Assembly (NCBI GenBank): GCA_003290465.1
Contig: CP030759.1
Coordinates: forward strand, 2,492,572-2,556,571
Direction: 5' to 3'
From: Candidatus Sumerlaea chitinivorans
GTDB taxonomy: Bacteria; Sumerlaeota; Sumerlaeia; Sumerlaeales; Sumerlaeaceae
DNA: 64,000 nucleotides
In this document: positions 1 through 64,000 of the stretch, in pieces
Layout: each line of letters begins with the position of its first letter
How positions within the stretch are numbered: the stretch's first letter is position 1
The notes under the pieces: generated by a model
The model's input: the letters and a program-made list of their open reading frames with translations, nothing else
Told to the model about the DNA's origin: nothing
Database searches by the model: none
Position numbers and translations under genes: made by a program

Positions 1-33
1 CCACGGAGCATTTCTATCATAGTCGGCGAGGCT

Positions 34-78
34 GCCACGAAAGCGTGCCCCATTGCAAGCCTGAGGCACGCCCGTGGC
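34..78. repeat. Inverted repeat 3' of gspB
   Basis: GCCACG...CGTGCC at 34-49 pairs with GGCACG...CGTGGC at 65-78: two 6-bp stems separated by a small internal loop. It lies directly after the gspB stop on the minus strand. A T-run is lacking, so it may be a weak terminator or an mRNA 3' stabiliser rather than a classical intrinsic terminator. Confidence 0.45.
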
Positions 79-819
79 TTATCGTTGCATGCGCAAGGTC
101 ACCGGTGGCCGCCCAGATCGCTGGACAACGACGCTGTTTGGCGTAATGCGAAGCACGCGGAAATCGTCGTAGACCATTCCTTCGCGAACCGTCATCCCAT
201 TCACCACCGCCATGGGCACTTTGGGGTCGTAGAGAATCGCTCCGAGCGTAAACCCGTCCAACGACGGTTCTTTTTCGGCCTTTCCTTGGGCTGCCGTCAG
301 AGCGGGCGCTGGCGCATCGACGACTGGTTGACTCTCAACGTCTTTTCTCGAAGCTAACACGTCGGGCAAAGTCGCAACTCTTGCCTCCGGCGTCGCCCGC
401 GCCGCCTGATCACGCTGCGCCGCAAGAACTTCCTGAATGGGAACCGGCGGTGGTAACTCCGCTTCACGCACGGGGCTGACGGGAGAAACCGCCACTGTTG
501 GCGCACTCCCTCCACTCTGCACCATGCCCCCACCTGCCACGTAGGTCCGCATTGGGGGATGAGCTGAGGGCGGGTTTGCCGCCATCTGATGTGCGAGCGT
601 GCCAAGGCGTTGGTAAAAGAATACGAGTGCTCCTGCAACAAGGAGAATCAACACAAGCGAGGTCACGCCGGTGAACAAGACCACAGTCGCGATGCGTGTG
701 CGCCGGCGCGATTGCTGACTCGGTAGGGGCGGTGCCGCGTCCAAAATGCTGTGACCCGTATATTGTGCCTCCGCACGCTCGCGCCGCGCCTTTTCCAAAG
801 CTTCGAGGATCGTACTCAT
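79..819 (-). CDS. gspB: GspB-like type II secretion accessory protein
   Basis: This 246-aa protein resembles GspB/PulB-type accessory proteins that work with the ATPase GspA in placing the type II secretion secretin. The N-terminus (MSTILEALEKARRER) is the usual cytoplasmic start of the family. One transmembrane helix follows at about residues 43-70, then a Pro/Ala-rich periplasmic linker. A compact C-terminal domain at about 187-246 holds the typical LGAILYD...VVNG...EG pattern of the T2SSB domain. The ATG lies 3 bases after the gspA stop, so the two are almost certainly co-transcribed. The identification rests on domain pattern and on the gspA neighbour. No other secretion genes are adjacent. 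Confidence 0.8.
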   Translation of the reverse strand: MSTILEALEKARRERAEAQYTGHSILDAAPPLPSQQSRRRTRIATVVLFTGVTSLVLILLVAGALVFFYQRLGTLAHQMAANPPSAHPPMRTYVAGGGMVQSGGSAPTVAVSPVSPVREAELPPPVPIQEVLAAQRDQAARATPEARVATLPDVLASRKDVESQPVVDAPAPALTAAQGKAEKEPSLDGFTLGAILYDPKVPMAVVNGMTVREGMVYDDFRVLRITPNSVVVQRSGRPPVTLRMQR

Positions 820-822
820 CGC

Positions 823-2673
823 TCAGTCTCCCGTCGAACTCAGTCGTGGACCCTCGGGTCGCATGCAAGCATTGAGCAGCATCACTGTCAAATCGTCAAG
901 TTGCCCTGATTCGCGCAGCTTGTAATACGCCTGAAACTTCTTAATCGCCTCTACCGTGTCCACATCAAACTTTCCGCTCACCGTCTCTAAGTAGCCACGC
1001 GATTTGAGGTATTGCTGCAGCATCCGTACGCGCTCGCTCGCTTCGCCTCGTTGGATCTCCGAGAGCTCGTAGACATCCACAAAGACCGCCAAAGCGCTTT
1101 CCCATCGCTTGGTGAAATCCTGGGTCTTGTACGTGCGCACCCCCCAAACTGGGTCACCCACCGTCACAGCTTCGCCTTCGGCACGCAAAAGAACCACGTA
1201 TTCGGACTGATCCTTCGGTGGGTCTTTGAGCCGCACGATCACTGGCACGTTGAGTTTCACCACGTCCGAGAATGTGCCGGGAATCCGCACTTCACGCACC
1301 TTGAGCGCATCCGAGCTGAGCACTCCTTCAATGACCGCTTCGTCACCCAACTTGGCGAGCTCCGAAAGTTGCACCTCATAGCCCCACATCTTTAGCAAGC
1401 TGAACTGAGCAGCCCGAAGCGCAGCCCGCGGGTTGTTCACCCGCACCAATGGCACATTGCGTTCCCATTTCCAATGCGGGTTTCGCTTTCGCAGCGCGTC
1501 CCAATCGGGGGTCGGCGTGGGTTCTGCCTTAACTGCGACATCTTGGCTATTGCTTGCGGAGGTTGCATCATCGCCGGAATTTTCTTCCTCTGAGGCAGCA
1601 TTCTTCGCAGCTACCACTGCCGCAGGGGTAGGCAGCGGTCGGCTTGCCTCCGCCACTGCTTTCGGATGAGGATCTTCGACTGCTTTCACGTTGGCCAAGC
1701 GAATCCCAAGATAAATAGCGAATGCGAAAAGCCCCACGCCAGCAGCAGCCGCAATGCCATAGAGTGCGATTTTTTTTGCAATCCGCTTGAGAACATCGCG
1801 ATCAATCAAATCTCCTACCGATTCACGGAAGCTCCGGCGCTTCGCTTTCGGCGACTTTGTCCGCTCGGAACCAGCCACTTCCTTGATCGCGCGTTCCATA
1901 ATTTTCTCGTCCACCGTGTACGTGCCGTCCACGTAGCACGCCAACAGCGCGCGATCGCACACCACGTTGATCCGGCGAGGCACACCACCCGTTGCCGAGT
2001 ACAGCATTCGCATCGCGCCGGGTGTAAATTCGATGTCTACTTTTGCGCCAGCCACAAACAGACGATGCTTGATGTACGCCAGCGTCTCTGCCTCGGTGAG
2101 CGGCGTAATATGGTAGCGGACCGCAATGCGTTGGTTGAGCTGCTCCAATTGGCTCAGAGCCAACGTATCATTGAGCTCCGGCTGGCCGATGAGCACGATT
2201 TGCAAAAGCTTTTCGCTCTCAGTTTCGAGGTTAGAGAGCAGCCGGATTTGTTCGAGTAACGTGGGATCGAGGTTTTGCGCCTCGTCAATCACAAGCACCA
2301 CGTTGTTTCCCTTTTGGTTCTCGGCCAACAGGAAGCGGTTGAGCTCGTCCACCAACCCCTTTTTCGAGTTGTAGAACGATGGGATCTGGAACTCGTCGTT
2401 GATGGCTTTCAGAAGCTCGAGCTCCGAAAGTCCGGGGTTCAATATCAGCGCCAGCTTCACGTTCTCGGCGCGGAGCTCGTTGACGAACGCTCGGCACACC
2501 GTCGTCTTGCCTGAGCCAATTTCGCCCGTAAGAAGTATGAATCCTTTGCGCTCTTTCACGCCGTAAATAAGCGCACTCAGCGCCTCACGGTGGCGCTGGC
2601 TCAAAAACAAAAATCGTGAGTCGGGCGTTATATTAAACGGCTCTTCGGCTAATCCGAAGAATTTCTTGTACAT
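823..2673 (-). CDS. gspA: GspA/ExeA-like AAA ATPase with peptidoglycan-binding domain
   Basis: This 616-aa protein has the ExeA/GspA architecture. A cytoplasmic AAA ATPase domain carries Walker A GEIGSGKTT at about residues 50-58 and Walker B VVLVIDEAQ. One transmembrane helix lies near residue 300. A periplasmic middle region follows, and a C-terminal peptidoglycan-binding repeat (LQQYLKSRGYL...KFDVDTVEAIKKFQ). The family uses ATP to help insert the secretin through the peptidoglycan. The start was set at the ATG beginning MYKKFFGLAEEPFN, the canonical family N-terminus, although the frame stays open 105 bases further upstream. gspB follows 3 bases downstream. Confidence 0.88.
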   Translation of the reverse strand: MYKKFFGLAEEPFNITPDSRFLFLSQRHREALSALIYGVKERKGFILLTGEIGSGKTTVCRAFVNELRAENVKLALILNPGLSELELLKAINDEFQIPSFYNSKKGLVDELNRFLLAENQKGNNVVLVIDEAQNLDPTLLEQIRLLSNLETESEKLLQIVLIGQPELNDTLALSQLEQLNQRIAVRYHITPLTEAETLAYIKHRLFVAGAKVDIEFTPGAMRMLYSATGGVPRRINVVCDRALLACYVDGTYTVDEKIMERAIKEVAGSERTKSPKAKRRSFRESVGDLIDRDVLKRIAKKIALYGIAAAAGVGLFAFAIYLGIRLANVKAVEDPHPKAVAEASRPLPTPAAVVAAKNAASEEENSGDDATSASNSQDVAVKAEPTPTPDWDALRKRNPHWKWERNVPLVRVNNPRAALRAAQFSLLKMWGYEVQLSELAKLGDEAVIEGVLSSDALKVREVRIPGTFSDVVKLNVPVIVRLKDPPKDQSEYVVLLRAEGEAVTVGDPVWGVRTYKTQDFTKRWESALAVFVDVYELSEIQRGEASERVRMLQQYLKSRGYLETVSGKFDVDTVEAIKKFQAYYKLRESGQLDDLTVMLLNACMRPEGPRLSSTGD

Positions 2674-2716
2674 CGTCGCTTGTCTGCTCCGCGTCCTCGC
2701 TTGGCACCCGTACGGT

Positions 2717-2755
2717 TGTTGAGACACCCAAAGCGGGAATCCTGTTCCCTCAACA
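2717..2755. repeat. Nested inverted repeat in the gspA leader
   Basis: TGTTGAG (2717-2723) pairs with CTCAACA (2749-2755), and inside it GGGAA (2735-2739) pairs with TTCCC (2745-2749). It sits 44 bases upstream of the gspA start and downstream of the DUF503 gene. It could be a processing or regulatory hairpin in the gspA transcript. No T-run follows, so it is not a clear terminator. Confidence 0.4.
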
Positions 2756-2828
2756 CCTTGAGGGGCGCATGAATTCACTGGCGGTCTGCTCCTGAAGCAG
2801 GTTTCAGGCCAACCGCAAAAGCCCGCTG

Positions 2829-3110
2829 CTACAAGTACTCAAGATACTCTTCCACCACCTGAAAATCAGCTGCCGTTTCCAGATCGCGCATGATCGTTTG
2901 AAGTAGCGAATCCACCTGCGGCCGATTTGCAGCCACCGTCACAATCGCCAAAATCGCGCTCTGCCACAAGTTCTGGTCGTCCACCTCAGCGACGGCACAA
3001 TTGTAATGCGTGCGCAAGCGGTGGATGGTCTTGCGTAGCACACTCCGCTTTTCTTTCAGGGAATTGCAATGGGGGATGAACAGACGCACTCGTTGCGAAC
3101 CAATGACCAC
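2829..3110 (-). CDS. DUF503 family protein
   Basis: This 93-aa protein matches the DUF503 (YlxP-like) family in length and in its pattern: a hydrophobic first strand (RVRLFIP), the SLKEKRSVLRK motif, the AVAEVDDQNLWQSA stretch, and a final EEYLEYL. No biochemical function is established for the family. In many bacteria it lies near infB/rbfA, but here it follows the ABC permease genes with a 6-base gap. It uses a GTG start (MVIGSQ...). The next gene, gspA, begins 155 bases further on, so this may close the permease operon. Confidence 0.8.
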   Translation of the reverse strand: MVIGSQRVRLFIPHCNSLKEKRSVLRKTIHRLRTHYNCAVAEVDDQNLWQSAILAIVTVAANRPQVDSLLQTIMRDLETAADFQVVEEYLEYL

Positions 3111-3116
3111 GGCAGC

Positions 3117-4049
3117 TCACCCTTTCAGACCTGTAAGTGAAATCCCTTCGATGAACGTGCGTTGGGCAAAAAAGAACACAAGTAACACAGGCAGGATCAT
3201 AACCGCACTGGCGGCCATGAGTTTCTGCCACTCGGCACTGTGCTGACCCACAAACATTTGTAGCCCAAGCGAGAGCGTATATTGCGATTCGCGGCTCAGG
3301 TAAATCAACGGCCCAAGAAAGTCATTCCACGACGCCACAAATGTGAACAGCGCCACAATGGCAAGCGCAGGCTTGGCCAACGGCAACACAATGCGCCGAT
3401 AGATACCAAACTCCGAGCAACCATCCACCACCGCTGCCTCGCTCAACTCCATGGGAATTGTGAGAAAAAACTGCCGAAGTAAAAAAATGTAAAACGCGCT
3501 TCCGAAAAACGCTGGCACCGTGAGCGGCAAGTAGGTCCCCACCCAACCAAGTCTCTTGAAAAGCACTAGCACCGGGATGAGCGTCACGAACCCAGGCAGC
3601 ATCATCGTCGAAAGCAGCAGGAAGAACAATGCATCACGACCCGGCCATTTCAGTCGCGCGAAGCCGTAAGCCGCTAAGGAGCACGACACGAGTGAACCCA
3701 CGATGCACCACCCCGTGATCCAGAGCGTATTGAATGTGTAGCGCAAAAAAGGAATCGCGGCAAGTTTGCCTTTTGCCACAAGCTGCACGAATGCGCCCCA
3801 CGCTTCAGCCGCTGTAGCCGTCGCCGGAACAGCCTCTTCACATCCCCAAAGAAGCGCCTTCGGATAATGGTCCCATTGGAGTTGACGGGGAATCCAAATC
3901 GGTGGAGACGTGAGCACCTCAGAATCGGCCTTAAGCGAAGTCAGTACCATCCACACGAAAGGCCCCGCGAAAAGCGCTGCCAGCAGGCACAATGCCACGT
4001 ACACCACCATGCGGTGGATGAAGCGCTGCATTTTCGTCCCAACACTCAT
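3117..4049 (-). CDS. ABC sugar transporter permease, MalG/UgpE type
   Basis: This 310-aa inner-membrane permease has six predicted helices. The cytoplasmic EAA loop (LSEAAVVDGCSEFGIYRRI) that docks on the ATPase is at about residues 215-240. The N-terminal helix and the 'P(F)VWMVLTSLKAD' segment are typical of the CUT1 carbohydrate-uptake family. A ~35-residue Ala-rich insertion sits between helices 1 and 2 (around EEAVPATATAAEAWG). The start is the ATG of MSVGTK, which overlaps the TGA of the upstream permease as ATGA. No binding protein or ATPase gene lies beside it. The substrate cannot be read from the permease. Confidence 0.87.
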   Translation of the reverse strand: MSVGTKMQRFIHRMVVYVALCLLAALFAGPFVWMVLTSLKADSEVLTSPPIWIPRQLQWDHYPKALLWGCEEAVPATATAAEAWGAFVQLVAKGKLAAIPFLRYTFNTLWITGWCIVGSLVSCSLAAYGFARLKWPGRDALFFLLLSTMMLPGFVTLIPVLVLFKRLGWVGTYLPLTVPAFFGSAFYIFLLRQFFLTIPMELSEAAVVDGCSEFGIYRRIVLPLAKPALAIVALFTFVASWNDFLGPLIYLSRESQYTLSLGLQMFVGQHSAEWQKLMAASAVMILPVLLVFFFAQRTFIEGISLTGLKG

Positions 4050-4984
4050 GTGCCTTCCCCCGCATAGTAAACCCAACGCGCACTGGTCTTGAACACCAGC
4101 CATGTGCAGGCGACCACCAACACAAATAGCAGCCAAGCCATCGCTGAAGCATAGCCCATATTGAAGAAGATAAAAGCATTGTTAAAAAGATAATAAGCGT
4201 AAAACAGTGTTGCGTCGCTCGGCCCGCCACGCGTCATGACGTACGCTTGCGTGAACACTTGGAATCCGGCAATCAACCCGATCACCACATTGAAGAAAAT
4301 GACCGGGGAAAGCATGGGAAGCGTGATGTAACGGAATCGCGCGAGCGGTCCCGCACCGTCTATCGCAGCGCTTTCGTACAGCGATCGCGGTACTTCCTGC
4401 AGCCCTGCAAGAAAAATGAGAATCGTGTTGCCCATCCCCCACACCGACATGAGCACCAACGCCGGCTTCGCCCATTGCGGATCGGAAAGCCAGCCCGGCA
4501 AGCCCACGCGCCAGCTCAGTCCCAAGCTTGCAGCCCACGCGTTGAGCGCGTCCAACGGACCGCGCAGAAGATCATTCACCAAACCGTAGGTGGGGTGCAG
4601 CAACCACATCCACAAGACACTCGCGGCTACCAGCGGTGTGATCGAAGGAATGTAGAAGAGTGCGCGAAAAACGCTTTGGCCACGCACCCCTTGATTGAGA
4701 AGCACCGCGGCCAATAAGCAGAAGCCCAATCCTAAAGGAATCCACAGCGCCACAAAGTACAGCGTGTTGCCCAACGATTTCCAAAACAACGGGTCCTGGA
4801 GTAGCCGCTCGTAATTTTCCAACCCGATCCAGTGCGGTCGCGAAATCCCGTCGTAGTAACACAAGCTGTAGTAAAACGACGCCACAATCGGATACGCAGT
4901 AAAGAGCAGAAAGCCCAGCAGCCAAGGGCTTACAAATGCGAGCCCCTTCCACAATGCTCTGCGCTGATTCACGCTTTTACGCAT
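4046..4984 (-). CDS. ABC sugar transporter permease, MalF/UgpA type
   Basis: This 312-aa permease partners the downstream MalG-type gene. It shows the characteristic opening 'FVSPWLLGFLLFTAYPIVASFYYSL', six helices, and the EAA loop YESAAIDGAGPLARFRYITL. It belongs to the CUT1 carbohydrate-uptake group. The start was set at MRKSVNQRR because the extra upstream residues (MLVAAECG...) are not typical. Its stop overlaps the next start by four bases. A divergent gene starts about 245 bases upstream, so a shared regulatory region lies between. The solute-binding protein and ATPase must be encoded elsewhere. Confidence 0.87.
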   Translation of the reverse strand: MRKSVNQRRALWKGLAFVSPWLLGFLLFTAYPIVASFYYSLCYYDGISRPHWIGLENYERLLQDPLFWKSLGNTLYFVALWIPLGLGFCLLAAVLLNQGVRGQSVFRALFYIPSITPLVAASVLWMWLLHPTYGLVNDLLRGPLDALNAWAASLGLSWRVGLPGWLSDPQWAKPALVLMSVWGMGNTILIFLAGLQEVPRSLYESAAIDGAGPLARFRYITLPMLSPVIFFNVVIGLIAGFQVFTQAYVMTRGGPSDATLFYAYYLFNNAFIFFNMGYASAMAWLLFVLVVACTWLVFKTSARWVYYAGEGT

Positions 4985-5229
4985 CCCACTTTTATTCTTT
5001 TGCGACCCACATTCCGCCGCGACAAGCAATTTTCATCACGAATCTTGAACCGCACGCGTTCCATTCCTACAAAGCGGGAAGATTACTCGCGAAGAATGGC
5101 CAGTGGCGGAGTGACGGCGCCAAGAGTCACGATCTCATCTCACATTCCCGTTCATCGCAAGAGCCACTTGACGCGCCCCGTCTTCGCATGAATGTTTTCA
5201 AACCTTACATGGACCCAACGAACGACATC

Positions 5230-5994
5230 ATGCGAGTTACCATCCTCGGCTCAGGGACGTCGGCCGGTGTACCCACGCTCGGCTGCCGATGTGAAGTCTG
5301 CCGCTCCACCAACCCGAAGAACAAACGTATGCGCGCCAGTGCCTACATCGAATATCGGGGGAGTCGCTTTCTGATTGATTGCGGACCCGACTTCCGGACA
5401 CAGGCCCTCGCCAATGGCGTCGAGGACGTGGATTTTGTCCTCCTCACGCACGCGCACGCCGATCACGTTGGGGGCATCGACGATCTCCGCGCCTTCAATA
5501 TGGTGCATGGCCATTCGATTGCCATCTACGGCACCCCCGCCACACTCAAAGAGATTCGCCACCGTTTCGCCTATTGCTTCCAGCCACCTCCCCCCGGCGG
5601 AGGCATTCCAGAGCTCGACCTTTTTGAGATCAACGGTGACTTCACTGTTCGCGGGATTCCGATCCGACCCGTTCCCGTCTTTCACGGCAGGATGCCGATC
5701 ATCGGATTTCGCTTCGAACGCTTCGCATATTTGACAGACGTCAGCTCGATCCCTGAGGAATCATTCGAACTCTTGGACAATCTCGATGTCCTCGTGACAA
5801 GCGCCTTGCGCCAGCGCCCGCACCCGACCCACATGAGTTTGGACGAGGCCGTCGCGGTCGCGCAGCGCGTGGGAGCTCGCCAAACGTACTTCATCCACAT
5901 GTGTCACTCGCTTGAGCACGAAGCCACCAACGCAATGCTGCCCCCTCACATTCAGTTAGCCTACGACGGGCTTGTGTTCGAGGTTCATAGCTAA
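5230..5994 (+). CDS. PhnP-like metallo-beta-lactamase-fold phosphodiesterase
   Basis: This 254-aa protein of the metallo-beta-lactamase fold begins with GSGTSAGVP. It carries the metal motif HAHADH at residues 74-79, and GPDFR and HMCHSLEHE further on. A CxCxxC cluster at residues 19-24 matches the structural zinc site known for PhnP (5-phospho-ribosyl 1,2-cyclic phosphate phosphodiesterase). No phosphonate (phn) genes are nearby, so the substrate may instead be another cyclic phosphate. ATG codons at 5188 and 5209 are also in frame. The one at 5230 was chosen because the conserved fold starts there, although no good ribosome binding site is visible for any of them. Confidence 0.82.
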   Translation: MRVTILGSGTSAGVPTLGCRCEVCRSTNPKNKRMRASAYIEYRGSRFLIDCGPDFRTQALANGVEDVDFVLLTHAHADHVGGIDDLRAFNMVHGHSIAIYGTPATLKEIRHRFAYCFQPPPPGGGIPELDLFEINGDFTVRGIPIRPVPVFHGRMPIIGFRFERFAYLTDVSSIPEESFELLDNLDVLVTSALRQRPHPTHMSLDEAVAVAQRVGARQTYFIHMCHSLEHEATNAMLPPHIQLAYDGLVFEVHS

Positions 5995-6316
5995 CCGCGC
6001 CCCAAAAGTGCGCACTACATTCTGCCCGCCGGCTCTTAGGAAACGTTGAGTGCACTGTCGAGAGTCCCCGGTGTACAACACTGCACAAAGAGCTGGCACC
6101 ACCGATCCGCGCTAAAGCTCGAAAAAGCTCTGCCCCCTCCGCGCTATACCCACGACAACGAGTTCTGCTCACCCCGGTAGGTTTTCGTTATTGGCGCGCT
6201 GAGGCCGCCCGGGGTATTTTCTTGACATAGCCGCCTTCACCTTGATGCAAAGATTGGTTGGGGAATCGTCTGCATTGCGAGGCAACCCACCACCGAAATC
6301 CGAAAGGAGAACTTCG
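5995..6316. other. Intergenic region before the prepilin gene
   Basis: No gene is seen in these 322 bases. A perfect -35 hexamer TTGACA lies at 6222-6227, but the -10 region 16-18 bases on is poor, so the promoter is only suggested. A strong ribosome binding site (AAAGGAGA, 6303-6310) precedes the prepilin ATG. Confidence 0.4.
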
Positions 6317-7042
6317 ATGCGGAAAGCATTTACTCTCATCGAACTACTGATCGTCGTGGCGATCATCGCGATTCTGGCGGCGATCGCCGTGCCGAACTTT
6401 CTCGAGGCTCAAACACGCTCGAAAGTCGCGCGCGCTAAGGCGGACATGCGAAGCATCGCCACAGCAATCGAATCCTACACCGTGGACCACAACAAACCAC
6501 CCACGGGAATCGTGCTCGGAAAGACGAACACTTCCTCAGCGCCTTTTGGTGACTACAGCGTGATTCAGCCCCTGAGCACGTCGAACAACTGCGTAAGCGC
6601 GCGGTTCAAACGCCTGACAACCCCGATCGCCTATATTTCCTCCGTCTTTGTGGATCCCTTCCGACCTGTCGGCTTTGGCGTGGACCCAAGCGGCAACGTG
6701 AACGTCGAGTACGACACGTACGACTACTTCTGTGCCAACGACGTTACCCCCGGCCTTGGCGCATTCGACCAAAGCACGCCGAATTGGCGCGGCGCGGGAA
6801 TCACGTCGGGCGCGACCTGGCGGTTGGTCAGCGCAGGCCCCGACCGCGTGAATTTCTTCGGCGGAGGCTATGTGGGACAATTCACCATGCCGAACCGCTC
6901 GTTTGGGTTGGATTACGACCCCACGAACGGCACGGTCAGTCGCGGTGACATTGTCCGCGTCTCCTCCGCCCGCGGCCAAATCAACCCCGCCCGGCTTCCC
7001 TCGATTGACAGAATTCTCAACGTCTACAACGAATCATTCTGA
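6317..7042 (+). CDS. Type IV prepilin / type II pseudopilin-like protein
   Basis: This 241-aa protein opens with a class III signal (MRKAFTLIELLIVVAI), including the conserved Glu at position 5 of the mature protein. The long hydrophobic helix continues through NFLEAQTRSK. The residue before the cleavage site is Ala rather than the usual Gly. The C-terminal part carries the 'WRLVSAGPDR' stretch found in GspG-like proteins of several uncultured lineages. AAAGGAGA seven bases ahead of the ATG fixes the start. A terminator follows 46 bases after the stop, so the gene is probably monocistronic. It may be a minor pilin or a pseudopilin. The machinery it serves could include the PilT and GspA/B encoded elsewhere in this window. 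Confidence 0.85.
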   Translation: MRKAFTLIELLIVVAIIAILAAIAVPNFLEAQTRSKVARAKADMRSIATAIESYTVDHNKPPTGIVLGKTNTSSAPFGDYSVIQPLSTSNNCVSARFKRLTTPIAYISSVFVDPFRPVGFGVDPSGNVNVEYDTYDYFCANDVTPGLGAFDQSTPNWRGAGITSGATWRLVSAGPDRVNFFGGGYVGQFTMPNRSFGLDYDPTNGTVSRGDIVRVSSARGQINPARLPSIDRILNVYNESF

Positions 7043-7087
7043 GCGCAGCACCTGCGGGCATTAGCTCTCCTCGCAAGGCACTTCCCC

Positions 7088-7125
7088 CGCCCACCGGCCC
7101 AAATCGGCTGGTGGGCGCAGCGTTT
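7088..7125 (+). terminator. Intrinsic terminator after the prepilin gene
   Basis: CGCCCACC (7088-7095) pairs with GGTGGGCG (7110-7117), and an inner GCC/GGC extends the stem with one mismatch. CAGCGTTTT follows. The stem is strong and GC-rich with a short T-run, and it lies 46 bases after the prepilin stop. Confidence 0.65.
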
Positions 7126-7232
7126 TCCGAACGCCTCGCTTTCACATGCTTGTTGAGCATGGCTCAATCCGCGGGAATAGTTCCCAAGCCAAGCGGTTAT
7201 CGCTTCTGGACAAACAACAAGCGAGCGCCCAC

Positions 7233-8489
7233 ATGAGCCCATCGGATAACGCACCACTCCAGAACTCATTAACCGGTAAAATTGACCCTCAGACCGGGAT
7301 GTATCGCCATGGCTTTGGCCTGAACGCCGAGGTCGAGCACGTCATTGAAAATGACTATCGTTCACCCGTCATTGATTACCTTCGTCAGAACGACTTTCGC
7401 GCTACCGTTGAGGGGTTGGAAATCCTCCTCGCTCGTGAGTTCGGTTTCTGTTACGGTGTGGACAAGGCCGTGGACTACGCCTATCAGACGCGCCGCATGT
7501 TTCCGGACCGCCGGATCTTTCTGACCGCTGAAATCATTCACAATCCGGGCGTCAACCAACGGCTGCGCGAGATGGGAATTGAGTTTCTTAGCGGGCGCTA
7601 CCGCAGCTCCGTCACCTACGAAGACCTCACCCCTCAGGACATCGTGATCCTCCCCGCGTTCGGGGCCGCCGTCGAGGAAATCGAGCGACTGCGCGCGCGC
7701 GGATGCACCATCGTGGACACCACCTGCGGCTCCGTCATTCACGTCTGGAAACGAGTGGAAAAATATGCACGCGACGGCTTCACCGCTGTCATTCACGGCA
7801 AGTACCGTCACGAGGAGACTATCGCCACAAGCTCGCGCGTCGCCCAGTTCCCTAATGGGCGTTACGTGATCGTTCGCGATAAGGATGAAGCCCAGTTACT
7901 CTGCGACTTCATTACTGGCACCTGCAGCGCCGAGGTGGTACGCGAGCGACTTGGCCACGCCGCCAGTCCGAACTTTGACCCCGCCCGCGATCTTGTGCGT
8001 GTGGGAATCGCCAACCAGACGACCATGCTCAGCAGCGAATCGCTTGAGATTGCTGAGATGCTGCGCCGCGCGATGGCCGCCCGCTATGGCGAAGCCGCTC
8101 TAAACGAACACTTTCGGAGTTTTGATACCATTTGTTCCGCAACCCAAGACCGTCAGGATGCGATGCATGCACTTGGGGAGCTCAAGCCGCAGCTCATTCT
8201 TGTGGTAGGAGGCTTTAATAGCTCCAACACGTCCCACCTTGTCGAAATCGCCGCCGAGTATTGCCCAGCGTATCACATTGAGTCGGTGGCGGACATCCTT
8301 AGCGCCGAAACCCTTCGGCACAAACATTGGGCAAAACCCGAAGCCGAAGTCGCGCACGGGTGGCTTCCCCCCTTGCCCACACGCATTGGTTTTACCGGCG
8401 GCGCAAGCACGCCCGACCGGGCAATCGGCGACGTGATTTTGCGCGTGCTCGAGCTCTATGGCCTCACGTGGTCGCCCGCGCAAAAATAA
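7233..8489 (+). CDS. ispH: 4-hydroxy-3-methylbut-2-enyl diphosphate reductase, plant/cyanobacterial type
   Basis: IspH (LytB) performs the last step of the MEP isoprenoid pathway, reducing HMBPP to IPP and DMAPP with a [4Fe-4S] cluster. The three cluster cysteines are visible at C73 (EFGFCYGV), C165 (DTTCGSV) and C301 (TICSATQDRQ). IIHNPGVNQ, NQTTM and GGFNSSNTSHL are further signatures. At 418 aa it is longer than the ~310-aa enteric enzyme. Its N-terminal region (MYRHGFG...) and 'GGFNSSNTSHL' form match the plant/cyanobacterial subgroup. The start was placed at the ATG at 7233; an upstream in-frame ATG at 7146 would add 29 residues. tRNA-Lys follows 48 bases later. Confidence 0.9.
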   Translation: MSPSDNAPLQNSLTGKIDPQTGMYRHGFGLNAEVEHVIENDYRSPVIDYLRQNDFRATVEGLEILLAREFGFCYGVDKAVDYAYQTRRMFPDRRIFLTAEIIHNPGVNQRLREMGIEFLSGRYRSSVTYEDLTPQDIVILPAFGAAVEEIERLRARGCTIVDTTCGSVIHVWKRVEKYARDGFTAVIHGKYRHEETIATSSRVAQFPNGRYVIVRDKDEAQLLCDFITGTCSAEVVRERLGHAASPNFDPARDLVRVGIANQTTMLSSESLEIAEMLRRAMAARYGEAALNEHFRSFDTICSATQDRQDAMHALGELKPQLILVVGGFNSSNTSHLVEIAAEYCPAYHIESVADILSAETLRHKHWAKPEAEVAHGWLPPLPTRIGFTGGASTPDRAIGDVILRVLELYGLTWSPAQK

Positions 8490-8537
8490 TCTGCCCCTCC
8501 TCATGTATTACAAAGTCGCTCCAGCACGTCAGAGTGT

Positions 8538-8610
8538 GGGCCGTTAGCTCAATCGGTAGAGCAGCAGACTCTTAATCTGTTGGTTCCAGGTTCGAGTCCT
8601 GGACGGCTCA
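8538..8610 (+). tRNA. tRNA-Lys (anticodon CUU)
   Basis: A full 73-base cloverleaf can be drawn. The acceptor GGGCCGT pairs with ACGGCTC (one G-T pair). The D arm is GCTC/GAGC. The anticodon stem GCAGA/TCTGT holds loop CTCTTAA, giving anticodon CTT and reading AAG lysine codons. The T arm is CCAGG-TTCGAGT-CCTGG, and the discriminator base is A. The 3' CCA is not encoded and would be added by nucleotidyltransferase. Confidence 0.95.
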
Positions 8611-8615
8611 CTTTC

Positions 8616-10343
8616 TTATTTTTCGTCCTCGCGAATGGCGACCGCAACTTGCTGCGCGAGCGGTGCGACCGTCGCCTCGTCAAAAGCGAAGCGTGAACCC
8701 GCTGTTTCAAATAGCTCAGGCAGAGGCCGCGCCCCGCCGAGCCTCAGAGCACTCCGGTAGCCTTCAATCGCCTGCTCGCGCTGGCCTCGGAAGCGCTCCC
8801 AAAGCTGCAGAGCACCGATCTGGGCAATCGCATATTCGATGTAGTAGAGCGGCACGCAAAAGAAGTGGAGTTTGCCGATCCACGAACACTCGCGCCATTC
8901 AGGCAGTTCGCTCCATTCGAGTTCGTCGCCAAAACGTCTCTCGAGCTCGAGCCACATCGCCGCACGCTCCTGCCGCGTGTGTTTAGGATTTCGGTAAAGC
9001 CAATGTTGGAAAGCATCCACGCGGGCAATCCACGGCAGAATCTCGAGCACTTCCTCCAAGTGCATTGTTCGTGCCCTCTGGGCATCTTCCGGCGAGTAGA
9101 AAACGCTCAAACACTCGCACGCCATCATCTCCATGCCCATGGAAGCCACTTCGCAGAACTCGATTGGCGCGTGGCGATAGGCCAGCAGGGGCTCTGTGCG
9201 TGTGGCGAGCGCATGAAACGCATGCCCGCCCTCATGAAGCAAGGTGAACACATCGCGGTTTCGCCCGGCCGCATTCATGAAAATGAAGGGCAGTCGCACC
9301 TCATCAAGTGTGGATTGGTACCCGCCGGGGGCTTTCCCCTTGCGGCTGTCGAGATCGAGAAGCCCCCGCTCTCGCAGAATATCAAATTCCTCGGCAAAAC
9401 GTGGGTCGACCGCCGCAAACACGGCACGCACGCCACTCACCAACTGCTCCACCCCCTCGAAGGGGCGCAGGGGGGGACGCCCCAGCGGGTCCACAGCAAG
9501 ATCCCACGGAGCCAGCCGCGCCAGCCCCAATTGCTGTCGGCGACGCTCACGCATTGCCCGCACCAGCGGCACCACCGTGCGCTCGATCGTAGCATGCAGC
9601 GCCTCGCAATCCGCAGGCGTGTAGTCGAATCGCCCCAGATTGCGAAACTGATACTCCAAGAAATTCTCAAAGCCCGCATTGTGCGCGATCTGCGTCCGAA
9701 GCGCGATCATCTCGTCGAAGAGCGACTCGATCTCCTCGCGATCCCGAAGTTGCCGGGCCGTCGCCGCACACCACGCATCGCGCCGCACCCCCCGATCCGT
9801 CTCTTCCAAGTAACGGCTTAGCTGCGGCAGCGTCTGCTCTCGCCCCTGAAACTCCGCCGTCATTTCCCCATAAATCTTTTGGTACCGCTGCGAAAGCTTT
9901 TCGTCCTCGGTTTTGAGCGCCACATTTTCTTCGCGAAACAACTCCACCTCGTTTCGCCGCGCGCGATCGTACACAAAGTAGCGCTCGGGGGGCAGCTCGC
10001 TACGCGCCGGCGCTGCCACATAGTAACGGTTCAGCGCAAACCGCGCCCGCTCGACTTCCGGCAACACGTGCTCGACGTAGTGCAAGTAGGCCGCCTCACA
10101 TGCCAGATCGTCGGTATGGCACGTCATACGGATGTAGCGCACTGCAGCTTCTTCCTCGATTGCCGCCAGCAACTCAGACTGATCCAAAAGCCACCGCTCA
10201 AGCTCTGCCACCGAGTCGAGCGAGCGCTTGAGAAGGGCTTCGAAGTACGGAGCTATCGTTTCCCATTGCCCCAGATCCGCATCCTCGGGCAAGAAACTTC
10301 GCTGAAATTCGCGCTCTTTACGCAGCTTGTCGAACTGATCCAA
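8616..10343 (-). CDS. M3-family oligoendopeptidase-like metallopeptidase
   Basis: This 575-aa protein resembles oligoendopeptidase F and related M3 peptidases, which are cytoplasmic zinc enzymes that cut oligopeptides. The zinc-binding HExxH is present as LLHEGGHAFH at about residue 370, followed by EFCEVASMGME, which supplies the third ligand Glu. The long helical N-terminal half is typical. The start was taken as TTG at 10343 because a clear AAAGGAGA lies six bases ahead. An ATG 66 bases further upstream has no such site. The 3' end lies 5 bases from the tRNA on the opposite strand. The native substrate is unknown. Confidence 0.85.
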   Translation of the reverse strand: MDQFDKLRKEREFQRSFLPEDADLGQWETIAPYFEALLKRSLDSVAELERWLLDQSELLAAIEEEAAVRYIRMTCHTDDLACEAAYLHYVEHVLPEVERARFALNRYYVAAPARSELPPERYFVYDRARRNEVELFREENVALKTEDEKLSQRYQKIYGEMTAEFQGREQTLPQLSRYLEETDRGVRRDAWCAATARQLRDREEIESLFDEMIALRTQIAHNAGFENFLEYQFRNLGRFDYTPADCEALHATIERTVVPLVRAMRERRRQQLGLARLAPWDLAVDPLGRPPLRPFEGVEQLVSGVRAVFAAVDPRFAEEFDILRERGLLDLDSRKGKAPGGYQSTLDEVRLPFIFMNAAGRNRDVFTLLHEGGHAFHALATRTEPLLAYRHAPIEFCEVASMGMEMMACECLSVFYSPEDAQRARTMHLEEVLEILPWIARVDAFQHWLYRNPKHTRQERAAMWLELERRFGDELEWSELPEWRECSWIGKLHFFCVPLYYIEYAIAQIGALQLWERFRGQREQAIEGYRSALRLGGARPLPELFETAGSRFAFDEATVAPLAQQVAVAIREDEK

Positions 10344-10449
10344 TGATGCTCTCCTTTCGCGAATCGATTTGCAGTAGGGTTGTCGCGTCCATCTCTCGCC
10401 CCCTGCCATGCGGGAGACTCAGCGGGTCGTCGCGACACAAACTCTTGTT

Positions 10450-11976
10450 TTACTCATAAACGCGCACGCTCGCATTTGTGAGCGCGGCCGCACGATTCCC
10501 CGGCTCACCAATCAAGTTAAATCCAAGAAACGAAACGGAGGTTTTTGATTTCTTCGAATCCTCATCCATATCAAATTCGATTCGGGTCGTTTCCGCTGGC
10601 GCGATCGCCCGAAACTTGATCGTGGCAATCACTCCGCTCGACGGAATCGCCGTGCGTGAGCCAAACCCCATTTCGTATACAACCTCTCCTGCCCCATTGT
10701 ACGCGACATTGCGAATATGGAAGTCGAACGGCAGATCCTCGTGATAATCCCCGTCGAAGATATTGATCCCTTTCGTGATCCAGTTGTTCTCGTCGTAGTC
10801 TACCACTTGGAGCACCTTCGGATCGAACTTCACTTTGAAGCGGATCGAATCAATTTCCACCCCCTGCGGGTTTGCATACGTGACGTCCACAAGGAAGTCC
10901 TCACCTACGCGGACCTCACGCACGCGCGGCCGCAACGCCATCGTGACGTGCCCCTCGGCCGTCCCCTCGCTCAGCATCCGCGCCATGCTTACGGCACTCA
11001 CCGGCAAATCGCGCTCGCTAAGTTCCTCCGCCGTCGCCGCGTCAGGCGTGATCGTAACGTCCATCCCCAAGAGCCCCGCCCGCTCCGATGCCTCTACCTC
11101 GTCGTTTTCGCTTCGCTTCTGAAGAACATTGATCTCCTTGCTCATCACGCGCGACGCGAACGCCTCGTTATTCACGAAATCAATCCGCGAGTACTCCGTC
11201 GGTGCCAGCGCTTCCCATTCCAGTCGGAACAATACCAGCATCTCATCCTTCCGCGGTTCGGCAAAGCGAGCGCGATAGACAATCAGCCCCCTCTTTGCAT
11301 CATATTGAGCAGTTGCTGGTTCAGCCAAAAGACCGCTCAATCCCTCATCATCCAGCCCCACCGGTCGCACGACCGACGGATCGTATTTGATCGCCAATTC
11401 CACCGCATCAAACGTCGAGCGCTTGCCATTGCGGAACACCACCCGCGTGACGAAATGTTTTCCCTGCTCAACAACCACGTGCATGGTAGGGGCTACATCC
11501 AGCGCCTCGATAAATAAAACGTTGGCACTGGCGTCCGCCTGCATCTTGAACTCGACAGTGGTCGCCCCGCGCCCAGTGCCCCCCGTTGCCGCCTTCTTCG
11601 CCGGCTGCTTGCCCTTAACGGTTTTTGCTTCCTTCGGAGCTGCTTTTGCTCCCGCAGCTCCCGGCTGATTGCTTGCTTTTGCCCGTGTCTTATCGCGCTG
11701 CTGGTCCGCCCGTTGCTTGTCGCGGTCCGTCTGCTGATTCTTGTTCGTCCCAGTTTTTGACCTCGAGCCGAAGATGCTGCGCCCGCTATTGATTCCTAAT
11801 CCAGAGTCGTATGAGCCACTGCCAACGGACGAACTTCGTCGCGAGCCAGTCCGAGTCCGCCCTGTGTCCCCCGCTTGGTCGGACGCTGCCATGCCCAATC
11901 CACCCACCAAGAGAATCAAACCGATCAGCGCCGCACCGACGAATCCTCGCCCTTGTACAAACCGCTTCAATGTCAT
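10450..11976 (-). CDS. Secreted protein with two cohesin-like domains
   Basis: This 508-aa protein has an N-terminal hydrophobic segment (about residues 12-32, signal or anchor). A low-complexity region rich in Ser, Arg, Lys and Ala follows. Two beta-sandwich modules of cohesin-like pattern lie at about 140-275 and 340-505. The second shows the usual run 'VRVGEDFLVDVTYAN...KVKFDPKVLQV...GEVVYEMGFG...GVIATIKFRA'. In cellulosomes, cohesins bind dockerins, but many bacteria have cohesin-like domains with other roles. No dockerin is seen in this window. The ATG at 11976 was chosen since it places the hydrophobic segment at the N-terminus. Its partner and function are unknown. Confidence 0.75.
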   Translation of the reverse strand: MTLKRFVQGRGFVGAALIGLILLVGGLGMAASDQAGDTGRTRTGSRRSSSVGSGSYDSGLGINSGRSIFGSRSKTGTNKNQQTDRDKQRADQQRDKTRAKASNQPGAAGAKAAPKEAKTVKGKQPAKKAATGGTGRGATTVEFKMQADASANVLFIEALDVAPTMHVVVEQGKHFVTRVVFRNGKRSTFDAVELAIKYDPSVVRPVGLDDEGLSGLLAEPATAQYDAKRGLIVYRARFAEPRKDEMLVLFRLEWEALAPTEYSRIDFVNNEAFASRVMSKEINVLQKRSENDEVEASERAGLLGMDVTITPDAATAEELSERDLPVSAVSMARMLSEGTAEGHVTMALRPRVREVRVGEDFLVDVTYANPQGVEIDSIRFKVKFDPKVLQVVDYDENNWITKGINIFDGDYHEDLPFDFHIRNVAYNGAGEVVYEMGFGSRTAIPSSGVIATIKFRAIAPAETTRIEFDMDEDSKKSKTSVSFLGFNLIGEPGNRAAALTNASVRVYE

Positions 11977-12309
11977 AGTAATGTTATCCTCTTCCACACC
12001 TGAATTTTGCTTGCAAGCATCGAACATGCCACTATCATCACCAAGCAAATCGACTATGTTGTCTGGTGAGGACAGGGGTTTGTCATCGCTTTAGTTCGGA
12101 GGTTGTACGATCCTCGGTCCCTGAGAACTTAGACTGTTAACCTGGGAATGGATGCAAGGGCAAGTGAGAGGGAGTATTCATCTTCTCACAAAGCCCGAGT
12201 ACCTAAGGCTTCAAGCAACGGGGATTCGGAATTTGTCTTATACTTAGAGTAGCGTAGAAGTGGTGAAACGGACAACATCGCGTTGCATCTTGGTGTGGGA
12301 GACATTCGG
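11977..12309. other. Divergent intergenic region
   Basis: 333 bases separate the divergent cohesin-like and CofG-like genes, with no coding signal. A -10-like TATACT lies at 12239-12244 facing the CofG-like gene, but no convincing -35 goes with it. A GGGAG run lies 9-13 bases ahead of the ATG at 12310. Confidence 0.35.
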
Positions 12310-13344
12310 ATGAAGGTAGTCAGCTATGTGCCTACCTATCGCGTCGTGCTCACGCGCCGTTGTGCGTACGCATGCGGCTATTGTGATTTTACAAATCGAC
12401 CTTCTCCGACCCCTCCATCCCTGAAGACATTGCGGGCCCAGCTTGGCCTCGCCCAGAAGCTCGGCGTTCGTCAGGTCACCCTCACAGCCGGCGAAGGCAT
12501 TGCCGAGCTACCAGAAATCGTCAGTGTTTGCCGTTACTATGGCTATGCTTCGTGGGCCGAATATCTGAAAGCCGTCCTGCGCACAATCCTAAAGCATCCG
12601 AATGGCCGGCCCGTTATCCCCGTTCTCGAAGTGGGCAGCCTTCCTTTTGTCGAGCTTCAACAAATGCGCCAGTATCTGCCCGCCGTCCGCTTTCTCTTGC
12701 ATGCGGCGGACGACGCGCTCCAGTACCGCGTTGCACACATGCACGCCCCCCACAAGGCCCTTGGGCCGCGCATGGAGATGCTTGAGAAATTGGGCAAACT
12801 CAATATCCCCACAATCACGGGGCTCACCATAGGCATTGGCGAATCCCGGGAGAGCTGGGCGAGGGCAGCCGCCGTAGTGAACGCCCTCCACGAGCGGTAC
12901 CATCACATCCTCCAGTTTGTACTCATCCCCTTTCATCCCGCTCGCCGCAGCCGCATGGAAAACTATCCCCCTGTTGCGGATGAAACCTTCCTCGACGCAT
13001 GTCGGGAAGTCCGCCGTGTTCTTGCCCCTTCCATTCACCTTTCCGCGGAAATCGAGCAGCGTTTGCCCTTGGTCGCCGACCTTGTGCGGGAGGGCATCAC
13101 CGATCTCGGCGAAATCCGTTTGGGCGAAACCGATTCCATCCATGTTGATCTCCCCGCAACACTCGAGGCGCTGCGCGCCGAACTTCGCCCCGCCGGCATC
13201 CGCTTGCGCGAGCGCTCCACACTCTCGAATGGGATCCTGCGCAAAGGCATCCTCCCGCGGCCCGTCGCGACGGCTGTCGAACGCCAGCGGAACTATCGCC
13301 CCCCTATCATCTCGCAGGGCCACGAATCCTCGGCCATCTCATGA
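12310..13344 (+). CDS. CofG-like radical SAM enzyme
   Basis: This 344-aa radical SAM protein binds a [4Fe-4S] cluster through C18-x3-C22-x2-C25 (RRCAYACGYC). The rest of the chain follows CofG, one subunit of the synthase of the F420 precursor FO: 'YYGYASWAEYL', 'LNIPTITGLTIGIGESRESW', 'RYHHILQFVLIPFHP' and a final 'GITDLGEIRLGE' region. CofG normally acts with CofH, for which there is no gene here. No other F420 gene is in the window. It may therefore work with a distant CofH or catalyse a related reaction. The start at 12310 has GGGAG upstream; a TTG at 12283 is possible. Confidence 0.7.
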   Translation: MKVVSYVPTYRVVLTRRCAYACGYCDFTNRPSPTPPSLKTLRAQLGLAQKLGVRQVTLTAGEGIAELPEIVSVCRYYGYASWAEYLKAVLRTILKHPNGRPVIPVLEVGSLPFVELQQMRQYLPAVRFLLHAADDALQYRVAHMHAPHKALGPRMEMLEKLGKLNIPTITGLTIGIGESRESWARAAAVVNALHERYHHILQFVLIPFHPARRSRMENYPPVADETFLDACREVRRVLAPSIHLSAEIEQRLPLVADLVREGITDLGEIRLGETDSIHVDLPATLEALRAELRPAGIRLRERSTLSNGILRKGILPRPVATAVERQRNYRPPIISQGHESSAIS

Positions 13345-13588
13345 CCCCGCCACAGGACGCAACCCGATCAGACGCGTTGCTCGCAAAGCGGTTAGGTCTA
13401 CGGCACGATCCGCAGAAGCAACTCCGCTGCGGCCAGACGCGCGGCCCCGCGAAGTTCCCAGCAACTCGATTGTCGGATCTCAACAAAGATCACCGCGAGA
13501 GTTGCCCAAGGTGAGCCCCCCGTCTGCTCCGCAATATGCGGCCGCGCTTTTGGGGAGCCTGCCGCCCATCCACGTGGCGAGCGCAGAC

Positions 13589-14890
13589 TTACTTTGAACG
13601 CTTCACCAAACGCACCCGCACCGACTCCGCGTGGGCAAATAGCCCTTCCGCTTCCGCCATCGCGATCACGTGCGGCGCGTCGCGCTCGAGTTGCTCAGGC
13701 TCATACCGCAGCACGTTACTCGTCTTGAGGAACGCATCCACGCCAAGCGGCGAGAAAAAGCGTGCGGTCCCGCCCGTCGGCAACACGTGGTTTGGCCCAG
13801 CAATATAATCGCCCACCGCCTCCGGGGTATAGGCCCCGAGGAAAATCGCGCCCACATTTGAAATCTTTTCCGCCAGTTGTTCCGGCCGCCGCGCCATGAT
13901 CTCGAGGTGTTCCGGCGCCTTCATCTCCGCCACTTCCACGGCCTCCTCGCGCGTTCGCACCCGAACGAAGAATCCACGACGCGTCAGCGACCGCCGAGCC
14001 TGTTGGCGACGCGGAGCCGCTGCCAACTGCAAACGCAGCTCACGCTCCACCGCATCGAAATCAAAATCCTCTCCAATGCCCACGAGCACCACCGTCTCGC
14101 CCCCCGTATGCTCGGCCTGCGCCAACAGATCCGCCGCCAGAAAGTCCGGTCGCGCGCTCGTATCCGCAATGATAAGCACCTCGCTCTCCCCCGCGACCGA
14201 ATCAATATCAATGCGCCCGTAGAGCATCCGCTTTGCCGCCGCAACGTAGGCGTTGCCCGGCCCCACCACCTTGTCCACGCGCGGAATCGTATCCGTACCA
14301 AAAGCCAGTGCCGCGATCGCCTGAGCTCCCCCCACCTGATACACGTGCTCGCTGAGACCCAGCAGATGCGCCACCGCAAATGGCGTGAAACGCTCCGGCG
14401 CCTCGCGCACCGGCGGCGTCACCACCACGATCTCGCCCACCCCCGCCACCTGCGCGGGCACCGCATTCATGAGAAGGGTCGAAGGATACACCGCGCGCCC
14501 ACCCGGCACATACACCCCCACACGCGCCAGCGGACGCACCCGCTGCTCCAGTGTCATCCCCTTGGAGCGCACCACGTAACCCTTGCGCAGCTGCCGCCGG
14601 TGAAACGCCTCGATGCGCCTTGCCGCGAGCTCAAACGCACGCGCCAGCTCCCGCGGCAAATTTTCCCACGCGCGCTTGCACACCGCCGGCTCCACCCGAA
14701 GCTCCGCGGTGCTCAGCTTCACGCCATCAAATTTCGCCGCGTACCGCACAAGCGCCGCATCGCCCTGACGCGCCACATCACGGATGATGCGCTCCACCAC
14801 CCGCTCCACCTCATCCCCAGCCGTCTCCGTGCGCGCAAACGCCCGCTCCAGCGCAGCGCGCTCCTCTGGATACCGAAATCGCTTCACCAT
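13589..14890 (-). CDS. hisD: Histidinol dehydrogenase
   Basis: This 433-aa protein is a typical-length HisD, the zinc enzyme that oxidises L-histidinol to histidine in two NAD-dependent steps. The signature block 'GPGNAYVAAAKRMLYGRIDID' region, the glycine-rich 'YVPGGRAVYPSTLLMNAVPA', and 'ADLLAQAEHTGG' (zinc-ligand region) are all visible. 'GPNHVLPTGGTARF' lies near the C-terminus. The ATG at 14890 was chosen because homologues begin a few residues before the conserved helix. An in-frame ATG at 14968 would add a Gly/Arg-rich tail. No other his genes lie alongside. Confidence 0.95.
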   Translation of the reverse strand: MVKRFRYPEERAALERAFARTETAGDEVERVVERIIRDVARQGDAALVRYAAKFDGVKLSTAELRVEPAVCKRAWENLPRELARAFELAARRIEAFHRRQLRKGYVVRSKGMTLEQRVRPLARVGVYVPGGRAVYPSTLLMNAVPAQVAGVGEIVVVTPPVREAPERFTPFAVAHLLGLSEHVYQVGGAQAIAALAFGTDTIPRVDKVVGPGNAYVAAAKRMLYGRIDIDSVAGESEVLIIADTSARPDFLAADLLAQAEHTGGETVVLVGIGEDFDFDAVERELRLQLAAAPRRQQARRSLTRRGFFVRVRTREEAVEVAEMKAPEHLEIMARRPEQLAEKISNVGAIFLGAYTPEAVGDYIAGPNHVLPTGGTARFFSPLGVDAFLKTSNVLRYEPEQLERDAPHVIAMAEAEGLFAHAESVRVRLVKRSK

Positions 14891-15067
14891 GCTAAGCGTT
14901 ACCCTACCGCTTCGCCCCCTCTTCAGTGCAACCCGTAAATCGCTCCGTAACGAACCGTTTACCCCCACGCTCGTACTGGACTGGCATCCTCTCGCCCGCG
15001 AGATGAACCCTGCTCGCTTTGCGTTCCGCGAGGGCCGGTTCCGTTGTCCGTGCAGGTCTTTGGGGGA

Positions 15068-15105
15068 GTTAAAGATCTCACGCGAAGAACGCGAAGACGC
15101 GAAGG
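15068..15105 (+). repeat. Composite repeat, unit 1
   Basis: GTTAAAGATCTCACGCGAAG followed by AACGCGAAGACGCGAAGG. It is almost identical over 38 bases to unit 2 at 15227-15264. Its core CGCGAAGAACGCGAAG is the reverse complement of the core of units 3 and 4. Confidence 0.85.
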
Positions 15106-15206
15106 CTTCTTCACCTCCGTGTGGGTCTATTAAGAAAGGGGGGTCTCAAGGGGTGGGGCGTAGGGGACCCAGATTACCTTCACCAGTCAATGGTACCTCG
15201 CGTGGC

Positions 15207-15264
15207 TCCACGCGCGTGGAAAGGAAGTTGAAGATCTCACGCGAAGAACGCGAAGGCGCGAAGG
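15207..15264 (+). repeat. Composite repeat, unit 2 with palindrome
   Basis: A perfect 14-base palindrome TCCACGCGCGTGGA (15207-15220) is followed six bases later by the repeat body (15227-15264). The body shares AGATCTCACGCGAAGAACGC and the following bases with unit 1. Confidence 0.85.
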
Positions 15265-15309
15265 CGAAAGGGCAAAAAAGCAAAAAGATTTCTGACGCAC
15301 GTGTAAAGG

Positions 15310-15358
15310 GTGAACCTTCGCGTTCTTTGCAGCTTCGCGTGCGGAGCCCGCTTTTCCG
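15310..15358 (-). repeat. Composite repeat, unit 3
   Basis: The 49 bases starting GTGAACCTTCGCGTTCTTTG differ from unit 4 at only three positions. The core is inverted relative to units 1 and 2. A decayed palindrome (GACGCACGTGT) precedes it where unit 4 has an intact one. Confidence 0.85.
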
Positions 15359-15683
15359 GCCTGGCGTGGTAGCCTCTTTTTTTCTGACTTTGCGGAAACT
15401 CTCTGTGAACGCATGAAACCCTCCCGAGAAAGCCAAAGCGCACCTCGTCGCACTCATGGATTGCGAGTAAGCCCCCGCACGATTTACTTTTCCTGTTGCC
15501 GACAGCCCGCCGCGGGTCTCGTCCGGACGGCGGGTAGCAAAGATGGTTCAAGCCAGGTGCACTCGATCGGGCACAGTTTTCGTTGACTTGCGATGCTGAA
15601 TGCTCATCGACTCGTCCCATAATAAAGACGGGGACGCAATTCAGGCGAAATGGTCGCAACCCCGCATAAAACCGCAGTGTCTT

Positions 15684-15750
15684 CCCCACGCGCGTGGGGG
15701 TGAACCTTCGCGTTCTTCGCGGCTTCGCGTGCGGAGCGCGCTTTTCCGTC
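15684..15750 (-). repeat. Composite repeat, unit 4 with palindrome
   Basis: The perfect 16-base palindrome CCCCACGCGCGTGGGG (15684-15699) abuts the 49-base body at 15700-15748 (GTGAACCTTCGCGTTCTTCG...), which is 46/49 identical to unit 3. Confidence 0.85.
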
Positions 15751-15805
15751 TTCGCGTGCAAACCTCTCTTCCACTTCCTTCCCCAAGCGCATCGCACACA
15801 CGCCA

Positions 15806-15843
15806 AAAAAAAACCGGGCGGTAAGCAGGGTCGCTTACCGCCC
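15806..15843 (-). terminator. Intrinsic terminator behind the cysteine-rich genes
   Basis: On the minus strand GGGCGGTAAGC pairs perfectly (11 bp) with GCTTACCGCCC around a six-base loop (stem 15816-15826 and 15833-15843). A GG and then a run of nine T follow (15805-15813 on the plus strand are A). This is a textbook Rho-independent terminator, about 180 bases after the metallothionein-like gene. Confidence 0.88.
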
Positions 15844-16026
15844 GTTCAGGTAGCGTAAATCAGTTATCGAGTCCCTTGCTTCGCGTGCTGCGATTCGTTT
15901 TCCAAGGTCACCGCGCCGAGGGCTCGAGTGCGCACTTGCAAGGGGGGCGTTGACTATCGGCCACCATCCTTGCAACCCGGCCCGCAACGCGCATTCCTTG
16001 GCTACGCGGGCACGCTGGGCAAGCGC

Positions 16027-16194
16027 TCAGTGCTTACAGGTGCAGTCGCCGCCCTTCGTGCAGGGGCACTTGCAGCTTTCACCGCACTTATGCTTCGTCT
16101 TCGTGGTCTGGCAGTCACCAGCCTGCGTCATTGCGGCAAACACCGGGACACTGAGAATCGAAGCAAGGGCAAGGGTAAGGGCAAACTTCTTCAT
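16027..16194 (-). CDS. Small secreted cysteine-rich (metallothionein-like) protein
   Basis: This 55-aa protein starts at an ATG with AAGGAGAT six bases ahead, so translation is well supported. A signal peptide (MKKFALTLALASILSVPVFA) leaves a mature chain of about 35 residues. That chain has seven cysteines in a C..C..CxCxC..CxC pattern, plus several Lys and two or three His. The spacing resembles metallothioneins, but it is exported, and it is not a family I can name. It probably binds a metal such as copper or zinc outside the cytoplasm. It lies behind another cysteine-rich gene on the same strand and ahead of a strong terminator. Confidence 0.75.
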   Translation of the reverse strand: MKKFALTLALASILSVPVFAAMTQAGDCQTTKTKHKCGESCKCPCTKGGDCTCKH

Positions 16195-16401
16195 CGTTCT
16201 ATCTCCTTCGTGATTTGAACTTCGTTGTTGAACATCATTAAAGCCATCTGCGGACGTGGTCGCTGATCCGCGTGTGCGCTTTGCAGGCCTTGCACCCACG
16301 AACAAGAGGGGTGTGCTCTGAATCTAGCGGGCACTTCGCACCCAACTTCTTGCCGGCACCACACCCGCCTACCGGCGCGGCGCTTACACGTGCCCACCTT
16401 C

Positions 16402-16836
16402 TCAATTCCTCAGCACGCAGACCACAAGGTGAAGCCTCACTGTGGAGGGCGTGTGCACCCATGCGACCAAGTCGCGCTCAACCACCCGTATCGCCCGATT
16501 TCCTGCCCACACGGCTAATGCGGGCACAACTTCCGAGCGTCGGCCGTCGCCAGAGCCAACGACTGGTCGCTCCCACGTGACCGGCAATTGCTTCTCACTC
16601 GACGAGGCATGACAGCACGCTGGTGAACACAACTCCGGACACGCTAAGGAAGGGAGAGGGAATTCGCAGCACTCGCAGCACGGCATCTCGCGGGACGCGG
16701 AAGCCGCTGGAGTCTCCGTCGCACACGCGTTGGGATTCGCGCCGGTTTCGCACGCAACAGCCCCGTTTGCGAAAACCCACTGCAGAAGGCCCACGATCGC
16801 AGCGAGCTTATTGATGCTTAGCCAGCGCATCGTCAT
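16402..16836 (-). CDS. Putative secreted cysteine-rich protein
   Basis: This 144-aa protein has a hydrophobic N-terminus (about residues 8-27) ending ANGAVA before a Cys, consistent with a signal peptide. Ten cysteines fall in the next ~60 residues, several as CC pairs (PCCECCEF, SPACCHAS). The last half has no cysteine cluster and ends VVCVLRN. I recognise no family; DUF2946-type small metal-related proteins are a loose comparison. It is upstream of and co-directional with the small cysteine-rich gene (207 bases apart). No strong ribosome binding site is seen, so the call is moderate. Confidence 0.5.
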   Translation of the reverse strand: MTMRWLSINKLAAIVGLLQWVFANGAVACETGANPNACATETPAASASREMPCCECCEFPLPSLACPELCSPACCHASSSEKQLPVTWERPVVGSGDGRRSEVVPALAVWAGNRAIRVVERDLVAWVHTPSTVRLHLVVCVLRN

Positions 16837-17096
16837 GCGATGAGTACCGATGGGATCCTGTTTTTATTTCCTCTATTTCACCACCACCGCTCTATAGAAC
16901 GCTCCCAGCATTTACCCTGTCCATCACAGGCAGGCGACTCTTTGGTCGACCTTTCCTCGGGGCTTTTGTGCATGGTTCCCCATGCCTGGGATGTGTTCGG
17001 TAGCCTCACCTCGCCGATTGCGTTTGACCAGGGCACCGCAGCATCGTACGAATTTGGCTTTGCTGGAACGAATTTGCGAAAGGATGCCACACACGC

Positions 17097-18491
17097 ATGG
17101 CGCTACTCATCCGCAACGGACGCATCATCACCGCTACGGACGATTACGTGGCGGATCTGCTCATCGAGAATGAAACGATCTCGCTCATCGGCCGCGAGCT
17201 TGACGTTGAAGCCGACACGGTGCTCGATGCCAGCGGCAAGCTTGTCATCCCGGGCGGCGTCGATCCGCATGTGCACCTTGACCTGCCGGTGGGAAGTGTC
17301 ATTTCCAGCGATGATTACGAGACGGGCACGCGGGCAGCAGCCTGCGGGGGCACCACTACCATCCTCGACTTCCCGACTCAAGAGCGTGGTCGCTCCATGT
17401 TCGAGGCGCTCGATGTGTGGCAACGTAAGGCTGAGGGCAAGGCCTGCGTGGATTATGGGTTTCACATGATCGTAAGCGATTTGCCGCCCGAGCGCACCAA
17501 CGAGCTCGTGCGCCTCGTCGAGGTAGGCATTCCCAGCTTCAAGCTCTTCACCGCCTATCCCGACCGCCTGTACGTGGACGACGCGACCTTGTACCGCGCG
17601 ATGCGGGTTGCGGCCGAGCTCGGCGCCGTCGTTTGCATGCACGCCGAGAACGGCATCGTCATGGATGAAATCGTCAAGGAGGCGTGCCGAGAGGGGCGCA
17701 CAGCGCCGCGCTGGCATGCACATACCCGACCTGCGATCCTCGAGGGCGAGGCCGTCCACCGCTGCATCGCCATCGCCGCTGTCGCAAAAGCTCACCTATA
17801 CATTGTGCACATGTCTTGCGCGGCCGCTCTCGAACCCCTTCGGGCCGCGCGCGATCGCGGTCACCTTGTGTTCGGCGAAACTTGCCCGCAATACCTCATT
17901 CTCGACCAAGGTCTGTACGACGCAGAAGGGTTCGAGGGCGCGAAATGGGTGATGACCCCACCCCTGCGGACGAAAGCGGACCAAGCGGAACTCTGGAAAG
18001 CCCTGCGCGTCGGCGATCTCGCTACCGTCGGCACCGACCATTGCCCCTTCTGCTGGGCCGACAAGCAACGGGGTCAGAACGACTTCACCCGCATTCCCAA
18101 CGGCGCTCCCGGCATTGAGAACCGCTTGGCACTCCTCTACCACTTTGGCGTGCGGATGGGCCACCTGAGCCTGAACCGGTTCGTCGCCGTCACCTCCACC
18201 AACGCCGCAAAAATCTTTGGGCTTTTCCCCAAGAAGGGAACCATCGCCGTAGGGAGCGACGCTGATCTCGTCATTTGGGATCCCGATCACGAGGAGACCA
18301 TCAGCGTGGCGAATCCGCGCACCCACCACATGCGGGTGGACTACAATGCGTACGAGGGCACGCGTGTCGTTGGGTGGCCGGAAACCGTCATCCTGCGTGG
18401 AAAAGTGATTGCACGCAACGGGGAGTTCTGTGGTCAGGTGGGCGCCGGGCGCTTCCTCCCGCGCAAACCAAACCCTGAACCCGCCATCTGA
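17097..18491 (+). CDS. Dihydropyrimidinase / D-hydantoinase
   Basis: This 464-aa amidohydrolase opens dihydropyrimidine or 5-substituted hydantoin rings. The binuclear metal site is readable in order: HVH in GGVDPHVHLDL, the bridging carboxylated lysine in FKLFTAYP, His in VCMHAENG, His in YIVHMSC and Asp in GTDHCPF. Length and the ending 'GRFLPRKPN' fit the hydantoinase/dihydropyrimidinase group rather than dihydroorotase or allantoinase. No other pyrimidine-degradation genes flank it, so the in vivo substrate is open. A ribosome binding site is not obvious before the ATG. Confidence 0.88.
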   Translation: MALLIRNGRIITATDDYVADLLIENETISLIGRELDVEADTVLDASGKLVIPGGVDPHVHLDLPVGSVISSDDYETGTRAAACGGTTTILDFPTQERGRSMFEALDVWQRKAEGKACVDYGFHMIVSDLPPERTNELVRLVEVGIPSFKLFTAYPDRLYVDDATLYRAMRVAAELGAVVCMHAENGIVMDEIVKEACREGRTAPRWHAHTRPAILEGEAVHRCIAIAAVAKAHLYIVHMSCAAALEPLRAARDRGHLVFGETCPQYLILDQGLYDAEGFEGAKWVMTPPLRTKADQAELWKALRVGDLATVGTDHCPFCWADKQRGQNDFTRIPNGAPGIENRLALLYHFGVRMGHLSLNRFVAVTSTNAAKIFGLFPKKGTIAVGSDADLVIWDPDHEETISVANPRTHHMRVDYNAYEGTRVVGWPETVILRGKVIARNGEFCGQVGAGRFLPRKPNPEPAI

Positions 18492-18648
18492 TATGTGGCA
18501 CCACTTCGGCCGTCGGACCTTACAGTAGTCCCGAGGGGGTCGGTGCGCCTTCTGCGTTTCCTGCTTGCGATTCTGAGTTGACGCCGACCCAATTCTACTT
18601 TGCGCTCAAGGTACATAAGATAAGATTCCATGTAGGGAGTGATCAGCA

Positions 18649-21225
18649 TTGAAAACGCTCGTCTCGCTCATCTGCACTTTATGGGTGCTTGCTGCGGTAG
18701 CACATGTGCACGGGCAGGCTCCGGAACCCTCCGGCAGCGACGCGGCTGGCGGTGCCCCCACGACTTCCACCGTCGCGGACACGCTTCCGCCCCCATTGCT
18801 CGTGGACGCTGCAGGCAACAAAATTGAATCCCTGCCCAACAATCTCGAACGCGCCGATTTCATGCGCGCTCTCTACGTGGACGCACTTGGCCCAACACTG
18901 AAATCTCCGACAAGCATCAAGAAGCTCATTCAGGACTGTCGCGAAAACGGATTCGACACGGTTGTGGCTCAGGTACGCGTGTACGGCGACGCTCTCTATA
19001 AGTCGGACTTTGTACCGCGCTCGGTGGATCTCACCGGCGACTTTGATCCGCTCGATGCGCTTTGCAAGGAAGCCCGTTCGGGCGTTCCTCCGATTAAAGT
19101 CCACGCTTTGCTGGTGACGCTGCGCGTCGCCATGAAAGATACCACGCTTCAACCCAAGCATGTGGCGCTGGAGCACCGCGACTGGCTCACCCGCACCAAG
19201 GACGGCTCGGAGGCAGTGGGCGACGAGAAAAACGAGCTGTGGCTCGATCCGGGAGTAGTGGAGGTGCAAGACCACATCGCGTTGGTCGCGTCCGAAATCG
19301 CCCGGCGCTATCCGGTGGATGGCATTCAGCTCGATCGCGTGCGTTACCCGGACGTGACGCTCCAAGCGGGCTACAACCCTAAGGCGCTGGCGCGCTTTAA
19401 AGAAAGTGGCGGCGCAGAGAACCCGGATCCCAAAGATCCCAAATGGATCGAATGGCGGCGCGATCAGGTCACGGAACTCCTTCGCAAAACCCGCGAAGCA
19501 GTCCGTGCGGCCCGACCCGGCACGCTGGTGTCCGCTGCTGCGATTACCTACGGGACGCCGGCGGAAAGTGCCGAGGCCTTCGTGAAAACCTCCACCCCCG
19601 GCGCCGCTGCGCTGTGCGACTGGCTACGATGGGGCCGCGAAGGTATTGTGGATTTCATCGCGCTGATGAACTACAAAGCCGCAGCCACGCGCGCGAACGA
19701 ATTCGAAGGCTGGACCAAGTTCGCCCTCGAAAACAAGGGCCAAGCAAAGGTGGTCGTGGTCGTGGGTGGTTGGCTCAATAGTTCCAAGCATACGGCAGCG
19801 CTCATGCTTTTGCCAATTTTTGACGCGCGAGCAGACGGCGTCGGACTCTACAGCTATCACCAGCCCGCGGCAGGAGGCGAGTTGCCCGAGGCGGCGTTCT
19901 CGGTCATTCGCTCCGTACTTAAGAAAGAAAGCGTGGCTCGCCGAATTCCTCAGCTCGCACCGATTGTCACCGCACCGTTGGCGAATGACAAAACCGCAGC
20001 CTTGGCGCGTTTGGAGAAACTTACCGCTGTGCTCAGCGGAGCTGGGGCGGTGCCGGTAGCCAGCACCGCCGCCACCCCTGCGCTCCCGTCGCTTGCCGGT
20101 GCAAGCGCATCTCCCACACCCGCGGCGTCGCTCCCCCCGTTGCAAGCAGCTATGAGCGCTGTAAGTGCCACACCTCAGGCGGGTTTGCCCTCACTGGCCC
20201 AAGCGGCACCCCAAGGCATCACTTCGGCTCTGCCACCGCTTTCCGCTGCGGCACAAGCTGCTGCTCCCTCCTCAGGCCTCCCCGTGTTGGCCCAAGCCAT
20301 TACCGAAACTCCTGCTCCGCAAGCTCCGCCGGCAGCACCTCTGATTCCAACGCTGCCACCTTTGAGCGCAGCTGCTACACAACCTGCTCCCGCCCAGCCA
20401 AGTGGCGAGCCACTTGCGAGCGCAACTGGCGCTCCTGCATTGCCACCACTGACAGCGAAGTCGACGCCTGAGAGCACTCCTCCACCGCCGGCGCAGCTTA
20501 CTCCCCCTGCGGAGGTCCAAGCTTCGACTGCAGCTCCGATGCTGCCGCCGTTGGCACCCCCTGCGACGACGCCAGCACCTGTAGTCGCCCAGCAGGCCGC
20601 CCCCATAAACCCGTTTGCGGGGATGGAGCCGCCGACGCCAGCGCCTCCGTTGGTACCTGCACTGCAGGTCACGCCTCCCACAGAACTTGCCCCTGCAGCC
20701 GCCGCCACGCCACAACCTGAGTCATCCACCGCTTTCGCAGAGCAACTCAAGCGCATGGGTATTCCTTCGGCTGAGACTCGCGGCTCAATCAATATCCCGG
20801 CTGGCACGACTGGCGAAACCAACTTCAGTGCGGCCGCTGTGAGCACCCCTCCGCCCGCGCCAACGTTCGTGGCCCCCACCGTGGTTGCACCCGCAGAGCC
20901 CACTCGCGCTCCGGTCAACGTCAGCGCTCTGATGCCGAAACCCACACCCAAAGACTTCTCCTCAAGCGCGGATTCGCCGTTCTTCCGTCAAACTCCAGCG
21001 GCCGGGCCTCGCAATTACGCTCCGGCTCCTGCACCCACCACCCCCGTGACGGTAGCTGGGGGAGGGGACATGGAGATTATCGTGCTCAAGAACGGCTCGT
21101 CGTTCGTTGGCAAGGTCCTCGAACGTCAACCTTCGGTGTGGAAAATTCGGCTGCCCAATGGCAGTGTGATTGCTGTGCCCGCCGCGAAAATTGCGGGAAC
21201 GCGACCGATGACGCCTCAGCAGTAA
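18649..21225 (+). CDS. Secreted GH10-like (GHL10/DUF187) protein with LPxL-repeat linker
   Basis: This 858-aa protein starts at TTG with GGGAGTGA ahead and carries a signal peptide (MKTLVSLICTLWVLAAVAHVHG). Residues about 64-420 form a TIM-barrel-like GHL10 domain: FMRALYVDALGPTL, VVAQVRVYGDALY, the IQLDRVRYP motif and FIALMNYK. These enzymes are thought to act on glycans, often of the cell envelope. Then comes a long Pro/Ala-rich linker with about eight LPxL units at 477-632. Further low complexity follows, and a small beta domain at about 808-855 (EIIVLKNGSSFVGKVLERQ). A second GHL10 gene lies at 51951-53453. The substrate is unknown. Confidence 0.8.
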   Translation: MKTLVSLICTLWVLAAVAHVHGQAPEPSGSDAAGGAPTTSTVADTLPPPLLVDAAGNKIESLPNNLERADFMRALYVDALGPTLKSPTSIKKLIQDCRENGFDTVVAQVRVYGDALYKSDFVPRSVDLTGDFDPLDALCKEARSGVPPIKVHALLVTLRVAMKDTTLQPKHVALEHRDWLTRTKDGSEAVGDEKNELWLDPGVVEVQDHIALVASEIARRYPVDGIQLDRVRYPDVTLQAGYNPKALARFKESGGAENPDPKDPKWIEWRRDQVTELLRKTREAVRAARPGTLVSAAAITYGTPAESAEAFVKTSTPGAAALCDWLRWGREGIVDFIALMNYKAAATRANEFEGWTKFALENKGQAKVVVVVGGWLNSSKHTAALMLLPIFDARADGVGLYSYHQPAAGGELPEAAFSVIRSVLKKESVARRIPQLAPIVTAPLANDKTAALARLEKLTAVLSGAGAVPVASTAATPALPSLAGASASPTPAASLPPLQAAMSAVSATPQAGLPSLAQAAPQGITSALPPLSAAAQAAAPSSGLPVLAQAITETPAPQAPPAAPLIPTLPPLSAAATQPAPAQPSGEPLASATGAPALPPLTAKSTPESTPPPPAQLTPPAEVQASTAAPMLPPLAPPATTPAPVVAQQAAPINPFAGMEPPTPAPPLVPALQVTPPTELAPAAAATPQPESSTAFAEQLKRMGIPSAETRGSINIPAGTTGETNFSAAAVSTPPPAPTFVAPTVVAPAEPTRAPVNVSALMPKPTPKDFSSSADSPFFRQTPAAGPRNYAPAPAPTTPVTVAGGGDMEIIVLKNGSSFVGKVLERQPSVWKIRLPNGSVIAVPAAKIAGTRPMTPQQ

Positions 21226-21411
21226 CGGAATTTCACTCCTTCGGGAGGTGCCTTCGTCGTCTCGAGCTCGGAATCCGGACATGAGGCGCCCCGCAGATCT
21301 GGCTGGTGCTGCCCATGCAAAAGCCAGTACGGGCACTTTGGATCATTCGCACGAGAAGTTTAGTGCTTCAGAAGCGCAAGATTACGATCCGCAAGCGGAA
21401 GGGTGGTCATC

Positions 21412-22353
21412 ATGTCTTTGCGACGTGTACTTCGTCGTGTTCCTTACCTCAGGAGTTTGTATCGCTGGGCAAAGGTTGCGCCGCACGCCCTAAAGCAAGG
21501 CGTGTATCCGGCCGGACATTTTTATTCGCCGATTCCCGACCCCGCCGACGTTGAAGCGCGCCTCAACTCGGCCGCCCAGATGCCAGAGGAGCTCCCCGGG
21601 ATCCCGCTCTATCCTGAACGCCAACGAGACCTTCTGAAACACTACGCGCAATATTCCAAGGATCTCCCTTTTGCGGAGCACCCCACCCCTCAGTTTCGCT
21701 ATTATTACGAGAATGACTTCTTCTCCTATGCGGATGCGATTTTTCTTTATTGCTTCTTGCGGCACCACCAACCCCGCCGCGTGGTGGAAATTGGCTCCGG
21801 TTTTTCTTCGGCGGTCATGCTCGATACCGCGGATCGTTTTCTCAGCCCCTCGCCTCAGTTCACGTTTATTGAGCCCTACCCCGAGCGCCTGAACTCACTT
21901 CTTCGCCCTGAAGATTCCCAACGCGTGAGGATCATCGAAAAACCTCTTCAACAGGCGCCCATTGAGGTGATTGGAGAACTCGAAGCTGGCGATCTACTGT
22001 TCATTGATTCCAGCCACGTCGTGAAGTTCGGTAGCGACGTTCAACTCATCTTCTACGAAATTCTCCCTCGCCTCCGCCCCGGTGTCTACGTGCATTTTCA
22101 CGACGTCTTCTACCCGTTCGAATACCCCGCCCATTGGCTGCGCGAAGGGCGTTACTGGAATGAGGACTATTTTCTCCGCGTCTTCCTCTACGGCAACGCC
22201 CTGTGGAGCATTTATTTCTTCAACCACTTCGTCTGGCTTCGCTTCCGGGATTTCTTGCAAGAGCACATGCCCCTATGCCTTCGCAATCCAGGCGGAAGCC
22301 TTTATCTTATTCGCGAAAACGCCGAGTGGCCCCCAGCACGCAAGCCAAGCTGA
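21412..22353 (+). CDS. Class I SAM-dependent methyltransferase-like protein
   Basis: This 313-aa protein has the SAM-binding motif RRVVEIGSGFSSAVML at about residues 121-136 and an acidic motif II region (FTFIEPYPERL). 'GDLLFIDSSHVVKFGSD' fits the Methyltransf_24 group. The N-terminal basic helix (MSLRRVLRRVPYLRSLYRW) is amphipathic. AAGGG eight bases ahead supports the ATG at 21412. A GTG three codons earlier is less likely. Its 3' end overlaps the convergent hydrolase gene by 52 bases. The substrate is unknown; similar proteins often lie in polysaccharide gene clusters. Confidence 0.78.
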   Translation: MSLRRVLRRVPYLRSLYRWAKVAPHALKQGVYPAGHFYSPIPDPADVEARLNSAAQMPEELPGIPLYPERQRDLLKHYAQYSKDLPFAEHPTPQFRYYYENDFFSYADAIFLYCFLRHHQPRRVVEIGSGFSSAVMLDTADRFLSPSPQFTFIEPYPERLNSLLRPEDSQRVRIIEKPLQQAPIEVIGELEAGDLLFIDSSHVVKFGSDVQLIFYEILPRLRPGVYVHFHDVFYPFEYPAHWLREGRYWNEDYFLRVFLYGNALWSIYFFNHFVWLRFRDFLQEHMPLCLRNPGGSLYLIRENAEWPPARKPS

Positions 22354-23264
22354 TTTTCTAACCAGTCAAACGCTTGTTCTCGGACCGTTTCGGGGAAATC
22401 GTGTCCAGCCTCGTGGAGCATGACTTCACAGCGGCACTCGAGTCCCCACTCGCGTGCCCGTTGACGAGCCCGGTCGGCGAGCTCGCGCGCAAGCGGACCA
22501 TCAGCACTGCCACCCCCGACAATCAAAAACGGCCGCGGGGCGCCGAGGAGGAGAAGGTCGTCGTGGTCCCGCCGCTCCCTGCGAAGGATCTCTACGCGTT
22601 CACCTAGATACCACGACGCGTCCCAATTAGAGGAACCCAGTGCAATACCTCCTTCGCTCGCGACCGCGGCGCACACTCGTTCATCAAATGCGGCAAGGTA
22701 GAGCGTTTCCTTCGCCCCAAGCGAATGCCCAACGGCCGCAATTGCGCCCGGTAAGACATCGCCCCGCTCCATAAGCACGTCCACAGCACGCATCCCGTCC
22801 CAGAGCATTTTTCCCATGCCACATAGCCCCGGCGCGACAAGCTCCAGCTCAGCCACCGCGTCGAGCCACGTTTTCCCCCGGTAACCATAGATGAAGCATT
22901 TCGGGCAGAGCACAACAAATCCCCGCCGCACCAGCGCTAAACCCAAGTGGCGTGTCGGCGCGGACGCCAGCCCCACTGGCTGACGAATGTGCGCATCTGT
23001 TGTGGCATGAAATACCACCGCTGCCGGCAACCGCTCGGCTTTGGGCTCTAACGGTTCGAGCAAGTACGCCTCCGTGCGAGCGTCCTTTTCCGTCGCATAG
23101 ATGAGAAGCACGCGCCGATGGTCCGGCTGCTCCTCGATCGACTGTACCTCGACCTCCAGCGGGACCCGCTGGGGCATTGGACCCAAAAGCCTGAGCCACC
23201 GCTCACGCAGATGCATCTGCTCCTCCCACCTCGTCGACATAGACGTCTCACTTTTCTCACTCAT
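22302..23264 (-). CDS. Alpha/beta hydrolase, dienelactone-hydrolase-like
   Basis: This 320-aa protein has the nucleophile elbow GHSLG (Ser at about 181), with an upstream 'PAAVVFHATTDAH' oxyanion strand. 'PFLIVGGGSADGP' is a plausible acid-residue loop, and a C-terminal HEAGHDFPE holds the likely catalytic His. The layout resembles dienelactone hydrolases and acetyl-xylan-esterase-like proteins. No signal peptide is visible. The start could be the ATG at 23264 or 23240; neither has a strong ribosome binding site. It converges with and overlaps the methyltransferase gene. The substrate is unknown. Confidence 0.75.
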   Translation of the reverse strand: MSEKSETSMSTRWEEQMHLRERWLRLLGPMPQRVPLEVEVQSIEEQPDHRRVLLIYATEKDARTEAYLLEPLEPKAERLPAAVVFHATTDAHIRQPVGLASAPTRHLGLALVRRGFVVLCPKCFIYGYRGKTWLDAVAELELVAPGLCGMGKMLWDGMRAVDVLMERGDVLPGAIAAVGHSLGAKETLYLAAFDERVCAAVASEGGIALGSSNWDASWYLGERVEILRRERRDHDDLLLLGAPRPFLIVGGGSADGPLARELADRARQRAREWGLECRCEVMLHEAGHDFPETVREQAFDWLENQLGLRAGGHSAFSRIR

Positions 23265-23476
23265 GTTGCGCCTAAGCCAGAGCGCCTTCCAGTGTGACGT
23301 CAAGCGCGGAGCTCACAACTCTTCGCTAAGGGCCGATCAGCTCGGTCGAAGGAACCTTTTACATTGACGAGGAAGCTCCCCGAGGTCAACTTGGAATGAT
23401 TTAGCGGGCGGTCTAACTGCGAGATCTCAGTAAATCCGCATGCGCAAAGCGCGTGTGCGCGCAAGGAGCGAATTCA

Positions 23477-24715
23477 ATGATGCTTCATTTACGCTGTATT
23501 GTTTGCGGTCGCGAATACCCAGCCGACAATCGCCTGACCTGTGAAAGCTGTGGCCCTCGCGAAGGAATTCTCGACGTCATTTACGACTACGAACGCGCAC
23601 GCCGAACGCTAACCCCCGAGAGTCTTGCGGCTCGCCCACGGAATCACTGGCGCTATCGTGAGTTGCTCCCCATCGCACCAACAACGCCTCTTCCGCCACT
23701 CCAGGTTGGGTGGACCCCCCTCTACGAAGCACCGCGTCTTGCGCGCCACTGCGGTGTCGCTCGGCTCTGGATCAAAGACGACGGCCGGAATCCCACTGCC
23801 TCTTTCAAGGACCGAGCCTCGAGCGTTGGCGTGGCCAAAGCCCTCGAATTCGGATTCAACACCGTCGCGTGCGCATCCACTGGCAACGCCGCGAGCTCCC
23901 TCGCTGGCATGGCAGCCTCCGTCGGTTTGCGCAGCTTCATTTTCGTGCCGCAGCGGGCACCAGAGCCCAAAGTGGCTCAGCTTCTGCTCTTCGGCGCCAC
24001 CGTTCTGCGCGTACAAGGCACCTACGACCAAGCCTACGACCTGTGCTCGCAGGCTGTTCAACGTTACGGATGGTACAATCGCAACTGTGCCATCAATCCC
24101 TATCTCGTCGAAGGGAAGAAGACGGCCGGGCTCGAGATTGGCGAACAACTTGCGGACACCCCGCCGGATTGGGTCGCCGTGAGCGTCGGGGACGGGTGCA
24201 CTATCGCCGGCGTTTGGAAAGGATTACTGGAGATGCACAAGGTCGGCATTCTTACCCGCCTTCCGCGCCTCCTTGGCGTGCAAGCGGAAGGATCTCCCGC
24301 TGTGGCTCGGCAGTTTGCTCGAGAAGGAGAGCCACCACTGGGGAATGAGCCGGCCAGCACCATTGCGGATTCCATCTGCGTGGCTGTTCCACGCAACTGG
24401 CGGAAAGCCGTCCGAGCCGTGCGCGACTCACGTGGGACCTACGTCACGGTCTCAGACGATGAGATTTTGGAGGCATTGCGCATCACACCGCAATTGACGG
24501 GCGTCTTCGGTGAGCCCGCTGCGGTCGCCACCGTCGCCGGCGTGGCACGTGCCCGACAGCAGAACATCATTACTCAGCATGAAAGCGTCCTCGTGATTAT
24601 CACAGGGAACGGCCTGAAGGACATTCGCACCGCAAGCCAAGCCGCCGGCTCTCCGCACGATATTCCCCCCACTCTCGACGCAGTCGCAGAAGTGTGCGAA
24701 ACAAAGAGGACCTGA
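23477..24715 (+). CDS. thrC: Threonine synthase
   Basis: This 412-aa PLP enzyme converts O-phospho-L-homoserine to threonine. An N-terminal zinc-ribbon-like module (LRCIVCGREY...LTCESCG) precedes the fold-type II domain. PLP Lys is at about residue 111 in NPTASFKDRASS, followed by ACASTGNAASSLAG and the later GDGCTIAGVWKG loop. This architecture is the common bacterial/archaeal short ThrC. AAGGAG eight bases before the ATG at 23477 fixes the start. A TTG-type upstream start would add eight residues. No hom or thrB gene is adjacent. Confidence 0.92.
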   Translation: MMLHLRCIVCGREYPADNRLTCESCGPREGILDVIYDYERARRTLTPESLAARPRNHWRYRELLPIAPTTPLPPLQVGWTPLYEAPRLARHCGVARLWIKDDGRNPTASFKDRASSVGVAKALEFGFNTVACASTGNAASSLAGMAASVGLRSFIFVPQRAPEPKVAQLLLFGATVLRVQGTYDQAYDLCSQAVQRYGWYNRNCAINPYLVEGKKTAGLEIGEQLADTPPDWVAVSVGDGCTIAGVWKGLLEMHKVGILTRLPRLLGVQAEGSPAVARQFAREGEPPLGNEPASTIADSICVAVPRNWRKAVRAVRDSRGTYVTVSDDEILEALRITPQLTGVFGEPAAVATVAGVARARQQNIITQHESVLVIITGNGLKDIRTASQAAGSPHDIPPTLDAVAEVCETKRT

Positions 24716-24882
24716 AGCGGCTCCCCTCTGGAGGCTTGGGCTCGAATGCTTCGGCGCAGACGGTAATACCGCGATCCTGAGCTATTTGCCATGATTCCCT
24801 GCGCGTGCCCGTCCCACGTACTGCGCCTCGCAGAAATGATTTCGGGAATTTCTCTGTTCGGCTGTTGCAATAAAACCACAGC

Positions 24883-25122
24883 ATGACTCCGAAAAAACGC
24901 TTCGCGTGTAATATTGGCTGGACAGGCCGCATTATCCGCGCCGTCACGGGTCTCGTTCTCGTGGCAGATGCGTACCTACTCTATCGCTATGACATGCCCT
25001 CGGGTGGTCTCGGTTCCCGGGTGCTCCAAGGGCTGATTGCGCTTATCGGCGCTTTCGCAATCTTCGAAGGCGCGATTGGCTGGTGTGCGGTTCGCGCCCT
25101 TGGGATTCGGACACGGTTTTAG
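24883..25122 (+). CDS. DUF2892 inner-membrane protein
   Basis: This 79-aa protein carries two hydrophobic helices (GRIIRAVTGLVLVADAYLLY and VLQGLIALIGAFAIFEGAIG) and the opening 'CNIGWTGRIIR', the usual N-terminal pattern of DUF2892. A final Trp-Cys follows. The domain occurs alone, as here, or fused to rhodanese domains as in YgaP. The function is not known. It lies 167 bases after thrC on the same strand. Confidence 0.78.
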   Translation: MTPKKRFACNIGWTGRIIRAVTGLVLVADAYLLYRYDMPSGGLGSRVLQGLIALIGAFAIFEGAIGWCAVRALGIRTRF

Positions 25123-25257
25123 GTAACCCCGAAAGTGTCTGCGTGTGAGCTTACAGGAAAATGTAAAGTTGCCTCATGCGTGCGTTCCCGCTGAATTGAG
25201 TTCCCGACAAGAGCGAAAACATTCCACGCCGCCTTCTGTTTGAAGGGCAGAAATGAG

Positions 25258-26367
25258 ATGCGCGCCTCCAAGCTGAATTTTGGCTCCTCAGGCACGCTAT
25301 TGTTGGATTTACCTATGACGTCACATCGTTCAATTTCGCTCTTCGGAATTATCCCTTTTTTGCTGATACACGGTTTACTACTGGGCCAACCCACAGTCCA
25401 GGCAGAGCAAACAGCCGAGCCTCAGCCCAAACGAAATCCCCTGAGTCGCATCTTCAGCAAAAAGGCTCGCCCCAGCCCGACGCCGACCCCGACGTCGCCC
25501 GCAGCACCGATTGAGCTGGAGCAAGCGTCGAAGCCCCAAAGCCGCACTTCCCCCCCTCAGTCTTTGTATAATTTGGGGCGTTCAGGCTCCTCCACTGTCT
25601 CCGCGGGCGAAAACGCAGCTCCAACCGCACACCGCCGAACCCAACAGCAACGCACACGCGCCACGAAATCCATTGCCGACGTCAGCGACCGCGTGAAATC
25701 TGCCGGAAAGAGCGAGTCCACAACAGCGCCCCAAACCATTAGCTCGTGGCTAACCGGCCGAAAGCTGGTGGCTCTCACCTACGACGACGGCCCCCACCCC
25801 ACGATCACACCTAAGCTCATCGAGCTTCTGAAAAGTAAGAACACCCCTGCCACGTTCTTTCTCCTTGGCCAGTCGGTAAAGGCTTACCCAGCCATTGCGC
25901 ACCAGTTGGCCGAAAACGGCTTCGAGGTTGGAAACCACAGTTTCTCCCACCCGCAGCTGACAAAACTGAGCGACGAAGCGATTCGCCGCGAACTCGCCCA
26001 GTGCGCCGAACTTATCACCTCGGCGACAGGAGGTGCCCCCATTCGTGTGATGCGTCCCACGTATGGAGCACACAACGAGCGCGTGCGTCGAATCGCCAAC
26101 GAAATGGGCTATAAAATCATTCTTTGGGACGTGGACACGAACGATTGGCGAAAACGCACCACCGACCAAATGGTCGCGACCATTCTTTCCTCAGCGACGG
26201 ATGGCTCGATCATCCTCATGCACGACCGTTACCCGACCACGCTGGAAACCACCGCCGCCGTCATTGATGAGCTTCGCGCCCGAGGCTTTACCTTTGTGAC
26301 AGTTTCCGAAATGCTTGAGCAGCCACGCGTAGCTCCTAACAGGAAGCAAGAACCGCGACGCCTCTAA
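25258..26367 (+). CDS. Polysaccharide deacetylase, NodB type
   Basis: This 369-aa protein carries a NodB homology domain in its C-terminal half with all five motifs: TYDDGP, HSFSHP, RPTYG (Thr where Pro is usual), DVDTNDW and LMHD. Such carbohydrate esterase family 4 enzymes remove N-acetyl groups from peptidoglycan or chitin-like polymers. A hydrophobic stretch (SLFGIIPFLLIHGLLLGQ) acts as signal peptide. About 130 residues of Ser/Thr/Pro/Arg-rich linker precede the catalytic domain. The start is uncertain: ATG at 25258 (AAGGG upstream), or ATG at 25315, which would give a more normal-length signal peptide. Confidence 0.87.
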   Translation: MRASKLNFGSSGTLLLDLPMTSHRSISLFGIIPFLLIHGLLLGQPTVQAEQTAEPQPKRNPLSRIFSKKARPSPTPTPTSPAAPIELEQASKPQSRTSPPQSLYNLGRSGSSTVSAGENAAPTAHRRTQQQRTRATKSIADVSDRVKSAGKSESTTAPQTISSWLTGRKLVALTYDDGPHPTITPKLIELLKSKNTPATFFLLGQSVKAYPAIAHQLAENGFEVGNHSFSHPQLTKLSDEAIRRELAQCAELITSATGGAPIRVMRPTYGAHNERVRRIANEMGYKIILWDVDTNDWRKRTTDQMVATILSSATDGSIILMHDRYPTTLETTAAVIDELRARGFTFVTVSEMLEQPRVAPNRKQEPRRL

Positions 26368-26445
26368 CGCTTGCGCGCCACGCCATGCCTTGGTGATTCA
26401 AAAACGTCTGTATTGCTTCTTGACCTCCGTCCCAACAACAGAAGA

Positions 26446-26473
26446 TTCACTCCACGAATTTTTTCACTATTAT
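26446..26473 (+). promoter_or_regulatory. Candidate sigma-70 promoter
   Basis: -35 TTCACT (26446-26451, 4/6) and -10 TATTAT (26468-26473, 5/6) are separated by 16 bases, 62 bases upstream of the ATG at 26536. The surrounding sequence is AT-rich compared with the rest of the window. Confidence 0.4.
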
Positions 26474-26535
26474 GACATTTTTGTGGTTGAACTGCCTCTA
26501 CTGTGCCAGACTTGTTAGTAGGTGTAGGGTGTGAC

Positions 26536-27879
26536 ATGGCGAGGAGACAGGCTCCAGAGCCGTCAGGGGACGAGAGAAACAGGCGGGGACATTTGCCGCC
26601 AGAAATTGAGAAACTTCTGGCCGAATTGGGTGACGAGCTGCCACCAAATTTGCGAGCTGAAGTGGAGGAACTTAGAAAACGGTGCGATGCTAACGACGTA
26701 CTTCTTGATCCTGCAGCAGTGGAAAAAGTTCGCAGCAGACTTGAATTTGAACTTATTCAGCGAAAATACCGGCCACGTGTGCCGCTTTATGGGATGGGCG
26801 GAGAAAGGACGCGAAGCATGACCAAGGATCCGCACAACCGAAAAACTCCGCCTGAATCCAAGACCCCAAACTCGGAACGACCGCGCAGATCCTACCAAGA
26901 GGATCCGCGCTACCGTGCGTTCTATGAGCGATTGAAAAAAGAGCAACAGCAGACCAAGCCCGATTACGACGAGCCACCTGAATTCACAACGCTTGACGAG
27001 CTGGAGCAAACGGGCTGGGACGGCACACCTCGACCGTGGGAACCGCCTCGAATCAAATCTCCTACGCCGATCCCACGCGAGGTGCCTATGCCTCAACCAG
27101 CAACGGATCCGTTGGCCCCCACCAACGACCTTCTGCCCGGCACAATCTTCCGCTTCGACGACGGAAGCATCGCTATCTATAAGGACGCTGTCTCAGGAAA
27201 GGACTACGCGCTCCTCTATTTCCTTCAGCCGGATGGCACACTCCAACCGCAAGGGATCTTCCTCGATCAATACGAACGCATGCGGCTCGGCGCGATCCCC
27301 CCGGATCTTTTCGAGGCAATGATTCGCATGCGGCGCTGGGATCGCGATGCGGTCATCTACCATCTCGACCGCTTCGAATATGCAGGCTACGTGCGTGCCC
27401 TTGCTAATTCCGCGCAGTACGCCGCCACCCGGAACGCTCATACGACCCAACGCGTTCCTCATCCCCCGTCGTCCCCGCAGCCTGTGGTCGAGCCAGAACC
27501 AGAGGTGAGGCCCCGCCCGCGGGTCGCACGTGCGATCACACCGCCCCCAGAGTCTCCGCTCGCGCCGGTAGAACCCGCGGAGGCCGAAGTGAAGGCGCTC
27601 GCGCCTGAGCCCGAGCCACCACCTCCACCGCCCCCTCCGCGCGATCCGCTTGAGCGCGGCCGCGTCATCCGTATCAACGTCGGCGGGAAGGTGTGGGAAG
27701 CTGTCTATTGGACCAGCGACGAAATTGGCCCTATTGTCGCCCACGATACGAATCGCGAGTGGAGCCTCATGCACCTCGATTTGTCGCGATTCAGGGATGC
27801 CATTGAGTACGGTGAGCTTCTAAGCGAAGAGGAACTCGAGGAGATCGAGCGCTCGCTCGCCCGCCACCATCACGCGTGA
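26536..27879 (+). CDS. Unrecognised protein with two small domains and Pro-rich linkers
   Basis: This 447-aa protein has no signal peptide or transmembrane helix and belongs to no family I recognise. Residues about 20-75 are helical and charged, followed by a disordered Lys/Pro/Glu-rich stretch. A compact domain at about 195-285 holds GTIFRFDDGSIAIYKD...GIFLDQYERMR. A Pro-rich region (with a run of eight Pro) is next, and a second compact domain at about 375-440 (RGRVIRINVGGKVWEAVYW...LDLSRFRDAIE). Both compact parts begin with a short beta pattern and end with an LDxxRxR helix, so they may be distant repeats of each other. It may use the GTG at 26503 instead. Its end overlaps the convergent glycosyltransferase by 10 bases. 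Confidence 0.72.
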   Translation: MARRQAPEPSGDERNRRGHLPPEIEKLLAELGDELPPNLRAEVEELRKRCDANDVLLDPAAVEKVRSRLEFELIQRKYRPRVPLYGMGGERTRSMTKDPHNRKTPPESKTPNSERPRRSYQEDPRYRAFYERLKKEQQQTKPDYDEPPEFTTLDELEQTGWDGTPRPWEPPRIKSPTPIPREVPMPQPATDPLAPTNDLLPGTIFRFDDGSIAIYKDAVSGKDYALLYFLQPDGTLQPQGIFLDQYERMRLGAIPPDLFEAMIRMRRWDRDAVIYHLDRFEYAGYVRALANSAQYAATRNAHTTQRVPHPPSSPQPVVEPEPEVRPRPRVARAITPPPESPLAPVEPAEAEVKALAPEPEPPPPPPPPRDPLERGRVIRINVGGKVWEAVYWTSDEIGPIVAHDTNREWSLMHLDLSRFRDAIEYGELLSEEELEEIERSLARHHHA

Positions 27880-29108
27880 GAGCCGCTCCTAACGTTGGTA
27901 ACAACGGGCCCGCTCTGCCGTATACGCGCTTGCGCGCCTGACAGAACGTTTTCGTAGGCCGCAAGCATATCGCGCGCCATGCGCTCTGCAGTGAATTGCC
28001 GCGCATAGGGAATGGTTCGTTGGGCTTTTTCACGCACTTCCTCTGGGTGCCGAGCCAATCGCACTAAGGTTGCCGTCATTTCTGGAACACTCCACGGCGA
28101 AATCAGCCAGCCCACGTCCTCAGTGACAATTTCCGGGACGGCACCCACACGCGTCGCCACGACTGGCAGCCCATGTAGCATTGCTTCCACGCACACCAAT
28201 CCGAACGCAGGTTGCGTGCGGTCCGGCAAGAGCAGGACATCGGCATCGGCTAGGAAATCACTCACCGCATCAGGCGCTAATCGCCCCACATACCGCACTT
28301 CGTTCCAAAGCAGAAAACAGGAAATGAGCCCTTCCAACCACTCAGGCTCCGCACAGTGTCCGGCTATCTTCATGACGAATGGGATCCCGTGCCAGCGCAG
28401 CCGATACGCTGTCGCAAGCGCCTCAGGAATGCCTCGCATCTCTTGCACGCGTCCTAACAATGCAATCCGCAAGGGCGCTTGATGTTGGATCGCAAGGCGG
28501 GAAACGGAAGAAATTTGGTAGCGAGAAAAATCCACGCCGAGCCTCACGATCTGAATCGGGGGACGGCGCCCAAGGATCCTGCGAACTTCTCGTGCTGTGA
28601 ACTCACTGTCGGTCACCACCAAATCCACGCGATCGAGCATTTTCCGGAACATGGGGATGAGCGCAAGGCGCGTGCGAAAACGCCACGCCTGACGAACTTG
28701 CTCGCGCCACGATAAATGGCGTCGGTATCGGCGATCGAGCGGAGTCTCCGTCGTCATGGTTCCATGCACCGTGACCACGAAACGCCCCGGCCGCGCCTGC
28801 ATGAAAATGCCTGCAAACTCCTGAGCATGGACGATGTCAAAAGGCTCACGCTGGTCCAAGTCCGCCACGAGCCGCTCTACCCCGCGGAAAAATGCAAGTG
28901 AATAATCCCCCACGGGGCCTTCCGCGAGATAACGCACTCGCACACCACTCGGCCAAACTTCCTCCTTGAGCCCTTCGGGATGCCGGCTCGTGACAACCGT
29001 CACCTCACAGCCTAGCTTTTGGAGCGCATTCGCCAAATCGTGGGCATGCCATTCTAACCCGCCAAGGCGATGAACCGGCAATGCTCGCACCACCATGGCA
29101 ACTTTCAT
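27870..29108 (-). CDS. Family 4 glycosyltransferase
   Basis: This 412-aa GT-B fold glycosyltransferase has the acceptor-side opening 'RALPVHRLGGLEWHAHDLANAL'. The donor-side half carries 'IALLGRVQEMRGI' and the family 4 retaining signature 'PAFGLVCVEAMLHGLPVVATRVGAVPEIV', where Glu contacts the nucleotide sugar. It likely builds an envelope or extracellular polysaccharide. GGAGGGGG seven bases before the ATG at 29108 fixes the start. The divergent or convergent neighbours do not name the pathway. Confidence 0.88.
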   Translation of the reverse strand: MKVAMVVRALPVHRLGGLEWHAHDLANALQKLGCEVTVVTSRHPEGLKEEVWPSGVRVRYLAEGPVGDYSLAFFRGVERLVADLDQREPFDIVHAQEFAGIFMQARPGRFVVTVHGTMTTETPLDRRYRRHLSWREQVRQAWRFRTRLALIPMFRKMLDRVDLVVTDSEFTAREVRRILGRRPPIQIVRLGVDFSRYQISSVSRLAIQHQAPLRIALLGRVQEMRGIPEALATAYRLRWHGIPFVMKIAGHCAEPEWLEGLISCFLLWNEVRYVGRLAPDAVSDFLADADVLLLPDRTQPAFGLVCVEAMLHGLPVVATRVGAVPEIVTEDVGWLISPWSVPEMTATLVRLARHPEEVREKAQRTIPYARQFTAERMARDMLAAYENVLSGAQARIRQSGPVVTNVRSGSHA

Positions 29109-29246
29109 CCGTGTGCCCCCTCCGGACAAGCGAAGCCGCTTCGCTTCCACTTTTTTTCCATCCCGTCGCAGTGCTCCATCCCCACGAATGGCCGTGTCAG
29201 ATCCCCAGCCACATGCTCCCGAGCCAACCCATTTCTCTCTCGCCCC

Positions 29247-29891
29247 TCACAAGTAGGGGCGCAGCCGCTCGTAAACACGCTTCGCGATGAGTTCGTAGCC
29301 CGCATCATTCGGGTGAATTTGATCGCTTTTCATTTTCGGGTTTGCAACGATTCCCGACAAGACATCCGGAATAAGGACGCATCCTGTCCGGCGGGCTAAT
29401 TCACGGTAGCGATTCCCAAAGTCACCCGCAGGAATCGGTGCACGAATCTCAGCAAGAAGCACCAAGGCGCCGCGCTCTTGAATCGCCTGTACAATCTTCT
29501 CCAAGTTGGCGAAGGCTTGTTCGGGTGCAACTCCCCGCAAGAGATCGTTGCCCCCTAACATCACGATCACGATGCGCGGATCACGCGCCAACACATCGCG
29601 CTCGAGGCGGGTCAACGCGTCGGCCGTCGTGTCTCCGCCCCGGCCGGCGTTGATCACCCGGCGCCCACAAAGCTGGCCCAGCAAGCTCACATAGTCCTTG
29701 CCGGGACTCGCGCCGTGACCAGACGTCAAGCTATCGCCAAACGCAATGATCTCGGTTCCTCTCGGTTCCGAGTTCGTGATGGGATAAGGTCCCCACTGCC
29801 GATAGACATACGTCAAGGCAACGAGTGCAAGAAACGCAACAACGCCTCCTCGAGCGAATTGTCGCGAAAGAGATGCTCTGCCCTCACCCAT
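29247..29891 (-). CDS. SGNH/GDSL-type esterase (arylesterase/TesA-like)
   Basis: This 214-aa hydrolase has the four SGNH blocks: FGDSLTSGHG with nucleophile S54, the Gly in NAGRGGDTTADAL, GGNDLLRG, and DQIHPNDAGY with the catalytic Asp and His. An N-terminal membrane segment (about residues 13-30) suggests a periplasmic enzyme, tethered or processed. TesA-like enzymes cleave acyl esters or thioesters. The ATG overlaps the hemA stop by one base (TAATG), so it is the fourth gene of the sirC-hemX-hemA operon. Its link to tetrapyrrole synthesis is unclear. Confidence 0.88.
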   Translation of the reverse strand: MGEGRASLSRQFARGGVVAFLALVALTYVYRQWGPYPITNSEPRGTEIIAFGDSLTSGHGASPGKDYVSLLGQLCGRRVINAGRGGDTTADALTRLERDVLARDPRIVIVMLGGNDLLRGVAPEQAFANLEKIVQAIQERGALVLLAEIRAPIPAGDFGNRYRELARRTGCVLIPDVLSGIVANPKMKSDQIHPNDAGYELIAKRVYERLRPYL

Positions 29892-31168
29892 TACTTGCGA
29901 TTCTGCCGCTCCTGGAGATCGAAAAGCGCCTGCAAGGCTGCACTAAATTGCGAAGCCGTCTCAGGGTCCGGTGCACTCTTCAGGCGAACGGTGGGCGTGT
30001 GGGCAATTTTATTGACCAGTGCGCGGCTGAACTGCTCGATGAGCTCGCGCTGTTCGGGCGTAAAACGCGAGAGATCGCTCAGCACACGCTGCACCTCTTC
30101 GCGCCGGACCGTCTCGAGGTATTCCCGGAATGCCTGAATCGTTGGCACCACTTGCCGACTGTTGAACCATTCGAGGAATTCCGCAGTCTCCTCTTCAATC
30201 AGCGCTCCCGCCTTGCGGGCCTCTTCGAGCCGCAGCCGATAGTTCTCGGCCACGATCTCCTCGAGATGGTCGATGTTGAATAGATAAACATTCTCCAGAT
30301 CATTGACCGCCGGATCCACCACGCGTGGCACCGAAATATCAACGATCAGAAGAAGCCGATTGTGCCGCCGGCGCATAAGCTGGCGCACTGCCGCCGCGCT
30401 CAGCAACATGTGTGGGGCCCGCGTGCTGGCGAGCACAATGTCTGCATCGTCGAGGAACGTCAGTGCTTCGTCGAACGGGCGAGCGCTCGCGCCAACTTCC
30501 TTCGCAAAGCGATGCGCATGCCCGAGGCATCGCCCCACCACAATCACTTCCCGCACATTTTCCCGTTTCAGGTGCCGAAGCGCAAGCTCACTCATCTTGC
30601 CTCGCCCAATCACAACCACCCGCTTGCCTTCCAATCGATCGAAGATCGTGCGCGCCAAATCCACGGCTGCGGAGGGCACACTCACCGCCTGCGTCCCTAC
30701 CGCCGTCTCGCTCCGGGCGCGCTTGCCTACTGCCAGCGCATGGGTGAAAAGGTGGTTCAGGATTGGTCCCGTAGCGCGAACTTCCTGGGCGCGCAAAAAA
30801 GCCTGCTTCACCTGACCGAGAATTTGGGGCTCCCCGACGATCATCGAATCCAGGCTCGAGGCCACATTGAACAGATGTCGCACTGCGGCCGCATCATACA
30901 ATCGGTAAAGATGGTTGATATAACGATGCTCAGTCACGTGGAAGAACTCACGAAAGAAGCTCGCGCTTCCCTGTCTCTCCCCCGACGCACTTTCCACGGT
31001 ATAGAGCTCCACGCGATTGCACGTGGAGAGGATCACTCCTTCGCTCACCCCATTCTGCGCAAGTAAGACCTCTAAGGCCTCTCCAAGCTGCGCCTCCGGG
31101 ATCGCGAATTGTTCGCGGAGCTCAACAGGAGCAGTCCGGTGATTCAGGCCCGTCACCACGATCTGCAT
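29891..31168 (-). CDS. hemA: Glutamyl-tRNA reductase
   Basis: This 425-aa enzyme reduces glutamyl-tRNA(Glu) to glutamate-1-semialdehyde, the first committed step of C5-route tetrapyrrole synthesis. GLNHRTAPVELRE opens the chain. The catalytic Cys is C50 in STCNRVELY. 'FNVASSLDSMIVGEPQILGQVK' marks the substrate region, and the NADPH domain has VVVIGRGKMSEL. A C-terminal helical dimerisation domain ends the chain. Start and stop overlap both neighbours by one base, so translation is coupled with hemX and the SGNH gene. Confidence 0.96.
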   Translation of the reverse strand: MQIVVTGLNHRTAPVELREQFAIPEAQLGEALEVLLAQNGVSEGVILSTCNRVELYTVESASGERQGSASFFREFFHVTEHRYINHLYRLYDAAAVRHLFNVASSLDSMIVGEPQILGQVKQAFLRAQEVRATGPILNHLFTHALAVGKRARSETAVGTQAVSVPSAAVDLARTIFDRLEGKRVVVIGRGKMSELALRHLKRENVREVIVVGRCLGHAHRFAKEVGASARPFDEALTFLDDADIVLASTRAPHMLLSAAAVRQLMRRRHNRLLLIVDISVPRVVDPAVNDLENVYLFNIDHLEEIVAENYRLRLEEARKAGALIEEETAEFLEWFNSRQVVPTIQAFREYLETVRREEVQRVLSDLSRFTPEQRELIEQFSRALVNKIAHTPTVRLKSAPDPETASQFSAALQALFDLQERQNRK

Positions 31169-32055
31169 CAGCGTGGCTCCTTCTCAACCGAATGCTGGGC
31201 AGCGTAGCCGTGCAGGGCTCCTCGCGGCAAAAGCTTTCCCCCAAAATAAAACGCCACCATCATCACAGCGCCGATGACAATTGCCAGACTCCCACGCCTC
31301 CCCACCCATCCCAGCCGTGGCCGTAAGAGCAAGTAGGCGACAAAGTAGAGCCAGATGAGGAAGCTCGACCAAATGGTGAAGTCCGTTGCAAACACGGCGA
31401 GCGCTGCCCACCCTCGCACGGGCGCCAGCAAAAGTAGCAAAACAAGGGACAACGCAATAGACAGCATCAGGATCAACGCCCCAATGCCGGCAGCTCGCGT
31501 CGCCATCTCGTCGAGCCGTGCCAACCCAGTCGCACCACGCACTGCCATGAGTTTCCCGGTCGCCTTCAGGCGCCGATCCACAATTAAGAAAACGAGGCTA
31601 CAGCCGGCGCTGACGAGCAGGGCCGCGTAAGCGACCAAGAACATACCCACGTGGAGCGCAGACAGCGTATTCCCCAGCGCCCCCAAGGCTTCGCGCGAGG
31701 CAAACCACTCGGGAAAGAACAGTGCCACAGTTTGCACGGCAAAGGCTACTGGCAACAGGATCGCTGGTCCCCAACACGTTCGCGCCATGCGATGAGTCGC
31801 TTCCGCAGAAAGCAAGACCACCAAGGCGAACCAAAGGAACGAGTGACGGAGCGATTGAAGAGGAATGGCTGATTCCTCAATTCCCTCCCATACCAAATCC
31901 GCGACTGTCAGGCTGGCCGCGACAGCGAGTATCGTGGTGAGGGCTGAATTGGGACCCCGGCCCTGCTGTTTGCGGATGATTTGCAACGCAAGCAATTCAC
32001 CCACCGCGAGTGCGATGTTTGAACCAATGACGAAAAGATCCCTCGCTGCAATCAT
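31168..32055 (-). CDS. hemX: HemX/CcsA-family membrane protein
   Basis: This 295-aa integral membrane protein has about eight helices and resembles the CcsA/HemX family. The tryptophan-rich WWD motif of true cytochrome c synthetases is not seen. The position between sirC and hemA matches the HemX relatives, which control HemA level in some bacteria. Its ATG overlaps the sirC stop by four bases (ATGA), and its TGA overlaps the hemA ATG. A role in heme or cytochrome c assembly is inferred from context. Confidence 0.8.
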   Translation of the reverse strand: MIAARDLFVIGSNIALAVGELLALQIIRKQQGRGPNSALTTILAVAASLTVADLVWEGIEESAIPLQSLRHSFLWFALVVLLSAEATHRMARTCWGPAILLPVAFAVQTVALFFPEWFASREALGALGNTLSALHVGMFLVAYAALLVSAGCSLVFLIVDRRLKATGKLMAVRGATGLARLDEMATRAAGIGALILMLSIALSLVLLLLLAPVRGWAALAVFATDFTIWSSFLIWLYFVAYLLLRPRLGWVGRRGSLAIVIGAVMMVAFYFGGKLLPRGALHGYAAQHSVEKEPR

Positions 32056-32699
32056 TGAACTTTCCGGGCTTGAGCCACCAACTCGCGTGCACGCCCTAAG
32101 GCCGCCTCTTTGCCCTCGCTCCTCAGAACTTCGAGTACATCCGACTCTAACACGCTATTTAGCAAGCTGGCGCGCTCCTGCTGCGAGATCGGCAAGCCCT
32201 TGAGCTCCGCTCGCAGTTGCGCCATCAGGGCGCCCAGATCCCCCAAAACGTGCGAAAGTTCCTGCTCAAGGCGCTGTCTCAGCCAACGTGCAAAGAAAGG
32301 CGCCTCGCCGCCGCTGAACACTGCAACTTCGATATTTCCAGACCGAAACGAGGCGGGAACAATGAAATCGCACCCATCCGGGTCATCCGCGCGATTGACC
32401 GGAAGTCCCCGCCTGCGTGCCGCTTCTGCCAACTGCGCGTTGACCTGCGCGTCATCGGTCGCCAAAAACACAAGCGCGGCCCCATCCAAATCCTCTTCCA
32501 AGGCTTTTCGGGCGCGCCACTCGATTTCGCCTCGGATCGCCAATTCCATCAAGGCGCGCGTCGCTCGCGGCGAAACTAACCGGACGGCGATCCCGCGCTC
32601 CCGAAGCCCACACACCTTGCGCTCGCCGACCGCCCCGCCCCCAATCACCACCGCGGTACGGCCATCCATGTTGAGCGCAATGGGGTAGAATGTGCCCAT
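32052..32699 (-). CDS. Precorrin-2 dehydrogenase / siroheme synthase N-terminal-like protein
   Basis: This 215-aa protein corresponds to the NAD-binding CysG/SirC/Met8 domain that oxidises precorrin-2 to sirohydrochlorin. The Rossmann motif VVIGGGAVGERKVCGL is at the N-terminus. 'VNRADDPDGCDFIVPASFRSG' and 'FSGGEAPFFARWLRQRLE' are the family signatures. It lacks the methyltransferase half of CysG. GGAGAGAG seven bases ahead supports the ATG at 32699. It opens the four-gene sirC-hemX-hemA-SGNH operon, linking siroheme and heme synthesis. Confidence 0.9.
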   Translation of the reverse strand: MGTFYPIALNMDGRTAVVIGGGAVGERKVCGLRERGIAVRLVSPRATRALMELAIRGEIEWRARKALEEDLDGAALVFLATDDAQVNAQLAEAARRRGLPVNRADDPDGCDFIVPASFRSGNIEVAVFSGGEAPFFARWLRQRLEQELSHVLGDLGALMAQLRAELKGLPISQQERASLLNSVLESDVLEVLRSEGKEAALGRARELVAQARKVQ

Positions 32700-32777
32700 G
32701 TGGGTCTCTCTCCGGCGCCTTATCCAATCCATTCATGCGTGGCTGGCGGGCTCTTGTCACTAAACACACCACGCGCC

Positions 32778-35393
32778 TTACGATTCGCGCCCGCTCTCCT
32801 CGCCACTACGCACCAGCACAGGTTTCAACTCGATCATCTGGTAAGCTTCAATGACATCGCCTTCCTTGATATCATTGAAATTCTCAATGCCTAACCCACA
32901 CTCTTCGCCCGCTTGCACGCGTTTGACGTCATCCTTGTAGCGCTTTAAGCTAAGGAGTTTGCCCTCGTAGACAATCACGTTGTCGCGCAGCACGCGTACC
33001 AGCGCGTCGCGCGGGATTTCGCCATCGCGCACATAGCAACCGGCCACCGTGCCCACCTTCGCGATGCGGAAGGTTTGGCGAACCTCGGCATGACCCAACA
33101 CCTTCTCCTCATACTTCGGCTCGAGCATGCCGAGCATGGCCTTCTCCACATCATTGAGAAGGTCATAGATGATCCGGTAGGTCTTAATCTCGACCCCTTG
33201 CTGATGGGCCAACTCGGCTGCCTTTGTGTCCGGCCGCACATTGAAACCGATGATGATGGCGTCGGACGCGTCGGCAAGGTTCACGTCACTTTCGTTGATG
33301 CCACCCACAGCCGCGTGCAGAATGCTGATCCGGATTTCGTCGGATGAAAGCTTTTGTAAAGCCTCGCTAATTGCCTCCACCGAACCCTGCACATCGGCTT
33401 TCAGGATAATGTTCAGCTCCTTAATCTTGCCTTCGGCAATGATGTCGTGGAGCTTCTCAAGCGTGACGTGTTTTGCACGATGCGCCTGCATCTGCCGGCG
33501 CCGCCGCTCCTTACGTTTTTCGGCGATCGCGCGCGCAATTCGCTCATCCGGCACCACCAAGAAGATCTCCCCAGCATTGGGCGCGCCATCGAGTCCAATG
33601 ATCTCCGCTGGGAAGGAGGGACCTGCCTCGCGGATGTTGCGGCCACGATCGTCCACCATGGCGCGCACCCGCCCACTAATATCGCCGACCACAAACGGAT
33701 CTCCCAGCCGCAGCGTTCCTTTCTGCACAAGGACGGTGGCCACGGGACCTCGCTGCGGGTCAATGTGCGACTCGATGATCGTGCCCTGCGCGTGGCACGT
33801 GGGATCCGCTTTCAGATCCAGAATCTCCGCCTGAAGCGCTACCAGTTCCAGCAACTGATCCACGTTCGTACCGTGCTTGGCGCTTATGTCCACGAAAATG
33901 GTCTCGCCGCCCAGTTCTTCGGGCACGAGCGAGTACTGGAGTGCCTCTTGGCGCACCCGAGCCGGATCCGCCCCCGGCACATCAATCTTGTTCACCGCAA
34001 CAATGATCGGCACCTTCGCAGCTTGCGCGTGGTGAATGGCTTCGACCGTTTGCGGCTGGAATCCGTCGTTCGCCGCCACGACAAGGATCACGATATCCGT
34101 GACGGACGCCCCACGCGCGCGCATCGACGTGAAGGCTTCGTGGCCGGGAGTGTCCAAGAACACAATGTCGCCCTTCGAAGTCGAAACATGATAGGCGCCG
34201 ATGTGCTGGGTGATCCCGCCGAATTCACCCTCCACCACATTCGATTTGCGAATGCGGTCGAGAAGCGTTGTCTTGCCGTGGTCCACGTGTCCCATGATCG
34301 TGACCACTGGCGGCCGCCGCTTCATGTTCTCGGGTTTCTCTTCCGGCAGATACTTCGCGAGGTCGTATTCGTCCGTGTCGAGCACGAACTCGAGCTCGAC
34401 GCCGAAATCCATCGCGATGAGCTCCATGAGCTCGGGCGACATATCTTGGTTCAGCGTCAACCGCTCGCCAGCTAGCAAGACCTTCTTGATGACCTCGGTG
34501 GCGGGAACGCCTAAACGTTCAGCAAACTGGGCAACGCTCATCACCTGATCGACGGTGATTTTTTTGACCTTCGGCTGCGGAGGCGCGGACGCCGCTGAGG
34601 ATGGCCGCGGCGCCTCGACGGGTGGTTCGGGCACTCCACGTTTGCCTTTTCCCGCCCGAGCCGTAACCGTCATATCTTCTTCCAACTCAAACAACTTTGT
34701 CGGACGAGGCTTATCCCCCCGCTTGGGCTTTGCGTCTTTGCGCGCCGGTTTGTCCGTGCGTCGCGGCCGACCCAAATCCACCATCACTGGAATTTGAAAG
34801 TTCGATAGATCGAGTTTCTTAATGGGCTCGGCCGGCTTCTTTTCCTTTTCGGGTCGGGGATGCTTGCCTGGCGGTCCACCAGCTGGAGCCTGACGGTGCC
34901 GAGCTCCATGCGGATGCGGTTTTTCGCCGCCCCCAGCCGCGGCTTGTGCGGCTTGCTGCGCCGCAAGCTGTTTGCGTTTCTCCTCTTCCTCGCGGCGCTT
35001 GCGTTCCTCTTCTTCTTTGCGTCTGCGCTCTTCCTCTTCGCGACGCTTACGTTCCTCTTCCTCACGGCGTTTGCGCTCTTCTTCTTCCTTTCGGCGCCGT
35101 TCCTCCTCCTCTTTGCGTCGCTGCTCTTCGAGCTTGCGCTTGCGCTCTTCCTCCTGACGGCGTTTTTCCTCTTCTTGACGCCGCCGCTCTTCTTCCTGTC
35201 GTCGCCGCTCTTCCTCCTCTTCAGCCTTGCGCTGAAGCTTGTAGTCCTCGATGTACTTCATGAGCTTGCGAACATCTTTATCCTCGATGTTCGCATTTGC
35301 ACTCTGCTTCACGGCGACACGATGACGCTTCGCAAGCGCAAGAATCTCTTTGCTCGTCAAACCTGTCGCTTTTGCTAACTCGTGTACCCGCAT
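32778..35393 (-). CDS. infB: Translation initiation factor IF-2
   Basis: This 871-aa GTPase places initiator tRNA on the 30S subunit and promotes subunit joining. An IF2N module ([20 protein letters not shown]) starts the chain. It is followed by an exceptionally long Glu/Arg/Lys-rich coil (about residues 57-140) built on RRREEEE-like units, and a Pro-rich basic linker. The G domain has GHVDHGKTT (about residue 366), DTPGHEAF and NKID. Domains II, III and IV (final VIEAYQMIE) follow. A second IF2N helix lies near residue 300. The ATG at 35393 matches the family N-terminus; the upstream extension is not conserved. Neighbouring nusA or rbfA genes are missing. Confidence 0.95.
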
Positions 35394-35775
35394 TCGTACC
35401 CCAACTATATCTTTTAGCGGATAGTGCACTTCACAGCGCACCCCCGCCGCTCAAGTTTTTGTTACTGAAAACGTCTCTTCGGAGTTCGAGTCGTGCATCG
35501 TGGGAATGCCAAGGTAGGAGTGCGTACTCGTGCAGCCAGCAAAGCGCCGCAACAAGCACTAACCACAAGAAGCCAAAGGGAGAACCATCCGCTGAACCGT
35601 TGATCTCGTTTAGCTTCTCATGTCAGTCCATCCTCATGATTTTGTTCCACGAAGCACGCTTCGTTCCGTTTTCCTTTTGTTTCCTTACCGTTCCACCCTA
35701 AGTCTCTTCAAGCAATTGCCGTATGGGCGCATTTCAGGGTTGCGCCTATGCTGTGAACTCTTACGCTCGGATTCA
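35394..35775. other. Divergent infB/RNase J intergenic region
   Basis: These 382 bases hold no credible gene. A palindrome ACGAAGCACGCTTCGT (35649-35664) followed by T-rich plus-strand sequence stands 112 bases before the RNase J start. It may be a leader hairpin. No clear promoter was found on either strand. Confidence 0.4.
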
Positions 35776-37503
35776 ATGATGAGGCAAGCACTCGTTACAG
35801 AATCGCCGGAGGTACAATCTCAACCCCGTCACTCTCACGCCCGTCGTCGCGAGAAGATTCGCATCATCCCCTTGGGTGGCGTCGGCGAGGTGGGCATGAA
35901 CATGATGGTGTACGAATACGGCGCGGATATTTTTGCCGTGGATTGTGGCCACATGTTCCCCGATGAAGACCTTTTGGGGGTGGATCTTGTCATTCCTGAC
36001 ACTACTTACTTAGAGGAGCGCCGCGACCGTGTCCGCGCCGTCATTGTTACCCACGCACACGACGATCACATGGGCGCACTTCCATACTTTCTTAAGAAGC
36101 TGCCAGTCCCGGTGATCGGCCCCCCCCTGGCATGCGAAATCCTACGCGAACGACTCGCAGAGCACGGCTTGGATCAAACGACTCAATTCATTCCTGTCTC
36201 GCCGGGGGAGACAATCCTGCTCGGTGACGTTGAGGTGGAATTTCTCCACGTAACCCATAGTGTCCCTCAGAGCCTTGCCTTGGCCATCCACCTGCCATTC
36301 GGGAGTATCGTCCATTCCAGCGACTATAAAATTGATACCGCCCCCATCTATGGTCCCCCGTTTGACTTTCAAGGCTTTGCCCGCTGCGGTGAGCGCGGCG
36401 TGGTGGCGCTGCTGTGCGACTCCACCAACGTAGAACGGGAGGGGCGCACTCCCCCAGAGCGCTCACTGATGGAACCACTTGATCGCATCTTCGCCATGGC
36501 GCCACGCTCGATTATTTTTTCATGCTTTGCCAGCGCCCTTCACCGCATCCAGATCGTCCTCGACCTCGCCTTGCGCCACCGCAAAAAAGTTTTCGTCACA
36601 GGCTTAAACATGGCACGCAACATCGCCATCGCCGAGCGCCTTGGAATCCTCTCAATCCCCACAGATCATCTCCTCGACCTATCGGAGTTGCGTCGTGTGG
36701 CCCCCGAACGGCGTGTCATCCTCACCACCGGCAGCCAAGGCGAACCCCTCAGCGCCCTAAGTCGCATGGCCATTGATGAGCACAAAGAAATCAAAATCAA
36801 ACCCGGCGATACCGTGATTCTCTCCTCGCGCATCATCCCGGGCAATGAACGAATGATCTATGCCATGATTAACCATCTGTTTCGCCGGGGAGCAGAGGTG
36901 TTTTACGAGGGGGTAGCGAACGTCCACGTCTCCGGCCACGCTTACCGCGAGGACATGCGCACGCTCATCGCCCTTTGCAAACCACGCTATCTCATCCCAA
37001 TCCATGGTGAGTTTCGCCACCTTGTCCTGCACAAACATCTTGCCGAAGAAGCCGGAATGGATCCCGACAAGATTTTCCTCCTTCAAAACGGCGAAGTATT
37101 GGAAATTGACGCAGACGGAGCAGCTCGGGCCGAAAAGCTTAACGTCAGCCGCGTGCTCGTGGACGGCGACGAGGTCGGCAGCATCGACGACATCGTTCTC
37201 CGCGATCGCCGGCGCCTGAGCGAGGATGGCATGGTGATCGCCGTGCTCGTTGTCGACCGCGCCACAGGTCAGCTCGTCGCAGGACCCGACATTGTGTCGC
37301 GCGGATTCCTTTTTATGGATGAGAACGAACCGTTCTTTGACCAGTGTAAAACCGTAGTCAAAAGAGCCTTCGACGACTGTGCTCAGGAAGGCAAACAGGA
37401 GTGGTCGGTCGTCAAAGAGGCCGTGCGGGCCAAACTCAAGCGTTACATTAAATCCGAGACCGGCCGCTTTCCCTACATCCTTCCCGTGGTGCTGGAAATC
37501 TAA
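35776..37503 (+). CDS. rnj: Ribonuclease J
   Basis: This 575-aa RNA-degrading enzyme combines endonuclease and 5'-3' exonuclease activity in the family. IPLGGVGEVGMNM opens the metallo-beta-lactamase core. The two-zinc motif HAHDDH is at about residues 93-98. The beta-CASP motifs follow: LLCDSTN, FVTGLNMARN, LTTGSQGEP and IPIHGEFRHL. The C-terminal domain ends KSETGRFPYILPVVLEI. The ATG at 35776 is chosen because the conserved part begins soon after; the frame is open for 52 more codons upstream. Two adjacent ATGs make the exact start uncertain by one residue. Confidence 0.94.
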   Translation: MMRQALVTESPEVQSQPRHSHARRREKIRIIPLGGVGEVGMNMMVYEYGADIFAVDCGHMFPDEDLLGVDLVIPDTTYLEERRDRVRAVIVTHAHDDHMGALPYFLKKLPVPVIGPPLACEILRERLAEHGLDQTTQFIPVSPGETILLGDVEVEFLHVTHSVPQSLALAIHLPFGSIVHSSDYKIDTAPIYGPPFDFQGFARCGERGVVALLCDSTNVEREGRTPPERSLMEPLDRIFAMAPRSIIFSCFASALHRIQIVLDLALRHRKKVFVTGLNMARNIAIAERLGILSIPTDHLLDLSELRRVAPERRVILTTGSQGEPLSALSRMAIDEHKEIKIKPGDTVILSSRIIPGNERMIYAMINHLFRRGAEVFYEGVANVHVSGHAYREDMRTLIALCKPRYLIPIHGEFRHLVLHKHLAEEAGMDPDKIFLLQNGEVLEIDADGAARAEKLNVSRVLVDGDEVGSIDDIVLRDRRRLSEDGMVIAVLVVDRATGQLVAGPDIVSRGFLFMDENEPFFDQCKTVVKRAFDDCAQEGKQEWSVVKEAVRAKLKRYIKSETGRFPYILPVVLEI

Positions 37504-37538
37504 TCGTTCCACAAAACCCCTTTTGGGCTCGGGAACGA
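37504..37538 (+). terminator. Possible terminator hairpin after RNase J
   Basis: TCGTTCC (37504-37510) pairs with GGAACGA (37532-37538), and an inner CCC/GGG pair shortens the loop. Only a weak T-rich tract follows (AATTTGGTTT), so termination may be partial. It separates RNase J from pilT. Confidence 0.42.
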
Positions 37539-37605
37539 CGCAATTTGGTTTGAACATCTGCGCCTGCGCTTCGCAATATATTCATAGAAAGGAAGGGAAC
37601 TCGCT

Positions 37606-38667
37606 GTGGAAATTGCTGATTTACTTCGCTACACCGTGGAAGCCGATGCATCCGACTTACACATTGCAGTAGGCCGCCCTCCCTGCATCCGCGTGCACGG
37701 CAAACTTCGCAATATTGAAGGTCCACCGCTGACCGCAGCGGATACGCGTCGCCTCATTTACGGCATCCTCACCGATGCACAAAAACTTCGCTTCGAGGAA
37801 ATGCGGGAGCTGGACTTTTCTCTCAGCATTTCCAACATCAGCCGTTTCCGTGTAAACGTTCACCTTCAGCGCGGGAGTGTGGCTGCAGCCTTCCGCGTGA
37901 TCTCTGCCGTCATCCGCAACTTCGAAGAATTGCATCTACCTACTCGAGTTTGCGAGCGCTTCGCACGGCGCCCCTCTGGGCTCGTCCTGATCACGGGCCC
38001 TACCGGCTCCGGAAAATCCACGACCTTGGCAGCGATGATTGACCTCATCAATAGTGAGCGCGAGTGCCACATTATCACAATCGAAGATCCCATCGAGTAT
38101 CTGCATCAGCACAAGAAAGCGCTCGTCGAGCAACGCGAGGTTGGAGAAGATACACTCTCCTTTGCAAATGCGCTGAAGTACGTCCTGCGCCAAGATCCGG
38201 ACGTCATCATGGTGGGCGAAATGCGCGACCTCGAGACCATTTCCGCCGCACTTACTGCAGCGGAAACCGGCCACCTTGTCTTCTCCACCCTGCATACCGT
38301 AGACGTGCCGCAGACCATCGACCGCATCATCGACGTCTTCCCACCCCACCAGCAGGAGCAGGTGCGTATCCAGTTGGCTGGGGTACTGGAAGGGGTCATT
38401 TGTCAGGCCCTATTGCCAGCAGCAAGTGGCAAAGGCCGCGAACTTGCCTGCGAAGTCATGGTAGCCACGGACGGCATACGCAACCTCATCCGCGAAGCAA
38501 AAACGCACCAGATCTATACCCAAATCGAAGCCGGCGGCGCACTCGGCATGCAAACCATGGACCGTGCCATCGCCGAGCTCTTCAAACGCGGAAAAATCAC
38601 CCGCGAGACGGCTATGCTCCACGCTCGAAAACTCGACGAATTGAAGCGCCATATGACCATGCTGTAA
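37606..38667 (+). CDS. pilT: Type IV pilus retraction ATPase PilT
   Basis: This 353-aa AAA-type ATPase powers pilus retraction at the inner membrane. The N-terminal PAS-like part (EIADLLRYTVEADASDLHI) is followed by Walker A GPTGSGKST at about residues 130-138 and the Asp box IITIEDPIEYLH. Walker B is VIMVGEMRDLETISAAL, and the His box is HLVFSTLHT. A C-terminal 'AIAELFKRGKITRETAMLHA' region matches the family. GTG is the start, with AGGAAGGG about nine bases before. The BFN-domain gene follows after 37 bases. Confidence 0.92.
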   Translation: MEIADLLRYTVEADASDLHIAVGRPPCIRVHGKLRNIEGPPLTAADTRRLIYGILTDAQKLRFEEMRELDFSLSISNISRFRVNVHLQRGSVAAAFRVISAVIRNFEELHLPTRVCERFARRPSGLVLITGPTGSGKSTTLAAMIDLINSERECHIITIEDPIEYLHQHKKALVEQREVGEDTLSFANALKYVLRQDPDVIMVGEMRDLETISAALTAAETGHLVFSTLHTVDVPQTIDRIIDVFPPHQQEQVRIQLAGVLEGVICQALLPAASGKGRELACEVMVATDGIRNLIREAKTHQIYTQIEAGGALGMQTMDRAIAELFKRGKITRETAMLHARKLDELKRHMTML

Positions 38668-38704
38668 GCGGTCGGCACAGACTTCTTAGGAAGGGACAAT
38701 CGCT

Positions 38705-39265
38705 ATGTCCGAGCACTACATCGAAGTCGAGCTCCGCGAAATCCGCATCATGAAGAACGCCGGGGAACCGCTTTTCCCCATCGTTCTTGTGGAAAAAGAC
38801 GGCAAGCGAGCCGTCCAAATCTTCATAGGGCCGTTCGAGCTCTCCGTCCTGGACAGCACCTTGGATGGGCACGTTTCCCCGCGCCCCATGACCCACGACC
38901 TCATTTTCAATATTTTGGATGACCTCGGCGCAACGTTGCGCCGAGTGCTCGTCGTCAAACTTGAGGGAAATACTTTTTACGGTGCACTCGAAATCCAAGA
39001 GCGCGATGGCACAATCGTCCGGGTGGACGCTCGCCCCAGCGATTCTATCATCCTCGCCACCAAACGCAATATCCCTATCTTCGTCGAGGAACAGGTCTTT
39101 GCCGCAACCGGCAACCTGACAGTGGAGAACGAGGATGAGCTGGAGCCCGATGACGTACCGCCTGAGGAAGACGAGCCCTTAGAGTTCGACGATCTTGGCG
39201 AACAGGCGGACGAACCGGACTTTGGCAATGAAGGCTTCGATGACGAAGAGGAGGAGGATAAGTAA
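38705..39265 (+). CDS. Bifunctional nuclease family protein (BFN/DUF151)
   Basis: This 186-aa protein contains a BFN (DUF151) domain over about residues 5-140, with VLVEKDGKRAVQIFIG, 'SPRPMTHDLIFNILDDLG' and 'RPSDSIILATKRNIPIFVEE'. In plants and bacteria such proteins have reported or suggested nuclease activity, but their in vivo role is unclear. The last ~45 residues are very acidic (Asp/Glu-rich). AGGAAGGG lies ahead of the ATG. It sits 37 bases after pilT and 4 bases before the GH116-like gene. Confidence 0.85.
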   Translation: MSEHYIEVELREIRIMKNAGEPLFPIVLVEKDGKRAVQIFIGPFELSVLDSTLDGHVSPRPMTHDLIFNILDDLGATLRRVLVVKLEGNTFYGALEIQERDGTIVRVDARPSDSIILATKRNIPIFVEEQVFAATGNLTVENEDELEPDDVPPEEDEPLEFDDLGEQADEPDFGNEGFDDEEEEDK

Positions 39266-39269
39266 CAGC

Positions 39270-42200
39270 GTGCGCAAAAGCCCGGGGATTCTTTGGCGAA
39301 CTGCGTTCCTCCTTACCCTCTGCGGCTTTCTCTCCGCTGCCAAGCCGGTCAGCACGCACGTCTCCTCCCCCGAGCTTCTCATCACCGGCGCTTCCACCAC
39401 ATTCAGCTCTTCTAAGCCCATCCACGGTGCCCCCGCCGATCGCGCCGCGCTTCTCCAGCACGAGAGATCAGGGCGCGACTTTCACTACCTCCTGAAGAAC
39501 ATCCCCTCCGGTAAGCCGCTCGAGCTCGAGCTTGGCTTCGCGGAACTAATCCACACTCAGCCGGGGCAGCGAGTGTTTCGCGTTGAAGCAAACGGCAAAA
39601 CCCTCATTGACCGACTGGACATCGTGGCCGAGGCGGGAGGCCCCCACCGCGCCCTCATCCGCCGTGTTTCTGCCACGCCAGTGCGCGGCACACTAGACCT
39701 GCGCTTTGTGGGCGTCATTGGCGACGCTAAAATTGGCTACGTTCGGCTGGAACTGGACGGACAGGAAATCGTGATTGGCCCGGGCGCTCCCCGCCTTGCG
39801 CAAACCGCGGACGTTGCCCCCTACGTCTCAGACAGTGGAGACATCCGCATGGATATGATGCATCGCCCCCTCCCCGTGGGGATGCCGATTGGTGGGCTGG
39901 GAACCGGTTCCTTTGAGATCCTGAGTGATGGCTCGTTTACCAACTTCACCATCAATCAAAACTGGGATTCACCCATCCGCACTCCACGCGGAACTTTTCT
40001 TGCCGTCATGGCAAAATCCCGTTCCTACTCAGGCGAAGGCCGCCTGCTGCGCGTCGCGAATCGCGGCTTGGCCAATGCCTTTGCCAACGCCCCACCCATG
40101 AGCGAGTGCCACTGGCAAGCTCGCTTTCCCTTCCTTCAGCTTCAGTTTCACGATCCCCAATTTCCCCTTCGCGTGCGTGTGGAAACGTTCTCGCCATTTG
40201 TGCCGGGAAATGCTGCGGAGAGTTCAATCCCCTGCGCCTACGTTCTGGTCGAGCTCACAAACCCCAACACATTTCCGGTTTTGGGAGCCGTGGCATTCTC
40301 GTGGGAGGATATCAATGGGCGCGGTGGATCCGGCTACGCCGGCGACGTGTGGCCACTCGTTGCCGCCCCCCATCACGCCGAGGCCCAAACCACAGGGCTT
40401 TCCGGCATCCGATGCTATGCCCCTCCGCTCCCCATCGAGCGCAAGGCAAGCTTCGCCGGCGAGTATTTTCTTGGCGTCGAGACCAGTGGCGTCGCCGTCA
40501 CCCGTCTCCTCCACTGGGATCCGTCTTCCTCGTTGATTCCTTGGTGGAAAGCCTTTGTGCAAAGTGGACGGCTTCCTCAAAGCAAGGATCCGAAATCCAT
40601 CTCGTCCCACCTCAACGCCCCCTCGGGGACAACCGCGATCGTCGTCGCAGCATGCCGCAATCTCGCTCCCGGCGAGCGCCGTGTCATTCCATTTGTGCTC
40701 ACGTGGCACATGCCGCGCTATGTGACGCTCGACCAAGTGGTGGATTCGGCCGCTTACACCCAACGGTTTGCCTCTGCGCTCGACGTCGCTACTGCAGCCA
40801 CCCTAAACCGTCCTTATTTCACCGAGATGGCTCGGGCATGGCAGGCATCACTCGTGGATTCAAATCTTCCAAACTGGCTCAAGCATGATCTCCTGAACGC
40901 AGCCAGCCGCACCGTGGCGAACAGCACATGGTTCTCCGCGCGTGGTTTTCAGTTGCTTGAAGCGCCTGAGTTTGCGGAAGGGGCGTGGCTGGCCTACGAA
41001 CGCCGCGCTCTGGCCCACGCGTTTCTCCTTCCCCACTTCCCTGAACTGGTGCGCGCGGAAACCGAGCGCACCGCCGAGACGATCATCAATCGCAGCGAGC
41101 TCCCGCGCCGTGTGGGCACCCTGCATCGCTCCCATGTCTCGCCGCCTTCAGAACTGCCCGCTGTGGACGCACTGGCTGCGTTCCTTTGCGAAAGCCTCGC
41201 GCTTGCAAAAGCCCGACTCGTCGACGCCGCGTGGCTAAGCGCTCGTCTGCCTGCATTCGAGCGAGCTCTTGGGGGCATTGTCGCCACCACGGGGCCGGGC
41301 CCTACGGGCATCTCGGCAATCACGACTTTCGACGAACTGGGCGTCCCCCACTCACTCACTATGCCCTATGCAGGAGGAACCGCTGTGGCAGGACTTGCTG
41401 CGGGGGAGGAACTCTTGGGACTCATCGCCGCGCAGACTCCCTCGGCTGAGACTTCCACTCGCGAGATGCTTCGACGCCTGCGCGCAATGCGCGAGCGGAT
41501 CGCACGAGAATACTTGAGTGCGGCCTTCTACGGTGATCGCCTCCTCTGGCGATTCAATCCGTACGACGTCCCAACCACCGACTCTACTTTTGCCGCTGCG
41601 TTTGCCGGAGAGTGGTTTGCAGCCGCGGCAGGCCTACCCAACATGTTGCCCGACACTCAACTGGAGAGCGCGCTCGAATCGCAGATCTACGAGTCTCTTC
41701 ACATGGGGAAAGTTCCTCCCCTCGCCGCTGCGCTCTGTAAGCCACCGAAATGCCTGAGCACTCCACGCCTGACCGATGCGTGGCTTGCTGCTGTAGCAAT
41801 GCGCACCGGCCGGGCAGATGCAGCTTTGACGCTTCTACGCGCGACCCATGAACAGTGCCTTGCGGTCGACCAAAACCCTTGGGGCGCCGCCCTCGCATAC
41901 GATGCTCTCACGGGTGCCCCCCTCGCTTTTCCAAACTCCTCAACGATGGCCGCGACATGGGCAATTCTCCCCGCCATGCATGGCATCGCGTTCGACGCCA
42001 TGGAGGAAATCCTCTCTTTCGATCCGCATATCCCGCTCGACCTTGCGGAGGAGCTCCACCTTCCCATCTTCACGCCAACCTTCCATGGCTGGCTGGATTA
42101 CGATGGCGGGACCCGCACCGGAGTCCTTCGGGTAGTTCGCGTCTTGAACCCACACCCAGCATCGCCTCTGACCATTCGACGTTTGAAAATCCGCTCGGTC

Positions 42201-42287
42201 ACAGAGACTCTTGCGACACCCATCACCCTCGAACCGGGTGCTATCGTCACCTTCCACCTTCAGCCACCTGAGAACATGCCCCACTGA
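39270..42287 (+). CDS. Secreted malectin plus GH116-like glycoside hydrolase
   Basis: This 1005-aa protein starts at GTG four bases after the upstream stop, with AGGAGG inside the previous gene. A signal peptide (about residues 1-24) precedes a malectin-like domain at about 60-165 (DFHYLLKNIPSGKPLELELG...GYVRLEL). Then come a GH116 N-terminal domain (LPVGMPIGGLGTGSFEIL...WDSPI) and a C-terminal helical domain. From memory of GBA2/TxGH116, the nucleophile Glu would fall in LLEAPEF and the acid/base Asp in ITTFDEL. Blocks usually around them (YNTYDVHFYAS, PHDIG) are absent. It may cleave beta-glucosides or xylosides, or only bind. The final ~60 residues look like a beta domain. Confidence 0.72.
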   Translation: MRKSPGILWRTAFLLTLCGFLSAAKPVSTHVSSPELLITGASTTFSSSKPIHGAPADRAALLQHERSGRDFHYLLKNIPSGKPLELELGFAELIHTQPGQRVFRVEANGKTLIDRLDIVAEAGGPHRALIRRVSATPVRGTLDLRFVGVIGDAKIGYVRLELDGQEIVIGPGAPRLAQTADVAPYVSDSGDIRMDMMHRPLPVGMPIGGLGTGSFEILSDGSFTNFTINQNWDSPIRTPRGTFLAVMAKSRSYSGEGRLLRVANRGLANAFANAPPMSECHWQARFPFLQLQFHDPQFPLRVRVETFSPFVPGNAAESSIPCAYVLVELTNPNTFPVLGAVAFSWEDINGRGGSGYAGDVWPLVAAPHHAEAQTTGLSGIRCYAPPLPIERKASFAGEYFLGVETSGVAVTRLLHWDPSSSLIPWWKAFVQSGRLPQSKDPKSISSHLNAPSGTTAIVVAACRNLAPGERRVIPFVLTWHMPRYVTLDQVVDSAAYTQRFASALDVATAATLNRPYFTEMARAWQASLVDSNLPNWLKHDLLNAASRTVANSTWFSARGFQLLEAPEFAEGAWLAYERRALAHAFLLPHFPELVRAETERTAETIINRSELPRRVGTLHRSHVSPPSELPAVDALAAFLCESLALAKARLVDAAWLSARLPAFERALGGIVATTGPGPTGISAITTFDELGVPHSLTMPYAGGTAVAGLAAGEELLGLIAAQTPSAETSTREMLRRLRAMRERIAREYLSAAFYGDRLLWRFNPYDVPTTDSTFAAAFAGEWFAAAAGLPNMLPDTQLESALESQIYESLHMGKVPPLAAALCKPPKCLSTPRLTDAWLAAVAMRTGRADAALTLLRATHEQCLAVDQNPWGAALAYDALTGAPLAFPNSSTMAATWAILPAMHGIAFDAMEEILSFDPHIPLDLAEELHLPIFTPTFHGWLDYDGGTRTGVLRVVRVLNPHPASPLTIRRLKIRSVTETLATPITLEPGAIVTFHLQPPENMPH

Positions 42288-42433
42288 CGCGTGGGGACCT
42301 CGAACCACCTAAACAGCGTTAATTGGGGTTTTTGCGTCCGCCTTGCGGAGATCCTTCAAGAAAATGATTCGCTCTGCCAGCCTTCGTGGATTCTTACCAC
42401 GCCAGAGGTCTGCCTTGGCACCTTGCCCGTGAG

Positions 42434-44392
42434 TCAAGCATGCTGACTGTTTTCCGCTCCGATTTTTGCTTCCTCTGTCTCCATTGAGCGGAACCTCAGC
42501 ACAATCCTTGCCCCGCCTTCCGGGCGATTCTCTGCACGCACGCTTCCATGATGGAATTGCTCGATAATGGTCTTCACCCAATGGAGGCCCAAGCCCTCCG
42601 ACCGCTCTGATTTCGTGGAGTAGCCGTACTCAAAAATGCGATTGCACTCCGTGTTTTCGAGCAGTCGCCCCTGCGGGTCGCGAATGCCAGCACCCGAGTC
42701 CTCCACGACAATTTCATAGTAGGCCTTTTCCGGATTATACCCAGTCCGAATGCACACTCGGGGCGAGGAGGGGTTTTCCCCTGTTTGGGCCCGACGAATC
42801 GCGTCCATCGCGTTACTGAGTACGTTGAAAAGTGCCAGCTTTAATAATCGGGGCTCCACAATCGGCGGCGGAATTTCCTGCCCAAAGTCCTGCTCAAGTT
42901 GAACTGCGCCGGAAACCGTTGGCTTGAACGTTTTCAAGAAGCTCTCCACCAGTTCGTTCAGGTCGTGCCGCTCGTAGCGAGGCTGCTTCACGTGGCTAAA
43001 CGAACGGTAGATGTCCACAATGTTCTGAAGCAGTTCCGCAGAGCGAAGAACCCCTTCCACACTTTCGCGAAGGAGTTGTTGATGGACTTGGGTGAACTCC
43101 GACGACGGAATTTTCACCAGTTCTTTCATCGTCTGGAGTTCCAGTTTCGTCGTCGCAAGAATGTTGGTGAGGTCGTGGCCCAGATTGCGCGAGAGGCTGA
43201 TATTCGCTTCGCTGCGCTGGCGCGTAAGGCTCTGTTGGAACATCTGCCATGCGTGAATCCCCTGTTGGATCACCTCGCAGCTTTGCTCTACGCCTTGGAA
43301 CCGAAGCCCCACAGCTGGAACGCTTGCCTGTAAACGCCCCCGAATCACAAGCTGCATGCCTTCCACTGGGGCCCAGTATATGAAATCCCCCGTCTTGCTG
43401 TCCGCTGTAAATCCCTTTTTAGGATGCTCTCCGTCGCGCAGGACAGCCGCATCCTGCCGTGGGCTGGAAACGTCGGGAATGCCCACTTGCTCAATAAGCG
43501 ACCAGCTTGCACCATCGTTTGCCACCAACGCGAGTTCCACGCGCTCCAACCCAAACGCTTGGAGCATCACCGTCAAAGTGTCCTCCAGAACCCGCCTTTG
43601 CCCTCCCTCCTCGCGTTGCTCGTCCGCCTGAAGCAACCGGCCGAGGATTTCGTTCAGCCGCTGAAGGAGGGCGCGCATGGCCATCTCATTGTACGCGGTC
43701 TCGAGTCCACCATAGGGCCGCAAAATCAGCCGCGGTGTGCCCTCTTTCGATTCCTGCAAATGGGTCGTCACCGTGTGCATGGCCCGCAGCACATAACGAT
43801 ACAGGAAATAGTAGACGACCAACCACACGACAACCAACACGCCCACAATCCCCCAGTAGAGCCGAGTCAGTTGCTCAATGGGTGGGTAATTAGTGGGCGT
43901 AGTATAGCGCGCGACCAGTCGCCCCGCGCTGGCCGCCCCGCGCTCCCGCTTCACCCCCAGATCCGTGATGCGCTCAAAGTTGCGCAAGAACAGACTGTTG
44001 CGCCACGTGTTGAGTCGCTTCGGTTTCTCAGGATCCGTGACCTGCAACCCCATCACCACGTTGCGATTGGCGTCCTCTAGCCGGAACGAGAAAATCGAGG
44101 AGGGCCCACGAACGATCGCCTCCATTTCTTTGCGCAGGCGCTCGGCAGCACGCTGGCGCACCGCTTCGCTTGGCGCAAACAACACATCACCCGCCAATTC
44201 GCCAAGCGTATCCGGGAGCGCGAAAATTTCGCGAAAATGCTCCCGAATGATCCTCTCCTTCTCCCCCGTAAAGTGCTGCCGGTCCAGCTCGTAGAGCACC
44301 AACCCAAGCGTCAGGAAATACAGCAGGGTCACGACAACGGTTAGGATTGAAGTGCGTCGCTGCTCTGTAATTTTGGTCATTGCGCCGGTCAT
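42434..44392 (-). CDS. Membrane sensor histidine kinase
   Basis: This 652-aa kinase has a first membrane helix at about residues 16-35, a ~150-residue periplasmic sensor, and a second helix at about 180-205. A long cytoplasmic linker follows. The dimerisation/phosphorylation site is NLGHDLTNILATTK (about residue 407). The ATPase lobe has NVLSNAMDAIRRA, EDSGAGI and GLGLHWVK. The phosphoacceptor context HDLTN differs from the usual HELR/P. No response regulator is adjacent, so it is an orphan. It diverges from the next gene by only 53 bases. A start four codons later is possible. Confidence 0.87.
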   Translation of the reverse strand: MTGAMTKITEQRRTSILTVVVTLLYFLTLGLVLYELDRQHFTGEKERIIREHFREIFALPDTLGELAGDVLFAPSEAVRQRAAERLRKEMEAIVRGPSSIFSFRLEDANRNVVMGLQVTDPEKPKRLNTWRNSLFLRNFERITDLGVKRERGAASAGRLVARYTTPTNYPPIEQLTRLYWGIVGVLVVVWLVVYYFLYRYVLRAMHTVTTHLQESKEGTPRLILRPYGGLETAYNEMAMRALLQRLNEILGRLLQADEQREEGGQRRVLEDTLTVMLQAFGLERVELALVANDGASWSLIEQVGIPDVSSPRQDAAVLRDGEHPKKGFTADSKTGDFIYWAPVEGMQLVIRGRLQASVPAVGLRFQGVEQSCEVIQQGIHAWQMFQQSLTRQRSEANISLSRNLGHDLTNILATTKLELQTMKELVKIPSSEFTQVHQQLLRESVEGVLRSAELLQNIVDIYRSFSHVKQPRYERHDLNELVESFLKTFKPTVSGAVQLEQDFGQEIPPPIVEPRLLKLALFNVLSNAMDAIRRAQTGENPSSPRVCIRTGYNPEKAYYEIVVEDSGAGIRDPQGRLLENTECNRIFEYGYSTKSERSEGLGLHWVKTIIEQFHHGSVRAENRPEGGARIVLRFRSMETEEAKIGAENSQHA

Positions 44393-44445
44393 TTCTTATC
44401 GGTAGAGACTAACTTTTAGAAACTTACAAGGGTGATGCAAGGTTG

Positions 44446-44856
44446 ATGGACGAGACTATTTTCGATTATCTCGAACGCACACGACTTGTGGATTACGTTC
44501 TGGCGGCGGCCGCCATCGTTGGGCCTGTGCTCCAAGCCCTCCTTGCAGCCCTGCTTCGTGACCGCGACATTGTGAAACACCACCGCCATCAGTGGGCGCT
44601 TGGGCTGCTTGCTTTTCCCACCCTCTTCGTCCTTTGGCTCGTTTACAACTATATCATGGATCTTTACGGCTTGGACAGCGTTTTTGCGCTTCTTCTCAAC
44701 GCCGGCATTTTTATCGGTGTGGCGCTGGTATACGTTTTGCTCGAACGACTTCTCTATCAGCACTTTTATGGGAAAAAGAGCGGACAAACCGTGACGGAGG
44801 CGTCGTCCTCGCCTGACAACTCCAACGAAGTCCAGACTCAAAACCCAAAGGAGTAA
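44446..44856 (+). CDS. Small three-helix membrane protein
   Basis: This 136-aa protein has three hydrophobic helices at about residues 14-38, 53-76 and 80-104 and a polar Ser/Asn/Gln-rich tail of about 27 residues. I recognise no family. AAGG precedes the ATG at 44446 by a few bases; the preceding TTG codon is a possible start. The next gene begins 7 bases after its stop, so they form an operon. The divergent histidine kinase upstream may control or sense with it, but this is speculation. Confidence 0.72.
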   Translation: MDETIFDYLERTRLVDYVLAAAAIVGPVLQALLAALLRDRDIVKHHRHQWALGLLAFPTLFVLWLVYNYIMDLYGLDSVFALLLNAGIFIGVALVYVLLERLLYQHFYGKKSGQTVTEASSSPDNSNEVQTQNPKE

Positions 44857-44863
44857 GCGCGTT

Positions 44864-45880
44864 ATGTTGGACCGATTGGCAAGTTGGAGGCGAGCTGCCG
44901 CGTGGATGCTCGCAGCGATTAGTTTGGCGCCGCTATGCGCCTTCGCGCAACGTGGCAGTTCCTTCCACCTCGGTATTGAAGTCGCTATGGAATTCGACCG
45001 CACCGAAGTAGTGGTTGGGGAGCCAATCTTCCTCAAGATCACCGTCACGAACCGAAGCGCCCCCCTCATCATCGGGAATTTCGCGGCGTCGCTTCACTTC
45101 CCCGAAGGGTCCGACGTCGAAGTCAAAATCCAGCCGCCGGGTGAACTTGCTTATCGCTACATGGCGCACGAAGAACCCGCCGTGTACTCCGGCATTGAGA
45201 TCGGAAATAAGCTCGGGGAGTTTACGCATTTTGAATTGCCCATTCTCTACGAACGCAACTCCCCCAATGGCTATGTTTTTGCGCGCCCCGGCGAATACAT
45301 TGTTTCGGCACGCCTCTCGCACACCATCATGCGCGACAACACGCGCACGTTTACAGAAATCCCACCGACACGCATTGTTGTGCGGGAACCCACAGGCCGG
45401 ACCGCCGAAGCGTTCCGCCTCATCGAAGGGAAGGACTACGCCTTGGCTCTTCAGCAGCAATTCACGGACAACCCGAAGATCCTGAACGCCTTCACAACCG
45501 TTGCGGAAAAGTTCGCCGACACCCCATATGCCCCAATGTGTGCTTATGTTGCGGGCTCCGCCAAAACGCTCACACAAAAAGGGCAACAAGAAGGGATCAA
45601 GATGCTACGCGAGTTTGCCCGCCGCTGGCCCAATCATCCGTTTTATGGCAATGCGATCTACAACATCTTCTACACCTACCACATGAGCGGGAACCTGGAG
45701 CGCGCCCAAGAATGGTTTTACTACCTGCTCGACACGGATCCACACCACCGCCTCATGCGCGAGGAGAATAAACTTGCGGCCTATTATTACTACGGACGGC
45801 TGGAAGAAGCTGCAGCTCGCCGCTGGTGGCTCTACGAGAAACCTTGGGCTCTTCCGCGACAAACTCCCAACCCCCAATAA
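44864..45880 (+). CDS. Secreted protein with Ig-like and TPR-like parts
   Basis: This 338-aa protein starts at an ATG with AAGGAG ten bases ahead. A signal peptide (to about AFA at residue 28) precedes a beta-rich region at about 35-170, with 'VVVGEPIFLKITVTNRSA' typical of Ig-like folds. A helical C-terminal half (about 175-325) looks like degenerate TPR units (FADTPYAPMCAY..., FYGNAIYNIFYTYHMSGNLERAQEWF). The family is unknown. It lies between the small membrane protein and folP in one operon. Confidence 0.72.
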   Translation: MLDRLASWRRAAAWMLAAISLAPLCAFAQRGSSFHLGIEVAMEFDRTEVVVGEPIFLKITVTNRSAPLIIGNFAASLHFPEGSDVEVKIQPPGELAYRYMAHEEPAVYSGIEIGNKLGEFTHFELPILYERNSPNGYVFARPGEYIVSARLSHTIMRDNTRTFTEIPPTRIVVREPTGRTAEAFRLIEGKDYALALQQQFTDNPKILNAFTTVAEKFADTPYAPMCAYVAGSAKTLTQKGQQEGIKMLREFARRWPNHPFYGNAIYNIFYTYHMSGNLERAQEWFYYLLDTDPHHRLMREENKLAAYYYYGRLEEAAARRWWLYEKPWALPRQTPNPQ

Positions 45881-45900
45881 GTACACAAAGGAGGCAGTTC

Positions 45901-46758
45901 GTGACCGACCAGTTTCCATGGCGAGTTCGAGGTAAGCTGGTCCTCCCTGCTGATCACACTCTTGTCATGGGGATCCTAAACGTCACCCCCGATAGCTTTT
46001 CTGATGGTGGCCGCTACTTGGATCCTCAAAGCGCGCTTGCCGCAGCTACACAAATGGTCGAAGCGGGTGTCGATATTCTCGATATCGGCGGCGAAAGCAC
46101 GCGCCCTACACGCTCCGGCCCGGTTCCCGCCGATGAAGAGCTTGCCCGCATCCTCCCCGTTCTGCGCGAGGTTCGTGCTCGTTTTCCAAACGTCCTGATC
46201 TCCGTGGACACCTACAAAGCGGAGGTTGCAAAAGTGGCGCTCGAGGAAGGGGCGGATATCATCAACGACATTTACGCACTGCGTGCTGCCCCTGAGATCG
46301 CCGAGCTTGTGGCCGCCGCAGATGCTGGACTCATCCTCATGCACATGCAAGGGACCCCCGAGACAATGCAACAAAACCCCCTGTATGGGGAAGTGGCGGT
46401 GGACATCAAAAATTTCCTCCGCGACCGCATCGCGTTTGCGATCGAAGCGGGTGTCCCCGAAGAGGCGATCGCTGTGGACCCCGGCTTCGGATTTGGAAAG
46501 ACCGTGGAGCACAACGTCGAGCTCCTCGCGCGCCTCGAATATTTTCGCTTGCTTCAGCGCCCAATCTGTGTGGGCGTATCGCGCAAAAGTTTCCTCGGCG
46601 CGCTCACAGGCGGCTTGCCCCCGCTTGAACGGGAGGAAGCGACACTTGCCGCGCAATGTGTGGCGGTCATGAATGGAGCCGCAATCGTGCGATGCCACGA
46701 CGTCCGAGCGGCCCGACGCGCGCTTGCCGTTGTAGACGCTGTGTTGGCCCGCGGCTAA
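45901..46758 (+). CDS. folP: Dihydropteroate synthase
   Basis: This 285-aa TIM-barrel enzyme joins p-aminobenzoate to dihydropterin pyrophosphate in folate synthesis. The DHPS signatures are clear: MGILNVTPDSFSDGGRY (phosphate-binding loop), DIGGESTRP, 'DIINDIYAL', 'LMHMQGTPETMQ' and GVSRKSFLG. GTG is the start, with AAAGGAGG six bases before it. An earlier in-frame start would run into the previous gene. It is cotranscribed with the membrane and secreted protein genes upstream. proB follows after 69 bases. Confidence 0.95.
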   Translation: MTDQFPWRVRGKLVLPADHTLVMGILNVTPDSFSDGGRYLDPQSALAAATQMVEAGVDILDIGGESTRPTRSGPVPADEELARILPVLREVRARFPNVLISVDTYKAEVAKVALEEGADIINDIYALRAAPEIAELVAAADAGLILMHMQGTPETMQQNPLYGEVAVDIKNFLRDRIAFAIEAGVPEEAIAVDPGFGFGKTVEHNVELLARLEYFRLLQRPICVGVSRKSFLGALTGGLPPLEREEATLAAQCVAVMNGAAIVRCHDVRAARRALAVVDAVLARG

Positions 46759-46827
46759 CCCGACCGCCACGACACAGGCGCTGAGAAATTCTTAAAGAGT
46801 TTGTTTGCGAAAGGATAAAAGACGCCA

Positions 46828-47994
46828 ATGTCGCCGACGCTATCTCCTTCGCCTTTTGGCACAGCAAAGACACTTGTGCTTAAGGTGGGCTCGGCCGTGC
46901 TCACGAATGCCGACGGAGACCTCGACAAGGGCATGCTCCGCACGATTGCGGACTGGACCTCCGAGCGCATGGCCGCAGGTTGCAACGTTATTCTTGTGAC
47001 ATCGGGTGCCGTTGCAGCGGGTCGCAGCGCACTTGGCGTACGCGACCGCAATCTCACCATTTCGCAAAAACAAGCGCTTGCCGCCGTGGGCCAGTCGCGC
47101 CTCATGCAGATTTATGCTGAGCTTTTCGCCACCCACGGTTTTCACGTTGGGCAAATGCTGCTGACTGCCGGCGACATGGAGGACCGCCGCCGATACGTCA
47201 ACGCACGCTACACGCTCGAAGAACTTCTCCGACGACGCTGCATCCCCATCATCAATGAAAACGACACTGTCACTGTGGACGAGCTGAAGTTTGGCGATAA
47301 CGACGGCCTTGCCGCTCGTGTGGCCGTGAAAATGCAGGCCGATGCGCTTGTTCTGCTCTCGGACGTCGACGGGGTTTTTAGCGCCAACCCTAAAACGACC
47401 CCCGATGCCCGTCTCATTGAAGTCATCGAGAAGGTCACGCCCGCTCTCATCGAGCAATTATGTCCGACTTCCCAAACCGGTTCGCTCGTAGGAAGTGGCG
47501 GGATGCTCAGCAAACTGCGGGCGGCTCGTCTGGCCACCAGCGCTGGCACGCACGTCGCCATCGCCAACGGCAAACGGCCCGGAATCCTTTCCAACCTTGT
47601 CGCGGGCAAATTTGTGGGCACGTACTTTCCACCAGCCCCCACCCATCGCAGCCAACGAACTCAATGGATCCTGCACGGCCGCGTGAGTGGCACTCGCCAA
47701 GTGGTCGTTGATGACGGCGCTCGCGATGCACTCCTTCACCGCCACAAATCTCTACTCCCTGCCGGCATTCTGCGCGTCGTCGGCACCTTCAAAGCCGGCG
47801 ATCTCGTGGATATCGTGGATTCTGCCGGAAGGCTACTCGGCCGTGGCATTGTAAACTACTCGAGCGCAGAAATGGACCTCATCCGCGGACACCGCTCCGC
47901 CGACATTGCGAAGATCCTTGGCGCAAAGCCCTACGACGAAGCAATCCATCGCGACAATCTTGCGCTCTTCGAGGAAGTCACCAGCGCTCGGTAA
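46828..47994 (+). CDS. proB: Glutamate 5-kinase with PUA domain
   Basis: This 388-aa enzyme phosphorylates glutamate in the first step of proline synthesis. The amino-acid kinase domain holds LVLKVGSAVLTN, 'VTSGAVAAGRSALG', 'AVGQSRLMQIYAELF', 'NENDTVTVDELKFGDNDGLAARVA' and 'LLSDVDGVFSANP'. A C-terminal PUA domain of about 75 residues (DDGARDALLHRHKSLLPAGI...) has the ProB-type DGA opening. An AAAGGA lies upstream of the ATG. proA is not adjacent, and the gene ends 26 bases from the convergent nucleotidyltransferase. Confidence 0.93.
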   Translation: MSPTLSPSPFGTAKTLVLKVGSAVLTNADGDLDKGMLRTIADWTSERMAAGCNVILVTSGAVAAGRSALGVRDRNLTISQKQALAAVGQSRLMQIYAELFATHGFHVGQMLLTAGDMEDRRRYVNARYTLEELLRRRCIPIINENDTVTVDELKFGDNDGLAARVAVKMQADALVLLSDVDGVFSANPKTTPDARLIEVIEKVTPALIEQLCPTSQTGSLVGSGGMLSKLRAARLATSAGTHVAIANGKRPGILSNLVAGKFVGTYFPPAPTHRSQRTQWILHGRVSGTRQVVVDDGARDALLHRHKSLLPAGILRVVGTFKAGDLVDIVDSAGRLLGRGIVNYSSAEMDLIRGHRSADIAKILGAKPYDEAIHRDNLALFEEVTSAR

Positions 47995-48020
47995 CGCGTC
48001 TCACACTCGCCCCCTCGAGT

Positions 48021-48647
48021 TCAGAGCAACTTCAAGCTCGCGAGCACACGGTTCCACCGCGTGTTGGGACGCGGCCACCATGCTTTCGACTGCTCCACCA
48101 GTGGCGCGCCGAACTTTGCCTCCAATAATTGTGCCCGCTCACGCATTTTGGGGATAGCTTCCGGACGCTTCCTCACCGCGTGGGCTTGCTCAGCGTAAAG
48201 AATCCGCGGATCCGCGATCGGAACCGCAACCCCGCCAAGCTGCGCTGTTTGTCCATGCATATTCAAATCGGGGAGAATCCAGAACACGCGCTCATGCTCA
48301 TAAAGCCAACGATCCTTGCGATATCGGCAGCAAAGTGCGATGTCCACTTCCACAAAATCAAAGTTACAAAACAAGAGGTTGGACGTCTCGACTATCATGC
48401 GTTCGCCGACCGCGGCAAGAATTCGTTCTCGGTCTTCAAGACGTGCGAATAGGTCTACATCCTGATGGGAAAGCGGCTCGCCAACAAGGGCCTCCACCGC
48501 CCAGCCGCCATGGAGCCATACGGGAATTCGGTGCGTCGCGAAAAACTCAAGAATTCGAATGACATCGCTTGCGAAGGGGGAACGCTGCTGAGAACGAATG
48601 TGTGCCACTTCCTCCGCAGGCTTGTAGAATCGTGAACCGCTTTTCAC
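48021..48647 (-). CDS. Nucleotidyltransferase resembling aminoglycoside/lincosamide adenylyltransferases
   Basis: This 208-aa protein has the nucleotidyltransferase signature: a Gly-Gly-Trp helix start (VWLHGGWAVEALVGE) followed by HQDVDLF with the metal-binding Asp pair. The layout resembles ANT(2'')-like and lincosamide nucleotidyltransferases, which inactivate antibiotics. It also resembles uncharacterised relatives with unknown substrates. Asp in VEVDIAL may be the third acid. The start was set at GTG 48647, where a GAGGAT lies just ahead; a TTG at 48668 is also possible. Drug resistance is only a guess. Confidence 0.7.
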   Translation of the reverse strand: MKSGSRFYKPAEEVAHIRSQQRSPFASDVIRILEFFATHRIPVWLHGGWAVEALVGEPLSHQDVDLFARLEDRERILAAVGERMIVETSNLLFCNFDFVEVDIALCCRYRKDRWLYEHERVFWILPDLNMHGQTAQLGGVAVPIADPRILYAEQAHAVRKRPEAIPKMRERAQLLEAKFGAPLVEQSKAWWPRPNTRWNRVLASLKLL

Positions 48648-48699
48648 TAGATCCTCAAGGTTTTGCAACTAAACTCGGTAGTATGTTTACTTCTCATTC

Positions 48700-50568
48700 T
48701 CAATCCAGCCGTTTCCACACCTGAATGCCAAAACTCCTTGGAGTTTTCAATGGCTCTTCGCCAAAGAGGCGTTCTACACGATACTCACTGCGTACCCATG
48801 CCAGAATCTCGCTCCCATATTCAGGCGACTCGCCAAATAGCATGGGCACCGTGTATTTGTGCACGAGCACGACCCATTTCGGCGAGGCTCGGCGAAAATC
48901 CTCCAGTATTTGCCTTTCACCAAAGCCAGCAATTTCTGTCGGCGTTAGCTGACAAAAACGGGCCGGGTTTCGCCGGTCGAGAATATAATTGATGAGCGCG
49001 CCTTCGGGGATCACAAGGAGTTTTTCATCCTCTGGAATCGTGCTCGAGAGATCACGAAGAGCCCCGACGAACGTTTCTGTCCGCGGATCGTCATCGAATG
49101 TTTTTAAGGAGACTCTACCAAACTCGATAGGCGTATTTTTCCGCTGCAGGTGCCTCCACGACTCCCCCAGATTGGCGATGCCAAGGGCAAACACGAGCGC
49201 AACTCCAAGTCTCTGCACCACACGTGCATTGCTACCAAGCAAAGCCGCTGTACGAGGCAGATAGATCACGAGAAGCGGCACCAACAAGAGTGTGGCCGGC
49301 ATCGCCTGCGTGAAGCCATACTGACGGATCCGTGCATCCAAAATCATGCGGAGAATTGCCCCCACTGAAAAAAGCCCCCACAAACCCAGCGCTACGATCT
49401 GCCCTCGCTCCTTGAAGTTCTCCCGATTGTTACACAGCCAAATCGCGGCGCCAACGACCGCACCCCCCGCTATGATCGGAAGTGCCCGTATGGGTAATTC
49501 CCAGTTCTCGAAACGCACACCAAGAGCAAAGAGCCCACCGACTGCCCCCCACTCGAGTGCTCGCTGAAAGCCAACTCGCCCATGCCTTTGCTGGCACCAC
49601 CTCCCAACGAGACCTATCGCTAACACCACAGCAACGACAATCCAACCCCCAAGCCCCAGCCGTCCAAGATTGCCTGAAACATCATCCAATCCCATGGTCT
49701 TGAGGTTCCATGGCAGTTTTGCTGCAGGTGTGAAAACCGTTTTCCACGCACCCACGACGGCAAGAAACGCTGGTTTGGGATCCATGACCGAGAAAGCATA
49801 GCTCGCATAAGTGCAAACAGGAAAAAGAAAGCCTCCAACAACACTTATAAACGCACTGCTCGAACTTCGACGCAAATGCTGCGCCCTACCCACGCTACAG
49901 GCATCCTCGTGAGAAAGGTAAGCAAGGCTCGTGCTTTTGGGGGCAACGTGCTCGGCAAAATAAAATCCAACACCGGCGACCACTGGCAAAACCGCAGCAG
50001 GAAACATTTCGGCCTTGGCCAAGAAAGCACACCCACAAGCAATCCCAGCAACGAACCACCACCAGCGGCGACCGCCTTTCGCCAGTGCCTGCTGGGTGGC
50101 CCATGTGGCAAGAAGTGCCAGCTGCATTCCGTGAAGCTGCTCGCTGGAATAGGGAAGGACGTAATTGTAGTTGCCAACCTTGGTGCTGTGAGAAAAAACA
50201 AAACAAGTAAGAAGAAGCCACGCTCCTCCCAGCGCTGCAAGCGTGCCCCATGCTCGCTCGAAATAGTGGTAACTGGCAGCGACCGTTGCGGCCGCAAGGG
50301 CAACGTTCACCCCCATTAAGGTCACATCGCGCACTCCAAACAGCTTATACCAGAGGGCGTTCCAGTAGAGCGAGAATGGCCCATACAACCACTCGAAGTC
50401 CCGGTACGGTACACGGCCAAGAGTCACCTGCCACGGACCGTACAAGACCACTCCAGTGTCCAGATAGAGGTCCCCAAACCGCCGCCACGTGACGATCGCA
50501 AACACGATAAACAACGTAGCAACGGCCATACGCGCCAATTGCCGGGGCACACAAGCAAAAATCCACAC
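48700..50568 (-). CDS. Multi-pass membrane protein, GT39/ArnT-like
   Basis: This 622-aa protein has about 11 membrane helices in its first 480 residues and a soluble C-terminal domain. 'GVVLYGPWQVTLGRVPYRDFEWLYGP' resembles the first loop of GT39/ArnT-type glycosyltransferases. These use lipid-linked sugars outside the inner membrane and have catalytic acidic residues in that loop (YRDFEW here, usually DE). The start is probably GTG at 50568, though no strong ribosome binding site is seen. The neighbouring nucleotidyltransferase may share a transcript, but with no known link. Confidence 0.68.
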   Translation of the reverse strand: MWIFACVPRQLARMAVATLFIVFAIVTWRRFGDLYLDTGVVLYGPWQVTLGRVPYRDFEWLYGPFSLYWNALWYKLFGVRDVTLMGVNVALAAATVAASYHYFERAWGTLAALGGAWLLLTCFVFSHSTKVGNYNYVLPYSSEQLHGMQLALLATWATQQALAKGGRRWWWFVAGIACGCAFLAKAEMFPAAVLPVVAGVGFYFAEHVAPKSTSLAYLSHEDACSVGRAQHLRRSSSSAFISVVGGFLFPVCTYASYAFSVMDPKPAFLAVVGAWKTVFTPAAKLPWNLKTMGLDDVSGNLGRLGLGGWIVVAVVLAIGLVGRWCQQRHGRVGFQRALEWGAVGGLFALGVRFENWELPIRALPIIAGGAVVGAAIWLCNNRENFKERGQIVALGLWGLFSVGAILRMILDARIRQYGFTQAMPATLLLVPLLVIYLPRTAALLGSNARVVQRLGVALVFALGIANLGESWRHLQRKNTPIEFGRVSLKTFDDDPRTETFVGALRDLSSTIPEDEKLLVIPEGALINYILDRRNPARFCQLTPTEIAGFGERQILEDFRRASPKWVVLVHKYTVPMLFGESPEYGSEILAWVRSEYRVERLFGEEPLKTPRSFGIQVWKRLD

Positions 50569-50891
50569 GGGTGGAGATGCTCACCCACACGCGGCTTACG
50601 AGGCAAGATGAATCAAGCAAACTTAGAATGGAGACGCGGAGCGGAAGGCACTTGCCGATTTAGTGCTTCACCGCTCGAGCACGGGTCGCATAGGAACTCC
50701 ACCTTGAAACCCGACGAAAGCCGGAACGGTGATCTTCCTGTATGCCCAAGCCCCGGATTGATTCTTCCACCGACTCACCCACCCGCACAGGTCTGACACG
50801 AATTTCCCCCTTTGGAGGAATTGAAAAGCGTCTCGCGGCAGTACGATTTCTGTTGCAGATGGCACAAATCGACCTGCAAAAGGCAAAGATT
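50569..50891. other. Divergent intergenic region
   Basis: 323 bases separate the GT39-like gene and the S1/P1 nuclease gene. Short open frames here have no recognisable features. AAAGG lies about nine bases ahead of the nuclease ATG. No clear promoter or repeat was seen. Confidence 0.4.
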
Positions 50892-51821
50892 ATGAACACA
50901 AAACTTCGTTTCTCGACACGATTACTTGTTGGGATTCTAACGATTTTATATTCACCCCTCGTCTTTGGGTTCGCTGCAGAAGGCCACCGGCTCGTCGCCC
51001 TCATCGCCGAAGAACATTTGACCACAAAGACACGCCAAAAGGTCGAAGAGCTCCTTGCCCCTGCCACCATGGCAGACGTCAGTTCATGGGCGGATGAGGA
51101 GCGCTCACGCGATCGGTCAACCTCGACATGGCACTACATTGACTATAACATCGTCGATGGACGCGTCAAAGAGGGAACCGCCACACACGGCACGATCTTG
51201 GATGCGATCTCCTCGCAATCGGAGATTCTCCGTTCTTCGTCCGACCGCGCTCAGCGTGAACGCGCTTTGAAATTTCTCATTCATTTCCTTGCGGATCTTC
51301 ACCAACCGCTGCACTGTGCCGACAATGACGATGCCGGCGGGAACCGCGTAGACGTTGTCGTGGACGGGCGCCCCTCGCGACTCCATCGCGCTTGGGACTA
51401 CAACGTCCCTGCACACATGCTACGCACACGGTACACCTCGGTCACCCTTGAGCAAGCGGCGCACGCGATTTCCCAACGCTTTGCCGCCCAGGCCAACGAA
51501 TTTCAAAAAGGCACTCCCGAAGCGTGGTCACGCGAATCTTGGCAAATCGCCCGAACGGTGGTTTACAATTTCGACCGGCCAACCTCAGGGCCAGTGGAGC
51601 TTACGAGCACTTACATGGACCAAGGAGCCGAAACGATTGAAGTCCAATTCGCGAAGGCGGGGTACCGTCTGGCTGCAATCCTGAATTCAATTCTGGATCC
51701 GCCCGCACAACCCGCACAGGTCAGGTCAAAGGCCGTGGGTGCACCCGCGGAAGCCCAGAAGGATCGTCATTCGGCCACCGAGCGGCGACGCCCCGCGTCT
51801 GCTGCAGGCGCCGCAAAATAA
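50892..51821 (+). CDS. S1/P1-type zinc nuclease
   Basis: This 309-aa secreted nuclease cleaves single-stranded nucleic acids in the family, with three zincs. A signal peptide (to about FG at residue 26) is followed by FAAEGHRLVALIAE. In most members the mature chain starts with Trp whose amino group binds zinc. Here Phe stands there, or the cleavage site is offset. The other ligands are visible: SSWADEER, WHYIDYN, HFLADLHQPLHC and AGGNRVDVVV, then RLHRAWD. The last ~40 residues are a low-complexity Ala/Pro/Arg tail. The start at 50892 puts the signal at the N-terminus. Confidence 0.83.
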   Translation: MNTKLRFSTRLLVGILTILYSPLVFGFAAEGHRLVALIAEEHLTTKTRQKVEELLAPATMADVSSWADEERSRDRSTSTWHYIDYNIVDGRVKEGTATHGTILDAISSQSEILRSSSDRAQRERALKFLIHFLADLHQPLHCADNDDAGGNRVDVVVDGRPSRLHRAWDYNVPAHMLRTRYTSVTLEQAAHAISQRFAAQANEFQKGTPEAWSRESWQIARTVVYNFDRPTSGPVELTSTYMDQGAETIEVQFAKAGYRLAAILNSILDPPAQPAQVRSKAVGAPAEAQKDRHSATERRRPASAAGAAK

Positions 51822-51847
51822 GCGCCGCTTTCGATTTTAATCGGGCT

Positions 51848-51873
51848 CGGTGGGCTCCACGAAATGCCCACCG
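51848..51873. terminator. Possible bidirectional terminator
   Basis: CGGTGGGC (51848-51855) pairs with GCCCACCG (51866-51873), a perfect 8-bp stem with a 10-base loop. It lies between the convergent nuclease and GH10-like genes. T-runs are weak on both sides; ATTAAAAT follows on the minus strand. Confidence 0.42.
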
Positions 51874-51950
51874 CCAAGTATTCTTGCGCCCCCCAGGCTG
51901 TGCGAGCAAAGCAACCCCATCATAGTACAGCCCCAACCCACAAGGTGATC

Positions 51951-53453
51951 TCACTTCAACGTGAGTTTGACGAAGTCCACCTTGCCCGCCTTCGCCTCCA
52001 CTTCGCGCACAAGTCTCTGAGAGCCCGACTTGACCTCAATACGGTATTTACCCGGTGTCAGGTTCACGAACACGGCCCACCCGTTGCCATCCGCACGCTC
52101 CTGCTTGCTCGCCTTGCCGCTCACACTCACCTGCGCACCGTCCAAGGCGCGGCCTTTTGGATCCCGCACGCTCACAGCCAGTGTGGCCACCGCATTGCGC
52201 CACGTTGGCCGGGGAGGATCCACCGCTTCGGGATAAATCTCCTGCCCAAGCAAATCCCAGAATGGACTCTCTGCCCCATACGCTTTCGTGGTATCGCTTT
52301 CCACCGTCGGCCGCCAATAGCTAAAGAGCGAAGTCCCCAGCCCTAATTCCTTTGCCACCCGATACTGCGCAAGGGTGCCCGTGGTCGAGTTGAAAAATCC
52401 TCCGATTCCAAGGGTCACCAGTCGCCCCGCGCATTCGTCCTGAAGTCGGCGCGACAGCGCGGCCCAATCTCGAAATTGCTTGGCATGAGCGGCCACGTGC
52501 TCGCGCTTATATCCCATGCGTGTAACGATGTCCACGCACCCTTCTCTGGCCCACCCCGCCCAGTCTTGATGCACCTGCCGGTAGGGAGCCGACTTCGTAA
52601 AATCGCCGTCCGCCGCCGGTGCTCCAAATCCTACAGCGCAAACGCTCACCACGGCATTGGGTCGCACACTCCAGACGGTGGCCGCTACTCGCCGCACGAA
52701 ACCCGTGACTTGGGCGCGACGAAATTCATTCCACTGCGGATCGTTTGGCGATGGGGTTCCACTTCGTCCGTACAGCCGATTGAATCGCTCGATCGCCCGC
52801 GGATGATAGCCTGCCTCTGTCTCCGGATAACGAATGAAGTCCAAATTCACACCGTCCACGTCATACTTGCGGACGCATTCCTCTATTAGGCTCAAAAGGT
52901 GCTCCTGCACTTCGGGTAACCCCGGATCGAGAAAGGTCGTGCGTGTCCCAGAAGTATCGTAGGATAACCAATCTCGGATCTTATGCCGAAGAGCCGTTCC
53001 CAACCCCTTTGTGCGGGTGGAGTCCGGATCTCCAAAACTGAAAATGTTGAACCACGCATACACATCTAAGCGCTGAGCACCTGTCGTGGGTTCATGCGCT
53101 TCGCGCAATAAGGTCGCCAGTGGATCAAACCCTTTGCGCTCACTCCACTCGGGTGCAGGCGGCTCGATCTCGGAGTTGTACCATGTGTTGCCACGATGCC
53201 GCACTTGAGCAATGACGGTATTAATGTGTGCGCGCCGCACCGCCGAAACCAGCGCTTGGATCTCTTCCGGCGAGTTCATGCAAGGGGATAACGTGCTGGC
53301 CCATACCGCACGGAGTTCTTGGGGGGCTGTCGTCGTGTGAGACTTTTTTTCGGTTTCTTTACCAGTGACTATGGCTCCTGAGCATGCAACAGAGAGGGAA
53401 ACTATCGCTAACCAACGCCCCCACACTCGGGACCATGCAAGCTTCGTTCGCAT
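51951..53453 (-). CDS. Secreted GH10-like (GHL10/DUF187) protein
   Basis: This 500-aa protein starts at an ATG with GGAGGTGGA close upstream. The first ~30 residues form a signal or lipoprotein-like segment (WLAIVSLSVACSG). A GHL10 TIM-barrel domain follows: LRAVWASTLSPCMNS, VIAQVRHRGNTWYN, 'VDGVNLDFIRYPETEAGYH', SVCAVGFGAP and DIVTRMGYK. The C-terminal ~95 residues look like a carboxypeptidase-regulatory-like beta domain ('VRDPKGRALDGAQVSVSGKA'). It is a paralogue of the protein at 18649-21225 but lacks the LPxL linker. It probably acts on a surface polysaccharide, with no substrate known. Confidence 0.83.
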   Translation of the reverse strand: MRTKLAWSRVWGRWLAIVSLSVACSGAIVTGKETEKKSHTTTAPQELRAVWASTLSPCMNSPEEIQALVSAVRRAHINTVIAQVRHRGNTWYNSEIEPPAPEWSERKGFDPLATLLREAHEPTTGAQRLDVYAWFNIFSFGDPDSTRTKGLGTALRHKIRDWLSYDTSGTRTTFLDPGLPEVQEHLLSLIEECVRKYDVDGVNLDFIRYPETEAGYHPRAIERFNRLYGRSGTPSPNDPQWNEFRRAQVTGFVRRVAATVWSVRPNAVVSVCAVGFGAPAADGDFTKSAPYRQVHQDWAGWAREGCVDIVTRMGYKREHVAAHAKQFRDWAALSRRLQDECAGRLVTLGIGGFFNSTTGTLAQYRVAKELGLGTSLFSYWRPTVESDTTKAYGAESPFWDLLGQEIYPEAVDPPRPTWRNAVATLAVSVRDPKGRALDGAQVSVSGKASKQERADGNGWAVFVNLTPGKYRIEVKSGSQRLVREVEAKAGKVDFVKLTLK

Positions 53454-53680
53454 TCTCCACCTCCGCAATGTTTGAATTCGTTCCGACTTCTGTGACAAAG
53501 AGAGACGCCACGCATTACGCCCCTGCGACCATACCCATGTTCGGTTGTCAATCGCTCGTTTACAAACTGTAGGAAACTGCGAAATGCTCACATGGCTCCC
53601 ACCGCTTTCGCATTGCAAAGCGTTTCCGAAAAGAGAAAATGACATATAAGTGAATTCGAAATGCCTTTTCACAGAACGGC

Positions 53681-54709
53681 ATGACACGATCCATGGCCAA
53701 ACTTTTGGTGATTTCAAACGGCGGCGTCCAAGAAGTCCAACTTGGGCAGGAGCTCACAATTGGCCGCGCGTACTCGAACTTGCTGCGACTTGATGGCGAC
53801 GAAGTCTCGCGTGTCCATGCGATCATTTACCGCCGCGAAAATGACTACCTATTGCGCGATCTCGACAGCAAGAACGGTGTGTGGCTCAATGGCCAGCGCG
53901 TGAGTGTGTCGCTCGTTGTTCCCGGCGATGAAATTCAAATCGGGAATTATCTTCTCGTCTTCGATCCCCCGCCTTCCTTCGACGTCGCCGAATTTATGCG
54001 CCGCCACAAAATCGAGGGCTCGGCCCCAGCGGTGAACTTGTCGCCGCAACCCACACCCATCGCCGCCTCCGAGTCACCAAGCAGGGAAGATACGGGAGAC
54101 CGATTCGATACCTCGCTTCATTTTGTCCCTCCCGAGCTCGAACAGGTATTTTTCCCCCTCCCGGAGATCGAAAGCCAGACACAAACCGATGCCCTGCCCA
54201 TGTCGGCCAACTTCCAAATTGATCTGGTTCGTGCACTTCGTTGCCTCACCCCGGGCGAGGACGACAGCCCCCCGCAGGCAACTATCCTCTATCAACAAGT
54301 GCTGCGCGGTGCTCTCGCTGCCACAAAAGCAGATCGTGGCGTGCTCGTACTTCGCGAACCCGAGGCCGAAGCACTCACCCTCGGAGCAATTTTGCCCCGC
54401 GATCGGGACGTGAGCGTGAACCGCGTTGTCCTGCGGGCTGTACTGCGCGAACACTGCGCCGTCCTCTGTAACGACGCGCTCAACGACCCTCGTTTTCAGA
54501 AAACCGAAACCGTTCACAAAGAGAAAATCACCAGCCTGATTGCCCATCCCCTCATGCGTGGGAAGAACGCTGTCGGCTTGCTGTATCTCGACACGCAAGA
54601 ACGGCCACATATGTTTCGCCGGGACCACCTTCAGATCCTCCATTTTCTCGCACGAATCGCTGTGTTAGCCATGGATCACCGCCACATGGATCTTCCTAAA
54701 GGAAAATGA
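53681..54709 (+). CDS. FHA-GAF signalling protein
   Basis: This 342-aa protein has an N-terminal FHA domain (about residues 22-95), with GRAYSNLLRLDGDEVSRVHA and SKNGVWLNG carrying the phosphothreonine-binding Arg, Ser and Asn. A Pro/Ser-rich linker precedes a C-terminal GAF domain (about 195-335: TKADRGVLVL...NDALNDPRFQ...AVGLLYLDT). It should bind phosphorylated partners and a small ligand or redox cue. No kinase is adjacent, although a PP2C phosphatase is 5 kb away. Its stop overlaps the cinA ATG (ATGA). Another ATG at 53693 is possible. Confidence 0.85.
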   Translation: MTRSMAKLLVISNGGVQEVQLGQELTIGRAYSNLLRLDGDEVSRVHAIIYRRENDYLLRDLDSKNGVWLNGQRVSVSLVVPGDEIQIGNYLLVFDPPPSFDVAEFMRRHKIEGSAPAVNLSPQPTPIAASESPSREDTGDRFDTSLHFVPPELEQVFFPLPEIESQTQTDALPMSANFQIDLVRALRCLTPGEDDSPPQATILYQQVLRGALAATKADRGVLVLREPEAEALTLGAILPRDRDVSVNRVVLRAVLREHCAVLCNDALNDPRFQKTETVHKEKITSLIAHPLMRGKNAVGLLYLDTQERPHMFRRDHLQILHFLARIAVLAMDHRHMDLPKGK

Positions 54710-56016
54710 ACTGCTCACCATTGCGAATTGAACGCGTTGCCATTCTCTCAACCGGAAGCGAAATCCTGCAAGGGCTGTACGCCGACACAAACGCGCAATG
54801 GCTTGCAGCGCAGTTTTCCTCGCTCGGCGTTACGACAGTGCTCACGGCCGCCGCACCCGATCACGCGCAGGAACTCGAGGCGCTCTTGCGTTACGCCGCT
54901 AACCGTGCAGACCTTGTGGTTTGCAGCGGCGGGCTTGGGCCAACGGCCGACGACGTCAACCGCGAGGTCTTCGCGCGTGTCTATAGGGTCCCCCTCGAAC
55001 GCGACGAACACGCTGTGGAGATGATGCGGGCACGGTTTGTCCGGCGTGGGAGAACCATGCCTGAAAGCAACCTCGTTCAGGCCCTGATCCCTCGAGGCGC
55101 CACGGTCCTCTACAATGAGTGGGGAACCGCCCCCGGATTTTTTCTGCTACCGCCTCCAACCGCCGCATCCCCCGAATTCTCGCAAGCACCCCGTGCCGCT
55201 CTTTTGGCGCTACCGGGTCCACCCCGCGAGCTTAAGCCCATGTTTCGCGAGCGCGCGTTGCCGTTGCTTAAGCCTTATCTTGCCCACTCGCGATATGTCC
55301 TCACCCGCACGCTTCACACCTTTGGCGCCCCTGAGTCCGAGCTCGGCGAATACGTCCGCGATCTTTTCCACCGCGACGAACGCCTCATCTACACCATGTT
55401 GGCGAAGCCGCATGGTGTAGACATCCGAATTACCGCGCGCGCATCCACGCGCGAGGAAGCTGAGGCTCTCGTCCGAGAATACGAGACCGTGACCCGCAAG
55501 CGCATCGGCGAGCGCCTCATCTACGGCTCAGACGACGAAAACTTACCCTCGGTCCTTGCCCGCATCCTGACCGAACAGCATCTCACTCTTGCTTGCGCGG
55601 AGTCTTGCACCGGCGGCCTCGTGGCAAAACTCATGACCGACATTCCCGGAAGCTCCACCTATTTCCGCGAGGGGCTCGTAACGTATTCGAACGAAGCGAA
55701 AGTCGCTCGACTTGGCGTCTCTCCTTCCACCCTCGAACGCTACGGAGCGGTGAGTGAGGAAACTGCTCGGGAAATGTTGGAAGGACTTCTCGCGCGAACA
55801 AATGCGCAAGTCGCCACAGCGATCACAGGCATCGCTGGCCCCACTGGTGGCTCAGCCGACAAACCAGTTGGGCTCACCTACATTGGAATTGCGACTCCGC
55901 ACCGTAAGGAGGTACATCGGGCTGTTTTCGCCGGCGACCGGGAATTCAACCGCACCTTTGCAGCGCTTACGGCGCTGAATCTCCTGCGCATCGCACTCTT
56001 GGAAGATCACGGCTGA
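54706..56016 (+). CDS. cinA: CinA-like nicotinamide nucleotide amidase
   Basis: This 436-aa protein has two domains. An N-terminal MoCF/COG1058 domain (STGSEILQGLYADTNAQWL and CSGGLGPTADDVNRE) acts on NAD-derived pyrophosphates in family members. A C-terminal PncC domain (ACAESCTGGLVAKLMTDIPG...YFREGLVTYSNEAKV...AITGIAGPTGGS) deamidates NMN. It takes part in NAD recycling and is linked to competence in some bacteria. Its ATG overlaps the FHA-GAF stop, and its end overlaps convergent uvrC by 10 bases. An 'SPEFSQAPRAA' insertion lies in the middle. Confidence 0.92.
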   Translation: MNCSPLRIERVAILSTGSEILQGLYADTNAQWLAAQFSSLGVTTVLTAAAPDHAQELEALLRYAANRADLVVCSGGLGPTADDVNREVFARVYRVPLERDEHAVEMMRARFVRRGRTMPESNLVQALIPRGATVLYNEWGTAPGFFLLPPPTAASPEFSQAPRAALLALPGPPRELKPMFRERALPLLKPYLAHSRYVLTRTLHTFGAPESELGEYVRDLFHRDERLIYTMLAKPHGVDIRITARASTREEAEALVREYETVTRKRIGERLIYGSDDENLPSVLARILTEQHLTLACAESCTGGLVAKLMTDIPGSSTYFREGLVTYSNEAKVARLGVSPSTLERYGAVSEETAREMLEGLLARTNAQVATAITGIAGPTGGSADKPVGLTYIGIATPHRKEVHRAVFAGDREFNRTFAALTALNLLRIALLEDHG

Positions 56017-57995
56017 GGCGACTGCTCGCTGGGCGGATGAAAGAACTCGTAGACGGCGCGGGCCGCCGCCGTCGTCATCCCAGGCACCTCCTGAAGCTCT
56101 TCGAGCGATGCCGCTCGGATCGCAGCCAACGACCCAAAATGTTTCAGCAGAGCACGCTTGCGACGTTCGCCAATTGCCGGAATTTCATCAAGGATTGATC
56201 GACGGTTCTCCGCACTTCGGAGACGTTTATGGTAAGTAATGGCAAATCGGTGCGCCTCGTCCCGGATTCGTTGGAGAAGAAATAGAGCCGGCGAATTCGG
56301 AGGAAACACAACAGGGTTCTTCCTTTCCGGCAGAAAGATGCGTTCCTCGCTTCGCCCACGCTTCTGATTTGGTGTGACCCATTCTCGTTCCTCGTCGAGC
56401 CAATCCTCGTCGTTGCCCTCATCCGCCGCGGCCCTCTCCTCGTCGGCATGCTCCCATGCAGCAGAAAGTGCATCCCCACTGCGCACGCGCCGCGACTTTG
56501 CAAGAGCAGCCAACATGACATCCGTAATCCCTAATTCCTCAAATACTTGCCGCGCCACGGCCAACTGTCCCTTTCCCCCGTCCACAATGAATAGGTCGGG
56601 CCGCTCAGGAGCGCGCTCGCTTGTTGGGCGAAAACGCCTGAGCAGCATTTCACGCATCATGCCAAAGTCGTTGGCTCCCATGACTGTGCGGATCCGATAG
56701 CGCCGATACTTGCTCTTGTCGGGCTCAAGCCCTTCAAAGCGCACAATGGAGCCGACCGCAAATGCACCCATAAGGTTAGAGATGTCCGCGCACTCGATCG
56801 TTTGTGGCACGCGCGGCAAACCCAGCCGCTCCGCAAGTTCGGTCAAAACTTCCTGCTCGGACCTTTCGCCTTTGAGTCTTGCTTCCAGCCGCACCCGCGC
56901 GTTGGTAGTTGCCGAGGCAATCACACGCGCCCCCTCACCCCGCTGTGGCACGCGAAGCTGCACTGCTCCGCCCCGCAAATCCCTCAACCATTCCTCAAGC
57001 AAACTCTGATCCGAGGGTTCAACGTTGAGCAAAATTTCTGGAGGAATCGGCCGATGCATTTCGTAATGCCGAGGCAAAAGCTGGTAGAGCACCTCTGCAT
57101 CCGACTGATCATAGTTGCGCACATAATACTCAAAGGTGTTTGAAAGCACTCCGTCTCGATGTTGGACGACTACCACGAGCGAGCGACCTGCCTGCGAAAC
57201 GATCGCGATCGCGTCTCGGTCCGAGCCCCGGTGGGCCACCACGTGTTGGCGCTCCATCGTTTCCTCCAGCGCAAGCAGGCGATCCCGCGCCAATGCCGCC
57301 TTTTCGAACTCCAGTCGCTCCGCAAACTCCTGCATGCGCTGCTCGAGCGTCGCTCGCACCTCATCGTACCGCCCGCGTAAAAATCGGGCAACACTCTCCA
57401 CAAGACGCTGATACTCTTCCTGAGGAACCGGACGCACACACGGCGCACAGCACTTCCCAACATCGTACAGCAGGCAGGGTCGCACCCGGTTGGCAAAGAC
57501 CTGATCCGTGCACGTCCGCAGGGGAAACATCTTCAGCAAAAAGCGCAGGGTCTCACGCACTGCGGAGGCCGATACATACGGCCCGAAATAGAGGTCCCGC
57601 CGGTCAAGATCCTGACGCTCCCGCTGCCGCACCCGCACCACTTCCAGCCGCGGATAGGGATGACTCATCCGGATCCGCACAGAAACATACGTCTTATCGT
57701 CACGCAGCCGAATGTTGTAACGCGGCCGATACCGCTTGATGTATTCGTTTTCGAGTAAGAACGCTTCCTTCTCGTTCGCGGTCACCACACATTCCACGGA
57801 GCATGCCAGCTTGCGCAGAAACTCGACCGAGAAACGTGAATCCCCCGTCTCCTTGAAATAGCTTCGGACGCGATTGCGCAGGTTGACTGCCTTGCCCACG
57901 TATAAAACCTCTCCCTCGCGGTCGCGAAAGAGGTACACGCCTGGCAACCGAGGCAACTGCTCCTGCCAATCCTTGTCACTCAGGTTCACAATCAT
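56007..57995 (-). CDS. uvrC: Excinuclease ABC subunit C
   Basis: This 662-aa nuclease makes both incisions in nucleotide excision repair with UvrB. A GIY-YIG domain opens the chain (PGVYLFRDREGEVLYVGKAV). The cysteine cluster is 'RPCLLYDVGKCCAPC', and the UVR motif is RLEFEKAALARDRLLALEE. The RNase H-like endonuclease part has 'ECADISNLMGAFAVGSIVRF' and 'DLFIVDGGKGQL'. A helix-hairpin-helix pair ends it (IPAIGERRKRALLKHFGS). An unusual acidic insertion of about 40 residues sits at about 505-548, between RRVRSGDAL and RSEERIFLP. The ATG at 57995 matches the family start. Damage control by LexA is possible but no operator was seen. Confidence 0.94.
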   Translation of the reverse strand: MIVNLSDKDWQEQLPRLPGVYLFRDREGEVLYVGKAVNLRNRVRSYFKETGDSRFSVEFLRKLACSVECVVTANEKEAFLLENEYIKRYRPRYNIRLRDDKTYVSVRIRMSHPYPRLEVVRVRQRERQDLDRRDLYFGPYVSASAVRETLRFLLKMFPLRTCTDQVFANRVRPCLLYDVGKCCAPCVRPVPQEEYQRLVESVARFLRGRYDEVRATLEQRMQEFAERLEFEKAALARDRLLALEETMERQHVVAHRGSDRDAIAIVSQAGRSLVVVVQHRDGVLSNTFEYYVRNYDQSDAEVLYQLLPRHYEMHRPIPPEILLNVEPSDQSLLEEWLRDLRGGAVQLRVPQRGEGARVIASATTNARVRLEARLKGERSEQEVLTELAERLGLPRVPQTIECADISNLMGAFAVGSIVRFEGLEPDKSKYRRYRIRTVMGANDFGMMREMLLRRFRPTSERAPERPDLFIVDGGKGQLAVARQVFEELGITDVMLAALAKSRRVRSGDALSAAWEHADEERAAADEGNDEDWLDEEREWVTPNQKRGRSEERIFLPERKNPVVFPPNSPALFLLQRIRDEAHRFAITYHKRLRSAENRRSILDEIPAIGERRKRALLKHFGSLAAIRAASLEELQEVPGMTTAAARAVYEFFHPPSEQSPQP

Positions 57996-58155
57996 GGTCG
58001 TTGCAGTAAGCGCATGGGCTTGGGTCGGAAAACTCGGACTCGCCTCTCCTGCATTGGAAATACAACGGCGACCACAAAGCCCTGCGTGGCCAGACAGCGA
58101 ACAGACATCCCCCCTCGCAATCCACTCGGACCACACCTTGGCAGAGACACGCCCA

Positions 58156-58764
58156 TTAGCCGTTCTTCTCAAAAGCGAGTTGCCCAATGAGCTCCAGCAG
58201 TTCTTCTCGCCCTTGGCGTTTCAGGGCACTGAACAAAAGGACGGCTCGAGGCTGCCACGGCACGAGGGCTTTTTCCATCTGCCGAAGCGCTTGAAGTTGC
58301 GCCCCCCGGCCGAGCTTGTCCGCTTTCGTCAGAACTGCGATGATTGGCACACCGTGGTATTCTAACCAATCCAGAAGCGCACGGTCATCTTCCTCAAGTT
58401 GCCGCCGTACATCGAACAAAGTCACCATCACGCACAGTCGTGGGTTCCTTTCGACAAAGCAGGTGACCATCGCCTCCCACCGCGCCTGCTCGCTCTTCGC
58501 CACCCGAGCAAATCCGTAACCCGGCAAATCCACAAAGTAGAGCGCCTTGTTTACAAGATAAAAATTTAATAACCGCGTGCGCCCGGGTGTGCTGGAAACA
58601 ATTGCCAAACGCTTCCGGTTTGCCAGCGTGTTGAGCAGTGAGGACTTTCCAACATTCGAGCGGCCAGCAAACCCCACCATTGGCAAGTCGTCGGGAGGAA
58701 ACTCTTCCGGCCGTGTGGCACTTCGTACAAACTCGATCTGTTTCACTTCGAATTGCGACGTCAT
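58156..58764 (-). CDS. engB: Ribosome biogenesis GTP-binding protein EngB/YsxC
   Basis: This 202-aa GTPase assists large ribosomal subunit assembly. G1 is GFAGRSNVGKSSLLN, G2/G3 are 'TPGRTRLLNFYLV' and VDLPGYGFA, and G4 is LTKADKLGR. Its length matches the family. The ATG at 58764 overlaps the lexA TGA by one base (TGATG), so translation is coupled and lexA control probably extends to it. A longer upstream start would lie inside lexA. Confidence 0.94.
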   Translation of the reverse strand: MTSQFEVKQIEFVRSATRPEEFPPDDLPMVGFAGRSNVGKSSLLNTLANRKRLAIVSSTPGRTRLLNFYLVNKALYFVDLPGYGFARVAKSEQARWEAMVTCFVERNPRLCVMVTLFDVRRQLEEDDRALLDWLEYHGVPIIAVLTKADKLGRGAQLQALRQMEKALVPWQPRAVLLFSALKRQGREELLELIGQLAFEKNG

Positions 58765-59423
58765 CAAAGCTTGCGTAACACCCCCACGACCTTGCCCGCA
58801 ATGCGGAAAGCGGGTTCGCTCTTTGGCACGCGAATCGATTGCAAGGCGGCATTGGCCGGCTCCAACCGCCATGCGTCGGGTTCTTCATACAGCCGCTTCA
58901 CCGTGGCTTCCCCATCAATCACGACCACCGCGATTTCGCCATTCTGCACCGTTGGCTGGCTGCGCACGATGACCACATCCCCGTCAAAAATGCCCGCCTC
59001 GATCATGCTATCTCCACGCACCCGCAAGGCAAACGTCTCGCCAGAGGGAGCGAAGTATTCCGTCAAGTTCACGAACCCCTCGAAGTTCTGCTCGGCAAGA
59101 ATGGGAGTCCCCGCCGCAACGCGCCCGAGCAGCGGTATGCGCACCGCTCGCGAACGACCTTGTGGTTCTGCCGGCCGGCGAGGCGCTCGCGAAATGCGCC
59201 CCACGGGAGCCAATCCCCCCTCCAACAACTCGTAAGTTCGCGCCGTCCGACTTCGTCGCAACAGCCCAAGCTTCTCAAGCTGCCGAAGGTGGTAGTGCAC
59301 CGTGTTGGTGGAACGCAAGCCCACCCCTTGCGCAAGCTCTCGGATGCTCGGATACACGCCCGTGCGCTCGTGCTCCCTTTGCAGATATTCGAGGATCTCG
59401 CGTTGTTTCTCGGACAGCGTCAT
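58764..59423 (-). CDS. lexA: LexA repressor
   Basis: This 219-aa SOS repressor has an N-terminal winged helix (LSEKQREILEYLQREHER...SIRELAQGVGL...VHYHLRQLEKLG). Its autocleavage bond is Ala104-Gly105 (RVAAGTPILA). The self-processing dyad is S139 (RGDSM) and K176 (EATVKRLY). Damage-activated RecA would trigger cleavage. The linker of about 20 Arg/Pro-rich residues is longer than in E. coli. A Bacillus-type operator lies 104 bases upstream, so autoregulation is likely. engB overlaps its stop. Confidence 0.95.
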   Translation of the reverse strand: MTLSEKQREILEYLQREHERTGVYPSIRELAQGVGLRSTNTVHYHLRQLEKLGLLRRSRTARTYELLEGGLAPVGRISRAPRRPAEPQGRSRAVRIPLLGRVAAGTPILAEQNFEGFVNLTEYFAPSGETFALRVRGDSMIEAGIFDGDVVIVRSQPTVQNGEIAVVVIDGEATVKRLYEEPDAWRLEPANAALQSIRVPKSEPAFRIAGKVVGVLRKL

Positions 59424-59526
59424 TTCCGCAGACTTCTTCCCACCGCTTGCGGCCAAGCGGCCTATCGCCAGTTTGGGCCGCGAAGAATCCACCAATCGTT
59501 CCCTCGGTCGGATATACCAAGAATTA

Positions 59527-59538
59527 GAACAAATGTTC
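59527..59538 (-). promoter_or_regulatory. LexA (SOS) operator
   Basis: GAACAAATGTTC matches the Gram-positive-type SOS box core GAACRNRYGTTC at every position. It lies about 104 bases upstream of lexA, with TATATC further downstream on the minus strand as a possible -10, so the operator would overlap the -35 region. Confidence 0.75.
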
Positions 59539-59654
59539 GCAAATCCCGCAGTATGGGAAATAATCCACCGAAGAGGCGCGCCACCCACGCGCACACCCGA
59601 TGAACGCTTACGGAAATCCGCAACGCCCTCTCCCCTGCCCGCCTTCGGTTTTCT

Positions 59655-60431
59655 CTACTCACTCTCCGAATCCGCAAGCACTTCCACAAGGACAACCGTG
59701 ATGTTGTCGTTACCGCCAGCGTGATTCGCCAGCGCCACCAGATGATTGCCGCACTCCCGCAAATCGGTGCGGGCATTTAGATTTCTCTCGATTTCTTCGT
59801 CCGGGACCATCCCCGTCAGCCCGTCTGTGCAAAGCAGGTAAACATCGCCGACCTGCGACTTCTCGACGCGCACATCCACTTCCACATCAGGCCGATTTCC
59901 AAGCGCACGCGTGATGACATTCTTATAGCGATGGTTGCGCGCTTCATCCTCAGTAATAATTCGCTTCTGGAGCTGTTCGTTTACCCACGAGTGGTCGCTC
60001 GTCAGCAGGGTCAGTTTTCCTTCCCGAAGCCGATAGACGCGCGAATCCCCCACATGGGCGATTGTCGCCTCGTCATCAACCAGCCGCAACCCCGCAATCG
60101 TCGTGCCCATCCCCACGAGCTCAGGATGCGTCTGCTGCAAGCCGCACAGGTGGAGATTTGCCAATCGGATTCCTGTCACCAGCGCATTGCCGTAAGCACT
60201 CAGCGTGCGATCCAAGGCAAATGGCCACGTCATGCTGTCGTCTTCCAATTGACGTTCAACGAACGGGACAATGATATCGATGGCCTGAGCGCTGGCAATC
60301 TCACCCGCCGCATGCCCACCCATCCCGTCGGCAACGAGATACAGGCCATACGTATCCGAACGAAAAAAGCTATCCTCATTTACGGTGCGACGTAATCCTA
60401 CATCGCTGACCCCGTACGACCGAAATATCAT
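59655..60431 (-). CDS. PP2C-type serine/threonine phosphatase
   Basis: This 258-aa PPM/PP2C protein dephosphorylates Ser/Thr-phosphorylated proteins with two metal ions. The metal and phosphate residues are in SDVGLRRTVNEDSF, LVADGMGGHAAGE, 'IAHVGDSRVYRLR', LLCTDGLTGMV and AGGNDNITVVLV. Its size and lack of membrane helix match Stp1/PrpC-like bacterial phosphatases. These usually lie beside a Hanks-type kinase, but none is present here. It diverges from ppc. Confidence 0.93.
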   Translation of the reverse strand: MIFRSYGVSDVGLRRTVNEDSFFRSDTYGLYLVADGMGGHAAGEIASAQAIDIIVPFVERQLEDDSMTWPFALDRTLSAYGNALVTGIRLANLHLCGLQQTHPELVGMGTTIAGLRLVDDEATIAHVGDSRVYRLREGKLTLLTSDHSWVNEQLQKRIITEDEARNHRYKNVITRALGNRPDVEVDVRVEKSQVGDVYLLCTDGLTGMVPDEEIERNLNARTDLRECGNHLVALANHAGGNDNITVVLVEVLADSESE

Positions 60432-60662
60432 TCCTCAGCCTACCATTTCCCAGCTCTGGCCAACCCTCACTCGTCTCTGTGGCTTCTACAAACGCGCCAA
60501 CAGCGAAACCTTTGTGCCCCATCACACCTCAACGCTCTATACATGTGACAAATGCCCCACCCTCGCAACATTTTTCTCTGCAAACCAACGAAATCGACCG
60601 CCTTTCCCCCTCATCTCATCGAAAAACTCTGACTTCGCTGCCCGTGCTACATACCGTTTCGC

Positions 60663-60690
60663 TTGCCGGAAACATTTTCTTCGCTAAAAT
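60663..60690 (+). promoter_or_regulatory. Candidate ppc promoter, possibly leaderless
   Basis: -35 TTGCCG (60663-60668, 4/6) and -10 TAAAAT (60685-60690, 5/6) are 16 bases apart. The ATG of ppc is at 60700, only nine bases on, with no ribosome binding site between. If this promoter is used the message starts at or beside the start codon. Confidence 0.4.
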
Positions 60691-60699
60691 CTCCCCACC

Positions 60700-63558
60700 A
60701 TGGAACACGAGAGATTTTTGAACCTTCAACCTGAACTTTGCGCGCTGACGGGTCCTCTGGCATCGGATACAATCTGGCTGGATCAGCTTTTGGGTGAACT
60801 CCTTACTTTGAAGCACAAAAAGCACGTGATCGCCCTTGCCCGCGCCCTCTACGAAGAAGCCCCCGATGCTGATGCAAAAACCCTCTTCGAGCGACATCCC
60901 GAGCTGCGGGATCCGCATACTCTTGTGGACGTCGTCCGAGCCATCACCGTGCTCCTCCAGCTCATTAATACTGTCGAGCAGAAAGAGATCGTCCGCATCA
61001 ACATGCAGCGCGAGGTTATGGGTGACTCGGTCCCTCGTCCCGAGTCGCTCCGCGATACCATTGCGCGCCTTCACGCAAAAGGCTGCAGCGCCGAAGAAGT
61101 CCAGTCCGCTCTCATGCGCATCCAAATCTGCCCCACCATCACAGCTCACCCCACAGAAGCGCGCCGCCGATCCGTGCTCACCAAACTGATCGCTGTTGCC
61201 GAAGCTCTCACCCGCGCTTCCCAAGCGCCCGAAACCCCGCACCTCGATCGTCCGCTCAGTTGGCGTCGCCTCATCGAACATGAATTGCGCCATACCCTCA
61301 CTGCCCTTTGGGATACATCCGAGCTCAGAGCGGCACCCTACACCGCCGAAGACGAAGTCACCAATGCTCTCTACTATTTTCGACACACGATCCTCAAAGT
61401 TGTGCCGTGGGTAGTGAATGACCTCGTTCTGGCGCTCCACGAGTTTTATCCGGATCACACATTTGAGATCCCGCCTCTCTTTCGGTTTCACTCATGGGTG
61501 GGCGGCGACCGGGACGGCAATCCGAATGTCACCCCAGAGCTCACATGGCGGGCCTTGCTCCTGTACCGCGAAACAGCGCTCAGCCACTACCTCGATCAGG
61601 TGCGCTCGCTCCAGCAGGTACTCACTGAAAGCGTGAAAGCCACCCCGCCCTCGGAGGCCTTGGCCAAGTCGCTCGATCACGACGCTGCAATGGTTGCGAT
61701 TCCCGAAGTTCAACGAGCCCGCTACGCCCAAGAGCCCTACGCGCTCAAGCTTGAGTACATCGCCGCACGACTGCGCGCATCACTCGCCCATCTGACTGAA
61801 CTCCAAGATTTCCGCGCAGAGGGTCCTCGATTCCTCGCACGACCACCCGCTTACGCTTCCAGTGCTGAATTCCAGACGGATCTCGAACTCATTGCCGATT
61901 CGCTCCGCGCGAATCAGTCCGAAGCAACTGCTCGTTGGAGCCCCCTTGCGGCACTGCTGACTCAGGTGCAGGTGTTTGGCTTCCACCTCGCCTCCCTCGA
62001 CATCCGCGAGCACAGCGCCGAACACGAGAGCGCCGTGGGCGAAATTCTTGCAGCAGGTGGCGTCCTTCAGGATGCACGCGCCTACAGCCAGCTCGCGGAG
62101 AACGACCGCATACGCCTCCTCACTCGCGAACTCTCGATGCCACGTCCCCTGCTACCCCGCGAAACCTCTCTCTCGCCCCACACCAGCCGGGTGCTCGAGG
62201 TCTTCCACGTCATGCGCCACGCCAACCGCTACCTTTCCCCAAACGCGAGCACCGCGTACGTCATCAGCATGACCCACGGCCTCAGCGACGTGCTTGAGGT
62301 TATGCTTATGGCCAAAGAAGTGGGCCTAATCCGCGGGGAACCCAACGGGAAGGGTTTACAAAGCGACGTCGACGTGGTCCCCCTTTTCGAAACCATCCAC
62401 GACCTCACAGTCTGCGATCGCCTGACGCACAAGCTTTTCCGAAACCCCGTCTATGCCGCACAACTTCGCGCCCGCGGCGGTTTTCAGGAGATCATGCTTG
62501 GCTACTCCGATTCGAGTAAGGACGGCGGATATCTTGCGGCGAATTGGGCTCTCTACGACGCTCAGCGACGCCTGGCCCGCGTCTGCCAGCGTGCCAATGT
62601 CACCTTGCGGCTCTTCCACGGGCGCGGCGGCACCGTCGGCCGTGGCGGTGGGCGCGCCAGCCTCTCGATCCTCGCCCAACCCCCCGGAAGCTTTTCCGGC
62701 CGCATCCGTTTCACCGAGCAAGGCGAGGTCGTGTCGTTCCGCTACGGACTCCCCCCAATTGCTCACCGACACCTTGAGCAGATCACTGGCGCCGTGCTCA
62801 CTGCGGTTTTGCGCCAACCCACCGGGCCTCGCCGACTCAAACAATACTACGCCGCGATGGAGCGCCTCGCCGCCGCCTCGCAAAAGCACTACCAGCATCT
62901 CGTCTATGGTTCGCCCGACTTTTGGCACTTCTACACTCAGGCGACCCCCGTCGCTCACATTGGCCGGCTCTCGATTGCCTCCCGTCCGGTCATGCGCCCC
63001 GGCAAAGCCCGCGCCGCCCTCCAAGAACTGCGCGCCATTCCGTGGGTCTTTGCATGGACTCAGGCACGCTTCACTGTGCCGGGCTGGTTCGGCGTGGGCA
63101 CCGCATTGGAAACCTTCTGTGCCAAGTCGCCGCGCCAACAAGCCCTGCTACGCGAAATGTACGAAAAATGGACCTTCTTCCGCATGGTGGTGGACAATGC
63201 CGAGCTCGAGTTAGCGCGCGCTCACATGCCAACTGCACACCACTACTGCACCCGCGTGCAGCCGAAAGCGCTCGGTGAGCGCTTCTATCGGGAAATCGAA
63301 TCGGAGTTCGAGCGCTCCGTCCGTTGGGTTCTTGCCGCTGCTGGTCACGAGGAACTTCTCGAGCGCACTCGCATCGTCCAGCGCCTTGTCCAGATGCGCA
63401 ACCCCATCGTTCTCCCCCTCAACAAGCTCCAAGTTGCCCTCATGGCAGAGTGGGAGAAACTATCGCCCGACGCTCCTGCCGAAGAACGCACCATGATTCA
63501 GAATGCGATTCTGCTAACCATTGCCGGCATTGCCGCTGGTATGCAGAGCACAGGTTGA
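60700..63558 (+). CDS. ppc: Phosphoenolpyruvate carboxylase
   Basis: This 952-aa enzyme fixes bicarbonate onto PEP to make oxaloacetate, replenishing the TCA cycle. The essential His is in ICPTITAHPTEARRR (about residue 150). The bicarbonate/PEP loop is FHGRGGTVGRGGGRA (about residue 640), and GYSDSSKDGGYLAANW lies before it. The chain ends with QSTG, where bacterial enzymes normally have QNTG. Length fits the bacterial-type family. No ribosome binding site is present, and a nearby promoter suggests a short leader. Confidence 0.95.
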   Translation: MEHERFLNLQPELCALTGPLASDTIWLDQLLGELLTLKHKKHVIALARALYEEAPDADAKTLFERHPELRDPHTLVDVVRAITVLLQLINTVEQKEIVRINMQREVMGDSVPRPESLRDTIARLHAKGCSAEEVQSALMRIQICPTITAHPTEARRRSVLTKLIAVAEALTRASQAPETPHLDRPLSWRRLIEHELRHTLTALWDTSELRAAPYTAEDEVTNALYYFRHTILKVVPWVVNDLVLALHEFYPDHTFEIPPLFRFHSWVGGDRDGNPNVTPELTWRALLLYRETALSHYLDQVRSLQQVLTESVKATPPSEALAKSLDHDAAMVAIPEVQRARYAQEPYALKLEYIAARLRASLAHLTELQDFRAEGPRFLARPPAYASSAEFQTDLELIADSLRANQSEATARWSPLAALLTQVQVFGFHLASLDIREHSAEHESAVGEILAAGGVLQDARAYSQLAENDRIRLLTRELSMPRPLLPRETSLSPHTSRVLEVFHVMRHANRYLSPNASTAYVISMTHGLSDVLEVMLMAKEVGLIRGEPNGKGLQSDVDVVPLFETIHDLTVCDRLTHKLFRNPVYAAQLRARGGFQEIMLGYSDSSKDGGYLAANWALYDAQRRLARVCQRANVTLRLFHGRGGTVGRGGGRASLSILAQPPGSFSGRIRFTEQGEVVSFRYGLPPIAHRHLEQITGAVLTAVLRQPTGPRRLKQYYAAMERLAAASQKHYQHLVYGSPDFWHFYTQATPVAHIGRLSIASRPVMRPGKARAALQELRAIPWVFAWTQARFTVPGWFGVGTALETFCAKSPRQQALLREMYEKWTFFRMVVDNAELELARAHMPTAHHYCTRVQPKALGERFYREIESEFERSVRWVLAAAGHEELLERTRIVQRLVQMRNPIVLPLNKLQVALMAEWEKLSPDAPAEERTMIQNAILLTIAGIAAGMQSTG

Positions 63559-63590
63559 GTTCAGTGCCAGCCTACCGGCGTGCTCATCTC

Positions 63591-64000
63591 TCACTGATTC
63601 TCGCGCAAAAATTTCTCGAGCTCGGACTCTTGTTTACGAAGGAATTTGTCCTCGCGCTCCTCGAGTTCTCGGCGCCGCTTTTCCTCCGCCACCATTTGTT
63701 CGCCCGAAATGGATTTCGGATGGATTTGAAACCCCGGCTGGCTGATGAGCGTCTTCAGCCGCGTCACAAGGTCCTCCGCCGAAAACGGTTTTGCCAGGAA
63801 GTCTGTGGCACCCAAACGCAGCGCATACTCACGATCCCGCGGCGAGCTCTTGCCTGAAATCATGATGATCGGTGTGCGCTTGAAGCGGCAGTTGCGCCGC
63901 AGCGATTGGCAAAGTTGGTAGCCGCTCATCTTGGGCAACATCGCGTCGAGCACGATAATGTCGGGTTCATAGAGCGTGATCTTCTCAACGGCCTGAATTC
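63591..64000 (-). CDS. Response regulator receiver protein (5' end outside window)
   Basis: The minus-strand gene continues past the right edge. 136 codons are visible, reading through EPDIIVLDAMLPKMSG to the stop. The phosphoacceptor Asp is in VLDAM (codon 63945-63947). MISGKSS holds the conserved Ser/Thr switch, and the conserved Lys is in FLAKPFSAED. After the receiver domain only a charged coiled coil follows (about 45 residues, Glu/Arg/Lys-rich), with no DNA-binding domain. It may be a stand-alone receiver, or have an output domain before the visible part. Its partner kinase is unknown; the nearest histidine kinase is about 19 kb away. Confidence 0.85.
   Translation of the reverse strand, partial: IQAVEKITLYEPDIIVLDAMLPKMSGYQLCQSLRRNCRFKRTPIIMISGKSSPRDREYALRLGATDFLAKPFSAEDLVTRLKTLISQPGFQIHPKSISGEQMVAEEKRRRELEEREDKFLRKQESELEKFLRENQ

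Follow-up and report, generated by a model that had tools for sequence, protein, structure and literature searches.

Two cysteine-rich frames in an intergenic stretch

An intergenic stretch of about 2 kb in the chromosome of 'Candidatus Sumerlaea chitinivorans' BY40, an organism from a 2-km-deep aquifer at 45 °C in Western Siberia (PMC8092238), harbours two minus-strand frames that are unusually rich in cysteine, and the question is whether either or both of them encode an exported metal buffer, as the initial annotation of this DNA proposed for the two together. The genome is a single contig of 3,289,105 bases, of which we analysed bases 2,492,572–2,556,571 (64,000 bases, referred to here as the window; positions are those of the window unless another locus is named). 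The features on which the analysis turns are as follows.

15815–15844, minus strand: intrinsic terminator hairpin with a 13-bp stem and a T9 tail (hairpin search and folding energy)
16027–16194, minus strand: gene for a 55-residue exported cysteine-rich peptide, predicted to be metallothionein-like, with seven cysteines (open frame, ATG, AAGGAG, signal-like N-terminus, neighbour-like codon use, one remote relative)
16030–16134, minus strand: predicted mature part of about 35 residues with all seven cysteines (putative cleavage site VFA|AM, from the sequence)
16203–16208, minus strand: ribosome-binding site AAGGAG of the 55-residue gene (sequence upstream of the ATG)
16402–16836, minus strand: 144-residue frame with a hydrophobic N-terminus and ten cysteines in 50 residues (open frame and cysteine cluster; roughly as likely as not to be a gene)

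The frames are flanked on one side by genes for a CofG-like radical SAM protein and for hisD, and on the other by genes for a D-hydantoinase (dihydropyrimidinase) and a GHL10 glycosyl hydrolase-like protein. As had been remarked earlier, there is no metal transporter or metal regulator gene among the annotated neighbours. Scans of the region against Rfam and for tRNAs gave no matches, and promoter scans found no sigma-70-type site. The CofG-like protein (12283–13344) scored 135.6 bits and, since this lies below the F420 CofG cut-off of 213.35, it is probably a diverged relative of that enzyme. The intergenic stretch also contains repeats: at 15064–15770, after hisD, a CGCGAAGAACGCGAAGG-type sequence recurs in direct and inverted orientation; its 73-nt copies are 86% alike and its inverted arms are perfect over 17 nt. 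This looks like a dispersed intergenic repeat.

The 55-residue frame looks like a real gene

The smaller frame runs from an ATG at 16194 to a TGA stop codon at 16027–16029, the longest in-frame version opening at a TTG at 16305. The ATG is preceded by GAAGGAGATAGAACG, with AAGGAG 8 nt upstream. The N-terminus, MKKFALTLALASILSVPVFA, has the composition of a typical Sec signal sequence and no twin-arginine motif; all seven cysteines fall within residues 28–53, in the mature part ...DCQTTKTKHKCGESCKCPCTKGGDCTCKH, in keeping with the signal peptide and the seven closely spaced cysteines first described for this frame. In the mature peptide, which contains no aromatic residue, the cysteines follow the pattern C-G-x2-C-x-C-P-C-x2-G-x2-C-x-C, with three CxC motifs. 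A structure model of the peptide gave no helix, at low confidence, and no confident fold.

Synonymous codon use of the gene (0.127) is inside the range of the genes in the window (0.03–0.17). The overall codon score is below that of the neighbours, and the mature part taken by itself scores below zero (-0.19); a low score is to be expected because of the odd, Cys/Lys-rich composition, and it gives no positive support either. In simulated sequence of local composition, an open reading frame of 45–90 residues with at least seven cysteines in 30 residues arose in 0.9% of trials, a figure that counts the cysteine cluster alone, without signal peptide or ribosome site, and that, like the one for the larger frame below, is post hoc, the region having been chosen for its cysteines. 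Short cysteine-rich frames that also open with a signal-like sequence are uncommon: one other in the window passes the filter, and it lies antisense to a long gene. The terminator, which has a 4-nt loop and a folding energy of -25.9 kcal/mol (z = -5.9), has its stem 182 bases downstream of the stop codon, in keeping with the textbook terminator reported previously at 180 bases, and the gene, which ends in this strong terminator, probably forms a short transcription unit by itself. Taken on its sequence features, the 55-residue frame looks real.

The 144-residue frame and the supposed pair

For the larger frame, the open frame and the CC pairs (three) that had been described are present, while its cysteines number 11 in all and not ten; ten of them lie within a 50-residue stretch. 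An open reading frame of at least 144 residues with ten cysteines in 50 residues arose in 0.03% of simulations (about 1 of 3000 trials), which makes chance alone an uneasy account of it. We saw no ribosome site upstream, the codon score (-0.05) is between coding and non-coding values, and a structure model gave no confident fold. Searches with Pfam, NCBIfam, PHROGs and PADLOC profiles found nothing significant; no relative was present in the related Sumerlaeota genomes, and tblastn on plasmids with the full protein and with its C-terminal tail found nothing. The tail was searched separately because it bears a likeness to leader proteins of metal-efflux operons. The odds that the frame is a gene are about even: it may be a second cysteine-rich exported protein or a chance frame, and we have left it out of the mechanism proposed below. 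A third, overlapping minus-strand frame of 74 residues (16238–16462; ...GGCGAGKKLGAKCPLDSEHTPLVRGCKACKAH...) lies between both frames and includes a cysteine-containing, protein-like stretch; it could be a chance frame or a displaced piece.

A likely relative beside a Metal_resist gene

Profile searches of the 55-residue peptide against Pfam, NCBIfam, PHROGs, PADLOC and PDB returned nothing significant. In 40 Sumerlaeota genomes the gene was missing from all seven of the same family, and one relative was found, in a genome (G015) of the same class; since this genome belongs to another family and the seven same-family genomes are without the gene, the gene is an orphan among close relatives. 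The G015 protein is an 89-residue peptide, predicted to be exported, with 11 cysteines. The two peptides are reciprocal best matches (E = 1.2e-3 and 2.8e-4, from two sequences in a 40-genome search), the value being about 0.05 once the 40 genomes are counted, and the alignment of their mature parts scores 74, compared with 41 +/- 7 for shuffled sequences of unchanged composition, of which 2/4000 did as well. From these comparisons the G015 peptide is likely to be a distant relative.

Further searches were negative. For the 55-residue peptide, scanning 84,980 species genomes and viral contigs gave no confirmed relative, tblastn on plasmids found nothing, and a profile built from the two peptides detected no third family member. 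Same-family hydA homologues (three genomes) have different upstream genes, with no gene-like exported cysteine-rich frame among them. Other weak matches to either protein in the phylum were inspected and set aside as chance. Of the checks that had been suggested, the profile searches of both proteins gave no match, the related genomes yielded one remote relative, for the smaller protein only, and the pair itself was found in no related genome. The initial annotation had counted the lack of any homologue with conserved cysteines in related genomes against its own reading; the 55-residue protein narrowly escapes this through its G015 relative, whereas the 144-residue protein has no such homologue in the genomes searched.

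The gene for the G015 peptide stands in the following run.

L052 (G015:C38), 8718–10714, co-oriented: ECF sigma factor, zf-HC2 anti-sigma factor, Metal_resist (PF13801) and 89-residue cysteine-rich peptide genes (profile matches)

The ECF sigma and zf-HC2 genes overlap by four bases, as do the zf-HC2 and Metal_resist genes, and the peptide gene follows 85 bases after the Metal_resist gene (CpxP-like; PF13801, E = 2e-17), so that the run is a probable operon. By analogy, and from one genome, it offers the strongest, if indirect, functional hint for the 55-residue peptide, pointing to metal stress. The host genome has no match to PF13801, and ECF sigma, anti-sigma and Metal_resist genes are absent among the scanned neighbours of the 55-residue gene. 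At Metal_resist loci in other genomes, an adjoining cysteine-rich exported peptide was found nowhere but in G015.

Comparison with known metal-binding peptides

With the bacterial metallothioneins (SmtA/BmtA/PmtA, PF02069, and MymT) the peptide shares short length, richness in cysteine, CxC motifs and a presumed metal-thiolate cluster. It does not belong to PF02069 (Metallothio_Pro), which matched neither the peptide nor anything in the 40 genomes of the phylum but did match the Synechococcus control. To our knowledge the described bacterial metallothioneins are made without a signal peptide, whereas the 55-residue protein has a predicted one. PmtA, made without a signal peptide, is nevertheless located on the cell surface (PMC11237414). 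In broad terms the sequence of the mature part is that of a metallothionein, being short (35 residues) and having seven cysteines, three CxC motifs and no aromatic residues. The 26-residue fungal metallothioneins have no export signal that we know of. The fungal copper-metallothionein pattern is X2-CXC-X5-CXC-X3-CXC-X2-C-X3, and the proteins of Neurospora crassa and Agaricus share with our peptide seven cysteines in about 26 residues and a CxC-x5-CxC core (PMC4755600), but the remaining spacings differ. The likeness is one of pattern only and most likely convergent.

The exported thiol-based metal buffers of which we are aware are either larger Csp bundles or enzyme-modified bufferins. The secreted Csp copper storage proteins (Csp1, gonococcal NGO1701) are exported, cysteine-rich and buffer Cu(I) outside the cytoplasm (PMC12510493), and the role proposed here therefore has precedent. 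Csp proteins, however, are Tat-exported four-helix bundles lined with cysteines, whereas the 55-residue protein has a mature part of 35 residues, no helix in its (low-confidence) model and no twin-arginine motif. Bufferins (DUF2282/BufA, MNIO-modified) are likewise exported cysteine-containing peptides and chelate copper, binding the excess of the metal (PMC12452194). The peptide matched none of the bufferin precursor families, and the host genome has no match to the MNIO family (PF05114).

A scan of species genomes for the cysteine-spacing pattern returned, among the matches listed, mostly low-complexity CGCG repeats and a peptide family found mainly in Streptomyces. Its members (L098, L101, L103–L105, L126, L135 and others, mostly Streptomyces genomes, among the matches listed) are short peptides that end in CGCGSGCGCGCQSGxPCQCGG and have no signal peptide. 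Their CGSGCGCGCQSGxPCQC segment has the identical spacing C-G-x2-C-x-C-x-C-x2-G-x2-C-x-C with both glycines, although it was this pattern that retrieved them, and they would be cytoplasmic, in contrast to the 55-residue protein with its predicted signal peptide. The Streptomyces tail appears metallothionein-like, and its likeness in spacing to our peptide is probably convergent.

Proposed function and alternatives

We favour the reading, with a probability of roughly 0.55, that the 55-residue gene encodes an exported metallothionein-like peptide that buffers metal. The precursor, judged by its typical signal peptide, would be exported by the Sec system, and cleavage would release a mature peptide of about 35 residues with its seven cysteines mostly as CxC pairs. 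These would wrap soft metal ions (Cu(I), Zn, Cd or Ag) in a metal-thiolate cluster, as cytoplasmic metallothioneins do, and the periplasmic or extracellular peptide would bind surplus metal and limit damage. We infer export, metal binding, the identity of the metal and expression or induction alike. The proposal of an extracellular or periplasmic metal buffer is thus retained as the best available reading of the 55-residue peptide, on the strength of the three CxC motifs and of a likely distant relative encoded next to ECF sigma, anti-sigma and Metal_resist genes, and is not supported for the pair.

Thiols outside the cytoplasm can oxidise to disulfides, and a disulfide-bonded role is possible for the peptide. 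A short, cysteine-rich product predicted to enter the periplasm, which favours disulfides, and encoded with no metal gene nearby might be an antimicrobial, signalling or envelope peptide that binds no metal; we consider this rather unlikely, as seven is an odd number of cysteines, three CxC motifs are unusual for such peptides, no immunity, transporter or processing gene was found among the neighbours, and the likely relative in G015 adjoins a Metal_resist gene. An exported cysteine-containing precursor could also belong to a modified-peptide (RiPP) metallophore system of the bufferin kind, but with no MNIO gene in the host genome, no match to a precursor family and no adjoining modifying enzyme this is highly improbable.

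The two remaining alternatives concern the frames themselves. That the two function together, as a pair or an operon for exported metal buffers (the original proposal), would fit their shared strand, the hydrophobic N-terminus and cysteine cluster in each, and the improbability of the larger cluster arising by chance. Against it stand the 207-base gap between the frames, the larger frame's want of a ribosome site, its weak codon score and its lack of relatives, and the absence of the pair from every related genome; with the 144-residue frame not established as a gene, the pair seems to us unlikely. At the other extreme, neither frame would be a gene and both would be chance products of an unusual, repeat-containing intergenic stretch of about 2 kb, as orphan sequences missing from seven same-family genomes might suggest. 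This is very unlikely, given that a ribosome site, a signal peptide and a cysteine cluster (the cluster alone at 0.9% by simulation) coincide in the 55-residue frame, that a strong terminator follows on the same strand and that G015 has a reciprocal relative.

If the metal-buffer reading is right, a plain, unmodified exported metallothionein of 35 residues would be the simplest exported thiol-based metal buffer, would be easily synthesised and tested, and would give a phylum that lacks isolates a metal-defence component. A wider version, in which a new Sec-exported metallothionein family of the Sumerlaeota would play in the periplasm the part that metallothioneins have in the cytoplasm, with some members under an ECF sigma factor, an anti-sigma factor and a periplasmic Metal_resist sensor, and with an unrelated larger cysteine-rich partner in this species, is unlikely; at present there is one orphan gene and one remote relative.

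Elsewhere in the host chromosome there are genes for a CopA-like P-type ATPase and an HMA copper-chaperone-like protein, and soft-metal handling is therefore part of the biology of this organism. At the latter locus (L193, G000:C1 around 369,000, G000 being the host genome; 1198–1440 and 1480–1710), the HMA gene is preceded at 39 bases, on the same strand, by an 80-residue frame (MKRPLLALMFLGFCATGFPHGNKEVCGIPHRHYAGK...) with a signal-like N-terminus, several cysteines and histidine, possibly another exported metal-binding peptide.
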